From the IMG/VR virus record IMGVR_UViG_3300044946_000057, positions 1 to 47,542 of that record: a stretch of 47,542 bases of DNA; one strand, 5' to 3'. The first letter of the stretch is position 1. Each line of letters starts with the position of its first letter. The notes under the pieces are model-generated. The model ran no database searches. It saw nothing but the letters and a program-made list of their open reading frames with translations, and was not told the DNA's origin. The DNA is from a virus. Positions 1 to 47,542 of this stretch are shown here, piece after piece. Position numbers and translations under genes: made by a program.

Positions 1-127
1 TGGTTGCCGGCGCGTTCACCACGCTCAGATTGCTGGGAGCGATGTAGGGTCCGCCGCGCGGGTTGGTGCCCACGGCGAGAATCACGCCCACGTTTGGCGC
101 GCCGACCGCTCCAACGGTGAGGGTCTG
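1..127. repeat. 127-bp terminal direct repeat, first copy
   Basis: Bases 1-127 are identical to 47416-47542. The repeat lies inside one open reading frame that reads through the join, so the molecule closes into a 47,415-bp circle. A length of exactly 127 matches a common de Bruijn k-mer size, so an assembly overlap is more likely than a packaged terminal repeat. Confidence 0.95.
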
Positions 128-307
128 CAGTCCGACATCCTCGCCCGCGATCGTCGCGGTGCCGGCTTTCAAGGCGACCGGATCGCCCACGTAGTAGGCG
201 TTGGTGTCGCCTGAGTCGATGTGATACACCCGGCCACGTCCGTCCCAGTCCGCACCGCTGAGATACTTCACAGGCGTAAGGCCGGAGACCTTATTTGTGT
301 TGGCCAC
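1..307 (-). CDS. Head-region structural protein, N-terminal part (gene crosses the circle join)
   Basis: Start is GTG at 307, with GGAGA about nine bases upstream. The frame stays open to base 1 and continues at 47415 down to a TAA at 47084, giving 212 residues in the closed circle. The protein is rich in Gly, Ala, Thr and Val and looks like a beta-rich virion protein. It sits between the 176-residue head-region protein and the major capsid gene, so a decoration, head-completion or head-associated role is inferred. No catalytic motif was seen and the family was not recognised. Confidence 0.75.
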   Translation of the reverse strand, partial: MANTNKVSGLTPVKYLSGADWDGRGRVYHIDSGDTNAYYVGDPVALKAGTATIAGEDVGLQTLTVGAVGAPNVGVILAVGTNPRGGPYIAPSNLSVVNAPAT

Positions 308-339
308 TTTTCAAGTCTCCTAGTTAAAAGTTGAAATGC

Positions 340-870
340 TCATACCTTGCCTTTGCGGGCCGGTCGGTTGAATAACGGCTTCGCTATGCCTGTGCGTTCC
401 TGATCGACATACCTGTTGCGCGCGTCGGGCCCCTGCGCGCTCTGGCCGGCGATTTTCTCGCCCCTGAAAATCTGCGCGAGCATGCCGATGTTATGCTGCT
501 CAAGCGCTTTCTGATCTGCGTTCCACCACTCCAACTTGATCTTCATCAAGTACTGCATCTCGGGCTTACCGCCGCCAGAATTCTTGTTGCCGATGATCGA
601 AATGTTCGTGCCCATGTCGGCATTGCCGCCCTCAATGCCGGAGCCGATGCCCATCGGATTCAACTGAACCTCGTCGGCCTTGACCATCTCGTAGCCGCCC
701 TGGAAAGCCGCTGGCACGTTCTCTTCCAGCATCCAATGCGTGTGATAGCCGGGGATGTCGGGATGCTGCAGTTTCAGCCGCGGCGCCGACATCGGAATGC
801 GTTGGAACTCGCTGCGATCGGTGCGCGAGACTTCAACTGCTGGCTTGGTGCCCGGATTTGGTGATGCCAT
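340..870 (-). CDS. Head-region structural protein, 176 aa
   Basis: ATG at 870 is chosen because GAGGAG lies seven bases before it; the open frame extends 15 bp further upstream without a better ribosome site. The protein has a Gly/Asn-rich centre and a basic C-terminus (RPARKGKV) and shows no enzyme motif. It lies between scaffold and the join-spanning structural gene, upstream of the major capsid gene, so a capsid-associated role is inferred from position. Confidence 0.65.
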   Translation of the reverse strand: MASPNPGTKPAVEVSRTDRSEFQRIPMSAPRLKLQHPDIPGYHTHWMLEENVPAAFQGGYEMVKADEVQLNPMGIGSGIEGGNADMGTNISIIGNKNSGGGKPEMQYLMKIKLEWWNADQKALEQHNIGMLAQIFRGEKIAGQSAQGPDARNRYVDQERTGIAKPLFNRPARKGKV

Positions 871-881
871 CGATCTACTCC

Positions 882-1727
882 TCACGCACTCTCGAAGTAC
901 TTGTTTGCGAAATGCTGCCGGTATGCATTCAGATCCTTGAACGCAGGGCCGGGGATCTTCATACTGGCCGCGAGCCGGTCGCAGTTGGCGCGTACGTCCG
1001 ATGGCAGGTCGGTGTAGCGCTTGCCTGATGCGCCGCCGCCACCACCGCCGGACGAGCGGCCAGCTTCGACTTTGGACGGATCTTCGCGTGGCGAGGAAGC
1101 TGGCGGCAGGATGCGCAATACTTCCTTTGAAACAGCATCGAAGAAATCTTTACCCTGAAGCGTATTGCCTTTGCCGCGCAGCTTCCCACCGATAGCAACA
1201 GCAAGCGCTGTTCTGTCCTCGTCCACGCCGTACCACGGGTTCTCCGCGATCCATTCCTTCCACTCCGGGGACTGCGATGCATCCTGTGGCGGCTTCCTCT
1301 CTTCTGTCTTGGTCGTCGTGGTCTCTGCCTTTTTGATCGCTGCCTCGTGTTCGTCGATCTGCGTCTGAATCTTGACCGCTGTGTCCACGTCGCCGTCCTT
1401 GCGGGCCGTCTCCAGTGCGGTCAACAGTTCTACCTTGGTTGCCTTTGCCTCTTTGCGCGATGCGGCGGTGTTGATCTCCAGCAGTTGCGCTATCTGATCG
1501 TTCGATTCCTTGATCAGACGCTTGTTCTCGGCATCGCTTGCCTTGAGCGTTGCTATCTCGCTTGTCAGCTTCCTGTTGTTTGCCTTAAGAATCGGTAAGA
1601 AATCTTCTCCCCGCTTGACGAAGGCCTCAGCGTCGGTCCACCGCTCCGGATCGCCCTTGAATTGGTCCTTTGGCAACCAACCCATATCGAACGCTGCCTT
1701 TTCGATTGCCGACATTTCCTCGCTCAT
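882..1727 (-). CDS. Putative capsid scaffolding protein
   Basis: 281 aa with ATG at 1727 preceded by GGAGGA. Residues about 45-140 are highly charged and helical (Glu, Lys and Ala rich, coiled-coil-like). A Gly-rich linker near residue 230 leads to a basic C-terminal segment of the kind scaffolds use to touch coat protein. Position after portal and before major capsid is the usual scaffold slot. The start overlaps the stop of the GroES-like gene (ATGA). The call rests on composition and order rather than a sequence signature. Confidence 0.7.
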   Translation of the reverse strand: MSEEMSAIEKAAFDMGWLPKDQFKGDPERWTDAEAFVKRGEDFLPILKANNRKLTSEIATLKASDAENKRLIKESNDQIAQLLEINTAASRKEAKATKVELLTALETARKDGDVDTAVKIQTQIDEHEAAIKKAETTTTKTEERKPPQDASQSPEWKEWIAENPWYGVDEDRTALAVAIGGKLRGKGNTLQGKDFFDAVSKEVLRILPPASSPREDPSKVEAGRSSGGGGGGASGKRYTDLPSDVRANCDRLAASMKIPGPAFKDLNAYRQHFANKYFESA

Positions 1728-2056
1728 GCTTCCTCCTCAACACCTACGAAGATGTCGCGGTCATTGACCATGCGATACGCTTCGCCGTCCGCTGTCCCCT
1801 GAACCATCACGCCTGCGAACTTGGCGATGATCACGTGATCACCAACCTTCGCTCGCGGCTTGGGCTCGTCGTGCCACGCCCACGGGCCGATCTCGATCAC
1901 GACGCCGCGATCCTGGAACAGCGCCAAACGCTGCTTCACCGTGTCGGGTATCGCAATCAACGTAGTCTTGATCTCCGTTTCGTAGGGCTTAATCAGCACC
2001 GCCAGTCCCAGTGGCTTGAGGCCCGATTGGTTCACCGTCTTCCTCATCTGATCCAT
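1724..2056 (-). CDS. GroES-like co-chaperonin
   Basis: 110 aa, ATG at 2056 with GGAGG nine bases upstream. The pattern follows the Cpn10 fold: a PLG-LAVLIKP opening strand (about 14-24), a GVVIEIGPWAW strand (about 51-61), VGDHVIIAKFAG (about 71-82) and a closing DRDIFVGVE strand. Virus-encoded GroES analogues such as T4 gp31 pair with host GroEL to fold the capsid protein; the location between portal and scaffold fits that job. The mobile loop differs from host GroES, as expected for a phage version. It overlaps scaffold downstream and the 101-aa gene upstream. Confidence 0.75.
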   Translation of the reverse strand: MDQMRKTVNQSGLKPLGLAVLIKPYETEIKTTLIAIPDTVKQRLALFQDRGVVIEIGPWAWHDEPKPRAKVGDHVIIAKFAGVMVQGTADGEAYRMVNDRDIFVGVEEEA

Positions 2057-2294
2057 TTAACGTTGCCTCCAATTTCTCGAAATCCAAATCCAACAATCCC
2101 TCGTAGGCGTGATACTCCCCTCGCGCGCTGAAGGTCGCTGCCTGTGTGACGTTGGGATCCTCACTATTGAAGACTCCCGCCGCCCATTGCGCCTTGAGCG
2201 CCTCCTGCGCCATTCGCAGATACCGGAATAGCTCCCGCGTGGGCCGCTCCGCCTTCCATGTCTTGAATTCCTGCTCCGTTAGACTTGTCCTCAC
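1989..2294 (-). CDS. Small acidic phage protein overlapping the portal 3' end
   Basis: 101 aa, GTG at 2294 with GGAGG five bases before. The N-terminal half carries a W/F/L-rich helical pattern (TWKAERPTRELFRYLRMAQEAL) and the C-terminus is acidic; this layout is seen in short proteins next to portal genes in many podoviruses. It overlaps the low-complexity portal C-terminus by 131 bp in another frame and the GroES-like start by 68 bp. Function unknown. Confidence 0.7.
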   Translation of the reverse strand: MRTSLTEQEFKTWKAERPTRELFRYLRMAQEALKAQWAAGVFNSEDPNVTQAATFSARGEYHAYEGLLDLDFEKLEATLNGSDEEDGEPIGPQATGTGGAD

Positions 2295-4287
2295 CTTCGC
2301 CTCCGCTCAATTCCTGCATGCGCTCATTCAACATTCCTACGTGCTCGTGAAGGGCCGAGATAACGCTCTCGTAAGCCTTGAGTTGAAGGGCGGCGTGTTC
2401 GGATTGCACGCCGGCTAGAAGCGCGATCGTTTCCGCCTCTAGCTTACGAATCTCGGCCAAACTCTTTTTCTGATCGGCCTGTAGCTGCGTGACCAATTCC
2501 CATTTCTTGTACTGCAGATCCATCTGCTTGGCCTGCAGCTTGAGGTTCTCCACGGCCATCTTCGGATTTGGCAGCGGCGGTACCTTGTCAGCGCCGGGAT
2601 AGAACTTATCTACTTCCTCCACTCCCATCGCGCGCAGAAAGTTGCGCTCGACCTCCTGCACGTCGTATCCAGGCACCTGCATCGCGGCTGTTCGGATCGC
2701 GCCGGCCAGCATCATGCGTGTGGCCTTGGAGACGATGTTCGGATCAGCGACCGGGACCACCTGATCGGCGTTGTCCTTGTAGTCCTCGCGCAGCGCAAAG
2801 GCGCCCTTGGTGCCGTAGATCTGCTTAATCGGCAGGTACCGCCCGTTCAACTGGTGCAACTTCTTGAATTCTTCCTTCATCGAGCGCCACACGCGCTTGA
2901 AGATCATCGAGAACACCTGCATGCCCTGCTCGGTGGTGTTGCGACTGGTCTCCGCGGGCGTATTCTGGCCGGGGTTCTCCCCGACCATCTGATCCACCGT
3001 GCCGGCCAGGCGATCGGTGTACTGAATCAATAGTTCGATGAGCTGGTACATCACTCCAGAGGGCTCTACCTCCGGTTTCTCGACGATGCTCTTGCGCAGG
3101 TCATCTCCAGTGGAGTCAACGCGCTTCCACTCGTAGGGAGCGAAGGTGTAGACGCCTCCGCGAATCTTGGCGCCGCGGCCAAGAAAGCCGCCGCCAGTGG
3201 TCTGCATCGTGCCGGCATCGAACATCTGATTGATGCCGGTGTTGACGCCTTCATTCAGCGGACCGATCAGCACGCCGAACCCAACGTCGTAGATGCCGCC
3301 GTCTGGAGCAGGGATGAATGAGTACTTGGTGAAGTACTCGGTCGGCTTGATGCGGATGATCTTGCGATTTTCGTTGCGCATCACATCCTCTTCGCTCTCC
3401 CAGCGCGCGACCAGGCGCAGCAGATTGTGGGAGCCCTCCTCAATGGTGGCTATGTACGGCTCGGCATAGCCGTCGCCGTCCAGATCGAGCAGTCGGTGCT
3501 GCTCAAGAGTCTTGAACGGCGTGTCCTCGTCGGACTGTGGCTGCACGATGCCTTGACGATTGTCGTGTTTGTTATTCGGCTCCTCTACAGTTGGCGATGG
3601 AGCTGAGTTGAACCACGACTCATCGCGCACGTCGCAGAACACGCCAGACATGCAGCGCTCGTAAATCTCGTTGCGGTACAGGGGCACAACGTGGGTTTTT
3701 CTGGCGGCGGCTTCAACGGACTTCGCGTAATAGTCAATGATGAGATCCCGAGCCATAACCAGCTCACTCACGTTGTGCCCGAGTGAGGGTGAAAAGTAAC
3801 TCTTTACGAAATTGGTTCCGACGATCGCCAGATTGATCAGCAAACGATCATGTTGCTCCTCCCACGCTGCATCTTCTTCGAGTACCTGCCAGCTCATGTG
3901 ACTGGCGATACGCTTGGCCTTTTCGCGCAGCATCCCCTGCGGGTCCTCGCCGATCACTCGATAGCGCACGACATCGGTACCTTGAATGATGGCCGGGTAC
4001 GCGCGCGCGGAGAACTGCAGCGAGGCAATCGTGATCAGCGGAAAGATGATGTTCGAGCACTGTGGCCAGGGGAAGTTCTTGTCTTGTTGAATCTGCATCG
4101 CAAGATTCATGCCGGCTTCCGAACGTCTCTCCCACTTCATGCGCGACTGCCGGTCGCGCTGGTAGCCATCCCACACGAGCTGGCCGATGGTCGTGCGGTC
4201 GGCGTCATCAAAGCGATTGCACAGGTTCGGCGCCTTGGCAACGTCCTCGTTGATCGTAATGTTCTTGTTGAGGCTCAGGAATTGCAT
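2164..4287 (-). CDS. Portal protein (P22-like)
   Basis: 707 aa, the usual length for P22-type portals, which form the dodecameric DNA channel at one capsid vertex. It follows large terminase and precedes scaffold and coat. The N-terminal third contains the conserved-looking FPWPQCSNIIFPLI and FSARAYPAI segments of this portal class. The region around residues 560-640 is charged and helical, like the barrel. The last 50 residues are Gly/Ala rich and probably disordered; the next gene starts inside them. Confidence 0.9.
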   Translation of the reverse strand: MQFLSLNKNITINEDVAKAPNLCNRFDDADRTTIGQLVWDGYQRDRQSRMKWERRSEAGMNLAMQIQQDKNFPWPQCSNIIFPLITIASLQFSARAYPAIIQGTDVVRYRVIGEDPQGMLREKAKRIASHMSWQVLEEDAAWEEQHDRLLINLAIVGTNFVKSYFSPSLGHNVSELVMARDLIIDYYAKSVEAAARKTHVVPLYRNEIYERCMSGVFCDVRDESWFNSAPSPTVEEPNNKHDNRQGIVQPQSDEDTPFKTLEQHRLLDLDGDGYAEPYIATIEEGSHNLLRLVARWESEEDVMRNENRKIIRIKPTEYFTKYSFIPAPDGGIYDVGFGVLIGPLNEGVNTGINQMFDAGTMQTTGGGFLGRGAKIRGGVYTFAPYEWKRVDSTGDDLRKSIVEKPEVEPSGVMYQLIELLIQYTDRLAGTVDQMVGENPGQNTPAETSRNTTEQGMQVFSMIFKRVWRSMKEEFKKLHQLNGRYLPIKQIYGTKGAFALREDYKDNADQVVPVADPNIVSKATRMMLAGAIRTAAMQVPGYDVQEVERNFLRAMGVEEVDKFYPGADKVPPLPNPKMAVENLKLQAKQMDLQYKKWELVTQLQADQKKSLAEIRKLEAETIALLAGVQSEHAALQLKAYESVISALHEHVGMLNERMQELSGGEGEDKSNGAGIQDMEGGAAHAGAIPVSANGAGGAQGAMGGGSLQ

Positions 4288-4488
4288 TTAGGCGGCGTTC
4301 TCGCATTGTTTGCAGACGCGCTCATGACGTGACTTCTTACGGCTCCAGCCCCAACCTTTCGACACGATGCGTCCGCACGCGGTCAGACCTTCGCTGTGTG
4401 TCGTACCAAACATGATGTGCGCCACCTTGCAGAGCGGCCCACTCACGTAAAAGAAACGCCTAGTACCCCGTGTGCGTTGAACGCCCAT
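4288..4488 (-). CDS. Small zinc-binding protein, 66 aa
   Basis: ATG at 4488 with GAGGAG upstream. The layout is a His-containing strand, a TACGR turn and a C-terminal VCKQCENA (CxxC) end, a pattern common in small phage zinc-ribbon proteins. It starts within the last 30 bases of large terminase and ends just before the portal start. Role unknown; a regulatory or structural zinc ribbon is likely. Confidence 0.65.
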   Translation of the reverse strand: MGVQRTRGTRRFFYVSGPLCKVAHIMFGTTHSEGLTACGRIVSKGWGWSRKKSRHERVCKQCENAA

Positions 4489-5923
4489 CGCCGCCTCCTC
4501 TCAACTGCGTCGAGCGGCCACGCCAGTCGCGCTCCTGATCGGTCTCTAAGTCTTCCTCATCGACATCGGCGCGATGATCCTCAAGGCCCTTCGACAGGAT
4601 CGCCGCCGAGTCGAACTGATCGTCCAGCACGGCCTCAGCATTGCCGGTGAACTTGAGTAGTTCGTCCTCGAAGCCCGGATACCACTCTGCTTTCTTGTCG
4701 AATCGGCACCCGCGCGCTCGCATGCGCTTCTGTAGCGAGCGACCGCGAGTCTTCTTGTCCTTGATCGGCAGAATGGCGGTGATCGGCAGCCACACATCGC
4801 GCTTCTGCATCTCGCGCTCAAGAATCGGCTGTATCGCCTTCCAGATCACGCCGTCCTCGACGAAAAACATGTCGGGACTCCAAGCGGCGTTGACCGAGAA
4901 GAACTCCTCGATGATCTCCGCGATGTCCCAGCGCCCGACGCGTTGATCGACGTGATGCAGCAGATTGTTGATGTCCTTGCCGCCGATGGTTAATGAGGTG
5001 CGGTTGGCGGTGTCGAGTTTTGAGACCGCGAAGTCCACGCCGACCGAGAAAATCTTGCTGGTCTCGTAGTCGTCCTCGCTCATCTCCACGAAGTCATCGC
5101 GGCGCAGGTACGCCTCGTCGTTGTCGCGCGGATCGTTGATGTACTCCTGAGAGTAGCCGGCGGAGTCGCCGTCCTTGATGAAGCCCTCGCGGATCTTCAT
5201 CAGGCGCTCAACCGGGAATTTCTCCGGCCACAGGATGTCCTCGAACTCGCTGAACGAGCGGTGCGCCTTGTACAGGCGCGACTTCCACTCCGAGTTTTTC
5301 ATCAGCCGATTGAGCAGACTGTCGTCTTGCAGAATCGTGCCGTGCACGCGGATCTTGCCGCCGTCACGCAGCGCCTGTACGCACGCTCGAAAGAACCAGC
5401 GGCGAAACTTGGCCCGCCGGTCCTTGTTCTCTACCTGCTCGTCGTCCTCAAGGTCATCGCAGATGATCAGGCCAGGGCGCTTGCCGTGCCACTTGCGCCC
5501 GCGGATCTTCTGTTCGGCGCCGCGCGCGAGGAATCGAAACTGGTAGCCGTCGTGACACTCGACGATGATGTCGGTCTTCTGATCGACCGCGAAGTGACTG
5601 ATCTTGAAGTCGCGGATCAACTCCTCGTTGTCGCGCAACTCGTTGGCGATGTCGTTCAAATGCTCGATCGCCATTTCTTCAGATGCGCTCACGATCAGGA
5701 TGTACTGCTCGGAGCGAAACAGCGCCGATGCCAGTCCGTAGTCGTGCGTCAGAGCCGTTGACTTCGCATGATTGCGCGGCGCCGCGATGGCGGCCTGCGG
5801 CTCATCGGAGCAATACAGAGCCCACGCTTCGCGATGAAACTCAGGCGTGGGCTGCGGCGAGTCGTACCGCGGCGAGAGGTACACGCCAGACAGTGACTCG
5901 ACGAGTTGCGCGGTGAGTTTCAT
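4460..5923 (-). CDS. terL: Terminase large subunit
   Basis: 487 aa, ATG at 5923 directly after the previous stop (TGATATG). Packaging motor ATPase and nuclease. The Walker A variant APRNHAKST is at about 48-56, Walker B LIICDDLEDD at about 152-161 with the catalytic acid, and a coupling-type GTI segment follows near 195. The RNase-H-like nuclease starts at VGVDFAVS (about 294), with FFVED near 352 and a late DDQFDSA acid near 433. All key residues are present. The small subunit lies about 5.7 kb away at 11663-12145, separated by a fibre/surface cassette. Confidence 0.93.
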   Translation of the reverse strand: MKLTAQLVESLSGVYLSPRYDSPQPTPEFHREAWALYCSDEPQAAIAAPRNHAKSTALTHDYGLASALFRSEQYILIVSASEEMAIEHLNDIANELRDNEELIRDFKISHFAVDQKTDIIVECHDGYQFRFLARGAEQKIRGRKWHGKRPGLIICDDLEDDEQVENKDRRAKFRRWFFRACVQALRDGGKIRVHGTILQDDSLLNRLMKNSEWKSRLYKAHRSFSEFEDILWPEKFPVERLMKIREGFIKDGDSAGYSQEYINDPRDNDEAYLRRDDFVEMSEDDYETSKIFSVGVDFAVSKLDTANRTSLTIGGKDINNLLHHVDQRVGRWDIAEIIEEFFSVNAAWSPDMFFVEDGVIWKAIQPILEREMQKRDVWLPITAILPIKDKKTRGRSLQKRMRARGCRFDKKAEWYPGFEDELLKFTGNAEAVLDDQFDSAAILSKGLEDHRADVDEEDLETDQERDWRGRSTQLRGGGDGRSTHTGY

Positions 5924-5924
5924 A

Positions 5925-7352
5925 TCACCCCGGCAGATCCGGTTCGATCGCAAGGAACGCCGACTGCTCGATGATGTTTTGAAAATTGGTCAAGGCCGTG
6001 CACAAAAGTTCGTACATCACGCCGACCACACCCCCGGTAACTTCCTGTGTACAGACGGGACTGTTCACTGAGGTGCCCCCAAGGATCATCGAAGAAGCAT
6101 TCGGATCTACCCCGGTGTACACGCTGCAGGCCGTGAAGGCGCTGACGATCACTTCGCCAGGACTCAGCGATGACAAGAAATTGAATGGCTCCGGGATCGT
6201 CTCGCCGGCCTTCTTCGGATTGAGGATCACGCGCCCTCCAGGGATGGTGGTGCCTTGACCGGTCCCCGGCGGCGTCGGCGGCACCACCGGCGGGGGGATT
6301 CCGCGAATGATGCGACCGACGTCCGCCAGAAAACTGTGGTCGATGACATCAATGCTGCCGATGCGGTTGTAGAAGACGTTCGTTATGAAAGGCGTGGTCG
6401 GTGTTGGAGGAAATCCGGCCGGCAGCAACTCGTTGTAAAACTCGCTCGACAGATCGTAGACGTTCGACTTCGGCTGAAGCTGCGAGGTGTCCTGCTGGAC
6501 GACGAACGGCTTGGTTGTTGCAACCGCAGGTATCCCGCGAATGAGTGTGTTGGGCTGCTGCTCAGCGAATACCTGAAGCTTGCGAGTCGGGACCGGCATT
6601 AGCAGTGCCGGGCGGGTCGTGATCGCCGCAACAGTTGTAGGGATGTACGTGACAACGTACATGTCTGCCGTCGTATACGGTTTGATCGTCGGCAGGTCAG
6701 GCTCTACCAGTCCAGCGAATGGACGGGTAGTTGACTGGATCAGGGTCTTGCCGATCAGATTCGGGATCGGATCGATGCGCAACTGGTACTTGATCTCAGG
6801 TGCGTTGCGCTGGATCTCAGTGTTGACGGATTGGATTCCAGGGATCTGAACGAACGCGGTCTGCGCGTTTATGCCGAGCAGCAGATTGTTGACGAACTGG
6901 TCTGCTACCACCGAATACTTCAGCGGCGGCGCGCTATCTGATTGCTGTGTGTGCCCTGGAGCGGTCCCCGCTGGGATCCCGGCGGAGTTGTTGATGAACT
7001 GATCGGCGACTACCGGCGCCTTGATCGCCGGGGCGCTCGCATACAACTGCGAGCCTTTGGGCAGATTCGCGGGGATACCGAACAGCACATTGTTGACGAA
7101 CTGATCAGCAACGACAGGTGCCTTGATCGCCGGGGCGCTTTCAGCTCGTTGCATCCCGACTGGAACAACTGCCAGAGCAAGCAGGCCGATCAGGATATTG
7201 GGGATGTAGTCAGGTGTGCTGATGCGTCCGGCAATCGGAGCATTGAAGATCAGCGGCGATCGCAGTTGAGGAGCTGGCTGCCCGTTATTCTCCTGTGCCC
7301 CTTGGCGCAGGGAGAATGGCAGGCCGCCGCGTGGTGTGAAAGGAAACGCCAT
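5925..7352 (-). CDS. Repeat-containing virion protein with C-terminal beta domain
   Basis: 475 aa. Residues about 70-165 carry three copies of a segment built around SAPAIKAPVVADQFVNN, ending GIPA or GINA; the third is more diverged. A Pro/Thr-rich middle follows. The last 100 residues (GEVIVSAFTACSVYTGVDPNA onward, with GVVGVMYELLC) resemble the small beta-sandwich domain of phage fibre/tail adaptor proteins. The gene is directly upstream of large terminase, so a virion surface or fibre-linker role is inferred. The DNA repeats are visible at about 6880-7150. Confidence 0.6.
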   Translation of the reverse strand: MAFPFTPRGGLPFSLRQGAQENNGQPAPQLRSPLIFNAPIAGRISTPDYIPNILIGLLALAVVPVGMQRAESAPAIKAPVVADQFVNNVLFGIPANLPKGSQLYASAPAIKAPVVADQFINNSAGIPAGTAPGHTQQSDSAPPLKYSVVADQFVNNLLLGINAQTAFVQIPGIQSVNTEIQRNAPEIKYQLRIDPIPNLIGKTLIQSTTRPFAGLVEPDLPTIKPYTTADMYVVTYIPTTVAAITTRPALLMPVPTRKLQVFAEQQPNTLIRGIPAVATTKPFVVQQDTSQLQPKSNVYDLSSEFYNELLPAGFPPTPTTPFITNVFYNRIGSIDVIDHSFLADVGRIIRGIPPPVVPPTPPGTGQGTTIPGGRVILNPKKAGETIPEPFNFLSSLSPGEVIVSAFTACSVYTGVDPNASSMILGGTSVNSPVCTQEVTGGVVGVMYELLCTALTNFQNIIEQSAFLAIEPDLPG

Positions 7353-7353
7353 G

Positions 7354-7947
7354 TCAGAGTGTCTGCGTCGAAGTCAGGATGCTCATGTTCATCTGCAGAA
7401 GCTGGCAACTCCCGGTGGCAACTGTCTGCGTGAAGTACAAGTCCAGTAGATTGCTGATCGTGAAGTTGATTGCGGCCGATGCGGTTGATCCGCCCGTCGC
7501 CGTGCCGCTGTAAGGCACCACCTGCCCGCCGGGCCCGGGCCCAGTAGCAGGAAGAGCGCTGTTGATGTTGGCCGAAGACGTAAATAATCCCGTCCAGGTC
7601 AGCACGCCAGCCGTGCCAGTCGTGGTTACGGTGCCTGTTAGATCCAAGATCCAAGGCGTATTGGTCTGAGCCACGATGTTCAGCGGCATCGCCTGCGTAT
7701 CCATCACCGCAGCGGTTGCGATGGCTACGTCAAAGCGAGCGGTGCCGGGCGTCGTGACGGCGCATGAGATGATGCCCGTCGCATAGACTCGCAACTGATC
7801 GCCCAGATACTTCAGAGCGTTTCCGGGAAGCGTGTAGCGAGACTGCGTGGCCCCAGTGCCTTGCGTCATCGAAGCGCGGGCCGCAGCGGTCAGCGCAGTG
7901 CCAGCGACCTGCAGCGTAGACAGCGTTTGCCAGAAGCCCTGTGCCAT
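7354..7947 (-). CDS. Virion structural protein, 197 aa
   Basis: ATG at 7947 with AAGGAG upstream. Sequence is Thr, Ala, Gly and Val rich with strands typical of a jelly-roll or beta-sandwich. Segments such as FWQTLSTLQVAGTALTA at the N-terminus and LDLYFTQTVATGSCQL near the end recur in phage surface proteins found beside fibre genes. No enzymatic residue pattern. It belongs to the 11.5-5.9 kb surface cassette. Confidence 0.65.
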   Translation of the reverse strand: MAQGFWQTLSTLQVAGTALTAAARASMTQGTGATQSRYTLPGNALKYLGDQLRVYATGIISCAVTTPGTARFDVAIATAAVMDTQAMPLNIVAQTNTPWILDLTGTVTTTGTAGVLTWTGLFTSSANINSALPATGPGPGGQVVPYSGTATGGSTASAAINFTISNLLDLYFTQTVATGSCQLLQMNMSILTSTQTL

Positions 7948-7965
7948 TTACGTGCTCCTTGCGCC

Positions 7966-8475
7966 CTAGACAATCTCGTAAATGCAGTGTCCAGAAACAG
8001 GCCCTGCAACGTTCCCAGTGAATGCCGAATAGGACACCTCGCCCAGCGATGCGGTATTGCCAATCACAGTGATCTCCTCACCCTGTCGCGCCTGCCAGCG
8101 AACCAAACCGCCGTACGCGTTGAATGAGTGTGCGATCAACAGGCCCAACGCGGTGCTGCGCGTCGGATTGGTGGTGGCAGCGTTACCGAAGGTAGGTAAC
8201 GTACCCGGTGCGGTCGCGGTTGCATCCATTGCGGCGTTGAAGTTGCCGGTGATCGCCGTCACGCCGACTGTTGAATCGCGCCCCAAGCGAAGAATCTGCA
8301 CAGCGGATGCCGCGGTGGCTTCGCCTCCGGCCTGCACTTCGTTGATCTTCAACTGCTGCGTGGACGAGCCGCCCTGCAAAAAGAATGGATACCCGCTGGA
8401 GGTGAGCGTCGTCCCGCTAGCTGTACCGCCTGAAGTGGTGGTGGTGGACGAGAACCCAAGGGAATAACGAGCCAT
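7966..8475 (-). CDS. Virion structural protein, 169 aa
   Basis: ATG at 8475 with GGAG upstream. Starts MARYSLGFSS and is Gly/Ser/Thr rich with a beta-strand pattern throughout; the central KINEVQAGGEAT and RLGRDSTVG segments look like a structural head or tail surface protein often paired with the gene that follows. Function inferred from context only. Confidence 0.6.
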   Translation of the reverse strand: MARYSLGFSSTTTTSGGTASGTTLTSSGYPFFLQGGSSTQQLKINEVQAGGEATAASAVQILRLGRDSTVGVTAITGNFNAAMDATATAPGTLPTFGNAATTNPTRSTALGLLIAHSFNAYGGLVRWQARQGEEITVIGNTASLGEVSYSAFTGNVAGPVSGHCIYEIV

Positions 8476-8484
8476 GTTGAACTC

Positions 8485-8898
8485 CTACGGAAAGATGAGT
8501 GATGGTTGATTTGGCTCTCGCGCATCGCGCGCGTTGAGCAACACGACCGACTGCGCCGGTCTCATGCCTTTGATGAAGATGGCCTCGTGTGCCTCGGCCG
8601 GTGAGACCCCTTTGTCAACTGCCTCTAGATAGTCCGAGCACTTCGCCTTGAACGGGTAACACGCCTTGCCTAAAAACTTCTCCGCCTCGCACTCATCACA
8701 CAGATAGTGCTGACAGTGCATACAGAATCCGCGAGCGCGTGAGCGATCTGGATTAAGAATGACTTGGGTCTCGCAGTGATTGCAGGTGACCGTGGCTGAT
8801 TCCCAAACCGTTTCTTTCTTTCCAGCATCGGCTGGCAGCCCCTGGGCCACCATGATTTCTTCCGGCACTCCCATAGAGCATCGGTGATCGATCAGCAT
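8485..8898 (-). CDS. Zinc-ribbon phage protein, 137 aa
   Basis: ATG at 8898 is preferred because GAGG lies just upstream; the frame is open further but that part is antiparallel to another coding frame. It carries CNHC (about 46-49) and CMHC with HYLCDEC (about 67-77), enough for one or two zinc sites, around the stretch ILNPDRSRARGF. This combination recurs in small phage proteins near fibre genes. It might bind a nucleic acid or stabilise a virion subunit; no function is assigned. Confidence 0.6.
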   Translation of the reverse strand: MLIDHRCSMGVPEEIMVAQGLPADAGKKETVWESATVTCNHCETQVILNPDRSRARGFCMHCQHYLCDECEAEKFLGKACYPFKAKCSDYLEAVDKGVSPAEAHEAIFIKGMRPAQSVVLLNARDAREPNQPSLIFP

Positions 8899-8924
8899 CT
8901 CGCCCTCTAATGAGCGCAGCGATC

Positions 8925-9422
8925 TCATGGGCTGGCCGGTGGCGTCAGATTCAAGGCCATGCTCTGACAGGCCATGTTTACCGTGTAGGTGCTGCCCGAT
9001 GCTGAGACAGTGGGCACCGCGCTGGCACCGGCACAGGTAAAGATCACCGCGTAGGTGGGAGAGGCGTTGGTGTTGACCGAGACGGGGGATGAAAGAGCGC
9101 TCACCACGCACCCCGTGGCGCAGCTCCATGCGCTCATCGAGTAGTAACAACTACCGGTACACAGCCCTGGAGCGAAACTGTAAGAATTCATCGCCCCGGG
9201 ATGTAACTGCGAGCCGTTCACCGTGGGCGTCACGGTGTTGAGCGTGGGCAGTGCGGCGGGGCTTGCGGCCTGATAGATGTTGTAGCCCTGAGCCCCTGGC
9301 ACCGCGCTCCAAGTGAGTGTCACGGCGCCGGAAGCGACGCTGGCCGTAAGATTGGTGGGCGCATCGAGTGCGAAGCTCACCGGTGAGAGGGTCGTCAAAA
9401 GCAGTAGTGCGAGTGTTTTCAC
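8925..9422 (-). CDS. Exported FN3-domain protein
   Basis: 165 aa. GTG at 9422 overlaps the previous stop (GTGA). The product opens with a basic residue, a run of leucines and an SFA cleavage context near residue 19, a Sec-type signal peptide. A fibronectin type III-like domain follows (APTNLTASVASGAVTLTW, YNIYQA). The C-terminal half is Cys rich (CTGSC, CATGC), consistent with disulfides in the periplasm. A signal peptide is unusual inside a virion cassette; it could act at the envelope, for example in lysogenic conversion or superinfection exclusion. Role unproven. Confidence 0.6.
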   Translation of the reverse strand: MKTLALLLLTTLSPVSFALDAPTNLTASVASGAVTLTWSAVPGAQGYNIYQAASPAALPTLNTVTPTVNGSQLHPGAMNSYSFAPGLCTGSCYYSMSAWSCATGCVVSALSSPVSVNTNASPTYAVIFTCAGASAVPTVSASGSTYTVNMACQSMALNLTPPASP

Positions 9423-10081
9423 GTCAAGATTTGTCCCATGAGAGTGATAGGTGGAACCGGCTGACTCCACGCCCCGCCGATGGAGACTTGTGGATTGCTG
9501 CCGTTGACGGTGGTCCATTGACCGGCGATGGAGGCCGCGGTCAATTGCTGCTGGATCAGATAGCCGAAATTGGCCTTGATGTTGCTCCAGATACCGCCGA
9601 TCGCAGTCCAACCAGCAGCCGCGCTCACGCCGGCGGCTCCTGATGTAGTGATCGTGACGGCGTTCACCAGCGCCAACTGAGAACTGAAAGTGCCCGTCCC
9701 GGTCACAATCGCTCCGGCACCGGTGCCGGGGGCGCTCTGATAGTTTCCGGCAAGGGAGGCGAGTTGCCCGCCCGTGTTGGGGACTTCTATGGCCAGCACC
9801 GCCAGAGCGTTCAGTGAGGTGCCGAAATTAGCCGTCACCGTGTAACTGCCGGCACTGACCGGACCTGTGATGTAGCGGGCCAGGCCCTCAATGTTTACCG
9901 TGTCGAGTGCTGAGCTTTGCAGTGTATAGGTGTTGGTGCCATCGGTGGGCGCATTGAAATTGGTGGTGTTGGTGCCACCGGCCACATACACCTCGATCCA
10001 AGAGCCGCTCGCTACCACAAGTGGGGCGGTAGTTGCGATGGAACTCGCACTGGCTGCCTGAGATCCTTGCTGAAAGTTCAT
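9419..10081 (-). CDS. Virion surface protein, 220 aa
   Basis: Starts at ATG 10081. Gly/Ala/Thr-rich beta protein with regular short strands (SWIEVYVAGG, SYTVTANFG, AVLAIEVPNTGG), like phage fibre or decoration domains. It follows the beta-helix gene and precedes the FN3 protein with a 4-bp stop/start overlap. No catalytic motif seen; a receptor-binding or fibre-associated role is inferred from neighbours. Confidence 0.6.
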   Translation of the reverse strand: MNFQQGSQAASASSIATTAPLVVASGSWIEVYVAGGTNTTNFNAPTDGTNTYTLQSSALDTVNIEGLARYITGPVSAGSYTVTANFGTSLNALAVLAIEVPNTGGQLASLAGNYQSAPGTGAGAIVTGTGTFSSQLALVNAVTITTSGAAGVSAAAGWTAIGGIWSNIKANFGYLIQQQLTAASIAGQWTTVNGSNPQVSIGGAWSQPVPPITLMGQILT

Positions 10082-10096
10082 TTGAATCTGACCACT

Positions 10097-11542
10097 TCAG
10101 TAGGACGGCGCCGTGCCGGCCGGGATCACGAATCCAGGAGGGCCCCAGCCACCCACGATCGGTGGAAAGTCCAGTGGCGAGTTGAAGGCCGGGCTGCCGC
10201 TCTGCAATTGGTACAGATCGTTGGCCGTGTTGAACAGCGGATTTGTACCGGTGATCGGGCTGGAGTCACTGGCCACGTTGCCGACACCGTTGGCCTGGCC
10301 CCCGCCGTAGTTGAAGTACAGATTGTTGGCGATTGAGTAGTGCGAGGCGGTGCTGTCGTGGCTCACGACATAAGTGAAATCCCCGCTGACGCTGGTCGAC
10401 GGCCCGCTCGCCGTGGCCCCTGAATAGTTGCCGATGACGATATTGCCGCTGAAGACATTGTTGACCTGGGAAGGAGCGGATTGGAACCAGAAGCCGGCGA
10501 CGACCTCGCCCGTCGCTCCCAGATCGATGATGTTGCCGGTGAACTGGTTGTTGTAGCCATTGGTGATCATCGCGGTCCCAATGGCGCTCTTCGCCGCATC
10601 GGGCGGTCCCATCACGTTGCCGCGCACGATGAAGCCGTTGCAGCCCTGATCCAAATAGATCGCGTGGTCCTGACCTCCGGACTCGACACTCAAGTTGCCG
10701 TAGTCGCGGATGAAATTGTTTTCGATGATGTTCGGGTTATTACTCGGCGGCACGTAGTTGTTGAAGATCTGGTTATAGATCGCCCCGCCGTCGGAGATGC
10801 CCTGCACGCAGCGCAGGCACACGTTGCCTGAGATCAGCAGCCCCTGCGCCTGAAGTCCTGACTGGAAGGCGTTGCAGGCAAAGCCCATGCTCACGCAGTC
10901 GTGGATGTAGTTATTGATGAAGGAGCAGTTGACGTGCCCGTTCCATCCGGCCATGTCGGAGAAGCCGTTGCCTCCGGCGGCGTGACTGAACCCGATATCG
11001 CACCACTTGACCAGGATGTTGGTGACATTGGTCGAGCCATCGCTATGCGAGAACGCGAAGTCGTGGCAGTTCTGCAGTTTCAACCCGATGAAGCTGACGT
11101 TCGCGGTGCTGGCGTTGAGATAGATCAGGTTGATCCAGCTACTGCCGCTGGTGCCATCGATCACCGCGGTATTGACCCCATCGGGTGGGTAATATGACCA
11201 GGTCGTGCCGTTGTCGGCCGTGGTGATCTGCAGTCCCGCGGCCGTGCCATCCGGTCCCGTGCTCGTGGTCGACCAGTTGTAGGAGCCGGCGCGGATATAG
11301 GTAGTGGTGATGGCCCCGGCACTCGCGCGCATCGCGCTTTGCGCCTTGGTGAATGTCAGGAAAGGCGCTGCCAGTGTGCCGGGGTTTGAATCACTGCCGG
11401 AGGAGGAGACGTAAAATGCCGGCCCCAGCGGCGGTGGCTGAGGCGGCAGCGGTGGGGCCGGCGGCAGACTCGAATTGACCGTCAGAATGGTCGGCACCTT
11501 TACGCCACCCCACCCTGGCGATGGCGCTGGCGGATCGGACAC
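10097..11542 (-). CDS. Right-handed beta-helix protein (tail fibre/spike candidate)
   Basis: 481 aa. A Pro-rich linker (residues about 25-40) is followed by FYVSSSGSDSNPGTLAAPFLT, the usual opening of DUF1565/parallel beta-helix proteins. Regular short N-rich rungs then run to about 400 (ISGNVC, IIENNFI, IVRGNV, FTGNII, FSGNIV). Such folds bind or cleave polysaccharide. GTG at 11542 is a tentative start. It is one of three beta-helix proteins in the genome and belongs to the cassette between the two terminase genes. Confidence 0.7.
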   Translation of the reverse strand: MSDPPAPSPGWGGVKVPTILTVNSSLPPAPPLPPQPPPLGPAFYVSSSGSDSNPGTLAAPFLTFTKAQSAMRASAGAITTTYIRAGSYNWSTTSTGPDGTAAGLQITTADNGTTWSYYPPDGVNTAVIDGTSGSSWINLIYLNASTANVSFIGLKLQNCHDFAFSHSDGSTNVTNILVKWCDIGFSHAAGGNGFSDMAGWNGHVNCSFINNYIHDCVSMGFACNAFQSGLQAQGLLISGNVCLRCVQGISDGGAIYNQIFNNYVPPSNNPNIIENNFIRDYGNLSVESGGQDHAIYLDQGCNGFIVRGNVMGPPDAAKSAIGTAMITNGYNNQFTGNIIDLGATGEVVAGFWFQSAPSQVNNVFSGNIVIGNYSGATASGPSTSVSGDFTYVVSHDSTASHYSIANNLYFNYGGGQANGVGNVASDSSPITGTNPLFNTANDLYQLQSGSPAFNSPLDFPPIVGGWGPPGFVIPAGTAPSY

Positions 11543-11706
11543 TCATCGGTCGGCTCTTTCTGCCCCGTCCACGGACTCACACTCGCCGGATTGAAGTCGT
11601 TGAATCTCTGCCCGTCGCTCGTCCGGCCGCGCGGGCGGCGCGTGCCGATGTCGGCGTTGTCCTTACTGGAGCGTTTCGGCCGTGACTGTGACTGACTTCG
11701 CTTCAC
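11500..11706 (-). CDS. Small basic hypothetical protein, 68 aa
   Basis: GTG at 11706 has GGAGA seven bases upstream. The product is Arg/Lys/Ser rich and probably disordered. It overlaps the end of small terminase and the start of the beta-helix gene in a different frame. The ribosome site supports it, but no family is recognised and it could be spurious. Confidence 0.4.
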   Translation of the reverse strand: MKRSQSQSRPKRSSKDNADIGTRRPRGRTSDGQRFNDFNPASVSPWTGQKEPTDECPIRQRHRQGGVA

Positions 11707-12145
11707 TGAACTCTCCTTCGGTGATCTGTGCGCCTGCGCACCGCCGTGGCGTCTGCGCCGCGGCCGTCTTGCGCTCCAGCAGCCCCACCAAGCGCTCCCC
11801 CATGCGCTCCAGGTGCTCGAGCATCTCGTCCGCTGGCGTCACGGGTCGGTGATCCCCTCCGATGCCCAGCCCCTTCATGCACAGTTCGAGCGTCTTGACC
11901 GCGAGGTTGTCGCTCACCACGCCCTTGAATCTCTTCTCAATGACGTCGATCGCGGCGTTCATCAACGTGCTCAGGCGCTCGTGCGCGGCGGCCTCGCCCG
12001 CCAGCGCCAGCGCGAACTCCTCGGAGATCAGCACCTCATTCACGCGCTGCGCCGATACCCCAACCACCTCGCCTAACTGCGCGTAATTGGCACGCGGATT
12101 GGCCTTCACGGCCAGCACGAGTTGTCTGGTGAGATCGGTGCTCAC
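11663..12145 (-). CDS. terS: Putative terminase small subunit
   Basis: 160 aa from GTG 12145. The N-terminal part is an HTH-like helical domain (YAQLGEVVGVSAQRVNEVL, about 21-39), which in small terminases recognises the packaging site. A central helical segment (AAIDVIEKRFKGVV) would form the oligomer ring. It opens the late minus-strand block just after the iteron-rich noncoding region. Assignment rests on size, HTH and position, as small terminases diverge quickly. Confidence 0.65.
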   Translation of the reverse strand: MSTDLTRQLVLAVKANPRANYAQLGEVVGVSAQRVNEVLISEEFALALAGEAAAHERLSTLMNAAIDVIEKRFKGVVSDNLAVKTLELCMKGLGIGGDHRPVTPADEMLEHLERMGERLVGLLERKTAAAQTPRRCAGAQITEGEFSEAKSVTVTAETLQ

Positions 12146-12292
12146 GCCCGTGCCGTGTCATTGGTAGTCGCCACTTCGCGCCCGCCCTGTCAGTCGCCGC
12201 CTACGACGGTGTGGCTACGCGTATGAGTAAGCAGTGCGCCGAGCGTCAAATTTTCCGCTCGCAATGCAGAAAAAATCGGTTACGTCAAGGGT

Positions 12293-12308
12293 AGAAGTTC
12301 GAACTTCT
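12293..12308. promoter_or_regulatory. Perfect 16-bp palindrome upstream of small terminase
   Basis: AGAAGTTCGAACTTCT is fully self-complementary and lies about 150 bp upstream of the small terminase start. On the minus strand a TTGACG box lies just downstream of it, so it may be an operator or activator site for late transcription. No protein can be assigned to it. Confidence 0.45.
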
Positions 12309-12668
12309 GCGCACGGTCGGGGGCTGGTTTATTGAAAGCTTAAAGAAAGTTTCGTGCATCTATCTAAATTCTTGCCATGCAACGTATCTAGGCAGTTATC
12401 TCGCCGGATACTTGTTGTTGCGGTTTTATCTTAATTTGTTGCACTGCGGAGCGAGTTTTTGGGTCGAGCGCGGGGTGGGTGGCAGGCTCATCGCTCTGCC
12501 ATTCGACTTTTCCCCCTACCCGGCCAAAATCTTGCTGTTCAGCAACATAAATAAACTATCAATGGCTTGCGGCTGTAAGGACATACAGTATATGCAATGT
12601 AAATCAATGGCTTATAAGTTCATGTCACGATAAGCATCCATTATCAGTGGTTGAACTGACCTCGATTC

Positions 12669-12692
12669 CGTTACGACACCTCAGTCGTAACG
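12669..12692. promoter_or_regulatory. Inverted pair of iteron units
   Basis: CGTTACGAC and GTCGTAACG form a perfect 9-bp inverted repeat around a six-base spacer. The same octamer, GTTACGAC, recurs downstream singly and in tandem, so this looks like a dyad of protein-binding sites rather than a transcription terminator; no T-run follows. Confidence 0.6.
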
Positions 12693-12735
12693 CCAGCGAG
12701 GTCGTAGACACGCAAGTCTTTGATTACTACCACTT

Positions 12736-12902
12736 GTTACAACGTTACAACCGTTACAACACATACACCCCTATATATAGGCGCGCATAGGTGCAGTGCA
12801 GCATACGTATATACGTAACGGCAGAAGAAAACTCTTCAAAAGGTCGTACATGTCGTAACGTCGTAACAGACGTTAATAATCAATCGGTTAGCTAGTTACG
12901 AC
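12736..12902. repeat. GTTACRAC iteron cluster
   Basis: GTTACAAC occurs at 12736, 12744 and 12753 on the plus strand. GTCGTAAC (its GTTACGAC variant, inverted) occurs in exact tandem at 12852 and 12860, and GTTACGAC again at 12895. With the dyad at 12670/12684 there are eight units in about 230 bp. Repeats of this size and spacing are usual for an initiator or repressor binding array. Confidence 0.65.
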
Positions 12903-13131
12903 AACTCGTAGCATCGTGGCGATGGCACGCAGTGCGTTGTTACGAGCGCTCTGCGCTGCCTGTGGCGATGGAAGCAAACTTTTCCCGATGGAGTTGCACC
13001 TAGGAGCTTGCACTTGGGGATTTAGTCTAGAATCTCCGTGACATGTATGTAATCCACTGAACGTTAATGGAATTATCTTATGAATGTTCCACGACTTGTT
13101 CCACGATTCGATCATCGAAGGTTCGACTCAA

Positions 13132-14769
13132 CTAGCGCCGATAGATCCGACGAACCCCGCTGTCGATGCGCTCTACTTTGCAGGCGAGCCCAAGGCCTTT
13201 GAGGCAATTGGAGATTCGCATCTGTTCGGCGCGTCCGACATCAGACAAGCGCATCTTGAGGCCCATCACGGCCACATCGGTTACGGTCACTTCGCTGCGC
13301 ATAGCGACGAAGGCCTCGATGCGCTCGTGCCAGGGATCGATTTGCACGCGCTGCTGCTGCTCGCGTCGAGTGTGCTCTTCTGGCATCTCGTGCCACGTGG
13401 CACCTTGATTGAATGAGGCCACTGCCTCGGCGAACAACTGCTCGCGCGCATCACTCAGAGCTGCGGGCTCCATGTGCGTACAGCGCAGCGGCCAGTAGCG
13501 CCTGATTCCGCGCGAGTCCTGCAGATACTCATCATCCTCGCTGGTCGCGGCGAATACGCAGGTGCGGGCGTGATCGCTCGCGTGGCGTCCGTAGCTGGCG
13601 CGATAGCTGTCGTATCGAGTGGTGATGGCGCTGATGATCTGCGAGTGCTCGCGCCGGCCGAAGCCGACCATATCGGGGATCTCGATGAGCCACGCGCCCT
13701 GGATGACTTCGAAGAACTCTTTCGAGCCGAAGGCCTGGGGGGCTGCCTTGTACCAGGCGCCGCCGAGTATTTCGAGCGAGTGCGTCTTGCCGCGCCCCAT
13801 CTTCCCCTCGAGCACGGGCATGTGATCAACCTTGCAGCCTGGTCTGAAGGCGCGAGCGACCATCGAGATCAGCCAGTTGCGTCCAATGGCTTGAGAATAA
13901 TCATCGAGCGGGGCGCCCAGATAATCGTGGATCCAGTGCTGCAGGCGCGCGGTGCCATCCCACTTCAGCGACTCAAGCCACTGCGTGAGAGGGTTGCGGC
14001 GGCGCTGAAACGCGACGGCGTGAATGGCGTGTAAGGCGGTCTGAAGTCCGAGCTTGGGAATCTTCAGGGCCTGTTGCAGCCAGATGCACACCTGCAGATC
14101 CTCGGCATCGGTCCAGGGCTTATCCACCCCGCCGATGGTCTGCATGACCTTGCCGCGAAAATCGTCGAACCAGATGCGATCTTTGATCTGCGGATGGGCT
14201 GAGAGGATCGCCGCCGCATTGGCGATGGTAGGGTGTGGGATTCCGCGATGATCGCAGTCGAGTTCCAGCAGCTGCCACGCCTCGTTCGCCGACATGGGGG
14301 CTGAGGCCGTGGCAGTCACCGGGCGCTGCGGGTTGACGGCGTGGTCCTCTAGCCAACGGCCGGTGTGCTTTGAATCCCAGTCCTCGAACTGTGCTTCGGC
14401 GGGCGTGCGTACCTGCGCATCGGTTGGACAATCGATCACGCGCACCTTGCAGCCGTTGGAGAGCAACTGCGCTGCGATGAGGGCGACGATCTCGCGCTCG
14501 TCGGGTGCGAGCCAGACATCAACCTGGCGATTGGCCAGCAGCGCCCAGTCGTGATGAGCGGGATCGGATGCGCCAAGCACGACGTAGGTGCCTAGCAGCG
14601 CGGTTGCGGCCTCGAATGACAGTGGCGAGACGATCAGCGCCCGCGCGAGCGCCGGGGCGGAAGAGAGGCGCTCAGCGCCGAGCAGAGGGGCGGTCGAGCC
14701 ATTGGGCTTATTGGGCTTGCCTCGGCGCTCCAGCGGCTCGCTGGGGGCTGTGTCAGGGGTGGGTGTCAC
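13132..14769 (-). CDS. VapE-like primase/helicase
   Basis: About 545 aa. GTG at 14769 is chosen because it overlaps the previous stop as GTGA; the frame is open 39 bp further. Residues about 45-120 look like a toprim-type domain (WLAPDEREIVALIAAQLL). The virulence-associated E family ATPase follows, with Walker A GKMGRGKT at about 322-329 and Walker B WLIEIPD at about 360-366. An Arg-rich C-terminal segment (RGIRRYWPLR) is typical of the family. It probably unwinds and primes phage DNA, and sits directly beside the iteron region. Confidence 0.8.
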   Translation of the reverse strand: MTPTPDTAPSEPLERRGKPNKPNGSTAPLLGAERLSSAPALARALIVSPLSFEAATALLGTYVVLGASDPAHHDWALLANRQVDVWLAPDEREIVALIAAQLLSNGCKVRVIDCPTDAQVRTPAEAQFEDWDSKHTGRWLEDHAVNPQRPVTATASAPMSANEAWQLLELDCDHRGIPHPTIANAAAILSAHPQIKDRIWFDDFRGKVMQTIGGVDKPWTDAEDLQVCIWLQQALKIPKLGLQTALHAIHAVAFQRRRNPLTQWLESLKWDGTARLQHWIHDYLGAPLDDYSQAIGRNWLISMVARAFRPGCKVDHMPVLEGKMGRGKTHSLEILGGAWYKAAPQAFGSKEFFEVIQGAWLIEIPDMVGFGRREHSQIISAITTRYDSYRASYGRHASDHARTCVFAATSEDDEYLQDSRGIRRYWPLRCTHMEPAALSDAREQLFAEAVASFNQGATWHEMPEEHTRREQQQRVQIDPWHERIEAFVAMRSEVTVTDVAVMGLKMRLSDVGRAEQMRISNCLKGLGLACKVERIDSGVRRIYRR

Positions 14770-14978
14770 AGGTGCAGCCTCAAGGCTTCCTGCGCCTCGT
14801 AGAGCCACTGCTGCGCTAACTGGAGCGCGGCGGGTGTGAGAGCGGCGTGCTGGAGCAGTGTGGAGAGCGAGTGCAGCGACTCAAGCGCGCGGCGATCGAG
14901 TTGCGCCAGGCCTTCGGCGGCGAGGATGTCCCGCACCAATGCCCGATGCATCACGCGAGCGTGACAAGACTGGGACAT
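14766..14978 (-). CDS. Small helical protein, 70 aa
   Basis: Leu/Ala-rich, mostly helical protein whose stop overlaps the start of the helicase/primase gene (GTGA), implying translational coupling. ATG at 14978 or the internal ATG at 14948 could be the start; neither has a strong ribosome site. No family recognised; an accessory replication factor is possible from position only. Confidence 0.5.
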   Translation of the reverse strand: MSQSCHARVMHRALVRDILAAEGLAQLDRRALESLHSLSTLLQHAALTPAALQLAQQWLYEAQEALRLHL

Positions 14979-14999
14979 GAGGCGGGGCGCTGCTCAGGG

Positions 15000-15173
15000 C
15001 TATAACCGCAACCTGCCAGACGGGCGATTGGTCCATTGGTTCAGGTCCAATGGAGTCGGATGCTCGCGTTGAATAATTTTACGCAGCAACGCCAAGGTGC
15101 GGATGACTCCGAGAAGTACTCGCCGCATGGCCCTGACCGCCGCGCGAGTGTCGTTGCCCCTAGGAATCTTCAT
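15000..15173 (-). CDS. Small basic protein, 57 aa
   Basis: ATG at 15173 has an excellent ribosome site (GAGGAGG, six bases upstream) that lies inside the preceding acidic gene. The product is basic and helical (RAAVRAMRRVLLGVIRTLALL) and ends with TAG at 15000. Basic protein after acidic protein in overlapping frames suggests a coupled pair. Function unknown. Confidence 0.55.
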   Translation of the reverse strand: MKIPRGNDTRAAVRAMRRVLLGVIRTLALLRKIIQREHPTPLDLNQWTNRPSGRLRL

Positions 15174-15279
15174 TTTCCGCCTCCTCTTCCTTCTCGTCGT
15201 CGATCAGGGTGATAGGTTCGTTGAACCAAGGCTTGATCCATTCGTCCGAGTCGTCGTCAGGGGAGTAGTCGGGCATCAT
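15160..15279 (-). CDS. Small acidic protein, 39 aa
   Basis: ATG at 15279 overlaps the stop of the upstream gene as ATGA. The product is strongly acidic (MPDYSPDDDSDEWIKPWFNE opening, then an E-rich tail) and stops at 15160, inside the next gene. The tiling of stops and starts on both sides supports translation. Function unknown; DNA mimicry is possible but there is no direct evidence. Confidence 0.5.
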   Translation of the reverse strand: MMPDYSPDDDSDEWIKPWFNEPITLIDDEKEEEAENEDS

Positions 15280-15464
15280 GTTCTGCCAACCCACTGGCGA
15301 GCTGCTCGCAAGCGTGGTGCACTCAACGGCGCGTACAGCGCATCCGCTATTTCCTCACTAACAATGACGTACTGAGACGCTCGGATGATTGCGTTCGCGC
15401 GCCAGTTGACCTTGGTCGATCGACGACGCTGCGTTCGCATCAAGTAGCGGTGTAGGCGGGTCAT
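15276..15464 (-). CDS. Small basic hypothetical protein, 62 aa
   Basis: ATG at 15464 overlaps the VRR-NUC stop (ATGA). The N-terminal third is rich in Arg (YLMRTQRRRSTKVNWRANA) and the rest is helical. It may bind nucleic acid given its charge and its place in the replication block; no family recognised. Confidence 0.55.
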   Translation of the reverse strand: MTRLHRYLMRTQRRRSTKVNWRANAIIRASQYVIVSEEIADALYAPLSAPRLRAARQWVGRT

Positions 15465-15805
15465 GGCGTCACAATCCTCCTCGCATCCTCCACCGAACGC
15501 GCAACCCCTGCCCGCCCCCCGGCGGACAGCACCAGATCGATGAAACTCTGCTGCTCAGTGCGCACGCGATCCTTGCCGTATTTGACTTCCATCGCCGTGT
15601 AGATCGCGCCCGCCGACCAGCCGCTCAAGTCTGGATATCCTGTCGGGCCCAGCCGCACTGGGTAATAAGGCGAGAGCGTAATCGCAGCGGCCGTGCGCCT
15701 GACGATCGCGCCGGCCCACGCCGATCCGGCATTGATCCGAAATAACCGCGTATCGCCGCGGCTGAGCGTGAGCACGATCTCGTTTTGCAGGTCGGTAGCG
15801 GTCAC
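15461..15805 (-). CDS. VRR-NUC domain nuclease
   Basis: 114 aa, GTG at 15805 overlapping the previous stop. Standalone VRR-NUC proteins are PD-(D/E)XK nucleases that resolve branched DNA. The family pattern is clear: RINAGSAWAGAIVRR near 23-37, GYPDLSGW near 56-63 with the catalytic Asp, MEVKYGKDRVRTEQQSFI near 72-89 (EVK core and Gln), and AGGRAGVARS near 95-104. It lies between helicase genes in the replication block, fitting a Holliday-junction or flap-processing role. Confidence 0.88.
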   Translation of the reverse strand: MTATDLQNEIVLTLSRGDTRLFRINAGSAWAGAIVRRTAAAITLSPYYPVRLGPTGYPDLSGWSAGAIYTAMEVKYGKDRVRTEQQSFIDLVLSAGGRAGVARSVEDARRIVTP

Positions 15806-16074
15806 TTACGGATGCGTTCGGTCGTACGGCTGATCAACGCGACAGCGCCACTGGCGGCTTCCACAACGACGCTTGGCTTCTTGCGGTAAGAGCGCTCGAT
15901 CACCGCCCACCCGCCTTGCTTGAGGTCATTCATCACGCGCATGAGCACAAAGTCTTCCAGCAACAGCATTTTGTCTGCCTGATGACTGGTGCTGATCACA
16001 ATAGTTGTGAACATCGAACTGCCGTTCGACAGTTTCATGGAAAGCTCCATGATCTGTTCCTTCTTGACCGCCAT
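15802..16074 (-). CDS. Hypothetical protein, 90 aa
   Basis: ATG at 16074 with GGAG eight bases upstream. Mixed alpha/beta protein; the end is basic. It lies between the helicase and the VRR-NUC nuclease, overlapping the latter's start. No motif recognised. Confidence 0.6.
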   Translation of the reverse strand: MAVKKEQIMELSMKLSNGSSMFTTIVISTSHQADKMLLLEDFVLMRVMNDLKQGGWAVIERSYRKKPSVVVEAASGAVALISRTTERIRK

Positions 16075-16089
16075 TGTTTGACTCCTTCC

Positions 16090-17451
16090 TCATTTGCTAG
16101 CCGCCCGCCCCGCAAACACGTGCTCCGCCCATCCCGGTCGATAGCCTTTCGATCGCCCGAACTCGCGCAGCTCATCAAGCGACTTGATGCGCCCCTGCTC
16201 GCGTCGCGCAGTTTTGCGCTGAATATCGGTGATCTCCACCAGCTCGCCATCTTTCTCGACGACCTTGGATCGGGGAGCTACTTTGAAGGCTGCACCACAA
16301 TTGCAGCACAGCAGCGCTCGCGATGAAGACGCGGCGAAACACGAAGGGCATACGCGCACGGAGATCGCTGCCTTGCGTTTACGCCGCGTCTCATCGTAGG
16401 TCAGCGCCCAGGTGGGCTCATCGATCGGCCGACCGAAGCGCTCGCAGTTGCCCGCATGATCCAGGATCACTGCAAATTCTTTTCCCGGACACGGACGCAG
16501 GAGCCGCCCGCACATCTGCCTCCACAGTCCGAGTGATTGCGTGGGACGCAGAATGATCCCGACGTGCGCCCCTGGCAGGTCCACGCCCTCGACGAAGATA
16601 TCGCACGAGGTGATGACTTGAAGCGCGCCGCGCCTGAAATTGGCGAGCGCCTCGCGCCGCAGTTCGCGATCCATGCCGCCCTTCATCATCAGCGCTCGAT
16701 ACCCGGCTTTACGAAATTGCTGCGCGACATCCGCCGCGTGCTTAATAGACACGCAGAATACTAACGCTGGTTTGCCGTCGGCGTGCTGCTTGTAGTGCCA
16801 TAGCGCATCGCCTGTCACGGAAGGCTTATTCGAGCGGGCCTCAGTTTCTGATAGTAGATATTCTCCATACTTCGTGTGCAGGCCAGATATGTCGATTGTC
16901 GGGGGCGCCCACACTCGCGCCGGCGCCAAGTATTCTGGTGTCAGAGCCTCCACCGTTGGGCCGAGCACCAGTTTGTCGAACATCGTCGCCAGCCCTTCTC
17001 CGCTGGCGCGTATCGGTGTCGCAGTCACGCCCAAGCGTTTCGCCGCGCTCCACGCCTTGAAAATTTCTTCCCAACTGCCGGCTCGCGCGTGGTGAGCTTC
17101 ATCGATCACGACCAAGTCAGGCACCGGCACATCATTCAGACGGCGAACCAGAGTCTGTACTGAGCACAACATCACCGGAGCGCGGCGGCGTGCGTAGCCA
17201 GCGGCGATCACATCGCACTCGACTTCCACATCGCTCAGGGCCTGGTGGATCTGGTCAATCAGCTCGATCCGGTGTGCGAGGATCGCTACGACGTTGCCGC
17301 GCTGCTGCGCTCCGTGGACGATTGATGAGAAGACGCGGGTCTTACCCGATCCGGTCGGTGCCACCAGGAGCGGCGCCTTGAACTTGTCGCGAAACGCCTG
17401 GCGTACAGGCTCGATCATCTGCGTCGTTTGGTAGGGACGCAGGGAAATCAT
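16090..17451 (-). CDS. DEAD/DEAH-type superfamily 2 helicase
   Basis: 453 aa from ATG 17451, placed where homology to the family begins (ISLRPYQ, the Q-like motif); the frame is open to 17622 but that part overlaps the HTH gene. Walker A APTGSGKT (about 31-38), DEAH (117-120), TATP (143-146) and the motif VI arginine finger in QMCGRLLR (312-319) are all present. A four-Cys zinc ribbon follows at about 368-385 (CPSC, CCNC). It probably remodels replication forks or recombination intermediates. Confidence 0.87.
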   Translation of the reverse strand: MISLRPYQTTQMIEPVRQAFRDKFKAPLLVAPTGSGKTRVFSSIVHGAQQRGNVVAILAHRIELIDQIHQALSDVEVECDVIAAGYARRRAPVMLCSVQTLVRRLNDVPVPDLVVIDEAHHARAGSWEEIFKAWSAAKRLGVTATPIRASGEGLATMFDKLVLGPTVEALTPEYLAPARVWAPPTIDISGLHTKYGEYLLSETEARSNKPSVTGDALWHYKQHADGKPALVFCVSIKHAADVAQQFRKAGYRALMMKGGMDRELRREALANFRRGALQVITSCDIFVEGVDLPGAHVGIILRPTQSLGLWRQMCGRLLRPCPGKEFAVILDHAGNCERFGRPIDEPTWALTYDETRRKRKAAISVRVCPSCFAASSSRALLCCNCGAAFKVAPRSKVVEKDGELVEITDIQRKTARREQGRIKSLDELREFGRSKGYRPGWAEHVFAGRAASK

Positions 17452-17566
17452 GCCGTCGACCCGGCTCTGACCTCCGAAAAAAGACCGGGTCGCAGCCGTC
17501 CGGGTCCAGTGTTCTGCAGGATCGGCGCAGACAAAATTACAAATGGCATGCAAAAAAAGGGCGAAA

Positions 17567-17776
17567 TCATTGCTTTTCCAGCCGATCCAGCCCGTTGATG
17601 ACTTTCTCCAGCGTGCGAACACGCGGATTGTTCAGTGGCTTGTTTTGCCGCATGAACTGGCTGAGCCACGAATAGGTCACCCCCAGCTTTGGGGCGATCT
17701 GCTCACGCGACATAACGGGGGAAAGTGCCGCGATACGCCCTCTTATGTCGCGAATGAGTTGCCCAAGCTCCTGCAT
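17567..17776 (-). CDS. Cro-like HTH protein
   Basis: 69 aa from ATG 17776. A helix-turn-helix is visible at about residues 22-45 (MSREQIAPKLGVTYSWLSQF). It is the first gene of the minus-strand replication operon and diverges from the repressor-like gene at 17875. Its promoter has a dyad operator between -35 and -10, and the predicted transcript starts at or next to the ATG. Position and size fit a Cro-like early regulator. Confidence 0.75.
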   Translation of the reverse strand: MQELGQLIRDIRGRIAALSPVMSREQIAPKLGVTYSWLSQFMRQNKPLNNPRVRTLEKVINGLDRLEKQ

Positions 17777-17783
17777 CAGGGTC

Positions 17784-17812
17784 AGTCTATTAGCAATATC
17801 TTGTTAATGCAA
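17784..17812 (-). promoter_or_regulatory. Leftward early promoter with embedded operator
   Basis: On the minus strand TTGCAT (17812-17807) and TAGACT (17789-17784) are 17 bp apart. Transcription would begin near 17777, one base from the ATG of the Cro-like gene, giving a leaderless message. The 14-bp dyad at 17792-17805 fills the spacer, so a bound repressor would block polymerase. Confidence 0.55.
17792..17805. promoter_or_regulatory. Switch operator 1 (AGCAA-N4-TTGTT)
   Basis: AGCAATATCTTGTT is an imperfect copy, one mismatch in the right arm, of the dyad found perfectly at 18259 and 18293. It lies between the divergent HTH genes, inside the leftward promoter. Confidence 0.7.
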
Positions 17813-17874
17813 ACCAGCGCTTGGCTCTTTCAGATACCCGCATATTGCTTTGCCCCGACTCTATCGTGGTTCCC

Positions 17875-18222
17875 ATGGCAGGGAAGCAGAACCGCGATGT
17901 GGGCGCGATCATCGCGGACAATATTCGCAAGCTACGCAAGGACCGACGATTGAGCCAGACCGAATTAGAGGTCCGTAGCGGGGTCAGTCAGACCATGGTG
18001 TCTGCTATAGAGCGCAACATCACCTCCGCCGCCGCTGACACTCTGGAGGCCCTTGCGAAGGCGTTGAACGTCGCGGTCTGGCAGCTCCAGGTAGACGGAC
18101 TGGCCGACGATCTGATCCTGAGCAACACCCTGCCGGACTTGGTCTACGCCTACCGCGACCTGCCGAAAGAAGATCGCGCTGCAATCGACGCCCTGATCGC
18201 CCGCCTCGCCCGTACTCCATAG
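17875..18222 (+). CDS. XRE-family repressor (CI-like)
   Basis: 115 aa from ATG 17875. The N-terminal half is a classic XRE helix-turn-helix: NIRKLRKDRRLSQTELEVRSGVSQTMVSAIER, shown here by its parts at about 16-47. There is no LexA/CI-type peptidase domain, so induction must work differently from lambda. Three dyad operators flank it. It probably maintains lysogeny by repressing the leftward replication promoter and the rightward early genes. Confidence 0.8.
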   Translation: MAGKQNRDVGAIIADNIRKLRKDRRLSQTELEVRSGVSQTMVSAIERNITSAAADTLEALAKALNVAVWQLQVDGLADDLILSNTLPDLVYAYRDLPKEDRAAIDALIARLARTP

Positions 18223-18258
18223 ACGTACTTCTCACTTTGCTGCGGTTGGCAGACTACT

Positions 18259-18272
18259 AGCAATAAATTGCT
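18259..18272. promoter_or_regulatory. Switch operator 2 (AGCAA-N4-TTGCT)
   Basis: AGCAATAAATTGCT is a perfect 5-4-5 inverted repeat in the gap between the repressor and the next rightward gene, 34 bp centre to centre from operator 3 (about three helical turns). Its right arm may double as a -35 box (TTGCTT). Confidence 0.7.
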
Positions 18273-18292
18273 TGTGTTCGTCGGCGTGGTGT

Positions 18293-18306
18293 AGCAATAT
18301 CTTGCT
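18293..18306. promoter_or_regulatory. Switch operator 3 (AGCAA-N4-TTGCT)
   Basis: AGCAATATCTTGCT is a perfect inverted repeat ending two bases before the ATG at 18308. It shares a 13-base identity (TAGCAATATCTTG) with operator 1. A protein here would block transcription or translation start of the 18308 gene. Confidence 0.72.
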
Positions 18307-18307
18307 C

Positions 18308-18517
18308 ATGTCCACAGCAGATCGCATGCATAACCCCATTCCCAGCATGCCTAGCGCGCGCCCGCATGTGTGGAGCGCACCGCAAGCCATCAACGACGCT
18401 GAGATCGGCGCGGCGCGGTACCGCAGTCACACGGACGATCGCATCTGGCCATTCGAACCGCTCGATTGGTTCTACATCAATTTTCTCGAAGCGCACTACG
18501 CGGCGGGTCTGTCGTGA
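18308..18517 (+). CDS. Hypothetical protein, 69 aa
   Basis: ATG at 18308 directly follows operator 3 and has no ribosome site; an upstream TTGCTT and TAGCAA pair 18 bp apart could give a nearly leaderless message. The product has a Pro-rich N-terminus and an aromatic C-terminus (IWPFEPLDWFYINFLEAHY). It is the first gene of the rightward operon after the switch. Family not recognised. Confidence 0.55.
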   Translation: MSTADRMHNPIPSMPSARPHVWSAPQAINDAEIGAARYRSHTDDRIWPFEPLDWFYINFLEAHYAAGLS

Positions 18518-18681
18518 ACGAATCCACCGACCCCAAACCGCTTGAGACCGTGCAGGACTTGAAGCGTCACCTCGCCATGCATCTGCCGCTGACCTCCGGC
18601 CAGCTCGAAGCGATTCAACTCGCGCTCGACGCCGCCTACGCGATGGGGCGCGTGTCGGTGCTAGAAGAGGAGGCAGCGTGA
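18514..18681 (+). CDS. Small helical protein, 55 aa
   Basis: GTG at 18514 overlaps the previous stop (GTGA). The product is helical and amphipathic (VQDLKRHLAMHLPLTSGQLE), with an acidic end. Coupled start/stop overlaps on both sides support translation. Function unknown. Confidence 0.5.
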   Translation: MNESTDPKPLETVQDLKRHLAMHLPLTSGQLEAIQLALDAAYAMGRVSVLEEEAA

Positions 18682-18854
18682 GCGTATCGGTGGACTTCGC
18701 CTTCATGCTCACGATGGGGGTGTTTGTCATTGTCTGCACTGGCTGGATCATTTACGAATGGCGACGCGACGCGAAGAAATTCCGCCGCGGCCTGCCGAAG
18801 CCAGACAAGGCCTGTCAACGCGATCACTATCGTGAATTCAGGGGAAAGGCATGA
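18678..18854 (+). CDS. Small single-pass membrane protein, 58 aa
   Basis: GTG at 18678 with GAGGAGG upstream, overlapping the previous stop. Residues about 6-26 form one hydrophobic segment (FAFMLTMGVFVIVCTGWIIY), followed by a basic cytoplasmic-type tail. It overlaps the exonuclease start (ATGA). Function unknown. Confidence 0.55.
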   Translation: MSVSVDFAFMLTMGVFVIVCTGWIIYEWRRDAKKFRRGLPKPDKACQRDHYREFRGKA

Positions 18855-19690
18855 GCAATCTACTCATCATGACATCCGATCAGTATCACGCCGACCCGGC
18901 CCCCCAGGCCTCACTCTCGGCCTCGATCGCAAAGATTCTGATCGAACAGTCGCCGCTGCATGCGATGATGGCGCACCCGCGCCTGAATCCGAATTACGAG
19001 CCAGAAGAGGACAGCCGCTTTGATTTAGGATCAGCCGCGCACGCCATGCTGTTGGAGCGCGACGCGACAAAGATCTTGTGGGTCGAGGCGGATGACTGGC
19101 GCACCAAGGTGGCAAAAGAGATTCGCGAGGCCGCTCGCGCATGCAAGCTTCTGCCGGTGCTGGCGAAGTATCAGCCAGCGCTGAAAGCAATGGTCTCAAA
19201 GGCGCAGGCTTGCGTCGCCGACTCGGAGCTTGCCGGGATCTTCGATCATGGGATGCCGGAGCGCACGATTCTATGGAAGGAAGAAAACGGCGTGTTCTGC
19301 CGCGCGCGCTTGGACCTCACCGACATGCACGTCGTGCTCGACTACAAGTCCACCGAGAACGCCGAGCCCGAAGCCTTCATCCGGCAGATCGGACGCATGG
19401 CTTATGACGTACAGGCTGAATTTTATACCCGTGGTATGGCGAACATCGGCGAGGACACGCGTTTCGTATTCCTCGCGCAGGAGATCACGCCACCGTATGC
19501 CTGCTCACTGATCGCGTTGTCGAATGCGTATCGCGAGATCGGACAGATGAAGGTCGAACGTGCAATTCGCGTGTGGGGCGAGTGCATGGCGGCGCAGAAG
19601 TGGCCCGGGTATCCGATGCAGATCCACTACGCCGAGCCAAGCGCGTGGCAGTTGAACGAAATGGCTGGTTACAGCGAGGAGGCGGCGTGA
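18851..19690 (+). CDS. PD-(D/E)XK exonuclease (RecE/exonuclease VIII-like)
   Basis: 279 aa. This family degrades double-stranded DNA ends to start single-strand annealing recombination. GSAAHAMLLE (about 60-69) is a hallmark segment. RARLDLTD (151-158), LDYKST (163-168, the D-x-K core) and QAEFY (188-192) complete the nuclease site. It is followed by a small gene and then an AAA ATPase, a typical phage recombination module. Confidence 0.85.
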   Translation: MSNLLIMTSDQYHADPAPQASLSASIAKILIEQSPLHAMMAHPRLNPNYEPEEDSRFDLGSAAHAMLLERDATKILWVEADDWRTKVAKEIREAARACKLLPVLAKYQPALKAMVSKAQACVADSELAGIFDHGMPERTILWKEENGVFCRARLDLTDMHVVLDYKSTENAEPEAFIRQIGRMAYDVQAEFYTRGMANIGEDTRFVFLAQEITPPYACSLIALSNAYREIGQMKVERAIRVWGECMAAQKWPGYPMQIHYAEPSAWQLNEMAGYSEEAA

Positions 19691-19926
19691 GTTATCTGTA
19701 CGAAAAACTCCGACCAATTGAGCAGGACGGGCGATTGGGGAAGTACGCGCCAATTATCGAAGCGTTGATTGATCTGGCCGCGAGTCAAGACGCCAATCGC
19801 TCCGCACTTAATGTCTTAGTGGATTTGGAAAGACTCACTCATAACCCCGGTGTTAACCGTGATTTCATTGCTCAGTCGGCAGCGGTCTGGAAGCGTGTTC
19901 GCGAACTGCTGTTGGTGTCGCGATGA
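19687..19926 (+). CDS. Small helical protein in recombination operon, 79 aa
   Basis: GTG at 19687 overlaps the exonuclease stop and has GAGGAGG upstream. The product is helical (ALIDLAASQDANRSALNVLV) and overlaps the ATPase start by four bases. It could be an accessory factor of the recombination pair; no motif recognised. Confidence 0.6.
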   Translation: MSYLYEKLRPIEQDGRLGKYAPIIEALIDLAASQDANRSALNVLVDLERLTHNPGVNRDFIAQSAAVWKRVRELLLVSR

Positions 19927-20867
19927 CCTATCAAATCAAAGACAGTCTCTCCGTCCAGTTCACCAAGGCTCCCGCCATTGCCATCGCCGGACCCAGCGGG
20001 TCCGGCAAGACGGAATCGGCGATGCGCCTCGCCCGCGGCTACTGCGGCAACAGCAAAAAGTTCGTCGTGATTGACACTGAAGAAAAGCGCGCGCTGTACA
20101 AGAAGTCGCGCTATCAGCCGTGGGACTGGATCGACTTTCAGCCCCCTTTTGCGCCAGAGAACTACGTCGAAGTGCTGGAGACCGCGAAGGCCTATGCCGC
20201 AGTGATCGTCGATAGTGGCTCGCACGAGTACGCCGGCCAAGGCGGACTGCAGGATATCCAGGCCGCTACGCTTGAGCGAATGGCAAAAGGAAACGAGAGC
20301 CGCATGGAGGCTCTGACTGCGCCGTCGTGGAAGGATGCCAAGCATCGGCACAAGGCGAAGCTGATGTCGTATCTGATCCGCTATCCGACGCTACTGATCG
20401 TGTGCCTGCGCGCGGAGCCGAAGGTGAAGTTCGTCAAGGTCATGAAAGACGGGCGTGAGCGCACTGAGATTGTGGATGCTGGTTACGTGCCCATCTGCGA
20501 AAAGATGTTCATGTACGAAATGCTGGTCGGGTGCATGATGACCGCCGACAACGCTGGCGTGCCGATGCACATCAAGCGCCTTGAGCCGGATCTGGAGCCA
20601 GTGTTCCTCGCTGGCAAACAGATCGACGAGACGACCGGCCAGCGCCTGGCCGAGTGGTCGAATTCTAAGGCGCTGGCCGAGACTCTCACCAAAGAGCAGG
20701 TCGATAAGCTCATCGACGACATGGACGTTGAGACAGCCGAGCAGCTTGAGACGGCCTACGCCGCCGCGCGCGAGGCATGCCGGAAGGTCAATGACCGCGC
20801 CTCGCGCGATCGGGTGCGCAAAGTGTACGAGCAGTTCAAGGCCGGGATGACCGAGGGCGAGGTATGA
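19923..20867 (+). CDS. AAA-family ATPase, recombination (Sak4/RecA-like)
   Basis: 314 aa. Walker A GPSGSGKT is at about 23-30 and Walker B AVIVDSGSHEY at about 93-103. The short RecA-like core with KDAKHRHKAKLMSYLI and a DETTGQRLAEWSN segment fits the phage nucleotide-binding (AAA_24) group, which includes single-strand annealing partners of RecE-like nucleases. The last 60 residues are charged and helical. It is coupled to the exonuclease gene and the HTH gene at 20864. Confidence 0.8.
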   Translation: MTYQIKDSLSVQFTKAPAIAIAGPSGSGKTESAMRLARGYCGNSKKFVVIDTEEKRALYKKSRYQPWDWIDFQPPFAPENYVEVLETAKAYAAVIVDSGSHEYAGQGGLQDIQAATLERMAKGNESRMEALTAPSWKDAKHRHKAKLMSYLIRYPTLLIVCLRAEPKVKFVKVMKDGRERTEIVDAGYVPICEKMFMYEMLVGCMMTADNAGVPMHIKRLEPDLEPVFLAGKQIDETTGQRLAEWSNSKALAETLTKEQVDKLIDDMDVETAEQLETAYAAAREACRKVNDRASRDRVRKVYEQFKAGMTEGEV

Positions 20868-21103
20868 GAGGCAGCGAGCCAAAGCTATCCGCGGGCGAGC
20901 GCTTCGAGCTTCGCCTGTATCGAGAATCAGGCATGTCGATCAGGCAGTGCGCCGACTACTTCGATGTGAGCCAGCAGACGGTGTACCGCATTCTGGCCGA
21001 CTTCCGGGCTCGCATCGGGGTGGAGAAACTGAAGAATCCGCGTCGTGCTCGCGCACATCTGTTCGGTCACGCTGCCCGTAGAAATTTTGCGACCTCTCAA
21101 TGA
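20864..21103 (+). CDS. HTH protein, 79 aa
   Basis: ATG at 20864 overlaps the ATPase stop. A recombinase/transposase-type HTH is visible at about 22-45 (SGMSIRQCADYFDVSQQTVY), followed by a basic tail. It may be a regulator of the early operon. A short hairpin follows its stop. Confidence 0.65.
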   Translation: MRGSEPKLSAGERFELRLYRESGMSIRQCADYFDVSQQTVYRILADFRARIGVEKLKNPRRARAHLFGHAARRNFATSQ

Positions 21104-21105
21104 TA

Positions 21106-21128
21106 AGCGACACTCGCTATAGCTTTTA
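21106..21128 (+). terminator. Weak terminator-like hairpin
   Basis: AGCGA-CAC-TCGCT, followed about five bases later by a short T-run (GCTTTTAG), comes right after the HTH gene stop. The stem is only 5 bp, so termination would be partial. Confidence 0.3.
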
Positions 21129-21142
21129 GCGGTCAAAACGAC

Positions 21143-21220
21143 CTCAATATGTTGATCTTTCTCAATATACCTTATGCGAAGCAAAAAGTTGGTATTCTAT
21201 GACCAATGAGAGGTCAATAT
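21143..21220. promoter_or_regulatory. Repeated TCAATAT boxes before the DUF3653-like gene
   Basis: CTCAATAT occurs at 21143 and 21161, 18 bp apart, and GTCAATAT at 21213. The first is preceded by GAC and the last by GAG, giving a GACCTC/GAGGTC mirror. These could be operator sites for the adjacent HTH proteins; a TTGATC box lies between the first two. No clean promoter could be assigned. Confidence 0.35.
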
Positions 21221-21571
21221 TTACTCCAGTCCGCCAAGGAGATAGCTCGTATCTGCGGGGTGGATCTGAGCACCGCGCGAAGATGGCGCCGGGGGGCAAT
21301 ATGCCCGCCCCGGTATGCGCTCGCCATGCTCACCGGAGATCTGGGAGTTTTCTCAGATTATTGGAGGGGTTGGAGCATTCGCGGGGAGCACATCGTCAGC
21401 CCAGAACAGTGGCTGATCCGGCGCAACGACGCCCTGGCGGTCTCGCTGATGCATGCCCAGATAGCAGCCCTCAAGCGCGAGCTGCGCGAGACCAAAGCCT
21501 CCCTGGAAGCCGCCAAGAGCGGCATGGAAGAGCAGCCCACTCCCGGAGAATGGGATGTACAGGTCGGCTGA
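21206..21571 (+). CDS. DUF3653-like phage regulatory protein
   Basis: 121 aa from ATG 21206. N-terminal HTH-like part (AKEIARICGVDLSTARRWRR, about 10-29), then the WRGWSIRGEHIVSPEQWLI segment (about 53-71) typical of DUF3653-type phage proteins, and a coiled C-terminus. Likely DNA-binding regulator. No strong ribosome site is visible, and its start lies within repeated boxes that may be autoregulatory. Confidence 0.65.
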   Translation: MRGQYLLQSAKEIARICGVDLSTARRWRRGAICPPRYALAMLTGDLGVFSDYWRGWSIRGEHIVSPEQWLIRRNDALAVSLMHAQIAALKRELRETKASLEAAKSGMEEQPTPGEWDVQVG

Positions 21572-21654
21572 GAGGTCGCACTGTAAAATATTTCAGCCCG
21601 TCCCCTCTATCCGTAAGTCAGTCGCGTCGCCTCTCAGGGCAGCATTAGCGAAAG

Positions 21655-21667
21655 GCGCATGTTGCGC
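21655..21667. other. Small hairpin in intergenic gap
   Basis: GCGCA-TGT-TGCGC lies 15 bases before the 21682 start. It could affect message stability or translation of the following membrane-protein gene; no T-run, so not a terminator. Confidence 0.25.
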
Positions 21668-21681
21668 GATGAGGTGCTCAG

Positions 21682-21855
21682 ATGAAAATTCACTGGAAAG
21701 ATATTCCCTGGAAAGAGTGGCTGGTGCTGATTGTCTTCGTGGCCGCTGCGGCCTGGATCGACGCGCATCACACCAAGCCCACTCCCGAAGAGGCCTGCCG
21801 CTTCACGTGGCAGCCGTCGTGTCTGAAGGCTCCGGCCCCTAACCCACCGGGATAA
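21682..21855 (+). CDS. Small membrane-anchored protein, 57 aa
   Basis: ATG at 21682 with GAGG seven bases upstream. One hydrophobic segment (WLVLIVFVAAAAWIDA, about 13-28) is followed by a Pro/Cys-containing tail that would face the periplasm (two Cys about 12 residues apart). Function unknown; a spanin-like or exclusion role is possible but not shown. Confidence 0.55.
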   Translation: MKIHWKDIPWKEWLVLIVFVAAAAWIDAHHTKPTPEEACRFTWQPSCLKAPAPNPPG

Positions 21856-21873
21856 CCCATAGGGAGTTGACAG

Positions 21874-22047
21874 ATGAATCTATGGATACTGGTCACATTT
21901 TTGCTGCTGCTCTCGGCGGCGCTGTGCGCCCTGAAGTCAGCGGGCAAGGTGCGCTTGGGCTGGTTCTGGTGTGTGCTGCCCGGGGCGATACCTATCGTGA
22001 TCGCTGCGGGGCTGGGGATCTGCGCCGCCATTCTTTATTCGGGCTGA
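21874..22047 (+). CDS. Small two-pass membrane protein, 57 aa
   Basis: ATG at 21874, with AGGGAG upstream. Two hydrophobic segments (about 2-19 and 31-55) are joined by a short basic loop (KSAGKVRLG). This topology is holin-like, but it lies in the early block far from the other lysis-type genes, so an exclusion or early membrane role is equally likely. Confidence 0.55.
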   Translation: MNLWILVTFLLLLSAALCALKSAGKVRLGWFWCVLPGAIPIVIAAGLGICAAILYSG

Positions 22048-22080
22048 GTCAGGGTTGGCCACAGAAACGGAGCAACTGAA

Positions 22081-22602
22081 GTGAGAGGTTTTGCAGCGAT
22101 TGGATTGGTGAACCCGAAGTGCCGAGAGAACGTCGGCAGTGTCCTGCGCGCGGCAGGCTGCTACGAGGCGTCGCTGGTCGTTATCTCCGGCAGGCGCCCG
22201 GATCACTATATGGGACGCATCAATACAGACACACAGAAGGCTTACAGGAACATCCCGACATTGAGGGTGCCTGACGTATTCGACGCGATTCCGTTCGACT
22301 GTGTGCCCGTGTGCGTCGAGCTGCTGGAGGAATCTAGGAGCCTTGTCAACTTCGTTCACCCGGAGCGCGCGTTCTACATCTTTGGCCCGGAAGACGGGAC
22401 ATTGGGAAAGGCTATCACCGACCGTTGCAAGGTCTGCATCCAGGTGCCAACGCGGTTCTGCATGAATCTGGCCGCAACGGCGAATGTCGTGCTCTACGAC
22501 CGACTGGCGAAACAAATTCGGGAATCGTCTAGCGGTAGGACATCGGCCTTTGGCGCCGGCAACGCAGGTTCGATCCCTGCTTCCCGAACCATTGCGGCCT
22601 AA
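22081..22602 (+). CDS. SPOUT (TrmH/TrmL-like) RNA 2'-O-methyltransferase
   Basis: 173 aa from GTG 22081. SpoU motif 1 is NPKCRENVGSVLRAAG (about 11-26), motif 2 is FGPEDGTLGK (101-110), and motif 3 is CMNLAATANVVLYD (127-140), together forming the SAM-binding trefoil knot. The enzyme core ends near residue 146. The next 26 codons to the stop at 22600-22602 come mainly from the tRNA-Gln gene that begins at 22518, with no stop between. It therefore overlaps an RNA gene on the same strand and may act on that tRNA. Confidence 0.8.
   Translation: MRGFAAIGLVNPKCRENVGSVLRAAGCYEASLVVISGRRPDHYMGRINTDTQKAYRNIPTLRVPDVFDAIPFDCVPVCVELLEESRSLVNFVHPERAFYIFGPEDGTLGKAITDRCKVCIQVPTRFCMNLAATANVVLYDRLAKQIRESSSGRTSAFGAGNAGSIPASRTIAA
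22518..22591 (+). tRNA. tRNA-Gln (anticodon UUG)
   Basis: A full cloverleaf folds by eye: acceptor TCGGGAA/TTCCCGA, D stem GTC/GAC with loop TAGCGGTAG, anticodon stem TCGGC/GCCGG (one G-T pair) with loop CTTTGGC, T stem GCAGG/CCTGC with loop TTCGATC, and discriminator A. The anticodon TTG is at 22550-22552. The CCA end is encoded (22589-22591). It lies within the 3' end of the RNA methyltransferase frame and is co-transcribed with it. Confidence 0.95.
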
Positions 22603-22632
22603 GCATCATCTTCCCAAAGAACAGAGGACGAA

Positions 22633-22962
22633 ATGAAAGACGAAGACAGGCAACTGATCGAACAAATCCTGAATGCAGCCGGTACGGCTGGTATCCAGGG
22701 TTTCCATTATATGGTGCGCTATCATCTCATCGGCGGCATCACGCAAGCACTCGGCTCATTGATGCTGATGGCTCTTAGCCTCTGGGTATTCAGACTGCTG
22801 CTGTCGTGGAAGGTGCGGCACGATGACGCGCATATCCCGCGTGGCTTCGCAATAGTTGCTCTGTGCGGCCTGACAATCGCGTGGGTCTTCATGCTGTTCG
22901 ATGGCATACAGGAAGCGCTGGCTCCAGAGGGCGCAGCGATCATCAGCCTTTTGCATCATTAG
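22633..22962 (+). CDS. Membrane protein, 109 aa
   Basis: ATG at 22633 with GAGGACGAA upstream. Two hydrophobic segments are visible at about 36-56 (ITQALGSLMLMALSLWVFRL) and 71-92 (FAIVALCGLTIAWVFMLF), with a charged loop between. It lies between the tRNA and the nucleotidyltransferase-like gene. Function unknown. Confidence 0.65.
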   Translation: MKDEDRQLIEQILNAAGTAGIQGFHYMVRYHLIGGITQALGSLMLMALSLWVFRLLLSWKVRHDDAHIPRGFAIVALCGLTIAWVFMLFDGIQEALAPEGAAIISLLHH

Positions 22963-22983
22963 AGTTGATCGAAGTAGGAGATC

Positions 22984-23370
22984 ATGTTGAATAAGCCGTG
23001 GTCAATCAATAAGGCCGTAGAACTTTGCAAAAAGATCGAGGCCGTTTGCCCAAAGTATGGCTGTCATGTCGCGCTAACAGGAGGCACGCTATACAAGGAT
23101 GGGTTCAGGAAGGACTGCGATATCCTGTTCTACCGTATCCGACAAGTCGATGAGATCGACCTAGCCGGCCTCATAAACGCTCTGGCAGGCATCGGATTGG
23201 TAAAGATCAGTGGCTTTGGCTGGTGTCACAAGTTCACCTACGAAGGCATGCCAGTCGATGGTTTTATGCCAGAAGCTCCCGATGGTCAGTATGAGACCGA
23301 ACAGCATCCGACTGAAAGCAAGATCAATCCGCTACCAGCGATTCTGGCCGAAGCAGATATCGAATTTTAG
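22984..23370 (+). CDS. Nucleotidyltransferase-fold protein
   Basis: 128 aa, ATG at 22984 after GGAG. HVALTGGTLYKDGFRKDCDI (about 28-47) matches the nucleotidyltransferase active-site layout GG...DxD, with the paired acids in KDCDILFY. The rest (ISGFGWCHKFTYEGMPVDGF) completes a small substrate domain. Such short phage proteins are usually unannotated; possible substrates are tRNA, protein or a small molecule. Its closeness to the tRNA and RNA methyltransferase suggests RNA, as inference only. Confidence 0.6.
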   Translation: MLNKPWSINKAVELCKKIEAVCPKYGCHVALTGGTLYKDGFRKDCDILFYRIRQVDEIDLAGLINALAGIGLVKISGFGWCHKFTYEGMPVDGFMPEAPDGQYETEQHPTESKINPLPAILAEADIEF

Positions 23371-23397
23371 TCCGCAAACGCTAAAGTAGAGGACCGT

Positions 23398-23796
23398 ATG
23401 TGCATGATTGATGGTTGCGACGAAGCCTTCAGCGCCTACCGGCCGCCAGAACAGCGTCGTTCGAAGAAAGCGCGCAAGTGTGACGAGTGTCGCCGGGACA
23501 TCGCTATAGGCGAGCGGTACTGGTCTGCAGCCGGCCTATTCGAGGGGCACTGGGATGCATCGGTAGTCTGCAATCACTGTCATGTAGCCTGCGAATGGCT
23601 CAAGGTGAATTGCGGTGGCTGGCTATTCAATGGTGTCTTCGAGGACATCGAACAGCACTGGGATGAGTATCGGCGCATGGATATTGCGCGCCTAGTAGTC
23701 GGCATGAAGCACAAGTGGCGCGGCCCGCGAGGCGAACGAGGAATGCCGTTACCGCGTTTGCCAAGGCCGCTGAAGCTAGGCGATGCCCGTGGCTGA
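23398..23796 (+). CDS. Zinc-binding phage protein, 132 aa
   Basis: ATG at 23398. It has an early C-x4-C pair (2-7), then CDECRRDI (about 28-35) and VVCNHCHVAC (about 56-65), giving at least one CxxC...CxxC zinc site around IAIGERYWSAAGLFEGHW. Similar proteins occur in early regions of many phages. The C-terminus is basic and Pro-rich. Function unknown. Confidence 0.65.
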   Translation: MCMIDGCDEAFSAYRPPEQRRSKKARKCDECRRDIAIGERYWSAAGLFEGHWDASVVCNHCHVACEWLKVNCGGWLFNGVFEDIEQHWDEYRRMDIARLVVGMKHKWRGPRGERGMPLPRLPRPLKLGDARG

Positions 23797-23817
23797 CTCC
23801 GCGAAAGGAAGCGAGTG

Positions 23818-24135
23818 ATGGAACATGATAGGGAGGAAGCAGGAGGCAATCCGCCGCTAGACGCTAGCGACATAGGCGATCAGCATTTCATGCTGGTACG
23901 TTATTGGGAAGGGGAGCCAGCTGGGATAGATTACTGGCATCGCTCGCCAAGTGGCGGGTGGTGCAAAGGTTGGATACCTTTTGCAGATTACATTTGGGAT
24001 CGGATGTTCCAGGCGCAGAAGCTGCGAGGATGGCAAGTTTCACAGCTCGATCCTCTGACGCTCGTGGAATCCTTGCTCTGCCGGGGCTGCGGCGATCACG
24101 GGCACATTAGGAACGGGAAGTGGGGACGCGCATAG
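23818..24135 (+). CDS. Hypothetical protein, 105 aa
   Basis: ATG at 23818 (a GTG three bases earlier is also possible) after AAGGAAG. Central aromatic stretch HFMLVRYWEGEPAGIDYWHR and a Cys pair CRGCGDH near the end. The last gene before the promoter at 24141. No family assigned. Confidence 0.55.
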   Translation: MEHDREEAGGNPPLDASDIGDQHFMLVRYWEGEPAGIDYWHRSPSGGWCKGWIPFADYIWDRMFQAQKLRGWQVSQLDPLTLVESLLCRGCGDHGHIRNGKWGRA

Positions 24136-24140
24136 ATTGA

Positions 24141-24169
24141 TTGACTGTGACCGGTCACTATGATATAGT
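24141..24169 (+). promoter_or_regulatory. Strong sigma-70-type promoter with palindromic operator
   Basis: TTGACT (24141-24146) and TATAGT (24164-24169) are 17 bp apart, close to consensus. The spacer carries GTGACCGGTCAC (24147-24158), a perfect 12-bp palindrome placed where a repressor would exclude polymerase. Transcription would start near 24176 and serve the 24191 gene, the small 24465 gene and the integrase. Confidence 0.75.
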
Positions 24170-24190
24170 AGGTCCATTCGGAGGTATGTC

Positions 24191-24487
24191 ATGGACATCA
24201 GATACACCGCAGAATGGATCGAAAGGCAGCATGTGGATGAGTATGGCGAATGGAATCCTGACGACGATGAGTATCGCGGCATGGATTTCGACACGCTAGA
24301 AAAGGCTAAGGTCGCTGCCGTCAAGTACGGTAAGCAGGCTGGCGTCTGTGAATGGGCGCGCGTGACCGTCGAACAATTCAATCCGTCTCTCGGCATCCCT
24401 CGACGCGTCGGAGCTGCGTGGGATGTAATCGCGGTATGGCACGGAGATTGGGAAGGAAACTGGGATGAAGAGCGCTGCGCAGCGTAA
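24191..24487 (+). CDS. Hypothetical acidic protein, 98 aa
   Basis: ATG at 24191 with GGAGGT upstream. Acidic, Trp-rich (10 or so aromatic residues), alpha/beta composition: YTAEWIERQHVDEYGEWNPD near the start. First gene behind the palindromic promoter and upstream of integrase, so it could be a recombination directionality factor or other lysogeny factor; no such motif is seen. Confidence 0.6.
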   Translation: MDIRYTAEWIERQHVDEYGEWNPDDDEYRGMDFDTLEKAKVAAVKYGKQAGVCEWARVTVEQFNPSLGIPRRVGAAWDVIAVWHGDWEGNWDEERCAA

Positions 24488-24614
24488 GCGAGATGAACGC
24501 GAACGCAAGGCCAAACAAGGTATTCAACGCTTGGAGTTGTGGCTGCATCCATGCGACGTTCCACGAGTGAAAGCCTACGCCGAACGACTAGTGAAGAAGC
24601 GAGCAAAGTCATGA
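24465..24614 (+). CDS. Small basic DNA-binding-like protein, 49 aa
   Basis: ATG at 24465 lies inside the end of the previous gene, with AAGGAAA upstream, and its TGA overlaps the integrase ATG. The N-terminus is very basic (MKSAAQRKRDERERKAKQG), then a strand ELWLHP and a helix VPRVKAYAERLV, a ribbon-helix-helix-like layout. It may be an excisionase or repressor acting with integrase. Confidence 0.6.
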   Translation: MKSAAQRKRDERERKAKQGIQRLELWLHPCDVPRVKAYAERLVKKRAKS

Positions 24615-25432
24615 CCACACTGAATGAACTATTTGACCGCTACGAGCGCGACCACATCCCCAAGATCGCGCCACGGTCGCAGCGTGATTATCGCCGGCAC
24701 CTCGATAAGCTGCGCTCCGAGTTCGGCATCTTCGAGCCGTCAGATATCAAGCCGCGTGATGTGGGTCGCCACCTCGACGTACCGAAGGGCCGCATCCACC
24801 GCAACAAGCAAATCATGGTGTTGGCACACGTTTTCTCGCTCGCCATTGGGCGCTGGTTTATCGACGGCGTGACCGTCAACCCCTGCGTCAACGTAGCGCG
24901 TAACGAGAGCCATCCACGCGACCGCTACGTGGCCGATGAAGAGTACCTAGCTGTCTACCGCCACGCGCCGCTGCGCGTCCAGATGGCCATGGACCTCGCG
25001 CTCCTGACAGGCCAACGGCAGGGCGACATACTTCGCTTGAAGTGGGAGCAGATATCCAGCAACGGAATCTTCTTCCAGGCCAGCAAGACCGGCAAGCGCA
25101 TCATCATTGAGCCGTCAACCTATCTCGGGTACGTGCTGGCTCGCGCTAAGCGTGAGATCAACCGAGGCCCGCAGGAATACGTCATCGAGACGCGCAACGG
25201 CAAGCCGTACACCGGAGACGGTTTCCGCGGTAAGTGGCGACGGGCGATGCGCATGGCTATGCGGGCCAAGGCGCTGCAGTCCACTTTCACGTTTCACGAT
25301 CTGCGCGCGAAGAACATCAGCGATGACCCGTCATTGCAGACGGCCAGTGAACGCGCAATGCACAGCGGGCAGGGACTGACGCGCTCGGTCTACGATCGCG
25401 GTGTGCGTCGGGTGAAACCTCTTTATGGATAA
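24611..25432 (+). CDS. int: Tyrosine recombinase (integrase)
   Basis: 273 aa from ATG 24611, coupled to the upstream stop. A SAM-like core-binding domain covers about 1-95. The catalytic set is visible: R136 in TGQRQGD, H229 and R232 in FTFHDLRAKN, H251 in MHSGQG and nucleophile Y261 in SVYDRG. There is little room for an arm-binding domain. It shows the phage can integrate. attP was not located with certainty; the tRNA gene at 22518 and the gap after this gene are candidates. Confidence 0.92.
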   Translation: MTTLNELFDRYERDHIPKIAPRSQRDYRRHLDKLRSEFGIFEPSDIKPRDVGRHLDVPKGRIHRNKQIMVLAHVFSLAIGRWFIDGVTVNPCVNVARNESHPRDRYVADEEYLAVYRHAPLRVQMAMDLALLTGQRQGDILRLKWEQISSNGIFFQASKTGKRIIIEPSTYLGYVLARAKREINRGPQEYVIETRNGKPYTGDGFRGKWRRAMRMAMRAKALQSTFTFHDLRAKNISDDPSLQTASERAMHSGQGLTRSVYDRGVRRVKPLYG

Positions 25433-25440
25433 GCTATTCG

Positions 25441-25453
25441 CGCCGGGCCGGCG
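25441..25453. promoter_or_regulatory. GC-rich palindrome after integrase
   Basis: CGCCGG-G-CCGGCG is a perfect inverted repeat nine bases after the integrase stop, within a 132-bp gap. No T-run follows, so it is not an ordinary terminator; it may be part of an attachment site or a message-end structure. Confidence 0.35.
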
Positions 25454-25564
25454 ACGTAGAACGGAGGGGGAATCAGTCGAGAAGGTGAACCCTCACAGTA
25501 ACAACGGGCACCTCCACTCGGCGGATAGGTCCCGGCCGGTCAACTCTACTTATGGAAGGCAGGT

Positions 25565-25774
25565 ATGAGCGATCAAGTTGGTACGTTGCCAGACCACACT
25601 GAAAAGCACTTCGATGCGATCGATGCCGGATTCTTCAGCGGCGATACCTTTCACAACGAAGACGCGCTCAAGCGCTTCGAGTGGTACGTCGCTCGCTGGC
25701 AACGCGAGGTCGTGTCCATTCGAGAATTGATGGCCGAGTGGGCGCAGTCAGAGACCGACGGAGGAGCGGAGTAA
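25565..25774 (+). CDS. Hypothetical acidic protein, 69 aa
   Basis: ATG at 25565 with AAGGCAGG upstream. Helical and acidic (FEWYVARWQREVVSIRELMAE). Its stop is directly followed by the TTG start of the cytosine methyltransferase, and its 3' end holds the shared ribosome site. Function unknown. Confidence 0.6.
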   Translation: MSDQVGTLPDHTEKHFDAIDAGFFSGDTFHNEDALKRFEWYVARWQREVVSIRELMAEWAQSETDGGAE

Positions 25775-26521
25775 TTGCGTGTCCTCGACCTTTTCAGCGG
25801 AATCGGCGGATTCAGTCTCGGACTTGAGCGGGCAGGCATGCGAACCGTCCAGTTCGTCGAGAGCGACACCTTCTGCCAAGCCGTCCTCCGGAGACACTGG
25901 CCAGATGTTCCCTGCCACGACGACGTACGAACCTTTGCAGGCGTCCCTTGCGACGTTATCTGCGGAGGATTCCCATGCCAAGACATCAGCGATGCTGGTC
26001 CTCGCATTGGAATTGAGGGAGAACGATCCGGTCTGTGGTCGTCCTTTGCACGCCTCATTGGCCAGCTACGACCACGATTCGTCATCGTGGAGAATGTTGC
26101 AGCGCTCCTTGATCGAGGTATCGGCACCGTTTTGGGAGACCTTTCCAGAATCGGGTATGACGCGGAATGGTCAATTGTATCGGCGTGCTCCGTGGGCGCT
26201 CCACACATGCGACGACGGGTGTTCATTGTGGCCTACCCCGACAGCGAGCATGGACGGCCGCGGGTTTGGTATACCGCTCCACGAGCGTACAGGACGCTAC
26301 AAGCTCTCGACGGTCCGCAGGGTGCACGCGCTGGTTGGAGAGCACGGCTGGCGAATCCATCCGAACTTTACGGAGGCGCTGATGGGGTTCCATACGGGAT
26401 GGAGCGAAATCATGCCATTGGAAACTCTCTCGTCCCGCAAATCGTTCAAGCGATCGGGGAAGCGATCATGAGAGCAGCATCCGTTACCAATCAAGCCGAC
26501 GGAGTAGATGAGCATGGCTGA
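25775..26521 (+). CDS. DNA (cytosine-5) methyltransferase
   Basis: 248 aa from TTG 25775. All main C5-methyltransferase motifs are present: motif I DLFSGIGGFSLGLERAG (5-21), motif IV GGFPCQDIS with catalytic Cys68, motif VI VENVA (105-109), motif VIII RRRVFIVA (146-153) and motif X AIGNSLVPQIVQAIG (214-228). The target recognition part is short. It probably protects phage DNA from host restriction. Nearly the whole gene also reads as a second protein in the +1 frame. Confidence 0.9.
   Translation: MRVLDLFSGIGGFSLGLERAGMRTVQFVESDTFCQAVLRRHWPDVPCHDDVRTFAGVPCDVICGGFPCQDISDAGPRIGIEGERSGLWSSFARLIGQLRPRFVIVENVAALLDRGIGTVLGDLSRIGYDAEWSIVSACSVGAPHMRRRVFIVAYPDSEHGRPRVWYTAPRAYRTLQALDGPQGARAGWRARLANPSELYGGADGVPYGMERNHAIGNSLVPQIVQAIGEAIMRAASVTNQADGVDEHG
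25779..26471 (+). CDS. Protein encoded in +1 frame inside the cytosine methyltransferase gene
   Basis: 230 aa from GTG 25779, seven bases after GGAG, a better spacing than the methyltransferase TTG has. The sequence is not random: SSWRMLQRSL (102-111), FPESGMTRNGQLY (122-134), WPTPTAS (151-157) and HPNFTEALMGFHTGW (194-208) are motifs of a protein family I know from phage genomes next to cytosine methyltransferases. The N-terminal 100 residues are Ser/Thr rich and probably disordered. Function unknown; a partner or specificity factor of the methyltransferase is a guess. Confidence 0.65.
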   Translation: MSSTFSAESADSVSDLSGQACEPSSSSRATPSAKPSSGDTGQMFPATTTYEPLQASLATLSAEDSHAKTSAMLVLALELRENDPVCGRPLHASLASYDHDSSSWRMLQRSLIEVSAPFWETFPESGMTRNGQLYRRAPWALHTCDDGCSLWPTPTASMDGRGFGIPLHERTGRYKLSTVRRVHALVGEHGWRIHPNFTEALMGFHTGWSEIMPLETLSSRKSFKRSGKRS

Positions 26522-27131
26522 GTTGGAGAAGTCGCCGCTAATCATTACGCGTGGCGACGGCGTGCCGCTGCCGGACCAGCGCGCCGCTCTGAATGAGTTC
26601 AAGCGCCAATGCTTGAAGCCGTCCGATCCGATGTTTGACACTGCAGGCATCAGCAATGAAAACGACGAGTGGTATACGCCGTCGTGGATGTTCGCGGCTC
26701 TTGGTGTCGAGTTCGACTTGGACCCTTGTAGTCCTGGGGTGCCTCCATCGAGCGTGCCTGCCAAGCAGCACCTCACCAAAGCCGATAACGGGCTCTCCTA
26801 CCGGTGGGACGGCTCGGTGTGGCTCAACCCTCCATTCTCGAGCAAACAGGCTTGGTATCAGCGCCTGGTGGCGCACGGCAACGGTATAGCTCTCATGCCG
26901 GCACGCACCGAGACGCTAGACCTGCAGGACTACATGCAGCATGCCAGCGCTCTCCTGTTCCTGCGCAGCAGGATCTACTTCGAGCGCGGCTCTAAACCAG
27001 GAGGCAGCGGGACCGGTGGCGTAACGACCTGTCCGCCGTTCGGGATTGTGCTGTGCTCCTATGGCGAGCGTATGGCCGAAGTGCTGCTGCAGAGCAAACT
27101 CTTGGGCGTCCGGGCGCGCGTGCATGTATGA
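26508..27131 (+). CDS. Phage DNA N6-adenine methyltransferase (Dam family)
   Basis: 207 aa from ATG 26508, starting inside the last codons of the cytosine methyltransferase. NDEWYTP (52-58), FDLDPCSPG (69-77) and the catalytic WLNPPFS (105-111) are hallmarks of the phage Dam family, as is HGNGIALMPARTET further on. It methylates adenine, most likely for anti-restriction or packaging control. Two modification enzymes of different chemistry are thus encoded in tandem. Confidence 0.88.
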   Translation: MSMAELEKSPLIITRGDGVPLPDQRAALNEFKRQCLKPSDPMFDTAGISNENDEWYTPSWMFAALGVEFDLDPCSPGVPPSSVPAKQHLTKADNGLSYRWDGSVWLNPPFSSKQAWYQRLVAHGNGIALMPARTETLDLQDYMQHASALLFLRSRIYFERGSKPGGSGTGGVTTCPPFGIVLCSYGERMAEVLLQSKLLGVRARVHV

Positions 27132-27199
27132 GATCGCTGCCTGGCATCATTTTGCTGGCTTTCATCCTATGGTGCTTTTGGAAGGCGCGGCAAGAATGA
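27128..27199 (+). CDS. Tiny membrane peptide, 23 aa
   Basis: ATG at 27128 overlaps the adenine methyltransferase stop (ATGA) and its own TGA overlaps the ATG at 27196. The peptide is almost entirely hydrophobic (PGIILLAFILWCFW) with a basic end, a single membrane helix. The exact tiling on both sides supports translation. Function unknown. Confidence 0.5.
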   Translation: MRSLPGIILLAFILWCFWKARQE

Positions 27200-27423
27200 C
27201 GCATAGCGGCGGCAAACCTCACGAGGTCGGTGACCGTGGTCAGCGCTATGTGGTCAGCGTCTATGACGAGGCGCAGAACAAGCGCATCGATCTGGCGCTT
27301 ACCAATGACATCAAGCATGCGAGTGAGATGGCGACTGGCGCTGAGTTGAGACCATCGTGGAAATTCGCGTGGGTTACCGACCGATACCCTGCTCTCAATC
27401 AAGAAGTAAGCCGTGACGAGTGA
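27196..27423 (+). CDS. Hypothetical protein, 75 aa
   Basis: ATG at 27196 coupled to the tiny peptide stop. Basic to neutral alpha/beta protein (QRYVVSVYDEAQNKRIDLAL). No motif recognised. The next gene starts inside its last codons. Confidence 0.5.
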   Translation: MTHSGGKPHEVGDRGQRYVVSVYDEAQNKRIDLALTNDIKHASEMATGAELRPSWKFAWVTDRYPALNQEVSRDE

Positions 27424-27592
27424 GCCGCCATTTCGCGTCAGATCGTTCTGGAGTCCCGATAGGAATCTCCTCATGACGGTGTACGTCACTGAGGATGATA
27501 TTTCGGTTGCCGACGACAACGGCGATTTGTACGAGCCTACCGGACCAGAGCAAAACATGGCTGAATCAGAGGTGAAGGCCAATGAAGGGTGA
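27413..27592 (+). CDS. Small acidic protein, 59 aa
   Basis: GTG at 27413 lies in the end of the previous gene. Acidic second half (YVTEDDISVADDNGDLYEPT). Its end overlaps the next start. An internal ATG at 27473 is an alternative start. Function unknown. Confidence 0.45.
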   Translation: MTSEPPFRVRSFWSPDRNLLMTVYVTEDDISVADDNGDLYEPTGPEQNMAESEVKANEG

Positions 27593-27773
27593 GCATTACT
27601 TCCGCGAACTTGACCGTGCACACGAGAAGAAAATCGAGAGTACATTGCGGAAACTTGACCGCCTTGCTAAGGCGATACCGGGATGTATCGGCAATGACAC
27701 GCGGCATCATCGATGGAACATTCACGGCGTGTGTTCGGATTGCGAGGCGACTCGCTGGGGCGCGAAGCCATGA
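27582..27773 (+). CDS. Small protein with C-terminal CxxC, 63 aa
   Basis: ATG at 27582 with GAGGTGAAGG upstream. Helical, charged N-terminus and HRWNIHGVCSDCEATRWG at the end, a His/Cys zinc-ribbon half. Overlaps the next start by four bases. Function unknown. Confidence 0.55.
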   Translation: MKGEHYFRELDRAHEKKIESTLRKLDRLAKAIPGCIGNDTRHHRWNIHGVCSDCEATRWGAKP

Positions 27774-28051
27774 TCGAACCAGCGCAAGAGCCGCAGCGCG
27801 CTATTTCCTACAACGATCTGGAGGAACAGCGGAACGCTTGGGCGAAGCAATGCAACTATGCTTCGGAGCGCGCGTCGGCGGCCGAAGGCCGTGCTGTTGA
27901 GGCTGAGGCTAAGCTTGCAGATCTTGCAATGATGGTTCGTCGGCTGGCCTTAGCGTTGCGTAAGGCGAAGCCATTCAGCCCAATACCTCGACTCGCTGTT
28001 GATCTGTTAAAACGTCACGGACTGGAAGGGTCAATTCTTAGGAAGGTGTAA
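27770..28051 (+). CDS. Coiled-coil protein, 93 aa
   Basis: ATG at 27770 overlapping the previous stop. Residues about 15-60 are Ala/Glu/Arg rich with heptad spacing (NYASERASAAEGRAVEAEAK), then a basic helical end. Similar short coiled-coil proteins are common in phage early operons. Function unknown. Confidence 0.55.
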   Translation: MIEPAQEPQRAISYNDLEEQRNAWAKQCNYASERASAAEGRAVEAEAKLADLAMMVRRLALALRKAKPFSPIPRLAVDLLKRHGLEGSILRKV

Positions 28052-28053
28052 TC

Positions 28054-28239
28054 ATGCCTATTTGGAATGGTCCGACGTGGAATTGCCCGCACTGTAAGTG
28101 GGTAAATGCCGAAATTCGCGAGGTGTGCCGACACTGCGGCTATGACTCAAACGCAGGAGAATTTCCGTACTACAATCCTCTTCCGCCATATGAGGGTCGT
28201 CCAGACCAGTCATCTTCTCGGGAGGAAACAGACGTATGA
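28054..28239 (+). CDS. RanBP2-type zinc finger protein, 61 aa
   Basis: ATG at 28054 with AAGGTG upstream. WNCPHCKWVNAEIREVCRHC (about 9-28) fits the RanBP2/NZF consensus W-x-C-x2-C-x3-N-x6-C-x2-C exactly. In cellular proteins this finger binds single-stranded RNA or ubiquitin. Here the finger is nearly the whole protein, followed by a Pro/Tyr tail. RNA binding is the most likely role in a bacterial virus; that is inference. Confidence 0.65.
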   Translation: MPIWNGPTWNCPHCKWVNAEIREVCRHCGYDSNAGEFPYYNPLPPYEGRPDQSSSREETDV

Positions 28240-28382
28240 CAACCTTGCAAATCGCAGGTCTGCTTTTATCGGCCTTTTCATTTGGTGCTGGCTTTGGTTA
28301 TGTCTACGCCAAGTTAGAGACTGCAAAAATGTTTCGTGAGGCATCCACTGCCAGCGCAACTCGGGAGAGCGCGAGTGAGTGA
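28236..28382 (+). CDS. Small membrane-anchored protein, 48 aa
   Basis: ATG at 28236 overlaps the previous stop. One hydrophobic segment (LQIAGLLLSAFSFGAGFGYV, about 4-23) then a charged tail rich in Ala, Ser and Glu. The next gene starts inside its end. Function unknown. Confidence 0.5.
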   Translation: MTTLQIAGLLLSAFSFGAGFGYVYAKLETAKMFREASTASATRESASE

Positions 28383-28722
28383 TCCACAAAGTTTTGCGTG
28401 TCGCCACGACGAGCTGCATTCCGGCGATATTGCGGCAGGCTTCTTTAGGCGCAATCTTGGCGAGACTCCGATGCTGAGTATTTGCGACCACGGCTCGCCA
28501 GACGATCCTGAGTTGTGCCTGTACTGGAAAGAGGCAATCGCACTGAGGGACTGGCTTAACCAGGCAATGTCCAACGGTATGCCGAGTCCAGAGTTGCAGG
28601 AGATCAGCCGTCTACGAGGGTTAGCCAATGTCTGTCTTGCGAGCAAGCCCACGTCCGGCATGATGCGGCACACTCTGGAGCAGATCGATGGGCTCGCTTC
28701 CAGCGCAGAAGCAAAGTCGTGA
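28375..28722 (+). CDS. Hypothetical protein, 115 aa
   Basis: GTG at 28375 overlapping the previous gene. Contains CRHDELHSGDIAAGFFRRNL near the start and a helical second half. Overlaps the next start by four bases. No family assigned. Confidence 0.55.
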   Translation: MSDPQSFACRHDELHSGDIAAGFFRRNLGETPMLSICDHGSPDDPELCLYWKEAIALRDWLNQAMSNGMPSPELQEISRLRGLANVCLASKPTSGMMRHTLEQIDGLASSAEAKS

Positions 28723-28949
28723 CACGTCAGTACGTAATCGCCGCTCACCCGATCCAGCGCGCTTTGCTGGTCGAGGTGGCCGGCAAAGGCATCGACGATG
28801 TCCCATTGCGAGAGATCGCTAAGCGCGTCGGCGAAGCTTCACCGCAGAAGATCAAGCATCATCTCGGACAGATGGTGAAGTACGGGTTTCTGGATATCAT
28901 CGACGGCCGGTATCGAGTTAGTAAAGCGCTGCGAGGTCGTAGTGGTTGA
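28719..28949 (+). CDS. Winged-helix DNA-binding protein, 76 aa
   Basis: GTG at 28719 coupled to the previous stop. LREIAKRVGEASPQKIKHHL followed by a MVKYGFLDIIDGRYRVSKAL wing forms a complete winged helix at about 29-70. It could regulate the accessory operon in which it lies. Confidence 0.65.
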   Translation: MTRQYVIAAHPIQRALLVEVAGKGIDDVPLREIAKRVGEASPQKIKHHLGQMVKYGFLDIIDGRYRVSKALRGRSG

Positions 28950-29127
28950 CTACAGCAAAATTGCCTATGGAGCCGTGCATCAGCGCTGCATCGCCGAAGA
29001 TAGGCGACTGCGAGACATCCTCGCACGAGTGAACGCCTTGAACGACAATCCGGCTCACTATTGCAAAGAGATTGATGACCTGACGCTGCAGTTCGCATCA
29101 TCCGCATCAACCGTGGACGCGAGTTAA
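28942..29127 (+). CDS. Hypothetical helical protein, 61 aa
   Basis: GTG at 28942 within the end of the previous gene. Mostly helical (CIAEDRRLRDILARVNALND). The stop TAATG overlaps the next start. Function unknown. Confidence 0.5.
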   Translation: MVDYSKIAYGAVHQRCIAEDRRLRDILARVNALNDNPAHYCKEIDDLTLQFASSASTVDAS

Positions 29128-29555
29128 TGACTCTCCGATTTTCCAATGAGACCATGCGCCGGCTGATCGATATGCCTGAGCCGGACGGATGCCCAGCCTG
29201 CGGGGTTATCGCAGGCACATGTGACAAGTACCCAAACTGCCCAGGAGGCACGCCGATGAGCTATTCGTATTCAGCCAAGAGCTATTCGTATTCAGCCAAG
29301 GGGACTACTAAGCAGGACGCACTGAAAGCCGCTGAGGTGGAAATGGACAAGGTTGTTCAGTCACAGCCGATCCATGCCAAGGACCGCGCTCAAGCGCTGG
29401 CTAATGTGTCAGCGGCCGTCGCGCTACTGATGGACGACACGACCAAGGATGTGTGCATCAGCGCCAACGGGTCACTAGGATGGGATGGCGATGACTCGCG
29501 TATTACCTCGGCGAACATCAATGTCGGCGCGTGGCTGCAGAAGCCCTCCGCCTGA
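29127..29555 (+). CDS. Zinc-Cys N-terminus joined to SYSYSAK protein, 142 aa
   Basis: ATG at 29127 follows the previous stop as TAATG. Residues 1-43 contain four or five Cys (CPACG, CDKYPNC). A second, stronger start is ATG 29256 with AGGAGG upstream, giving a 99-residue protein that begins MSYSYSAKSYSYSAKG; this form matches a known short phage protein family, so internal initiation is likely. The N-terminal zinc part may be a separate product fused in frame. Confidence 0.6.
   Translation: MTLRFSNETMRRLIDMPEPDGCPACGVIAGTCDKYPNCPGGTPMSYSYSAKSYSYSAKGTTKQDALKAAEVEMDKVVQSQPIHAKDRAQALANVSAAVALLMDDTTKDVCISANGSLGWDGDDSRITSANINVGAWLQKPSA
29259..29300 (+). repeat. 21-bp tandem duplication in coding sequence
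   Basis: Two exact adjacent 21-bp copies (29259-29279 and 29280-29300) encode SYSYSAK twice just after the internal start at 29256. A recent slippage duplication is likely. Confidence 0.85.
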
Positions 29556-29562
29556 TCCATGA

Positions 29563-29608
29563 GCCCGGTTGCGAGACGGGTTCACTCCCCACGTAGTAGT
29601 GAGTGAAA
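29563..29608. promoter_or_regulatory. Hairpin-forming gap before ATP-grasp remnant
   Basis: GAGCCCG and CGGGTTC pair across nine bases, and TTCACT pairs with AGTGAA just before the next start. The structures may regulate translation or mark an old junction. No tRNA cloverleaf could be folded here. Confidence 0.3.
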
Positions 29609-30207
29609 ATGGCTGAGCCGTTTATATGGGCTGTACAAGCAAACCTTTTGCGACACTCGCGCGAGGACGTGGCTGTGCAGCTCCGTGAGCTTGGAATACC
29701 ATTTGTCGGCGTGAACGTCATTCCGTTCTCAGACGAGCTGACTTGGCTATTCGAGGAACCAGCCGGTACGCGGGTCATTCCATACGGCTCCGCAGCGCTG
29801 ATCAGACGTGCGATGAATCGTCGGTGGAATGGGCTATTCTTTGACGCTGAGCGCTTCCGCGTGGACACGTGGCTCTGGAACCGCAATGACATGCTCAACG
29901 ATAGAGCCGTCATCCTGACCGCTGGTGATGCATTGGAATGGATTGCAACGCACGGACAGCGCTCATGGCATGTGCGCCCAGTGGAGGACCTAAGGTATTT
30001 GCCGGTCTCGTCATGCTGACCAGCGAACTGATAGACTGGCTGGGGAAGGCTGATGGAGGGCCGCAGATATCATCTGGCCTATTCACGCGAGATACCGAGA
30101 TAGCCATCGCGCCGGCTCAAAACCTCAAGGCTGAATGGCGCTGGATCGTGGTAGGCGGCAAAGTTGTCGATGGCGCGGCTACCAATTGCGTAGTATTCAG
30201 CAGCTAA
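29609..30207 (+). pseudogene. ATP-grasp-type protein, frameshifted and truncated
   Basis: The first frame (ATG 29609) reads to HVRPVEDL and then hits a stop at 30017-30019. A -1 shift near 29990-29996 continues as VFAGLVMLTSELIDWLG and on through EWRWIVVGGKVVDGA to a stop at 30205-30207. The two pieces join into one protein like phage ATP-grasp domain proteins (DUF4343 type), which normally continue with a catalytic C-terminus absent here. So the gene seems both frameshifted and shortened, unless the shift is an assembly error. Confidence 0.65.
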
Positions 30208-30241
30208 CTGATCCGGCCCAAACGATCTCGGACCCTCCGAA

Positions 30242-30523
30242 ATGAGCCTGTTCCAATGCCAGCACTGCGGTTGCAGGGAGAACACGGCGCTCGCCGGCCA
30301 GGGCTGCGATGGCTTCGCGGAGACGTTCTACGACTGGACGGGTATTGAGGATCGCCGCGGCAAGAAGCTGTGCAGTGCCTGTGCGCCAACGAAGTACAGC
30401 GACGGCACCCCTACCAGCTTCGGCCAGTGGCATGGTCAGTTTGAACGAGTGTTTCTACCGATTGGCGCGTACCGGACAGATCGCCACGGCAATCTGGAGC
30501 GTGTCGAAGGTGGAAAGGCATGA
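30242..30523 (+). CDS. Zinc-ribbon phage protein, 93 aa
   Basis: ATG at 30242. CQHCGCRENTA (6-16) and LCSACAPTKYSDGTPT (about 43-58) form a four-Cys ribbon, and FGQWHGQFERVFLP is a further family-like stretch I associate with small early phage proteins. Function unknown. Confidence 0.65.
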   Translation: MSLFQCQHCGCRENTALAGQGCDGFAETFYDWTGIEDRRGKKLCSACAPTKYSDGTPTSFGQWHGQFERVFLPIGAYRTDRHGNLERVEGGKA

Positions 30524-30648
30524 CCGATACTATCGAGACCACTGAGCGTGTTGCAGAGAAGCAGAATCCGGTCTGGGCCAAGGGCATCCGGGTTCGGTAC
30601 CTCGACGGAGCCTATTCGATTGAACTGACGCCTAGCGGCACACCGTAA
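30520..30648 (+). CDS. Small hypothetical protein, 42 aa
   Basis: ATG at 30520 overlaps the previous stop. Short beta-type sequence (GIRVRYLDGAYSIELTPSG). Last gene of the plus-strand block; it converges with and overlaps the minus gene at 30632 by 17 bp. Confidence 0.45.
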   Translation: MTDTIETTERVAEKQNPVWAKGIRVRYLDGAYSIELTPSGTP

Positions 30649-30820
30649 GATTCTCCGCATCCACGAACCTGCGTGCCACTCGCCCGTCCGGCAGCGTGGC
30701 ATCGATCGCCACCTTCCTGTTTCTCTTCACTGCGACCACCACCGCACTGATGACCTGAGCGGGCCGGCGCGTCAGGCCGACCTTGTAGCGATACCAGCGC
30801 ACCAGATCGCCGGGCTTCAT
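30632..30820 (-). CDS. Small SH3-like basic protein, 62 aa
   Basis: ATG at 30820 follows the hydrolase stop. MKPGDLVRWYRYKVGLTRRP opens a small beta-barrel-like domain with basic strands, as in short phage proteins that may bind nucleic acid or the cell wall. Last gene of the late minus block. Confidence 0.55.
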   Translation of the reverse strand: MKPGDLVRWYRYKVGLTRRPAQVISAVVVAVKRNRKVAIDATLPDGRVARRFVDAENLTVCR

Positions 30821-31408
30821 CTAAGCCGCCATCGCCTGATAGTGGCTCGTGATTCTCGCCACAATCGCCGGCCCCCATAGCGCCAGTTTCGTGAAGATAT
30901 CCGAGTGCCCGCTGACCGATGGCAGCATCGGGGTGGCGGCGCAGTTGATATTGGTGATGGCAGGATCTTTGCCGACATAGCCGGCGTGCCCCATCTCGCC
31001 CCAGTTGGCATCCACAATATGCAACTGCTCCGCGACACGGGCCGCTTCCGTGATCGTGTCACCGCCGTTGTAGTACACGTCGATCCACTTGCATGGCACG
31101 GGGCGGATAATGTCCTGCTCGAGTGCGGCGTTGATGAAGACGGCGCCCCCGAACGGGGCGCCGGCGTGCATCAGATCGTACGCAATCGCACAGCCATTGC
31201 TGTGTCCGATCACGATGTCGCCGGGCTCGATATAGGGCAGCATTGAACCCACGACAATGGGATTCACGATGCGGCTCTCAACTGCCAGGATGAACCCGTA
31301 GTCGGCGTAGCGCACATCAAACCCGGCGCTCTTCAGATACGGGATCAGCAACTCAGGGGCCTGATTGGCCCCCTCGGTGTGGATGCCGTGTAGTAGATGG
31401 ATACGCAT
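30821..31408 (-). CDS. Alpha/beta hydrolase
   Basis: 195 aa. HLLHGIHTEG (4-13) forms the oxyanion strand, GHSNGC (68-73) is the nucleophile elbow with Ser70, a late Asp is near 117 (YYNGGDT), and the His is in SGHSDIF near 168. A full catalytic triad is therefore visible. It sits at the end of the lysis-type cluster, so an esterase acting on host envelope lipid or polysaccharide is plausible, as with mycobacteriophage LysB; substrate unknown. No signal peptide. Confidence 0.8.
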   Translation of the reverse strand: MRIHLLHGIHTEGANQAPELLIPYLKSAGFDVRYADYGFILAVESRIVNPIVVGSMLPYIEPGDIVIGHSNGCAIAYDLMHAGAPFGGAVFINAALEQDIIRPVPCKWIDVYYNGGDTITEAARVAEQLHIVDANWGEMGHAGYVGKDPAITNINCAATPMLPSVSGHSDIFTKLALWGPAIVARITSHYQAMAA

Positions 31409-31671
31409 TACTTTGGGAGTTTCCCCTGCAGATCGGTGATCCAGCCGTCCAGCTTGGTATTGACTGCGGTCTGGACCGCGCCGCCCTCAGCGACCGCGAG
31501 ACCGGGCAATAGAAGTTCCAACTGCCCCAGAAGAGACGTAGAGGCCCCTGGATACTTCAGCGCCCACTGGGCTGGATCTGCCCCCATGTTCACTGAGAAC
31601 TGCTTGACGGCCTGAAGGGCGGCAATAGCTGTCGGGATAGCGGCGACTTCGATCGGGTTAGGTGTACTCAT
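31408..31671 (-). CDS. Small phage protein, 87 aa
   Basis: ATG at 31671, overlapping the membrane gene stop. Ala/Leu-rich helical protein (PTAIAALQAVKQFSVNMG, then GQLELLLPGLAVAEGGA). Similar proteins occur beside lysis genes in podoviruses. Function unknown. Confidence 0.6.
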   Translation of the reverse strand: MSTPNPIEVAAIPTAIAALQAVKQFSVNMGADPAQWALKYPGASTSLLGQLELLLPGLAVAEGGAVQTAVNTKLDGWITDLQGKLPK

Positions 31672-31937
31672 GGTTTGCCCTCCTGGGGCATGGGTAAAGG
31701 GGAATCTGCCTTAGCGGATGCGACAATGGCCTTGGCGTTATCGACGGTATCTGAGATCCACTGTGCTCGAAGGTAGTTGATGATCGATATTCCTAAGTTC
31801 AGCCCGAGCACGACTTTCACTGAAAACACACCGCTAATAGCAAGGATGGCTAGTACACCAGCAATAGAATTGGTGATGCGGCTGAACTTGCTACCCATCC
31901 ACTTGAAGACAATCAGCATGAAATCCCAGAACGTCAC
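31668..31937 (-). CDS. Membrane protein, holin candidate, 89 aa
   Basis: GTG at 31937 with GGAGGG six bases upstream; the frame is open further but the extension overlaps the next gene antisensically in composition. A hydrophobic region with one or two helices covers about 1-55 (FMLIVFKWMG, AGVLAILAISGVFSVKVVLG) and the tail is charged. Size, topology and place suggest a holin. Confidence 0.55.
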   Translation of the reverse strand: MTFWDFMLIVFKWMGSKFSRITNSIAGVLAILAISGVFSVKVVLGLNLGISIINYLRAQWISDTVDNAKAIVASAKADSPLPMPQEGKP

Positions 31938-32137
31938 AGATGCCCTCCTCTGGTGTGGAAGCCGCTCATGACGCCCGGGAAGAAGATCGACAGCAGCCAC
32001 AGGACGACCGCCACGATAACGACAATGTTCATGATCTTCTTGATCATGGCGTCCATCGGTAGGTAGGTATTGGCCAGCCACAGCAGAATACCGATGACGA
32101 TGAGGATGATGACGATGTGAACGATATCCATATGCAC
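31934..32137 (-). CDS. Two-helix membrane protein, 67 aa
   Basis: ATG at 32137. Two long hydrophobic helices (about 4-24 and 34-56: IVIILIVIGILLWLA and IMNIVVIVAVVLWLLSIFF) with a short basic loop. Similar to the small bacterial Thivi_2564-type membrane proteins seen in phages. A second holin or antiholin candidate. Confidence 0.65.
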   Translation of the reverse strand: MHMDIVHIVIILIVIGILLWLANTYLPMDAMIKKIMNIVVIVAVVLWLLSIFFPGVMSGFHTRGGHL

Positions 32138-32140
32138 CTC

Positions 32141-32530
32141 TTACGTAATCGACAGCGCCTGCGATACGGGTGTATCGGGCGAACATCCCAGTCCATCGCA
32201 AACAAATTTCAAGTACGCGGCGCTGTTGTTTTCGGAAGGAGGCGCAAACTCGTAGATCGCCTGCTGCAGTGTGAGCCCGCGTTGCGCGTATCGCTGCAAC
32301 TTCTCTTCAAGGTCCGCCCAGCCGTCCTGTGGTGTGTCGATCTTCCCAATCGCGTCAGGGGCGTCAGGATCGTGCTCAGAATGAGGGCTATGGCGCAGAT
32401 CACCAGGGTTGTTATCGCGAGTAGGAAGCGAACCAGCAATGCCATAACCCTCCTCGTCCGCAATCAGCGCGTCCAGCTTGTCGGGAGCTGCGGCCAACAA
32501 TACCGACAAGCGACTAGGCATCGCGCTCAC
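32141..32530 (-). CDS. Putative peptidoglycan-active (lysozyme-like) protein
   Basis: 129 aa. RDNNPGDLRHSP (about 38-49) and DTPQDGWADLEEKLQRYA with LTLQQAIYEFAPPSENNSAA form a pattern known from phage virion lysozyme-like proteins; the NNPGNLR element is the best-known part. The acidic catalytic residue is probably an early Glu (DEEGYG). No signal peptide. It could be the endolysin or a virion-borne wall enzyme. Confidence 0.6.
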   Translation of the reverse strand: MSAMPSRLSVLLAAAPDKLDALIADEEGYGIAGSLPTRDNNPGDLRHSPHSEHDPDAPDAIGKIDTPQDGWADLEEKLQRYAQRGLTLQQAIYEFAPPSENNSAAYLKFVCDGLGCSPDTPVSQALSIT

Positions 32531-32724
32531 TTCTTCCCCTCATTGCGCCCCTGTTCTACGCCCTCAGCTCTGGACGCTTTGCGAGTGGCGTCCAGCAATT
32601 CTGTGAGACGAGAGTTGATCTGCATGTGAACCTGCGTGATCTTGTTGCGATTGATCAGCGAGGTCACTACAGCGCCGATCGCCCCGAGCGCGGTCACAAG
32701 CTGCATGATGTCGTGAGCGTTCAC
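32527..32724 (-). CDS. Small membrane-anchored helical protein, 65 aa
   Basis: GTG at 32724 overlaps the previous stop. One hydrophobic helix (MQLVTALGAIGAVVTSLI, about 7-24), then a charged helix (NSRLTELLDATRKASRAEG). This inner-membrane-plus-coil layout is spanin-like or holin-like; no lipobox partner was found. Confidence 0.55.
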   Translation of the reverse strand: MNAHDIMQLVTALGAIGAVVTSLINRNKITQVHMQINSRLTELLDATRKASRAEGVEQGRNEGKK

Positions 32725-32945
32725 GGCGTTGTCACATACACGATCTGCATCACGCAGTTGAAGAAAAAGGCTTGCTGCTGGGCGGTGATCGTCGCCGGGT
32801 TGTCCTCGTACTGCTCAATGATTCGTTCAAGCACTGCTACCATCTTCGGGTTGACATCTCCATCGGCAATGCCTTTGCGAACCTTGGCGACTGCCTCGTC
32901 GCCGATGATGATGATCCCGCCGCCGCCGTTGTCGTTACCGCTCAT
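32721..32945 (-). CDS. Hypothetical protein, 74 aa
   Basis: ATG at 32945. A Gly-rich start with a run of isoleucines (NGGGGIIIIGDEAV) and helical middle. Overlaps neighbours at both ends. Function unknown. Confidence 0.5.
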   Translation of the reverse strand: MSGNDNGGGGIIIIGDEAVAKVRKGIADGDVNPKMVAVLERIIEQYEDNPATITAQQQAFFFNCVMQIVYVTTP

Positions 32946-33270
32946 GCTTGCTCTCCAGTAGTTTCAAACGCACTTCCACGTCGCTCTTGAACGGATTGAA
33001 ATCGTCGCGCTCGAAGTTCTCTTGATACATCTGCTTCATGCGCTGTTCTCTCTGATCGTTGGAGAACTCTATGATAAGCAGAACCGACAGAGCCATCGAC
33101 AGGCCGCACACGAGCGCGAGCGCAATAACTGCCACTACCAGCGATGTGGAATTGACTTGCGTGAGCGTGGCCTGCGCGCCCGGGGAAGCACCAGTGCCCT
33201 GGCGGATATGAATTGCGCCGGGTGATTCATTGGCAAAGGTGCGTTCTGGTGTTTGATCAGTGTCCGACAT
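32935..33270 (-). CDS. Membrane protein, 111 aa
   Basis: ATG at 33270. A soluble N-terminus of about 40 residues, one hydrophobic helix (SLVVAVIALALVCGLSMALS, about 43-70) and a charged C-terminal helix. Part of the lysis-type cluster. Could be spanin-like; not assigned. Confidence 0.55.
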   Translation of the reverse strand: MSDTDQTPERTFANESPGAIHIRQGTGASPGAQATLTQVNSTSLVVAVIALALVCGLSMALSVLLIIEFSNDQREQRMKQMYQENFERDDFNPFKSDVEVRLKLLESKHER

Positions 33271-33532
33271 CTGACGTCCTTACGATGACGATCTTTCCGG
33301 CCAACAACAACTGCATGGTCGTGTCGATCGATTCGACCTTAGCATAGAGCCCCACTCCGCCTACCATTTCGCCCGCGACCAGAATGCTCATGATGGTCAG
33401 CAGCCAGTTAGTGAGCTTGCTACTAGATCCATTGTGGACGGTGTTTCCCATGCCGATGACGGCCTGACGCGCGACACGCCTGATGTACTCATCGTAGTCA
33501 GCCAAGTCTCCGGGGTCGTCGGGCTGTTTCAT
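33257..33532 (-). CDS. Membrane protein, 91 aa
   Basis: ATG at 33532 overlaps the tailspike stop. One hydrophobic helix (WLLTIMSILVAGEMVGGVGL, about 43-62) with an acidic N-terminus. First gene after the tailspike. Function unknown. Confidence 0.5.
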   Translation of the reverse strand: MKQPDDPGDLADYDEYIRRVARQAVIGMGNTVHNGSSSKLTNWLLTIMSILVAGEMVGGVGLYAKVESIDTTMQLLLAGKIVIVRTSDVGH

Positions 33533-35292
33533 GCTGCCGTGGCCGTGCTGGCGGTCTGCTGGCTGATGGTCACAGTCCCGGTCCCGGTCGCGTTGGCATC
33601 CACCGTAATGACCCCTGTCACGTAGTTCACTGACACGACAATGGCAGCGGCTGCGTTGGCCCCTCCCGATACGGTTGTGACGACGATGCGATCGCCACCG
33701 TTGAAGGAGTAGGAATCAGAAATAGTGCTCATCTGCACCGTGTTCTGGCCGCTTAATACCCCGCCGGCTTTGTTGCTCGCTGGACTGCTGTAGAACACGC
33801 CGTGCAGCGATGAGGTGTTTATCGTGCGATTACCGGAGTTGAGCTGTGCGGCTCCCGGATACCACTTGGTGATCGGATTGATGCTGTACTGCACGCCGTT
33901 GTACAGGCTATCCACCGTGTTGGTGATGCCGCCGAAGCTCAGTGTCCCGACGGTCTGGCCAGGGAATGCGTAGCACACCTGAGCAGAATTGACGAACGAT
34001 CCGGCGCTAGAACCTGCCTCGTAGTAAGCGCCCTGATTCTGGCAGTCGAAGTACTGCACGGCCATCGTGACCCCGTTATAGAAGTTTGCACGTACCTTCA
34101 GACTACCGATGCTCGCCAGACACTGAATTGCGTAGGTGACGTTGTTGAAGAAGCAGGTTCCGATATCGACATCGTTGAGATTGTTGGCGCCAGAGCCGCC
34201 CAGTATGAAGGCGGCGGTCCCGGTCGAGGTGAATTCAAAGTAGACGTTCTTTGCACTCACGGCGGCGACGTTATCGATCGCCACGCTGGACTGATCGCAG
34301 TTGAAACCTTCCAACCGGATGCAAACGCCCTGCGGAGTTCCAAGGCTGACGGCAGAGGAGAAGCGCATATCGCCGATGTTCAGCGCATAGTTGGCATTGC
34401 CGCCGTAGTTGCCGCCACACACCAGAATGGAGTTGATCGGGAACGTACTCGACGGCGAGTACATCGACATACCGGTGTTGTTGACGCCGAAAGTGCAGTT
34501 CTGGAACTGCAAGATGAAGCCACGCACGACGCATCCGAACCCGCACTGTGCCGCCCCGCACTGATCGAGCACGTGGCCGTTGCCATCCACCAGAACACCG
34601 ATGGTGTTGTTGGCCTTTGCGTTGGCATCGCCCTCGACGAACAGCCCCTTGATGCGAAGGCGGGCGCCCAAATTGCCCGCGAGCGCTGAATTGTGGATCT
34701 TTACAGCCGGGCTGGTCGCGGTCCATGAACCAGAACTCTGTCCGCTGTTTGAGACGATCCCGACCGCGTAGAGCTGGCCGTCGCACTGCACGTTCTGATT
34801 GAACGTCACGGTCGAGGTGATCTTGTAGCCATTGCCAGGCGTGTAGGGGATGTACAGCGGGAAGTTGATCAGGCCAGCGGCATTCAAAGCCGCCGTATCA
34901 TCGGTCACGCCATCCCCAACCGCGCCGTACCGCCACACATGGCCATAGATGTACTGCGGGTTGACGACGTTCGTACCGTTTTCACCGATCGCGGTATCGA
35001 TGGGGTAAGTGACAAAACCGATTATTTGCGGGGTGAGCGCCGCGAGAGCAGCCGCTACTGCGACGGCAAGCGTAGTACCTCCTAAATTGCTCAAAGCCTG
35101 CGCCGCAGTACGCGCCGCAGTCCCCCCGTTCGCTATCTCATTCGGCAGATCTGAGAACAGAGCCGCGCGCGCCGCGGGAGTGGTCTGCGCGCTGTTGAAC
35201 ACGCTGTTGGCGAGTACGTCAACGCCATTGAGCCATGCTGCATCGACCACCGGGCCTTGCGTATCGACGTAGTTTTGCAGTGGATTGCCCAC
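33529..35292 (-). CDS. Tailspike with pectate-lyase fold
   Basis: 587 aa from GTG 35292 with GGAGG upstream. The N-terminal 115 residues (VVDAAWLNGVDVLAN, Ala-rich helix) are the likely virion anchor. YGAVGDGVTDDTAALNAAG (about 122-140) is the hallmark of the pectate lyase 3 superfamily, and beta-helix rungs follow to about 480. Such spikes bind and often cleave host O-antigen or capsule. The C-terminal 100 residues are a separate beta domain. Main receptor-binding candidate. Confidence 0.85.
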   Translation of the reverse strand: MGNPLQNYVDTQGPVVDAAWLNGVDVLANSVFNSAQTTPAARAALFSDLPNEIANGGTAARTAAQALSNLGGTTLAVAVAAALAALTPQIIGFVTYPIDTAIGENGTNVVNPQYIYGHVWRYGAVGDGVTDDTAALNAAGLINFPLYIPYTPGNGYKITSTVTFNQNVQCDGQLYAVGIVSNSGQSSGSWTATSPAVKIHNSALAGNLGARLRIKGLFVEGDANAKANNTIGVLVDGNGHVLDQCGAAQCGFGCVVRGFILQFQNCTFGVNNTGMSMYSPSSTFPINSILVCGGNYGGNANYALNIGDMRFSSAVSLGTPQGVCIRLEGFNCDQSSVAIDNVAAVSAKNVYFEFTSTGTAAFILGGSGANNLNDVDIGTCFFNNVTYAIQCLASIGSLKVRANFYNGVTMAVQYFDCQNQGAYYEAGSSAGSFVNSAQVCYAFPGQTVGTLSFGGITNTVDSLYNGVQYSINPITKWYPGAAQLNSGNRTINTSSLHGVFYSSPASNKAGGVLSGQNTVQMSTISDSYSFNGGDRIVVTTVSGGANAAAAIVVSVNYVTGVITVDANATGTGTVTISQQTASTATAA

Positions 35293-35628
35293 CTATCCTC
35301 CCGCCGGGATCGTGTCATCAAAACTCAGTACCGTACGCCCCGGGATCATGCAGCCCGGTGTCGCATAGCCTGGTATCGCCGACTGGCCGTTGAAAGAGCA
35401 GAAACTGATGTAGATAGACCTGCGAGGCTGCGCCCACGGCACGCTCTGAATATCAGGCACGCCGCGAACGAAGTCTTGAGGGTGGCGAACTTCCCAACAA
35501 GTACGGCATCGATACATGCCCTGCCAATGTTTGATCAGCTCCGATGCCTTGTACTTGCGATTGCACATAGAGCACACGGCATTGTAATCACCGGGCGCGT
35601 AATAGGTTGAAGCGGTAGGTCCTGACAT
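35293..35628 (-). CDS. Zinc-ribbon structural-cluster protein, 111 aa
   Basis: ATG at 35628. CSMCNRKYKASELIKHWQG and YRCRTCWEVRHPQDFVRG (about 19-56) make a four-Cys ribbon with the HPQDFVRG end that marks a common phage tail-region family. The rest is a beta tail. It lies between the ATP-grasp gene and the tailspike. Confidence 0.7.
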   Translation of the reverse strand: MSGPTASTYYAPGDYNAVCSMCNRKYKASELIKHWQGMYRCRTCWEVRHPQDFVRGVPDIQSVPWAQPRRSIYISFCSFNGQSAIPGYATPGCMIPGRTVLSFDDTIPAGG

Positions 35629-36935
35629 CAGAACCTCATGCCAGCGGCAAAGCCGTGTTTCTGGAGCAGCGGCAGTTCCTTCTCAAGTCGGCTTCCGATA
35701 TCGGTTCGCATCATCACGTCACTCGGCCAGTCGAGCGCCTTAGCGACCTCGTAGCAGGCGTCCTGCGCGCCGCTCACCGTGCGCGCGCTGCCGGTGGCGA
35801 CCAGCACGTAACAGCCAGCCGTGACGATCGCCTGAGCCTGCTTGATTGCGCCGTCGACCAATTTTGGCGCGCTGCCGGCCTTGACCTGTTGAAAGTGGAC
35901 GTGGCCGTAGTTCTCATCCGTCAGGCCGTAGATCGGGAATCCTTCCCACGTGCCGGCCGGATCGTGACACCACGGATAGTCGCCGTGCGTCAGGACAGCG
36001 CCCACTGCCACCTTGGTCGAGACACGCAGCGTGTCCTCGCCGTGCAACAGGTCGTACATCCACTGGATCGGATCGCCCTGTACGACTTCCTGCATGATGC
36101 AGGCGGCTGGCCAGCCTAGACGGTTGGTCCATTCCATTGGCCACGGCGTGCCGCGTTTATCGATCATGCAGTTGACGCTGCAACAACCGACATAATTGCA
36201 CTCGTGCAGATAGTCGGTGATCGGCGCCAGAATCATGTCGAAGAGCTTCGACTGCGTGACGTGGCGCAGGACGGTGCCCTGCTCGCCGGTGTTGCAGCCA
36301 TAGTCGTCGTTCATCAGTTTCTTGTGCTCGAACGACTCCTCGATCACCTGACTCCAGCCGGCGGGCCCGAACCAGCCGGCAATGCCCATCTCCACGCCCT
36401 TGACGCGCTCCTGCATCATCAAGTGGCCCTTGAACTTGCCGTCTGCCTCCCACTTCTGCAGCGTGAAGATCGCCTCATCGGGTGTCGACGCGACGCAGGT
36501 CATGGCCTTGTCGGCCTCCCCTCCCCACGGCTTCATTGCATACGCCTGTCCTGTATCGACGATCAGGTCAATGGCCTCCTGCGCGGACTCGACGACCTGG
36601 TAGGGGATGGTCTCGATACCGGCCGCGGCGAGCACTTCCTGCCCCTTGGCTCGGTCGAGTTCCAGTTCGGCGGCCTTGGCGTTGGCGCCAAAGATCGGAT
36701 ACCCGCGCCCGAAGTACTCGGCGAGCTTGCCGGCGTAGGTCGCATTGCCGGTGAGCACGATGAGTTCCGCCCAGTCCATTTCCGCTTCCCAGTCATCGAC
36801 CTTTTCGATCAGGCCGTCGCCGTAGGGCTTGGTCGTCGGCAGCGCGTACTTGACCTCGTGTCCTGCCTCGTGCGAGCGCATGGCCAGATCCAGACCCATC
36901 CCTTCCGCGTCGTTGTCGAGTAGAAGCACTTTCAT
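35628..36935 (-). CDS. PurD-like ATP-grasp ligase in the structural block
   Basis: 435 aa. The N-terminal Rossmann part (MKVLLLDNDAEGMGLDLAMR), an ATP-grasp core (YAMKPWGGEADKAMTC, about 133-148; an acidic VKGVEMGIAGWF strand) and WTNRLGWPAA near 270-280 follow the phosphoribosylamine-glycine ligase layout. It lies between ejection proteins and the tailspike gene, an odd place for a purine enzyme. It may ligate an amino group to a nucleotide, sugar or virion protein; substrate unknown. Confidence 0.75.
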   Translation of the reverse strand: MKVLLLDNDAEGMGLDLAMRSHEAGHEVKYALPTTKPYGDGLIEKVDDWEAEMDWAELIVLTGNATYAGKLAEYFGRGYPIFGANAKAAELELDRAKGQEVLAAAGIETIPYQVVESAQEAIDLIVDTGQAYAMKPWGGEADKAMTCVASTPDEAIFTLQKWEADGKFKGHLMMQERVKGVEMGIAGWFGPAGWSQVIEESFEHKKLMNDDYGCNTGEQGTVLRHVTQSKLFDMILAPITDYLHECNYVGCCSVNCMIDKRGTPWPMEWTNRLGWPAACIMQEVVQGDPIQWMYDLLHGEDTLRVSTKVAVGAVLTHGDYPWCHDPAGTWEGFPIYGLTDENYGHVHFQQVKAGSAPKLVDGAIKQAQAIVTAGCYVLVATGSARTVSGAQDACYEVAKALDWPSDVMMRTDIGSRLEKELPLLQKHGFAAGMRF

Positions 36936-38545
36936 TGCTCCTGCTCGCTTTCTGCTAACGCTTCAGCGCCCTGCATCGCTGCGCCCCTTGTCGTGGCACC
37001 AGCGGCCTTTCCTGTCGCCTTGGCGGCGGCGCCAGTGGCTTTGGTGACGGCTTTGCTGACAGCGCCAGGAGGGGATTTGCGCAGATCGTTGATCATCGCC
37101 TTCTGCGCGCCCTCAGTGCGCAGTGACCAGCGCGATATCGGGCGCGCGAGCGACAGGCCAGCGACCGCCGGGTGACCACTGACGATGCCGGAGCCGCCAA
37201 GCAGGTAATCGACCGCGCTCCACACGCCTGATTCACCCTTTGGCGTGACAGCTTTGACCGCATCGGGGAAGTTTTTGGCGGTGACCGCAATGGTGCGCAG
37301 CGAATCGCTCAGCGGCACGCCCTTATCGAGCATGCGCTTGAAATCCTCAGCCACGATGTGCCCGCCGGCGCCGATGGCGTCCTCCACCACTCCGATCTTG
37401 GCCAACTGCTCGCGCGCCGCACGAAGCTGTTTGACCAGTGGCGCCTCGGTTGGAGCCGCGCCCTTGACGAATCCGCCGGCCTGACGCGACTGCGCGAACC
37501 GGTCGATGCGCGCCTCCAGCGCATTGGCGATCCCGCGCTGCGTGTAGCCCAGAGCGTTGGCAGAGGGGTTGTACTGCTTCAGGTTGTCGCGAGAGAGTTT
37601 GCGCAGCATGCGGATCTCGTCCAGCGCCTCGCCCGCGGCGAACTCCTTCTGCAGGTAGGGTGCCTTCTCCGCGTCGATCTCAGGAAAGCGTGATCCACCG
37701 AAACTGCCGCCGCGAGAAGCGAAGCGCCCGCCTGCGTTACCGATGTCGGCCGCGTACTGTGCGTCGGCCGGAATCTTGCCCAAGGTGCGCACCACTTCGT
37801 ACGGCTTGTAAGCCTCGGTTTTGAGCTTCTCCAGCGCCTCTTCGGTCAGTTCCTCGTTCGGGTGCAGTCCGATAGCAAGTTTTGCCAACCGATCGATCAC
37901 TGGCGCGTTCTCTTTCGAGAACTCGGCATCCACCTTTGGCCCTCCGCCCATCGTCTGCAGCGCCTTGCGAATCGGGCCGCCGACGTACTTGGGCGGCAAC
38001 TTGATCCCTGCAACGTAGGCGTCCTCTGCCGCCTTGGTCGTCACGCGCGATAGGCCGGCCTGCTCGACGACGTGCTGCACCACCTTCTCTGCGCCCTTTT
38101 CGGCGGATTTTGCGAGTCCAGTGGCACCCGTCACCAGCATGCCGCCGGCTTCCTGCACCGCGCGCGCCCCCTTTGACGCTGGCGGAGGCAGCGCGCTGTC
38201 GAGTTGACGATTCCAGAAACTGGAAGGCAGTTCGATGTCGGCTTCCTTGATGCCGGCGGCCTTGTCGATGGCCCCGCCGACGGCGTTGGCGCCTTGCACC
38301 GCCATGTCAGGAATGAAGGTCGCCGCACCGATCGCGCCCTTGCCGAGCATGCGGCCGGCGCCTGATGCCATCTCTCGCGCGCGATCTTTCAGGGACGAGG
38401 GGGCTGGCTTTGACTCAGATGTCGATGTCTTCGGCTTCCCGACCTGCGGGAAATTCTTCTGGATCGCAGCCGCCATTTCCGGCTGACTCATGCTGTCAGG
38501 GAACTGGAGCGTGCCGACGCCAGGGACTTCGACGTTCTGCGTCAC
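36932..38545 (-). CDS. Internal virion / DNA ejection protein, 537 aa
   Basis: Starts with VEVPGVGTLQFPDSMSQPEM (about 5-24), a short beta/helix motif often seen at the N-terminus of phage ejection proteins. The rest is Ala/Lys/Gly-rich, helical and without enzyme motif, ending in Ala-Lys repeats. Follows two other ejection-type genes with 4-bp overlaps, as P22 gp7/gp20/gp16 do. Confidence 0.7.
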   Translation of the reverse strand: MTQNVEVPGVGTLQFPDSMSQPEMAAAIQKNFPQVGKPKTSTSESKPAPSSLKDRAREMASGAGRMLGKGAIGAATFIPDMAVQGANAVGGAIDKAAGIKEADIELPSSFWNRQLDSALPPPASKGARAVQEAGGMLVTGATGLAKSAEKGAEKVVQHVVEQAGLSRVTTKAAEDAYVAGIKLPPKYVGGPIRKALQTMGGGPKVDAEFSKENAPVIDRLAKLAIGLHPNEELTEEALEKLKTEAYKPYEVVRTLGKIPADAQYAADIGNAGGRFASRGGSFGGSRFPEIDAEKAPYLQKEFAAGEALDEIRMLRKLSRDNLKQYNPSANALGYTQRGIANALEARIDRFAQSRQAGGFVKGAAPTEAPLVKQLRAAREQLAKIGVVEDAIGAGGHIVAEDFKRMLDKGVPLSDSLRTIAVTAKNFPDAVKAVTPKGESGVWSAVDYLLGGSGIVSGHPAVAGLSLARPISRWSLRTEGAQKAMINDLRKSPPGAVSKAVTKATGAAAKATGKAAGATTRGAAMQGAEALAESEQEQ

Positions 38546-39909
38546 TTGAATGTCCCGGTGGCAGGATCGTATGTCAGCGTCTTACCGCCACCGCCTGACG
38601 CCGACTTATCCTTGTCGGTCAAATCACGGATACTCTCCTCTACACCTCTCTTTGATGCCTCGATGCCGTTTGTCACAAGGCGTCGAATGCGTTTCATCTG
38701 GTCCTTTGTGATGATGTCGGGTACTACCTTGTCAGCTTCATCTCGCGCTTTGTCAGTCGTGAGTCCGCCTTTTGAAAGGACGATTGCATACTCCGCTCTA
38801 AGTTCTGTCACTGCTCCCTTGTACGAAGTTAGAGCAGGATCAGACAGTTCGTCCTTGCCCCATTTTTCAAACTGCCCAGCTCGCTTGAGGTTGTCGAAAT
38901 CGACTTCGTTGACAGCTTGCTCCGCTTGATCCAAGAACCCTCCAGGCTTGGTGATTGATTTCTCAACAGGCAAAATCGCGGCTTCACGACGCGCCAAAAC
39001 GCTGCCCTCGGTCTTGGAGACCGCCATCGATATCGAACCGTCTTTCACGCCTTGCGCGATTTCATCCGGCGTCATGTCAGGGTGCTTTCGCATCAGCCCG
39101 TCGAGCGCTGCGTTCTGCGTGTCCTTGTTGCGCAGACCCGTCGGCAGCGTCACGCCAGCATCTGCGAATGCGGCCAACAGATCGCCTCGCGCGGCAAGAG
39201 TTGCCGCATCGCCGACCTTCTTCAGATTTTCGGCGCGCGCCTCGTGCTCCTTGGTCTCTGCAGCCTTCAGCGCCGGCTCGAAGGCGGCCGACTTGGCGTT
39301 GGCCTCTTCCAACTTGGCCTGCGACTGCTTTTGCGCCAACTCCGCCTTGTCCTTGGCGCTGGTCACAAGATCCTTGAGTTTCGTTATCAACTCGGGGCTG
39401 TACTGCATCTTCTCCCACGGCGCGCTCGTGTCGCCCGTGGCCATCTGATAGATGCCGATCGCTTGGCGAAAGCTGCGCTCGTCATGCACGTCCTGCAGCA
39501 AGTTTGCCGCCGTCGTTGCGCGATGGAACTGCGCGTCGGCTGTCTGCTTGGCGATCTCGCCCTGATTCTTCTGCAGTGTCGATGCCTTATCGGCCATCTC
39601 CGCCGCGGCCACCGGCTGCCCGCTCTCGGCGTACGCATCGGCGTAGTCGTACAACTGCTGCGCCTGTTTGTCCGCTGGCGACATGTCTGGCTGCTGACCA
39701 GACTGAGCTTGGCGCTGCGCCTTCTTCTGCTCGATCGCCTGCAGAACCTTCGCCTGCTGATCCATCGTCTGCTTGGTCTGCTTGATGACTAAGCCTTGCT
39801 CTTCGATCTTCTGGGCGCCTTCGGCCATCTGCATCTGGAAGAGCTGCGTCGCCTGCTGCTGCTGCTGCGCTTGCTGTTGGCCGGATTGAAAGCCCCAGAG
39901 GTCTGTCAT
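38542..39909 (-). CDS. Internal virion / DNA ejection protein, 455 aa
   Basis: Gln-rich N-terminus (QSGQQQAQQQQQATQLFQM, about 8-26) and long coiled-coil regions (residues about 20-240) rich in Ala, Glu, Lys and Gln. Position and composition fit the second ejection protein of a P22-like set. No catalytic motif. Confidence 0.7.
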   Translation of the reverse strand: MTDLWGFQSGQQQAQQQQQATQLFQMQMAEGAQKIEEQGLVIKQTKQTMDQQAKVLQAIEQKKAQRQAQSGQQPDMSPADKQAQQLYDYADAYAESGQPVAAAEMADKASTLQKNQGEIAKQTADAQFHRATTAANLLQDVHDERSFRQAIGIYQMATGDTSAPWEKMQYSPELITKLKDLVTSAKDKAELAQKQSQAKLEEANAKSAAFEPALKAAETKEHEARAENLKKVGDAATLAARGDLLAAFADAGVTLPTGLRNKDTQNAALDGLMRKHPDMTPDEIAQGVKDGSISMAVSKTEGSVLARREAAILPVEKSITKPGGFLDQAEQAVNEVDFDNLKRAGQFEKWGKDELSDPALTSYKGAVTELRAEYAIVLSKGGLTTDKARDEADKVVPDIITKDQMKRIRRLVTNGIEASKRGVEESIRDLTDKDKSASGGGGKTLTYDPATGTFK

Positions 39910-40490
39910 GGGATGAACCCTTCGCTAAATACGCCACCGGCGGTAGCGTCATTTACTGCCGCAGGAGCACCGCCACCCCCGCCAAAGAATGACAGCAGTC
40001 CTCCCCCTCCCGGATTTTGAGCAGACGCATATCCGAGCGATGCCAGCACGCCGCCGAGCTGATTGAATCCAGCGTTGTTGGCACCAGATGCCGCGCTCAA
40101 CGCTGATGCTGGACTTGATGCCGTCTGCGTACCAGACATGCTGGCCAGCAACTGCTCCTGCGACAACAGCGCCCCTCCTGCTTGCGACTGGCCGTACTGC
40201 TCCAGCGCAGCCGCTTCATTCCCGGAACCTAAATACCCTTGCGCTGCCATCGTGCGCGACACGCCAGTCAGACCCTGATTGAGTTGTCCCTGGAATATCG
40301 GATTGCTCAGGAATGCGCCGGGGTTCTGCATCAACTGCTGCAACTGCTGATAGGACTGCATCTGCTCGCCTTGCGTGTTCTGTGCGAGCCCCAGCGCTTG
40401 GCCTGAGATCCCCTGTTGCTGACTGGATTCATACAGCCCCGCGCCGATACCCGCGATGCCCACGCCAATGGCTGTTGCGATGCCGGTCAT
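39906..40490 (-). CDS. Internal virion / DNA ejection protein, 194 aa
   Basis: A hydrophobic Gly/Ala N-terminus (GIATAIGVGIAGIGAGL) is followed by Gln- and Ser-rich helical sequence and a Gly-rich end. Resembles P22 gp7-type proteins that enter the host envelope with the genome. Overlaps the cupin gene and the next ejection gene. Confidence 0.65.
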   Translation of the reverse strand: MTGIATAIGVGIAGIGAGLYESSQQQGISGQALGLAQNTQGEQMQSYQQLQQLMQNPGAFLSNPIFQGQLNQGLTGVSRTMAAQGYLGSGNEAAALEQYGQSQAGGALLSQEQLLASMSGTQTASSPASALSAASGANNAGFNQLGGVLASLGYASAQNPGGGGLLSFFGGGGGAPAAVNDATAGGVFSEGFIP

Positions 40491-41047
40491 ACCGATTCCG
40501 TGAGCAACAGTTGCTCGGCGACTTGCTTGCCCCTCAACATAACCGACTCAGCGCTCTCGAAGATGTCGTCTTCAAGCCCCTGCACGTCGCGCAGTTCGTC
40601 AGGATTTGGATGCACGGTCTGAGCAACCACATCGCTCAGCGTGTAGGCCACGGTCTGATAACCGGGTTTGGTCAGCATCTCAGTCGGTGCTTCCTTCAAC
40701 TGCTTGCCAGCCTCCTCGATCAAAAACGCCTTGCCGGAAATCAGTTTGACGATGTGTCCGTACCGATGTACTCGACCGATGAATAGTTGCCCCTTTGGAA
40801 TGAACATCGTGCGGATGTAGTTGCCGTGCTCGAAGAAGTGTGTGACCGGACACACTTCACTCGCCTTCGGATCGTGCAACTTGTACGCCAGATAGGCGAG
40901 CTTCTGTGCCCACGTCAGTCCCTTCATCCTTGAGCAGTCGGCCAGCTCCAGCAGTGACGGCGGCGTACACGGCGTGTACATCTTCTGCATGAATTCCGCT
41001 ACGGCCTTCGCGGCTTTCGGCGGCATGCTTAAATCTACTGCACCCAT
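40487..41047 (-). CDS. Cupin-like protein, 186 aa
   Basis: ATG at 41047. Residues about 90-160 follow a cupin barrel: IPKGQLFIGRVHRYGHIVKL with two His, ISGKAFLIEE, PGYQTVAYTLSDVVAQTVHP with a third His. Metal binding is likely. Similar proteins sit beside ejection genes in podoviruses, but their function is unknown; protein modification or virion structure are both possible. Confidence 0.6.
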   Translation of the reverse strand: MGAVDLSMPPKAAKAVAEFMQKMYTPCTPPSLLELADCSRMKGLTWAQKLAYLAYKLHDPKASEVCPVTHFFEHGNYIRTMFIPKGQLFIGRVHRYGHIVKLISGKAFLIEEAGKQLKEAPTEMLTKPGYQTVAYTLSDVVAQTVHPNPDELRDVQGLEDDIFESAESVMLRGKQVAEQLLLTESV

Positions 41048-41054
41048 ATGCCCC

Positions 41055-41282
41055 TCACGTCGCCGCCGTCTGCGCCACGACGACGCCGTTCTTAAACGTG
41101 ATCGATCCTTCCGTCCCGCCGCCCGTCAGTTTGGCTGTCGCGATCGTGCCAGTGAACCCTGCGCCCAACGTGGCGTTGAGTTTCGCTGTCAACTGCAGCA
41201 GCCAATTCAGAAAGTAGGTTGATGGCGTGCGGTTCTCATCAACTATCGGCGTGATCTTCTGCAGTGGTGCGAATAGATTCAC
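41055..41282 (-). CDS. Small tail-region protein, 75 aa
   Basis: GTG at 41282 overlaps the gp10-like stop (GTGA). Short protein with FLNWLLQLTAKLNATLG then a beta end (GSITFKNGVVVAQTAAT), as seen in small fibre or tail accessory proteins. Function inferred from place only. Confidence 0.55.
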   Translation of the reverse strand: MNLFAPLQKITPIVDENRTPSTYFLNWLLQLTAKLNATLGAGFTGTIATAKLTGGGTEGSITFKNGVVVAQTAAT

Positions 41283-42751
41283 AGCGTCCCCAGATCCATG
41301 CTCAGGTCCACGTTCTCGACACGAAAGGGCGTGGCGACCGGATGGCGAAAGTGAAACGCGCGGCGCTCGAAACTGCCGCAATCAGTGATGTACGGGCGCT
41401 TGATCGATAGGTCGAAGCGACGAAAGTTGCTCCATGTCTGATAATCATCGTCACTGACACGCAGCAGCAGATAGCTCCCCGCCTGCTGATCCCCATCGAT
41501 CCACATCTGGTACAGCGACTTCGATCGATTAACATCGGCATCGAAGTTGGGCGTATAGATGTCCACCGGACAGATCTCCCCTGAGTCCGAAGGATAGGTA
41601 TCGTCGTCTCCCAAATAGGTGATGCCGCCGCTCGTCAGGTTCTGCACCAAATAGTTGCCGGCCATATCGGTCGCCAGTGACACCACCGGCCAGTAATTGC
41701 CATTCGCATCGGTCCACTGGTACCACAGGTTCTGCCCGATGTCGTACACCAGCGTCAGATTCACGCCCAGCATCGTCAAGCCGTAGTAGCTGTGGCCAGC
41801 AAACTGAAACGCGAATGACTCCCAGCCGGTGTTGTTCTGCGCCAGCAGCCGATCGATTGCAGGCGTGGACACGATCTTCGGGCTCAGGTTTTCCAGACGA
41901 ATAACTTGCGGTGAGGTCGGATTGCCGGAGCCGCTGTTCTGTTGTGTCACCCAGAACAGCACGCCGTTCAACTCCTGTAGGGTCTCGGCATCGACACAGC
42001 CATAGTTGAGCAACGCGCCTTGTACCAGGCCCAATGGATTGCCGATCGGATTGCCGGCATCGTAGAAAAACTCCGTTGTCCACTGCTTGATAGCCACGAC
42101 GTACACCAACTGCTTCGCTAAGACGATGCCGCCATCTGGCTCAGCGTTGGCCGGAAGATTGCCCAGCGGGTTCCACGCGGTCGGATCGTTAAGATTGGTC
42201 GTGCTATAGATGATCCCTTTGTTGTCCATGACGTATCCGGTGCCATCCAGGCACACGATTCCAGGCACGGCAGTGGCCGGAAAGTTTGGATCCGTGATCG
42301 CTGTGATGGTGTTGCCGTCGGTGTAATACGTGATGCCCTGACCGGCACCGAAAACCAGCAAGGGAGGCGAGGCCTGAAACGGTTGGAATCGCACCCGCCC
42401 GCCTTGAAGCTGTGGGGCCGACCCCAACAACACGATGTGCAGCCCGCCGCCATGCGGGCCCAATCCTGCAATGATGAAATATAGGTTCGTGCCACTGACT
42501 ACGGCGACCTTCTGATCAGTAACTCCAACGTTCCAGAAGTACATTCCGCGGCCATCTGGCACCGTCTCATAGACTTGCGCTGACAGCCCCACGCGCTTCT
42601 CGATCGTGTAGCCGCCGTCGATCTGATCGCGCTCGGCAAAGGCATTGACCAGGCGCGAGTCTTTTTGAAACTTCGAGTTTCGGTTCGACGGCTGCGTGAT
42701 CAGCGGCAGGCGCTTCGGCAGTTCTACGGTTTGTGCTTGGGCGGCGGGCAT
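41279..42751 (-). CDS. P22 gp10-like tail hub / DNA stabilisation protein
   Basis: 490 aa, the length of P22 gp10. It starts with a short extension (about 1-25), then repeated beta blades with FNRDQ- and DGTGYV-type turns (IVCLDGTGYVMDNKGIIYST). ATG at 42751 overlaps the gp4-like stop. In P22 this protein plugs the portal between gp4 and the tailspike or needle. Order gp4 then gp10 is conserved here. Confidence 0.82.
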   Translation of the reverse strand: MPAAQAQTVELPKRLPLITQPSNRNSKFQKDSRLVNAFAERDQIDGGYTIEKRVGLSAQVYETVPDGRGMYFWNVGVTDQKVAVVSGTNLYFIIAGLGPHGGGLHIVLLGSAPQLQGGRVRFQPFQASPPLLVFGAGQGITYYTDGNTITAITDPNFPATAVPGIVCLDGTGYVMDNKGIIYSTTNLNDPTAWNPLGNLPANAEPDGGIVLAKQLVYVVAIKQWTTEFFYDAGNPIGNPLGLVQGALLNYGCVDAETLQELNGVLFWVTQQNSGSGNPTSPQVIRLENLSPKIVSTPAIDRLLAQNNTGWESFAFQFAGHSYYGLTMLGVNLTLVYDIGQNLWYQWTDANGNYWPVVSLATDMAGNYLVQNLTSGGITYLGDDDTYPSDSGEICPVDIYTPNFDADVNRSKSLYQMWIDGDQQAGSYLLLRVSDDDYQTWSNFRRFDLSIKRPYITDCGSFERRAFHFRHPVATPFRVENVDLSMDLGTL

Positions 42752-43467
42752 CAGCGAAACATCCCCGTGCTAGTGCCAGCGCGAATGTCGGGCTGGAAGA
42801 TCGTGCTGGCATCCTCCACGTCCCAGTTATTCAACGCGTCGAAGTACGTCATCGCCTTCTTGGCGCACCGATCCTGCACCGCCTGCGGCGCTCCGGTGCT
42901 CATCTCATCGGCAACGGCCCACACCAGAAACAGCCGCCACTCGTTCGGAAAGTTCATGTCGTCTGTCAGATTGACGAAGTTCGTGACCTGCTGCTGAATG
43001 AGCACATGCGCTACGCCCGTCGCGGCCTGCGCATCCGGTACCAGCCAGAAAGTCACGACCAGTTGCGACTGCTGTTTGTCGGGGAACAGTTGATTGATCG
43101 GTCCCTGCTGCGTTGGATTGGACAGGCGCAGATAGTCATCGCGCGACAGCAGCGGGCTGAGCGGCCGGCGGATGTTGTTGACGTCCAGGTAGTAGCAGCT
43201 ATCCAGCACCCGCATGGGCTTGGCCATGTTGACGCTGCCGCCAGGGCCTATCGAATACGAGCCCTGACCTGCGACCAGCGGAATCGGCAGATCAAACTGC
43301 AGCCACAGTTTCAGGCCCTGCGTCTGCGTAACATTGATGATGTCGTTCAGGCGGCGCTGCCCGTCGGCGAGCAACTCCGAATCAGGCTCACTCCCGCGCT
43401 GCAGCTTCCCGGCTTCTCGCAGGCCGTCGCACAGGATCGAATAACCTGAATTTGGGTTGGCGGCCAT
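42751..43467 (-). CDS. P22 gp4-like head-tail connector
   Basis: 238 aa. It opens with a helical segment (DGLREAGKLQRGSEPDSELL), then the LLADGQRRLNDIINVTQTQG and LPIPLVAGQGSYSIGPGG pattern typical of gp4-type tail accessory factors that bind the portal ring. Overlaps the small membrane gene and the gp10-like gene. Seals packaged DNA and starts tail assembly. Confidence 0.82.
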   Translation of the reverse strand: MAANPNSGYSILCDGLREAGKLQRGSEPDSELLADGQRRLNDIINVTQTQGLKLWLQFDLPIPLVAGQGSYSIGPGGSVNMAKPMRVLDSCYYLDVNNIRRPLSPLLSRDDYLRLSNPTQQGPINQLFPDKQQSQLVVTFWLVPDAQAATGVAHVLIQQQVTNFVNLTDDMNFPNEWRLFLVWAVADEMSTGAPQAVQDRCAKKAMTYFDALNNWDVEDASTIFQPDIRAGTSTGMFR

Positions 43468-43634
43468 CAGCGGATAGACCTTTTCCTGAGCCGGCAGTCC
43501 CTAATAAACCACCACTCCCAAACGGCGACGCAGATAGGCCGCACCAGAAATTCATACGCAAGGATGACGAGCACGAGCCACGCACGAGATGCCATCCTCG
43601 TGTCGAACGCATCGCCTACGTATGGGTAACTCAT
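43467..43634 (-). CDS. Small membrane protein, 55 aa
   Basis: ATG at 43634 follows the previous stop (TGATATG) and its TGA overlaps the gp4-like ATG. Hydrophobic, Trp-rich segment (ASRAWLVLVILAYEFLVRPI, about 15-34), then a basic tail. A membrane protein gene inside the tail cluster is unusual; it might assist infection or assembly. Function unknown. Confidence 0.5.
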   Translation of the reverse strand: MSYPYVGDAFDTRMASRAWLVLVILAYEFLVRPICVAVWEWWFIRDCRLRKRSIR

Positions 43635-43635
43635 A

Positions 43636-44067
43636 TCAGCGCTTGTAGAGCTTGATCATCTCAAGCAGGATCGTGAAATTCTGCTTCGGCATGCCGGCGT
43701 CCTCGCCCGTGCCGTAGCCGGTGGTGTAGAGATTGATGTTGCCGTTGTAGCCAGGATTTGCCTGATTCGGCTGCAACGGGCCGATCACCTCGAAACTCTC
43801 GCGCCCGCGACCGGCAATGGCGAAAATCGGCTGATCGTTGAGCCCGGCCCACGTCAACTGCACCTCCAGCCCATCGCCCACCGAGTGCCACAAGTGCTTC
43901 ACCGCGAAGCCGCAGAAGATCAGTCCCTGCGGCTCGTTGTTGGTGAAGTCACCCAATGCCACAGCGGGCGTCAACACTGCATCCGAGGTGTCGAGCACCC
44001 CGGTGATCTTGATGACCGCGTTTCGGAACCCATCATTTTGTATCTGATATGAGAACTGGTTGGCCAT
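43636..44067 (-). CDS. Virion structural protein, 143 aa
   Basis: ATG at 44067. MANQFSYQIQNDGFRNAVIK opening and a beta-rich body (GLEVQLTWAGLNDQPIFAIAGRG). Typical of phage head-surface or fibre proteins. Function inferred from position between capsid and tail genes. Confidence 0.6.
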   Translation of the reverse strand: MANQFSYQIQNDGFRNAVIKITGVLDTSDAVLTPAVALGDFTNNEPQGLIFCGFAVKHLWHSVGDGLEVQLTWAGLNDQPIFAIAGRGRESFEVIGPLQPNQANPGYNGNINLYTTGYGTGEDAGMPKQNFTILLEMIKLYKR

Positions 44068-44080
44068 TTGGGTGCGCCCC

Positions 44081-44785
44081 TTATTGTCCGGACACCCGCT
44101 CGGCGTATCCCATCTCGAACTCCGCCGCGAAGGTTCCGGCGTTGGCCGTACCGAACAGATCCAGTTGCAGGTTCCAGCCAGGCGCCAGCCCCATCGGACC
44201 GCACGGCACAGTGACCCACTTAAGTCCGGTGGCCCCGAGCTGATTGGTCGGCATCGAGTTGTCGCCGAACGTGAAGGTCCACACGTTCTTCGCGACCGGG
44301 ATCGCCCCTTCAATCAGCCCGCTGTAGAGCAACCGCCCGGTGGTCGGATCGGATGCGAGCGTCACCAGTGCGCCAGCGTGAATGATCGCGCCGGAGTTGT
44401 TCGGGAACGCCGTGTTGACGTTCTGCGGCGTGATCGCGCTGCCGCCGCTGGTGTACTTCGCAGTCAGCGCATCGACACGAATGGTGTAGCAGTAGTCCGT
44501 CGCCGATGTGAAGGTCGCGCCCGTGCACTTGATCTTCAGGTACTTGAGATAAATGGTTTTCGACGTGGGGCCAGCGACCGGGTTGCCGTTGGTGATGAGC
44601 AGAAACGGATTGACCTGCGCGCCCGCGGCGCCATCGGCCACAAGCGATGCGGTGCCGGTGATGCCGGTCAGCGGCGTCGGTGAGCAGGCCGTGAAGTAGC
44701 TGCCCTCATCGGTCAGGGCCTGATCGGTCACCCAAAGGTTGGAGACCTTCTGCGCATTGGCAGACGGGAAATTGACATTCGCCAT
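44081..44785 (-). CDS. Virion structural protein, 234 aa
   Basis: ATG at 44785 with GGAG upstream. Thr/Ala/Gly-rich beta protein with long strands (TIYLKYLKIKCTGATF, WNLQLDLFGTANAGTFAAEF). Likely decoration or fibre protein next to the capsid gene. No enzyme motif. Confidence 0.6.
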   Translation of the reverse strand: MANVNFPSANAQKVSNLWVTDQALTDEGSYFTACSPTPLTGITGTASLVADGAAGAQVNPFLLITNGNPVAGPTSKTIYLKYLKIKCTGATFTSATDYCYTIRVDALTAKYTSGGSAITPQNVNTAFPNNSGAIIHAGALVTLASDPTTGRLLYSGLIEGAIPVAKNVWTFTFGDNSMPTNQLGATGLKWVTVPCGPMGLAPGWNLQLDLFGTANAGTFAAEFEMGYAERVSGQ

Positions 44786-44800
44786 GTTCGTGAACTCCTG

Positions 44801-46084
44801 TTAGACCGCGGCCGGGTTGATGAGGCCGCTCTTGTCCGCGGCGGCTGTGATCGGGCAGTAGTTCTGGTTAAAGGCCAGACCCGTGCCGGTGTTGATCCAG
44901 ATCTGCGCCGTGCCGTTCAGACTGAAGATTCGGTTATCGTTGCACTGCCCGGTCCATCCGGTGCCCGAAGTGCTGATCGCAACTCCGCTGGTCGTCGATG
45001 TGTTTGGCCGGTTGATGTAGTTTCGGCTGAACTCGAACTGCGTCAGGCTATTCGCGCCCGTGGCCAGCATCGCCGCGGTGTTGTTGAGCACCGCCCAGTT
45101 GCCGTAGTTGTCAGTTATCGTCCAGCGATCCTGACCGGCCCCGGCCACCAGTGCGGTCGTCGCCGCAGTGGTACCCAGACTCTTGATGCGATTGCCGACG
45201 AAGCGGAACCCATCGCAGGTATTCGCCGCGCCGCTATCGGTGAAGATGGTCAGCAGATTGAGCGAGGAGGCCAGGTCCCGAAACTCGCAGTACTCGATAT
45301 CAAAGTCGTTGGTGCAGCCCACGATCGTGCCCGATGCCACGGTCTGCGTGAAGCTGATCAGGTAGGTGCCCACGCCACCCGTAGTGCCGGTGAGCTGCGA
45401 GTAGATGAACGTTCCAGGAATCAGGCCCGATGTCGCCGACTTCAGGCTCATCCCCGGATACAGCGTGCCGCTGCCAATCACCGTCACCGTCATGATGGCC
45501 GAATTGCTGTTGGTCACTGGGGCAATCGAGGCCGTCACGCTCGCGGTCACCGCGGTGAAGGCTGATGCCACGGCGGCAAAGTTGCACTTGAACAGCACGT
45601 TTTGAATCGAGATGTTCGAGGCCTGCAGCAGCAGATTGGCCGTGGCCGCCGTGCCGAAAGTGATCGTCGGGCGGTTGTCTCCTGTGCCCAGTCCGATGAT
45701 CGCCACACCGTTGATGTTCAGCGCCAGCGCCGTGCCGCCCGCTCCAATCGGCTGCGTGGTCAGGCCCGCCCCCGTGATCGTCTCGCGGTGCCCGGGCTTC
45801 AAAAAGATGATGTCGCCGTTGCCCTGCGCGCAGAACTTCAATGCCTGCGCGATCGATGCAAAGGGCCTGTTATAGGTTCCCTTGCCGGGGGTCGAGTTCA
45901 ACGTGATACTCGAACTGCCATCAGAGCCCGGAGCGATTCCAGGCAAGTTTGGCACCACCGGGCCGTTATCGACCCAGAAAACATTTCCCGTCTGGGTCTG
46001 CAGGATCGGCATCCCGCGCACCATCAACCCGGCGGAAAAGCCCGCCGGGAAGTTGGTCATCAGATTGTTCTGTGAAGTCGGCAT
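44801..46084 (-). CDS. Beta-helix surface protein, 427 aa
   Basis: ATG at 46084 with GGAG upstream. Residues about 60-100 start a parallel beta-helix (NRPFASIAQALKFCAQGNGD), rungs run to about 170, and an Ig-like Ser/Thr module (about 175-270, TVTASVTASIAPVTNSNSA) is inserted before the helix resumes. It follows the capsid gene, so it may be a head fibre or decoration protein. Third beta-helix protein of the genome. Confidence 0.65.
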   Translation of the reverse strand: MPTSQNNLMTNFPAGFSAGLMVRGMPILQTQTGNVFWVDNGPVVPNLPGIAPGSDGSSSITLNSTPGKGTYNRPFASIAQALKFCAQGNGDIIFLKPGHRETITGAGLTTQPIGAGGTALALNINGVAIIGLGTGDNRPTITFGTAATANLLLQASNISIQNVLFKCNFAAVASAFTAVTASVTASIAPVTNSNSAIMTVTVIGSGTLYPGMSLKSATSGLIPGTFIYSQLTGTTGGVGTYLISFTQTVASGTIVGCTNDFDIEYCEFRDLASSLNLLTIFTDSGAANTCDGFRFVGNRIKSLGTTAATTALVAGAGQDRWTITDNYGNWAVLNNTAAMLATGANSLTQFEFSRNYINRPNTSTTSGVAISTSGTGWTGQCNDNRIFSLNGTAQIWINTGTGLAFNQNYCPITAAADKSGLINPAAV

Positions 46085-46095
46085 TCGTCACTCCT

Positions 46096-46120
46096 AAAAA
46101 GGGCCGGCTTTGAACCCGGC
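46096..46120 (-). terminator. Rho-independent terminator after major capsid gene
   Basis: On the minus strand GCCGG-GTTCAAAG-CCGGC is followed by CCTTTTT. It lies 34 bp after the capsid stop and just before the ribosome site of the next gene, where a partial terminator would raise capsid expression over the following genes. Confidence 0.6.
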
Positions 46121-46153
46121 AGTGTTGTCCTCTAGTGAATCTTCAGATCACTG

Positions 46154-47071
46154 CTACGGCCCGTTTGACCCAAGGATGCTCCGTGGGTCAGTGGCACCGA
46201 CGCTGCACCGAAAGTACGTGGCCGCTGCCGCGTTCTTCGTATCGAACTCGTTATCGGTGCTGAACTCCGGCCGATCGCGCCAGAACTGCTGCATCCCGTT
46301 GAGGCAGTTGGTTCGCACAAACCACGCATTCGGCAGCGTGAAGTAGTGATTCAACTTGATCCCATTCGGGAACGCATTGGTCGCCTTCAGCACGTTGAGC
46401 GCGTTGTTGCTGTTGTCGCTCGACAGCACGCTCTTGAGGATGCGGTTCGCGTTGAACCACTGCTGACGCGCCACATGCAGCGACATAGGCATGATCGACA
46501 CGTAGAGCTGTCGGTCGGTCTGCAGGCCCATCGCCTGAATGCAGATGTCCTCCAGTGCCGCCTCGCTCAAGTCCGCCGGGCTCAGTGCATTGGAATACGT
46601 GCCGCCCGTGGCGTTGATCTGGGAGGTAGAGCACAGCGTCGCGCCAGTGGCAAACGTGAACACGTTGCCGGTGAACGCATCGTTGTACACCGCCGCAGCG
46701 ATGTTCTCGATGGTCTGCTGGATTGAGAACGCATTGGCTTTTGCTCGACGCATGGAGATGACTTCATATAGGTTGTCCTTCATCTCCTCGTAGGTGACCT
46801 TGTAGCCCAGCGCGTACGCGATGTGCGTGTAGCGCTGCACCGGTCCCTGGATCTCGCTGTCGTAGGAGACAGAATCTCCTTCGGGCTTCACGCTCGCAAG
46901 TCCAAATCCTGTGACCTGCACGTCCTCCTCATAGGACTGACCTGATTCGAGCTGATCGAAAAGGTCCGTGTATTCGGTCGCGTGTTCCGCGTAAATCTGC
47001 CCCCAGAACGCATGCACACCCGGCCAAAGTGCCTTTGGGTGTGCGCCTGTGGTGATGATGCCGCCTGCCAT
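46154..47071 (-). CDS. Major capsid protein
   Basis: 305 aa from ATG 47071 with GGAG eight bases before. Order (scaffold, small head proteins, this gene) and length fit an HK97-fold coat protein. Features include an N-arm-like start, an acidic E-loop region (QSYEEDVQVTGFGLASVKPE, about 44-63), a long helix (RRAKANAFSIQQTIENIAAA) and a P-domain-like end. A terminator follows. The MCP call rests on context and fold pattern. Confidence 0.75.
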   Translation of the reverse strand: MAGGIITTGAHPKALWPGVHAFWGQIYAEHATEYTDLFDQLESGQSYEEDVQVTGFGLASVKPEGDSVSYDSEIQGPVQRYTHIAYALGYKVTYEEMKDNLYEVISMRRAKANAFSIQQTIENIAAAVYNDAFTGNVFTFATGATLCSTSQINATGGTYSNALSPADLSEAALEDICIQAMGLQTDRQLYVSIMPMSLHVARQQWFNANRILKSVLSSDNSNNALNVLKATNAFPNGIKLNHYFTLPNAWFVRTNCLNGMQQFWRDRPEFSTDNEFDTKNAAAATYFRCSVGATDPRSILGSNGP

Positions 47072-47083
47072 GTTGATTGCTCC

Positions 47084-47542
47084 TTAAACGCCGAGAACGG
47101 CGGCGCGGTAATAGTGGTTCTGTAGCAAGCAAAGCCACTTTGCGTACAGGCCGTAAGCGTTCCAGGTCCCGCTCGAGTTGTCGTAGCGCTGCACCAGTCC
47201 GAGCAGTCGCAGATTGAAGCTCACTGTCGTGGCAGCCGCGGTGCCGTTGTCCAGAAACGCACCCGACAAGCTCACCCCTGTCGCTGGAGCGGCGAGCGCG
47301 AAGTTCGCGTTCTTGCTGGTCGCCGATACGGTGAACGGAGTGCCGGTACCCTGCTCCTGAATCTCGAAGATGATGTTTGGATCATCGGCAACGAGCGCGT
47401 AGTACGGCACGGTCTTGGTTGCCGGCGCGTTCACCACGCTCAGATTGCTGGGAGCGATGTAGGGTCCGCCGCGCGGGTTGGTGCCCACGGCGAGAATCAC
47501 GCCCACGTTTGGCGCGCCGACCGCTCCAACGGTGAGGGTCTG
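47084..47542 (-). CDS. Head-region structural protein, C-terminal part (gene crosses the circle join)
   Basis: This is the rest of the gene that starts at GTG 307: its frame reads off base 1 and re-enters at 47415. The stop is TAA at 47084-47086. Strands such as IIFEIQEQGTGTPFTVSAT and LRLLGLVQRYDNSSG suggest a beta fold. It ends 12 bp before the major capsid start. Confidence 0.75.
   Translation of the reverse strand, partial: QTLTVGAVGAPNVGVILAVGTNPRGGPYIAPSNLSVVNAPATKTVPYYALVADDPNIIFEIQEQGTGTPFTVSATSKNANFALAAPATGVSLSGAFLDNGTAAATTVSFNLRLLGLVQRYDNSSGTWNAYGLYAKWLCLLQNHYYRAAVLGV
47416..47542. repeat. 127-bp terminal direct repeat, second copy
   Basis: Exact copy of bases 1-127. It should be removed once to make the 47,415-bp circle. 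Confidence 0.95.

Follow-up and report, generated by a model that had tools for sequence, protein, structure and literature searches.

To our knowledge, dsDNA phages rarely contain long same-strand overlaps with two old frames, each under selection. Among two-subunit C5-cytosine DNA methyltransferases, M.EcoHK31I has its small-subunit gene nested within the large-subunit gene in a different frame. In M.EcoHK31I (YGGCCR), the large subunit bears motifs I-VIII and X together with the predicted recognition domain, and the small subunit bears only motif IX (PMC3404938). In M.AquI (CYCGRG), motifs I-VIII are carried by the alpha subunit, and the recognition region and motifs IX-X by the beta subunit (PMC3404938). 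M.HhaI and the other single-chain C5 methyltransferases (PF00145) consist of one chain read in one frame.

The stretch analysed here is a whole virus record (IMGVR_UViG_3300044946_000057; 47.5 kb, 47,542 nucleotides), hereafter called the window, and represents a temperate phage with an integrase gene (Table 1) and with portal and terminase genes elsewhere. A stretch of 750 bases in it, as in hundreds of its relatives among phages and prophages, has two overlapping frames whose products would be the catalytic half of one DNA-methylating enzyme and the half predicted to recognize DNA. We assign a probability of about 0.83 to the reading that this locus would encode a heterodimeric C5-cytosine DNA methyltransferase, with its alpha and beta subunits nested in two frames and working like M.EcoHK31I or M.AquI.

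Compared at the sequence level only, the window locus is similar to M.EcoHK31I in having motifs I-VIII and X on the large polypeptide and motif IX on the small one. Unlike M.EcoHK31I, it has a constrained recognition region in the +1 frame, whereas the frame-0 linker drifts (43% vs 14% of residues, see below); moreover, it is viral, and no restriction enzyme is seen beside it. It shares with M.AquI an alpha carrying motifs I-VIII and a beta carrying the recognition region and motif IX, but its motif X lies in alpha rather than in beta and its ORFs are nested rather than offset. M.AquI is very similar to the offset split forms of the phages Firecracker, Samy and Orcanus, where motifs IX and X are both on the second subunit, which is not the case in the window. 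As the placement of the recognition region and of motif X differs from those in M.EcoHK31I and M.AquI, the locus would be a variant working like them and a member of neither.

Two nested reading frames in a temperate phage

The initial annotation had described a C5 methyltransferase in a TTG-started frame (here alpha, frame 0) and a conserved protein of 230 codons in a GTG-started +1 frame (here beta), and both its coordinates and its motifs are exact (Table 1). It had also taken frame 0 for a full C5 methyltransferase, which does not hold. The match of alpha to PF00145 (3e-43) covers profile positions 1-165 of 324 only, and motifs I, IV (PCQ), VI (ENV), VIII and X are present in frame 0, whereas the recognition region and motif IX are not in the same chain, motif IX being found in the +1 frame. 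Alpha also matches phrog_363 at 1.8e-75, and beta matches phrog_1008 at 1.3e-21. The motif IX segment of the window beta, HPNFTEALMGFHTGW, deviates from the consensus.

Table 1. Features of the two-frame locus and its surroundings in the window
Feature	Position	Strand	Remarks
Integrase	24539-25432		
69-aa ORF	25565-25774	+	no family assigned
Ribosome-binding region, purine-rich, GGAGGAGCGGAG	25760-25771	+	common to both starts; read from sequence
Alpha ORF	25775-26521	+	frame 0, 248 aa from TTG; of the C5 methyltransferase motifs, I-VIII and X present, IX absent
Beta ORF	25779-26471	+	frame +1, 230 aa from GTG; carries an N-terminal block overprinted on alpha, then the recognition region and motif IX	
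Motif I, DLFSGIGG	25787-25810	+	frame 0
Motif IV, GGFPCQ	25964-25981	+	frame 0; includes the catalytic Cys
Beta conserved N-terminal block, SSSWRMLQ ... FPESGMTRNGQLY	26079-26180	+	frame +1, over alpha motifs VI-VII
Motif VI, ENV	26090-26107	+	frame 0
Motif VIII, RRRVFIVA	26210-26233	+	frame 0
Beta WPTPTAS and variable recognition region	26229-26357	+	frame +1; frame-0 reading of these bases poorly conserved
Beta motif-IX-like segment, HPNFTEALMGFHTGW	26358-26402	+	frame +1
Motif X, GNSLVPQ	26420-26440	+	frame 0
Dam-type N6-adenine methyltransferase	26508-27131	+	PF05869, phrog_111

The TTG and GTG starts lie 4 bases apart behind one ribosome-binding region, in line with the single ribosome site proposed initially: GGAGGAGCGGAG precedes both, its GGAGGAG (25760-25766) suiting the TTG and its GGAG (25768-25771) the GTG. 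A better spacing of the +1 start, as proposed initially, is possible, each start having a stretch that suits it. Among 99 genes with the +1 frame open from the start, the codon found four bases past the frame-0 start is ATG in 63, GTG in 5 and TTG in 1, an arrangement of the form NTGAATG; at the site of the window's GTG, its close relatives carry ATG. In most other genes the +1 frame opens internally: 111 of the 137 examined have an ATG some 130-190 bases in, and a Shine-Dalgarno-like stretch, for example GGAGGT in the frame-0 'W-P-E-V-P' codons, precedes roughly half of these ATGs.

Both neighboring genes touch alpha. The TAA of the 69-aa ORF upstream abuts the alpha start (TAATTG), a junction that suggests translational coupling. 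Downstream, the Dam-type gene begins inside the 3' end of alpha, so that three coding frames meet at 26508-26521.

Selection on the two frames

Homologues were sampled through the methyltransferase frame, and through the +1 frame in viral and genome contigs, with the best 80 loci per search, and all frequencies refer to the loci fetched. A tblastn search with the +1 protein matched 50 phage records. Matches occur in phages of Mycobacterium, Synechococcus, Sulfitobacter, Bacteroides, Salmonella, Pseudomonas and others, and in the fetched loci each match shares its strand with a methyltransferase and runs one base ahead of it, at about 29-40% identity.

Shuffling the synonymous codons of the window gene yields a +1 opening of the same length in 1% of cases. 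The +1 readings of 249 non-redundant genes were scored on a profile against a null of 20 shuffles per gene, which kept the frame-0 protein and the codon usage. The window +1 frame scores 258 bits (null mean 98, maximum 114), and the +1 score exceeds all 20 own shuffles in 248 of the 249 genes; for genes sampled through the methyltransferase frame, this is the case in 112 of 113. Medians range from 169 to 230 bits across the sampling routes, against null means of 70-98, and the +2 frame of the 249 genes scores about 0 on the profile. PF00145 genes in twelve of the bacterial genomes sampled served as a control: family members present a +1 signal in 12/12 cases, only slight in L329, and the 18 ordinary C5 methyltransferases tested have no clear +1 constraint (17 at the null, and L340 marginal with 12 bits). 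Judged by these scores, the +1 frame is under strong protein-level selection.

Codon positions tell the two frames apart, frame-0 third positions being +1 second positions. Third-position changes outnumber first-position changes 3.28-fold in the first 25 codons (85 moderately diverged pairs); this ratio falls to 1.39 in columns 96-158, to 0.80 in the linker between motifs VIII and X and to 0.46 in columns 195-215, and recovers to 2.33 at the end. Between the window and four relatives, this linker has 64 first- vs 19 third-position changes (P 4e-7, the four comparisons sharing the window and thus not being fully independent), and 14% of the residues differ in the +1 protein vs 43% in the methyltransferase frame. 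The codon-position and residue data together show that selection maintains the +1 reading throughout this linker, with frame 0 drifting along as a passenger. Among deeply diverged sequences, the +1 residue often exceeds its frame-0 counterpart in conservation over columns 99-134 and 195-215, for example with M at 95% against D at 51%, P at 94% against P at 49% and E at 93% against R at 83%, this frame-0 R being encoded almost exclusively by CGA or AGA.

It might be argued that there is no second protein, and that methyltransferase conservation and codon bias account by themselves for an open and conserved +1 frame, since shuffled genes still reach about 70-98 bits on the +1 profile. This is extremely improbable, and refuted at the level of sequence, as 248 of 249 genes lie above all their shuffles, the linker and motif IX region has fewer changes at third than at first positions, and other C5 methyltransferases are devoid of the +1 signal. 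Frame-specific selection, a check proposed with the initial annotation, is not restricted to the methyltransferase frame, and the almost complete dual coding of two conserved proteins claimed there receives strong support from both the synonymous shuffles and the codon-position rates. These analyses show a same-strand overlapping pair, with both frames under protein-level selection.

Probable homology of the +1 protein to the recognition region and motif IX

The LPTP/WPTP and NPxWVEWLMGFPxGW segments of beta correspond to the recognition region and motif IX. Against M.HhaI, a frame-0 profile covers motifs I-VIII and gives a weak alignment at motif X and none at motif IX. A trans-frame profile, which follows frame 0 to motif VIII and then the +1 frame, aligns with HhaI 12-289 at 5e-39, most of the score coming from motifs I-VIII, and places 'klnpefvewlmgfpvgw' over HhaI 'KLHPRECARVMGYPDSY', which is motif IX; the frame-0 motifs I-VIII and the +1 motif IX therefore both align with M.HhaI. 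As the two frames of this profile were joined artificially, it tests homology and is silent on a natural frameshift. The beta profile matches the C-parts of split and fused relatives with an E of 2e-30, in an alignment that contains some misplaced N-part columns, and the matched segment ends in motif IX; a C-part profile in turn aligns weakly with canonical motifs IX and X (E 0.005). Direct profile comparison of beta with canonical methyltransferases (hhalign) found nothing, and the AlphaFold2 model of beta alone is of low confidence (pLDDT 60), with an empty Foldseek search against the PDB. The motif IX homology consequently rests on the split and fused intermediates and on the trans-frame profile. 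By this homology, beta would be the missing recognition-region and motif IX part of the enzyme of alpha.

A programmed frameshift after motif VIII could join frame 0 to the +1 frame in one chain, beta then not being separately initiated. The conserved 'VAYP' codons past motif VIII run straight into the +1 WPTP segment, and the joined chain aligns with M.HhaI through motif IX. We nevertheless consider it very unlikely, because the +1 frame is constrained far upstream of such a site (columns 96-158), its start codons are conserved, and the nested form keeps motif X in frame 0, so that the joined chain would lose it.

The initial annotation had placed the +1 protein in a family found in phage genomes near cytosine methyltransferases. 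This family appears to be phrog_1008, which would in turn be the beta subunit described here; the idea of a separate neighbor protein did not stand, homology pointing instead to the missing part of the same enzyme. The label of phrog_1008, 'DNA methyltransferase', is silent on a role in recognition or motif IX and on the overlap with the catalytic gene. The annotation of Samy gp50, the second ORF of an offset pair, relates it to this family.

The WPTP/LPTP unit is repeated several times in longer genes (L012, L013, L034, L060, L214 and others), which would suit a multi-module recognition domain. Twelve apparent cases of standalone +1 genes turned out to be extra WPTP-repeat domains within the same gene, and the downstream CDS of Samy and Orcanus, also considered as standalone, are parts of +1 ORFs overlapping the upstream gene too.

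Other arrangements in relatives

In an offset split arrangement (Firecracker gp6/gp5, Heather, Camerico, Samy, Orcanus and L268), frame 0 ends just past motif VIII, and the +1 ORF extends from the overlap via LPTP repeats and EWMMGxPxGW to motif X. In other relatives everything is in one frame (ShiLan gp70, prophi104-2 gp17, viral loci L357-L372 and L401). The search for +1 homologues outside frame-shifted methyltransferase DNA, suggested at the outset, thus found them in the single-chain ShiLan gp70 and prophi104-2 gp17, and also in the downstream parts of the second ORFs of Samy, Orcanus and Firecracker. The model of one single-chain relative (L360) has a pTM of 0.69 with a poorly modelled recognition region, and Foldseek matches it to M.HhaI over its length (3e-12); the single-frame relatives are predicted to have a C5-methyltransferase fold. 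L403, at first classed as fused from motif X alone, is read out as nested.

Some annotations and sequences in this set deserve mention. The annotated second methylase CDS of Samy (L355), Orcanus (L352) and Heather (L345) is too short; the +1 ORF continues upstream into the first gene. A stop codon interrupts frame 0 in L169 (near 2494), L287 (near 2668) and L232 (near 3290), perhaps through recoding, decay or an error in the sequence, and the +1 frame remains open across this stop in L169 and L287. In a Lentzea genome (L246:2495-4309) the +1 ORF continues without a stop into a DUF3631 protein, for 605 aa in total, and long +1 read-ons are also present in L259 and L125.

The N-terminal block of beta occurs only where the frames overlap, and we know of no counterpart in the known two-subunit enzymes. 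In fused genes (L353, L354, L357-L372 and L401), a +1 ORF with SSW.../SGMTRSG motifs lies over motifs VI-VIII, and the block scores above the shuffles in 19/19 cases, its motifs being partly decayed in some. This persistence could be due to slow decay or to a separate function.

The same block, without counterpart in canonical C5 methyltransferases and above shuffles over all 19 fused genes, would also fit a +1 product independent of the enzyme (e.g. a regulator, or an anti-restriction or anti-methyltransferase factor), alpha then being a complete small methyltransferase, and beta alone has no recognizable fold. We regard this as unlikely, since this would leave frame 0 without motif IX and without a constrained recognition domain, the +1 ORF of split relatives also bears motif X, and fused relatives hold the same segment inside the enzyme chain.

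A broader scenario is possible, and we put it forward tentatively: a widespread viral C5 family, with core and recognition subunit in two frames that share almost all their DNA and with single-chain, offset and fully nested forms coexisting, in which the beta N-terminal block (SSWKT...SGMMRNG) was born by overprinting and has a function of its own. The latter part is suggested by the block being kept over fused genes.

Proposed function and distribution

In a nested heterodimeric methyltransferase, alpha would contribute motif X and the core for SAM binding and catalysis (motifs I-VIII), and beta the recognition region and motif IX. The two subunits would be initiated independently from one mRNA at neighboring starts and would assemble into an active enzyme, with DNA recognition fulfilled by beta. 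From what is known of the family, this enzyme would methylate the phage DNA, probably against host restriction, alongside the product of the adjacent Dam-type gene.

The hosts of the phages and prophages concerned belong to the Actinobacteria, Proteobacteria, Cyanobacteria, Bacteroidetes and Firmicutes, and a few archaeal contigs also carry the locus. No published account of the alpha/beta overlap was found in the literature searched, most subscription journals and preprints lying outside it, and the pair is not described in the passages searched of the papers on GeneTack, PRFect, virus overlaps and phage-methylase HNH.

Both frames of the overlap described here appear to make parts of one enzyme. 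If true, this would explain the shifting annotation of the locus (methyltransferase, hypothetical protein or two methylase fragments), and the recognition domain would have to be read in the other frame before predicting specificity. Moreover, the coexistence of single-chain, offset and nested forms makes the origin of a gene overlap directly testable.
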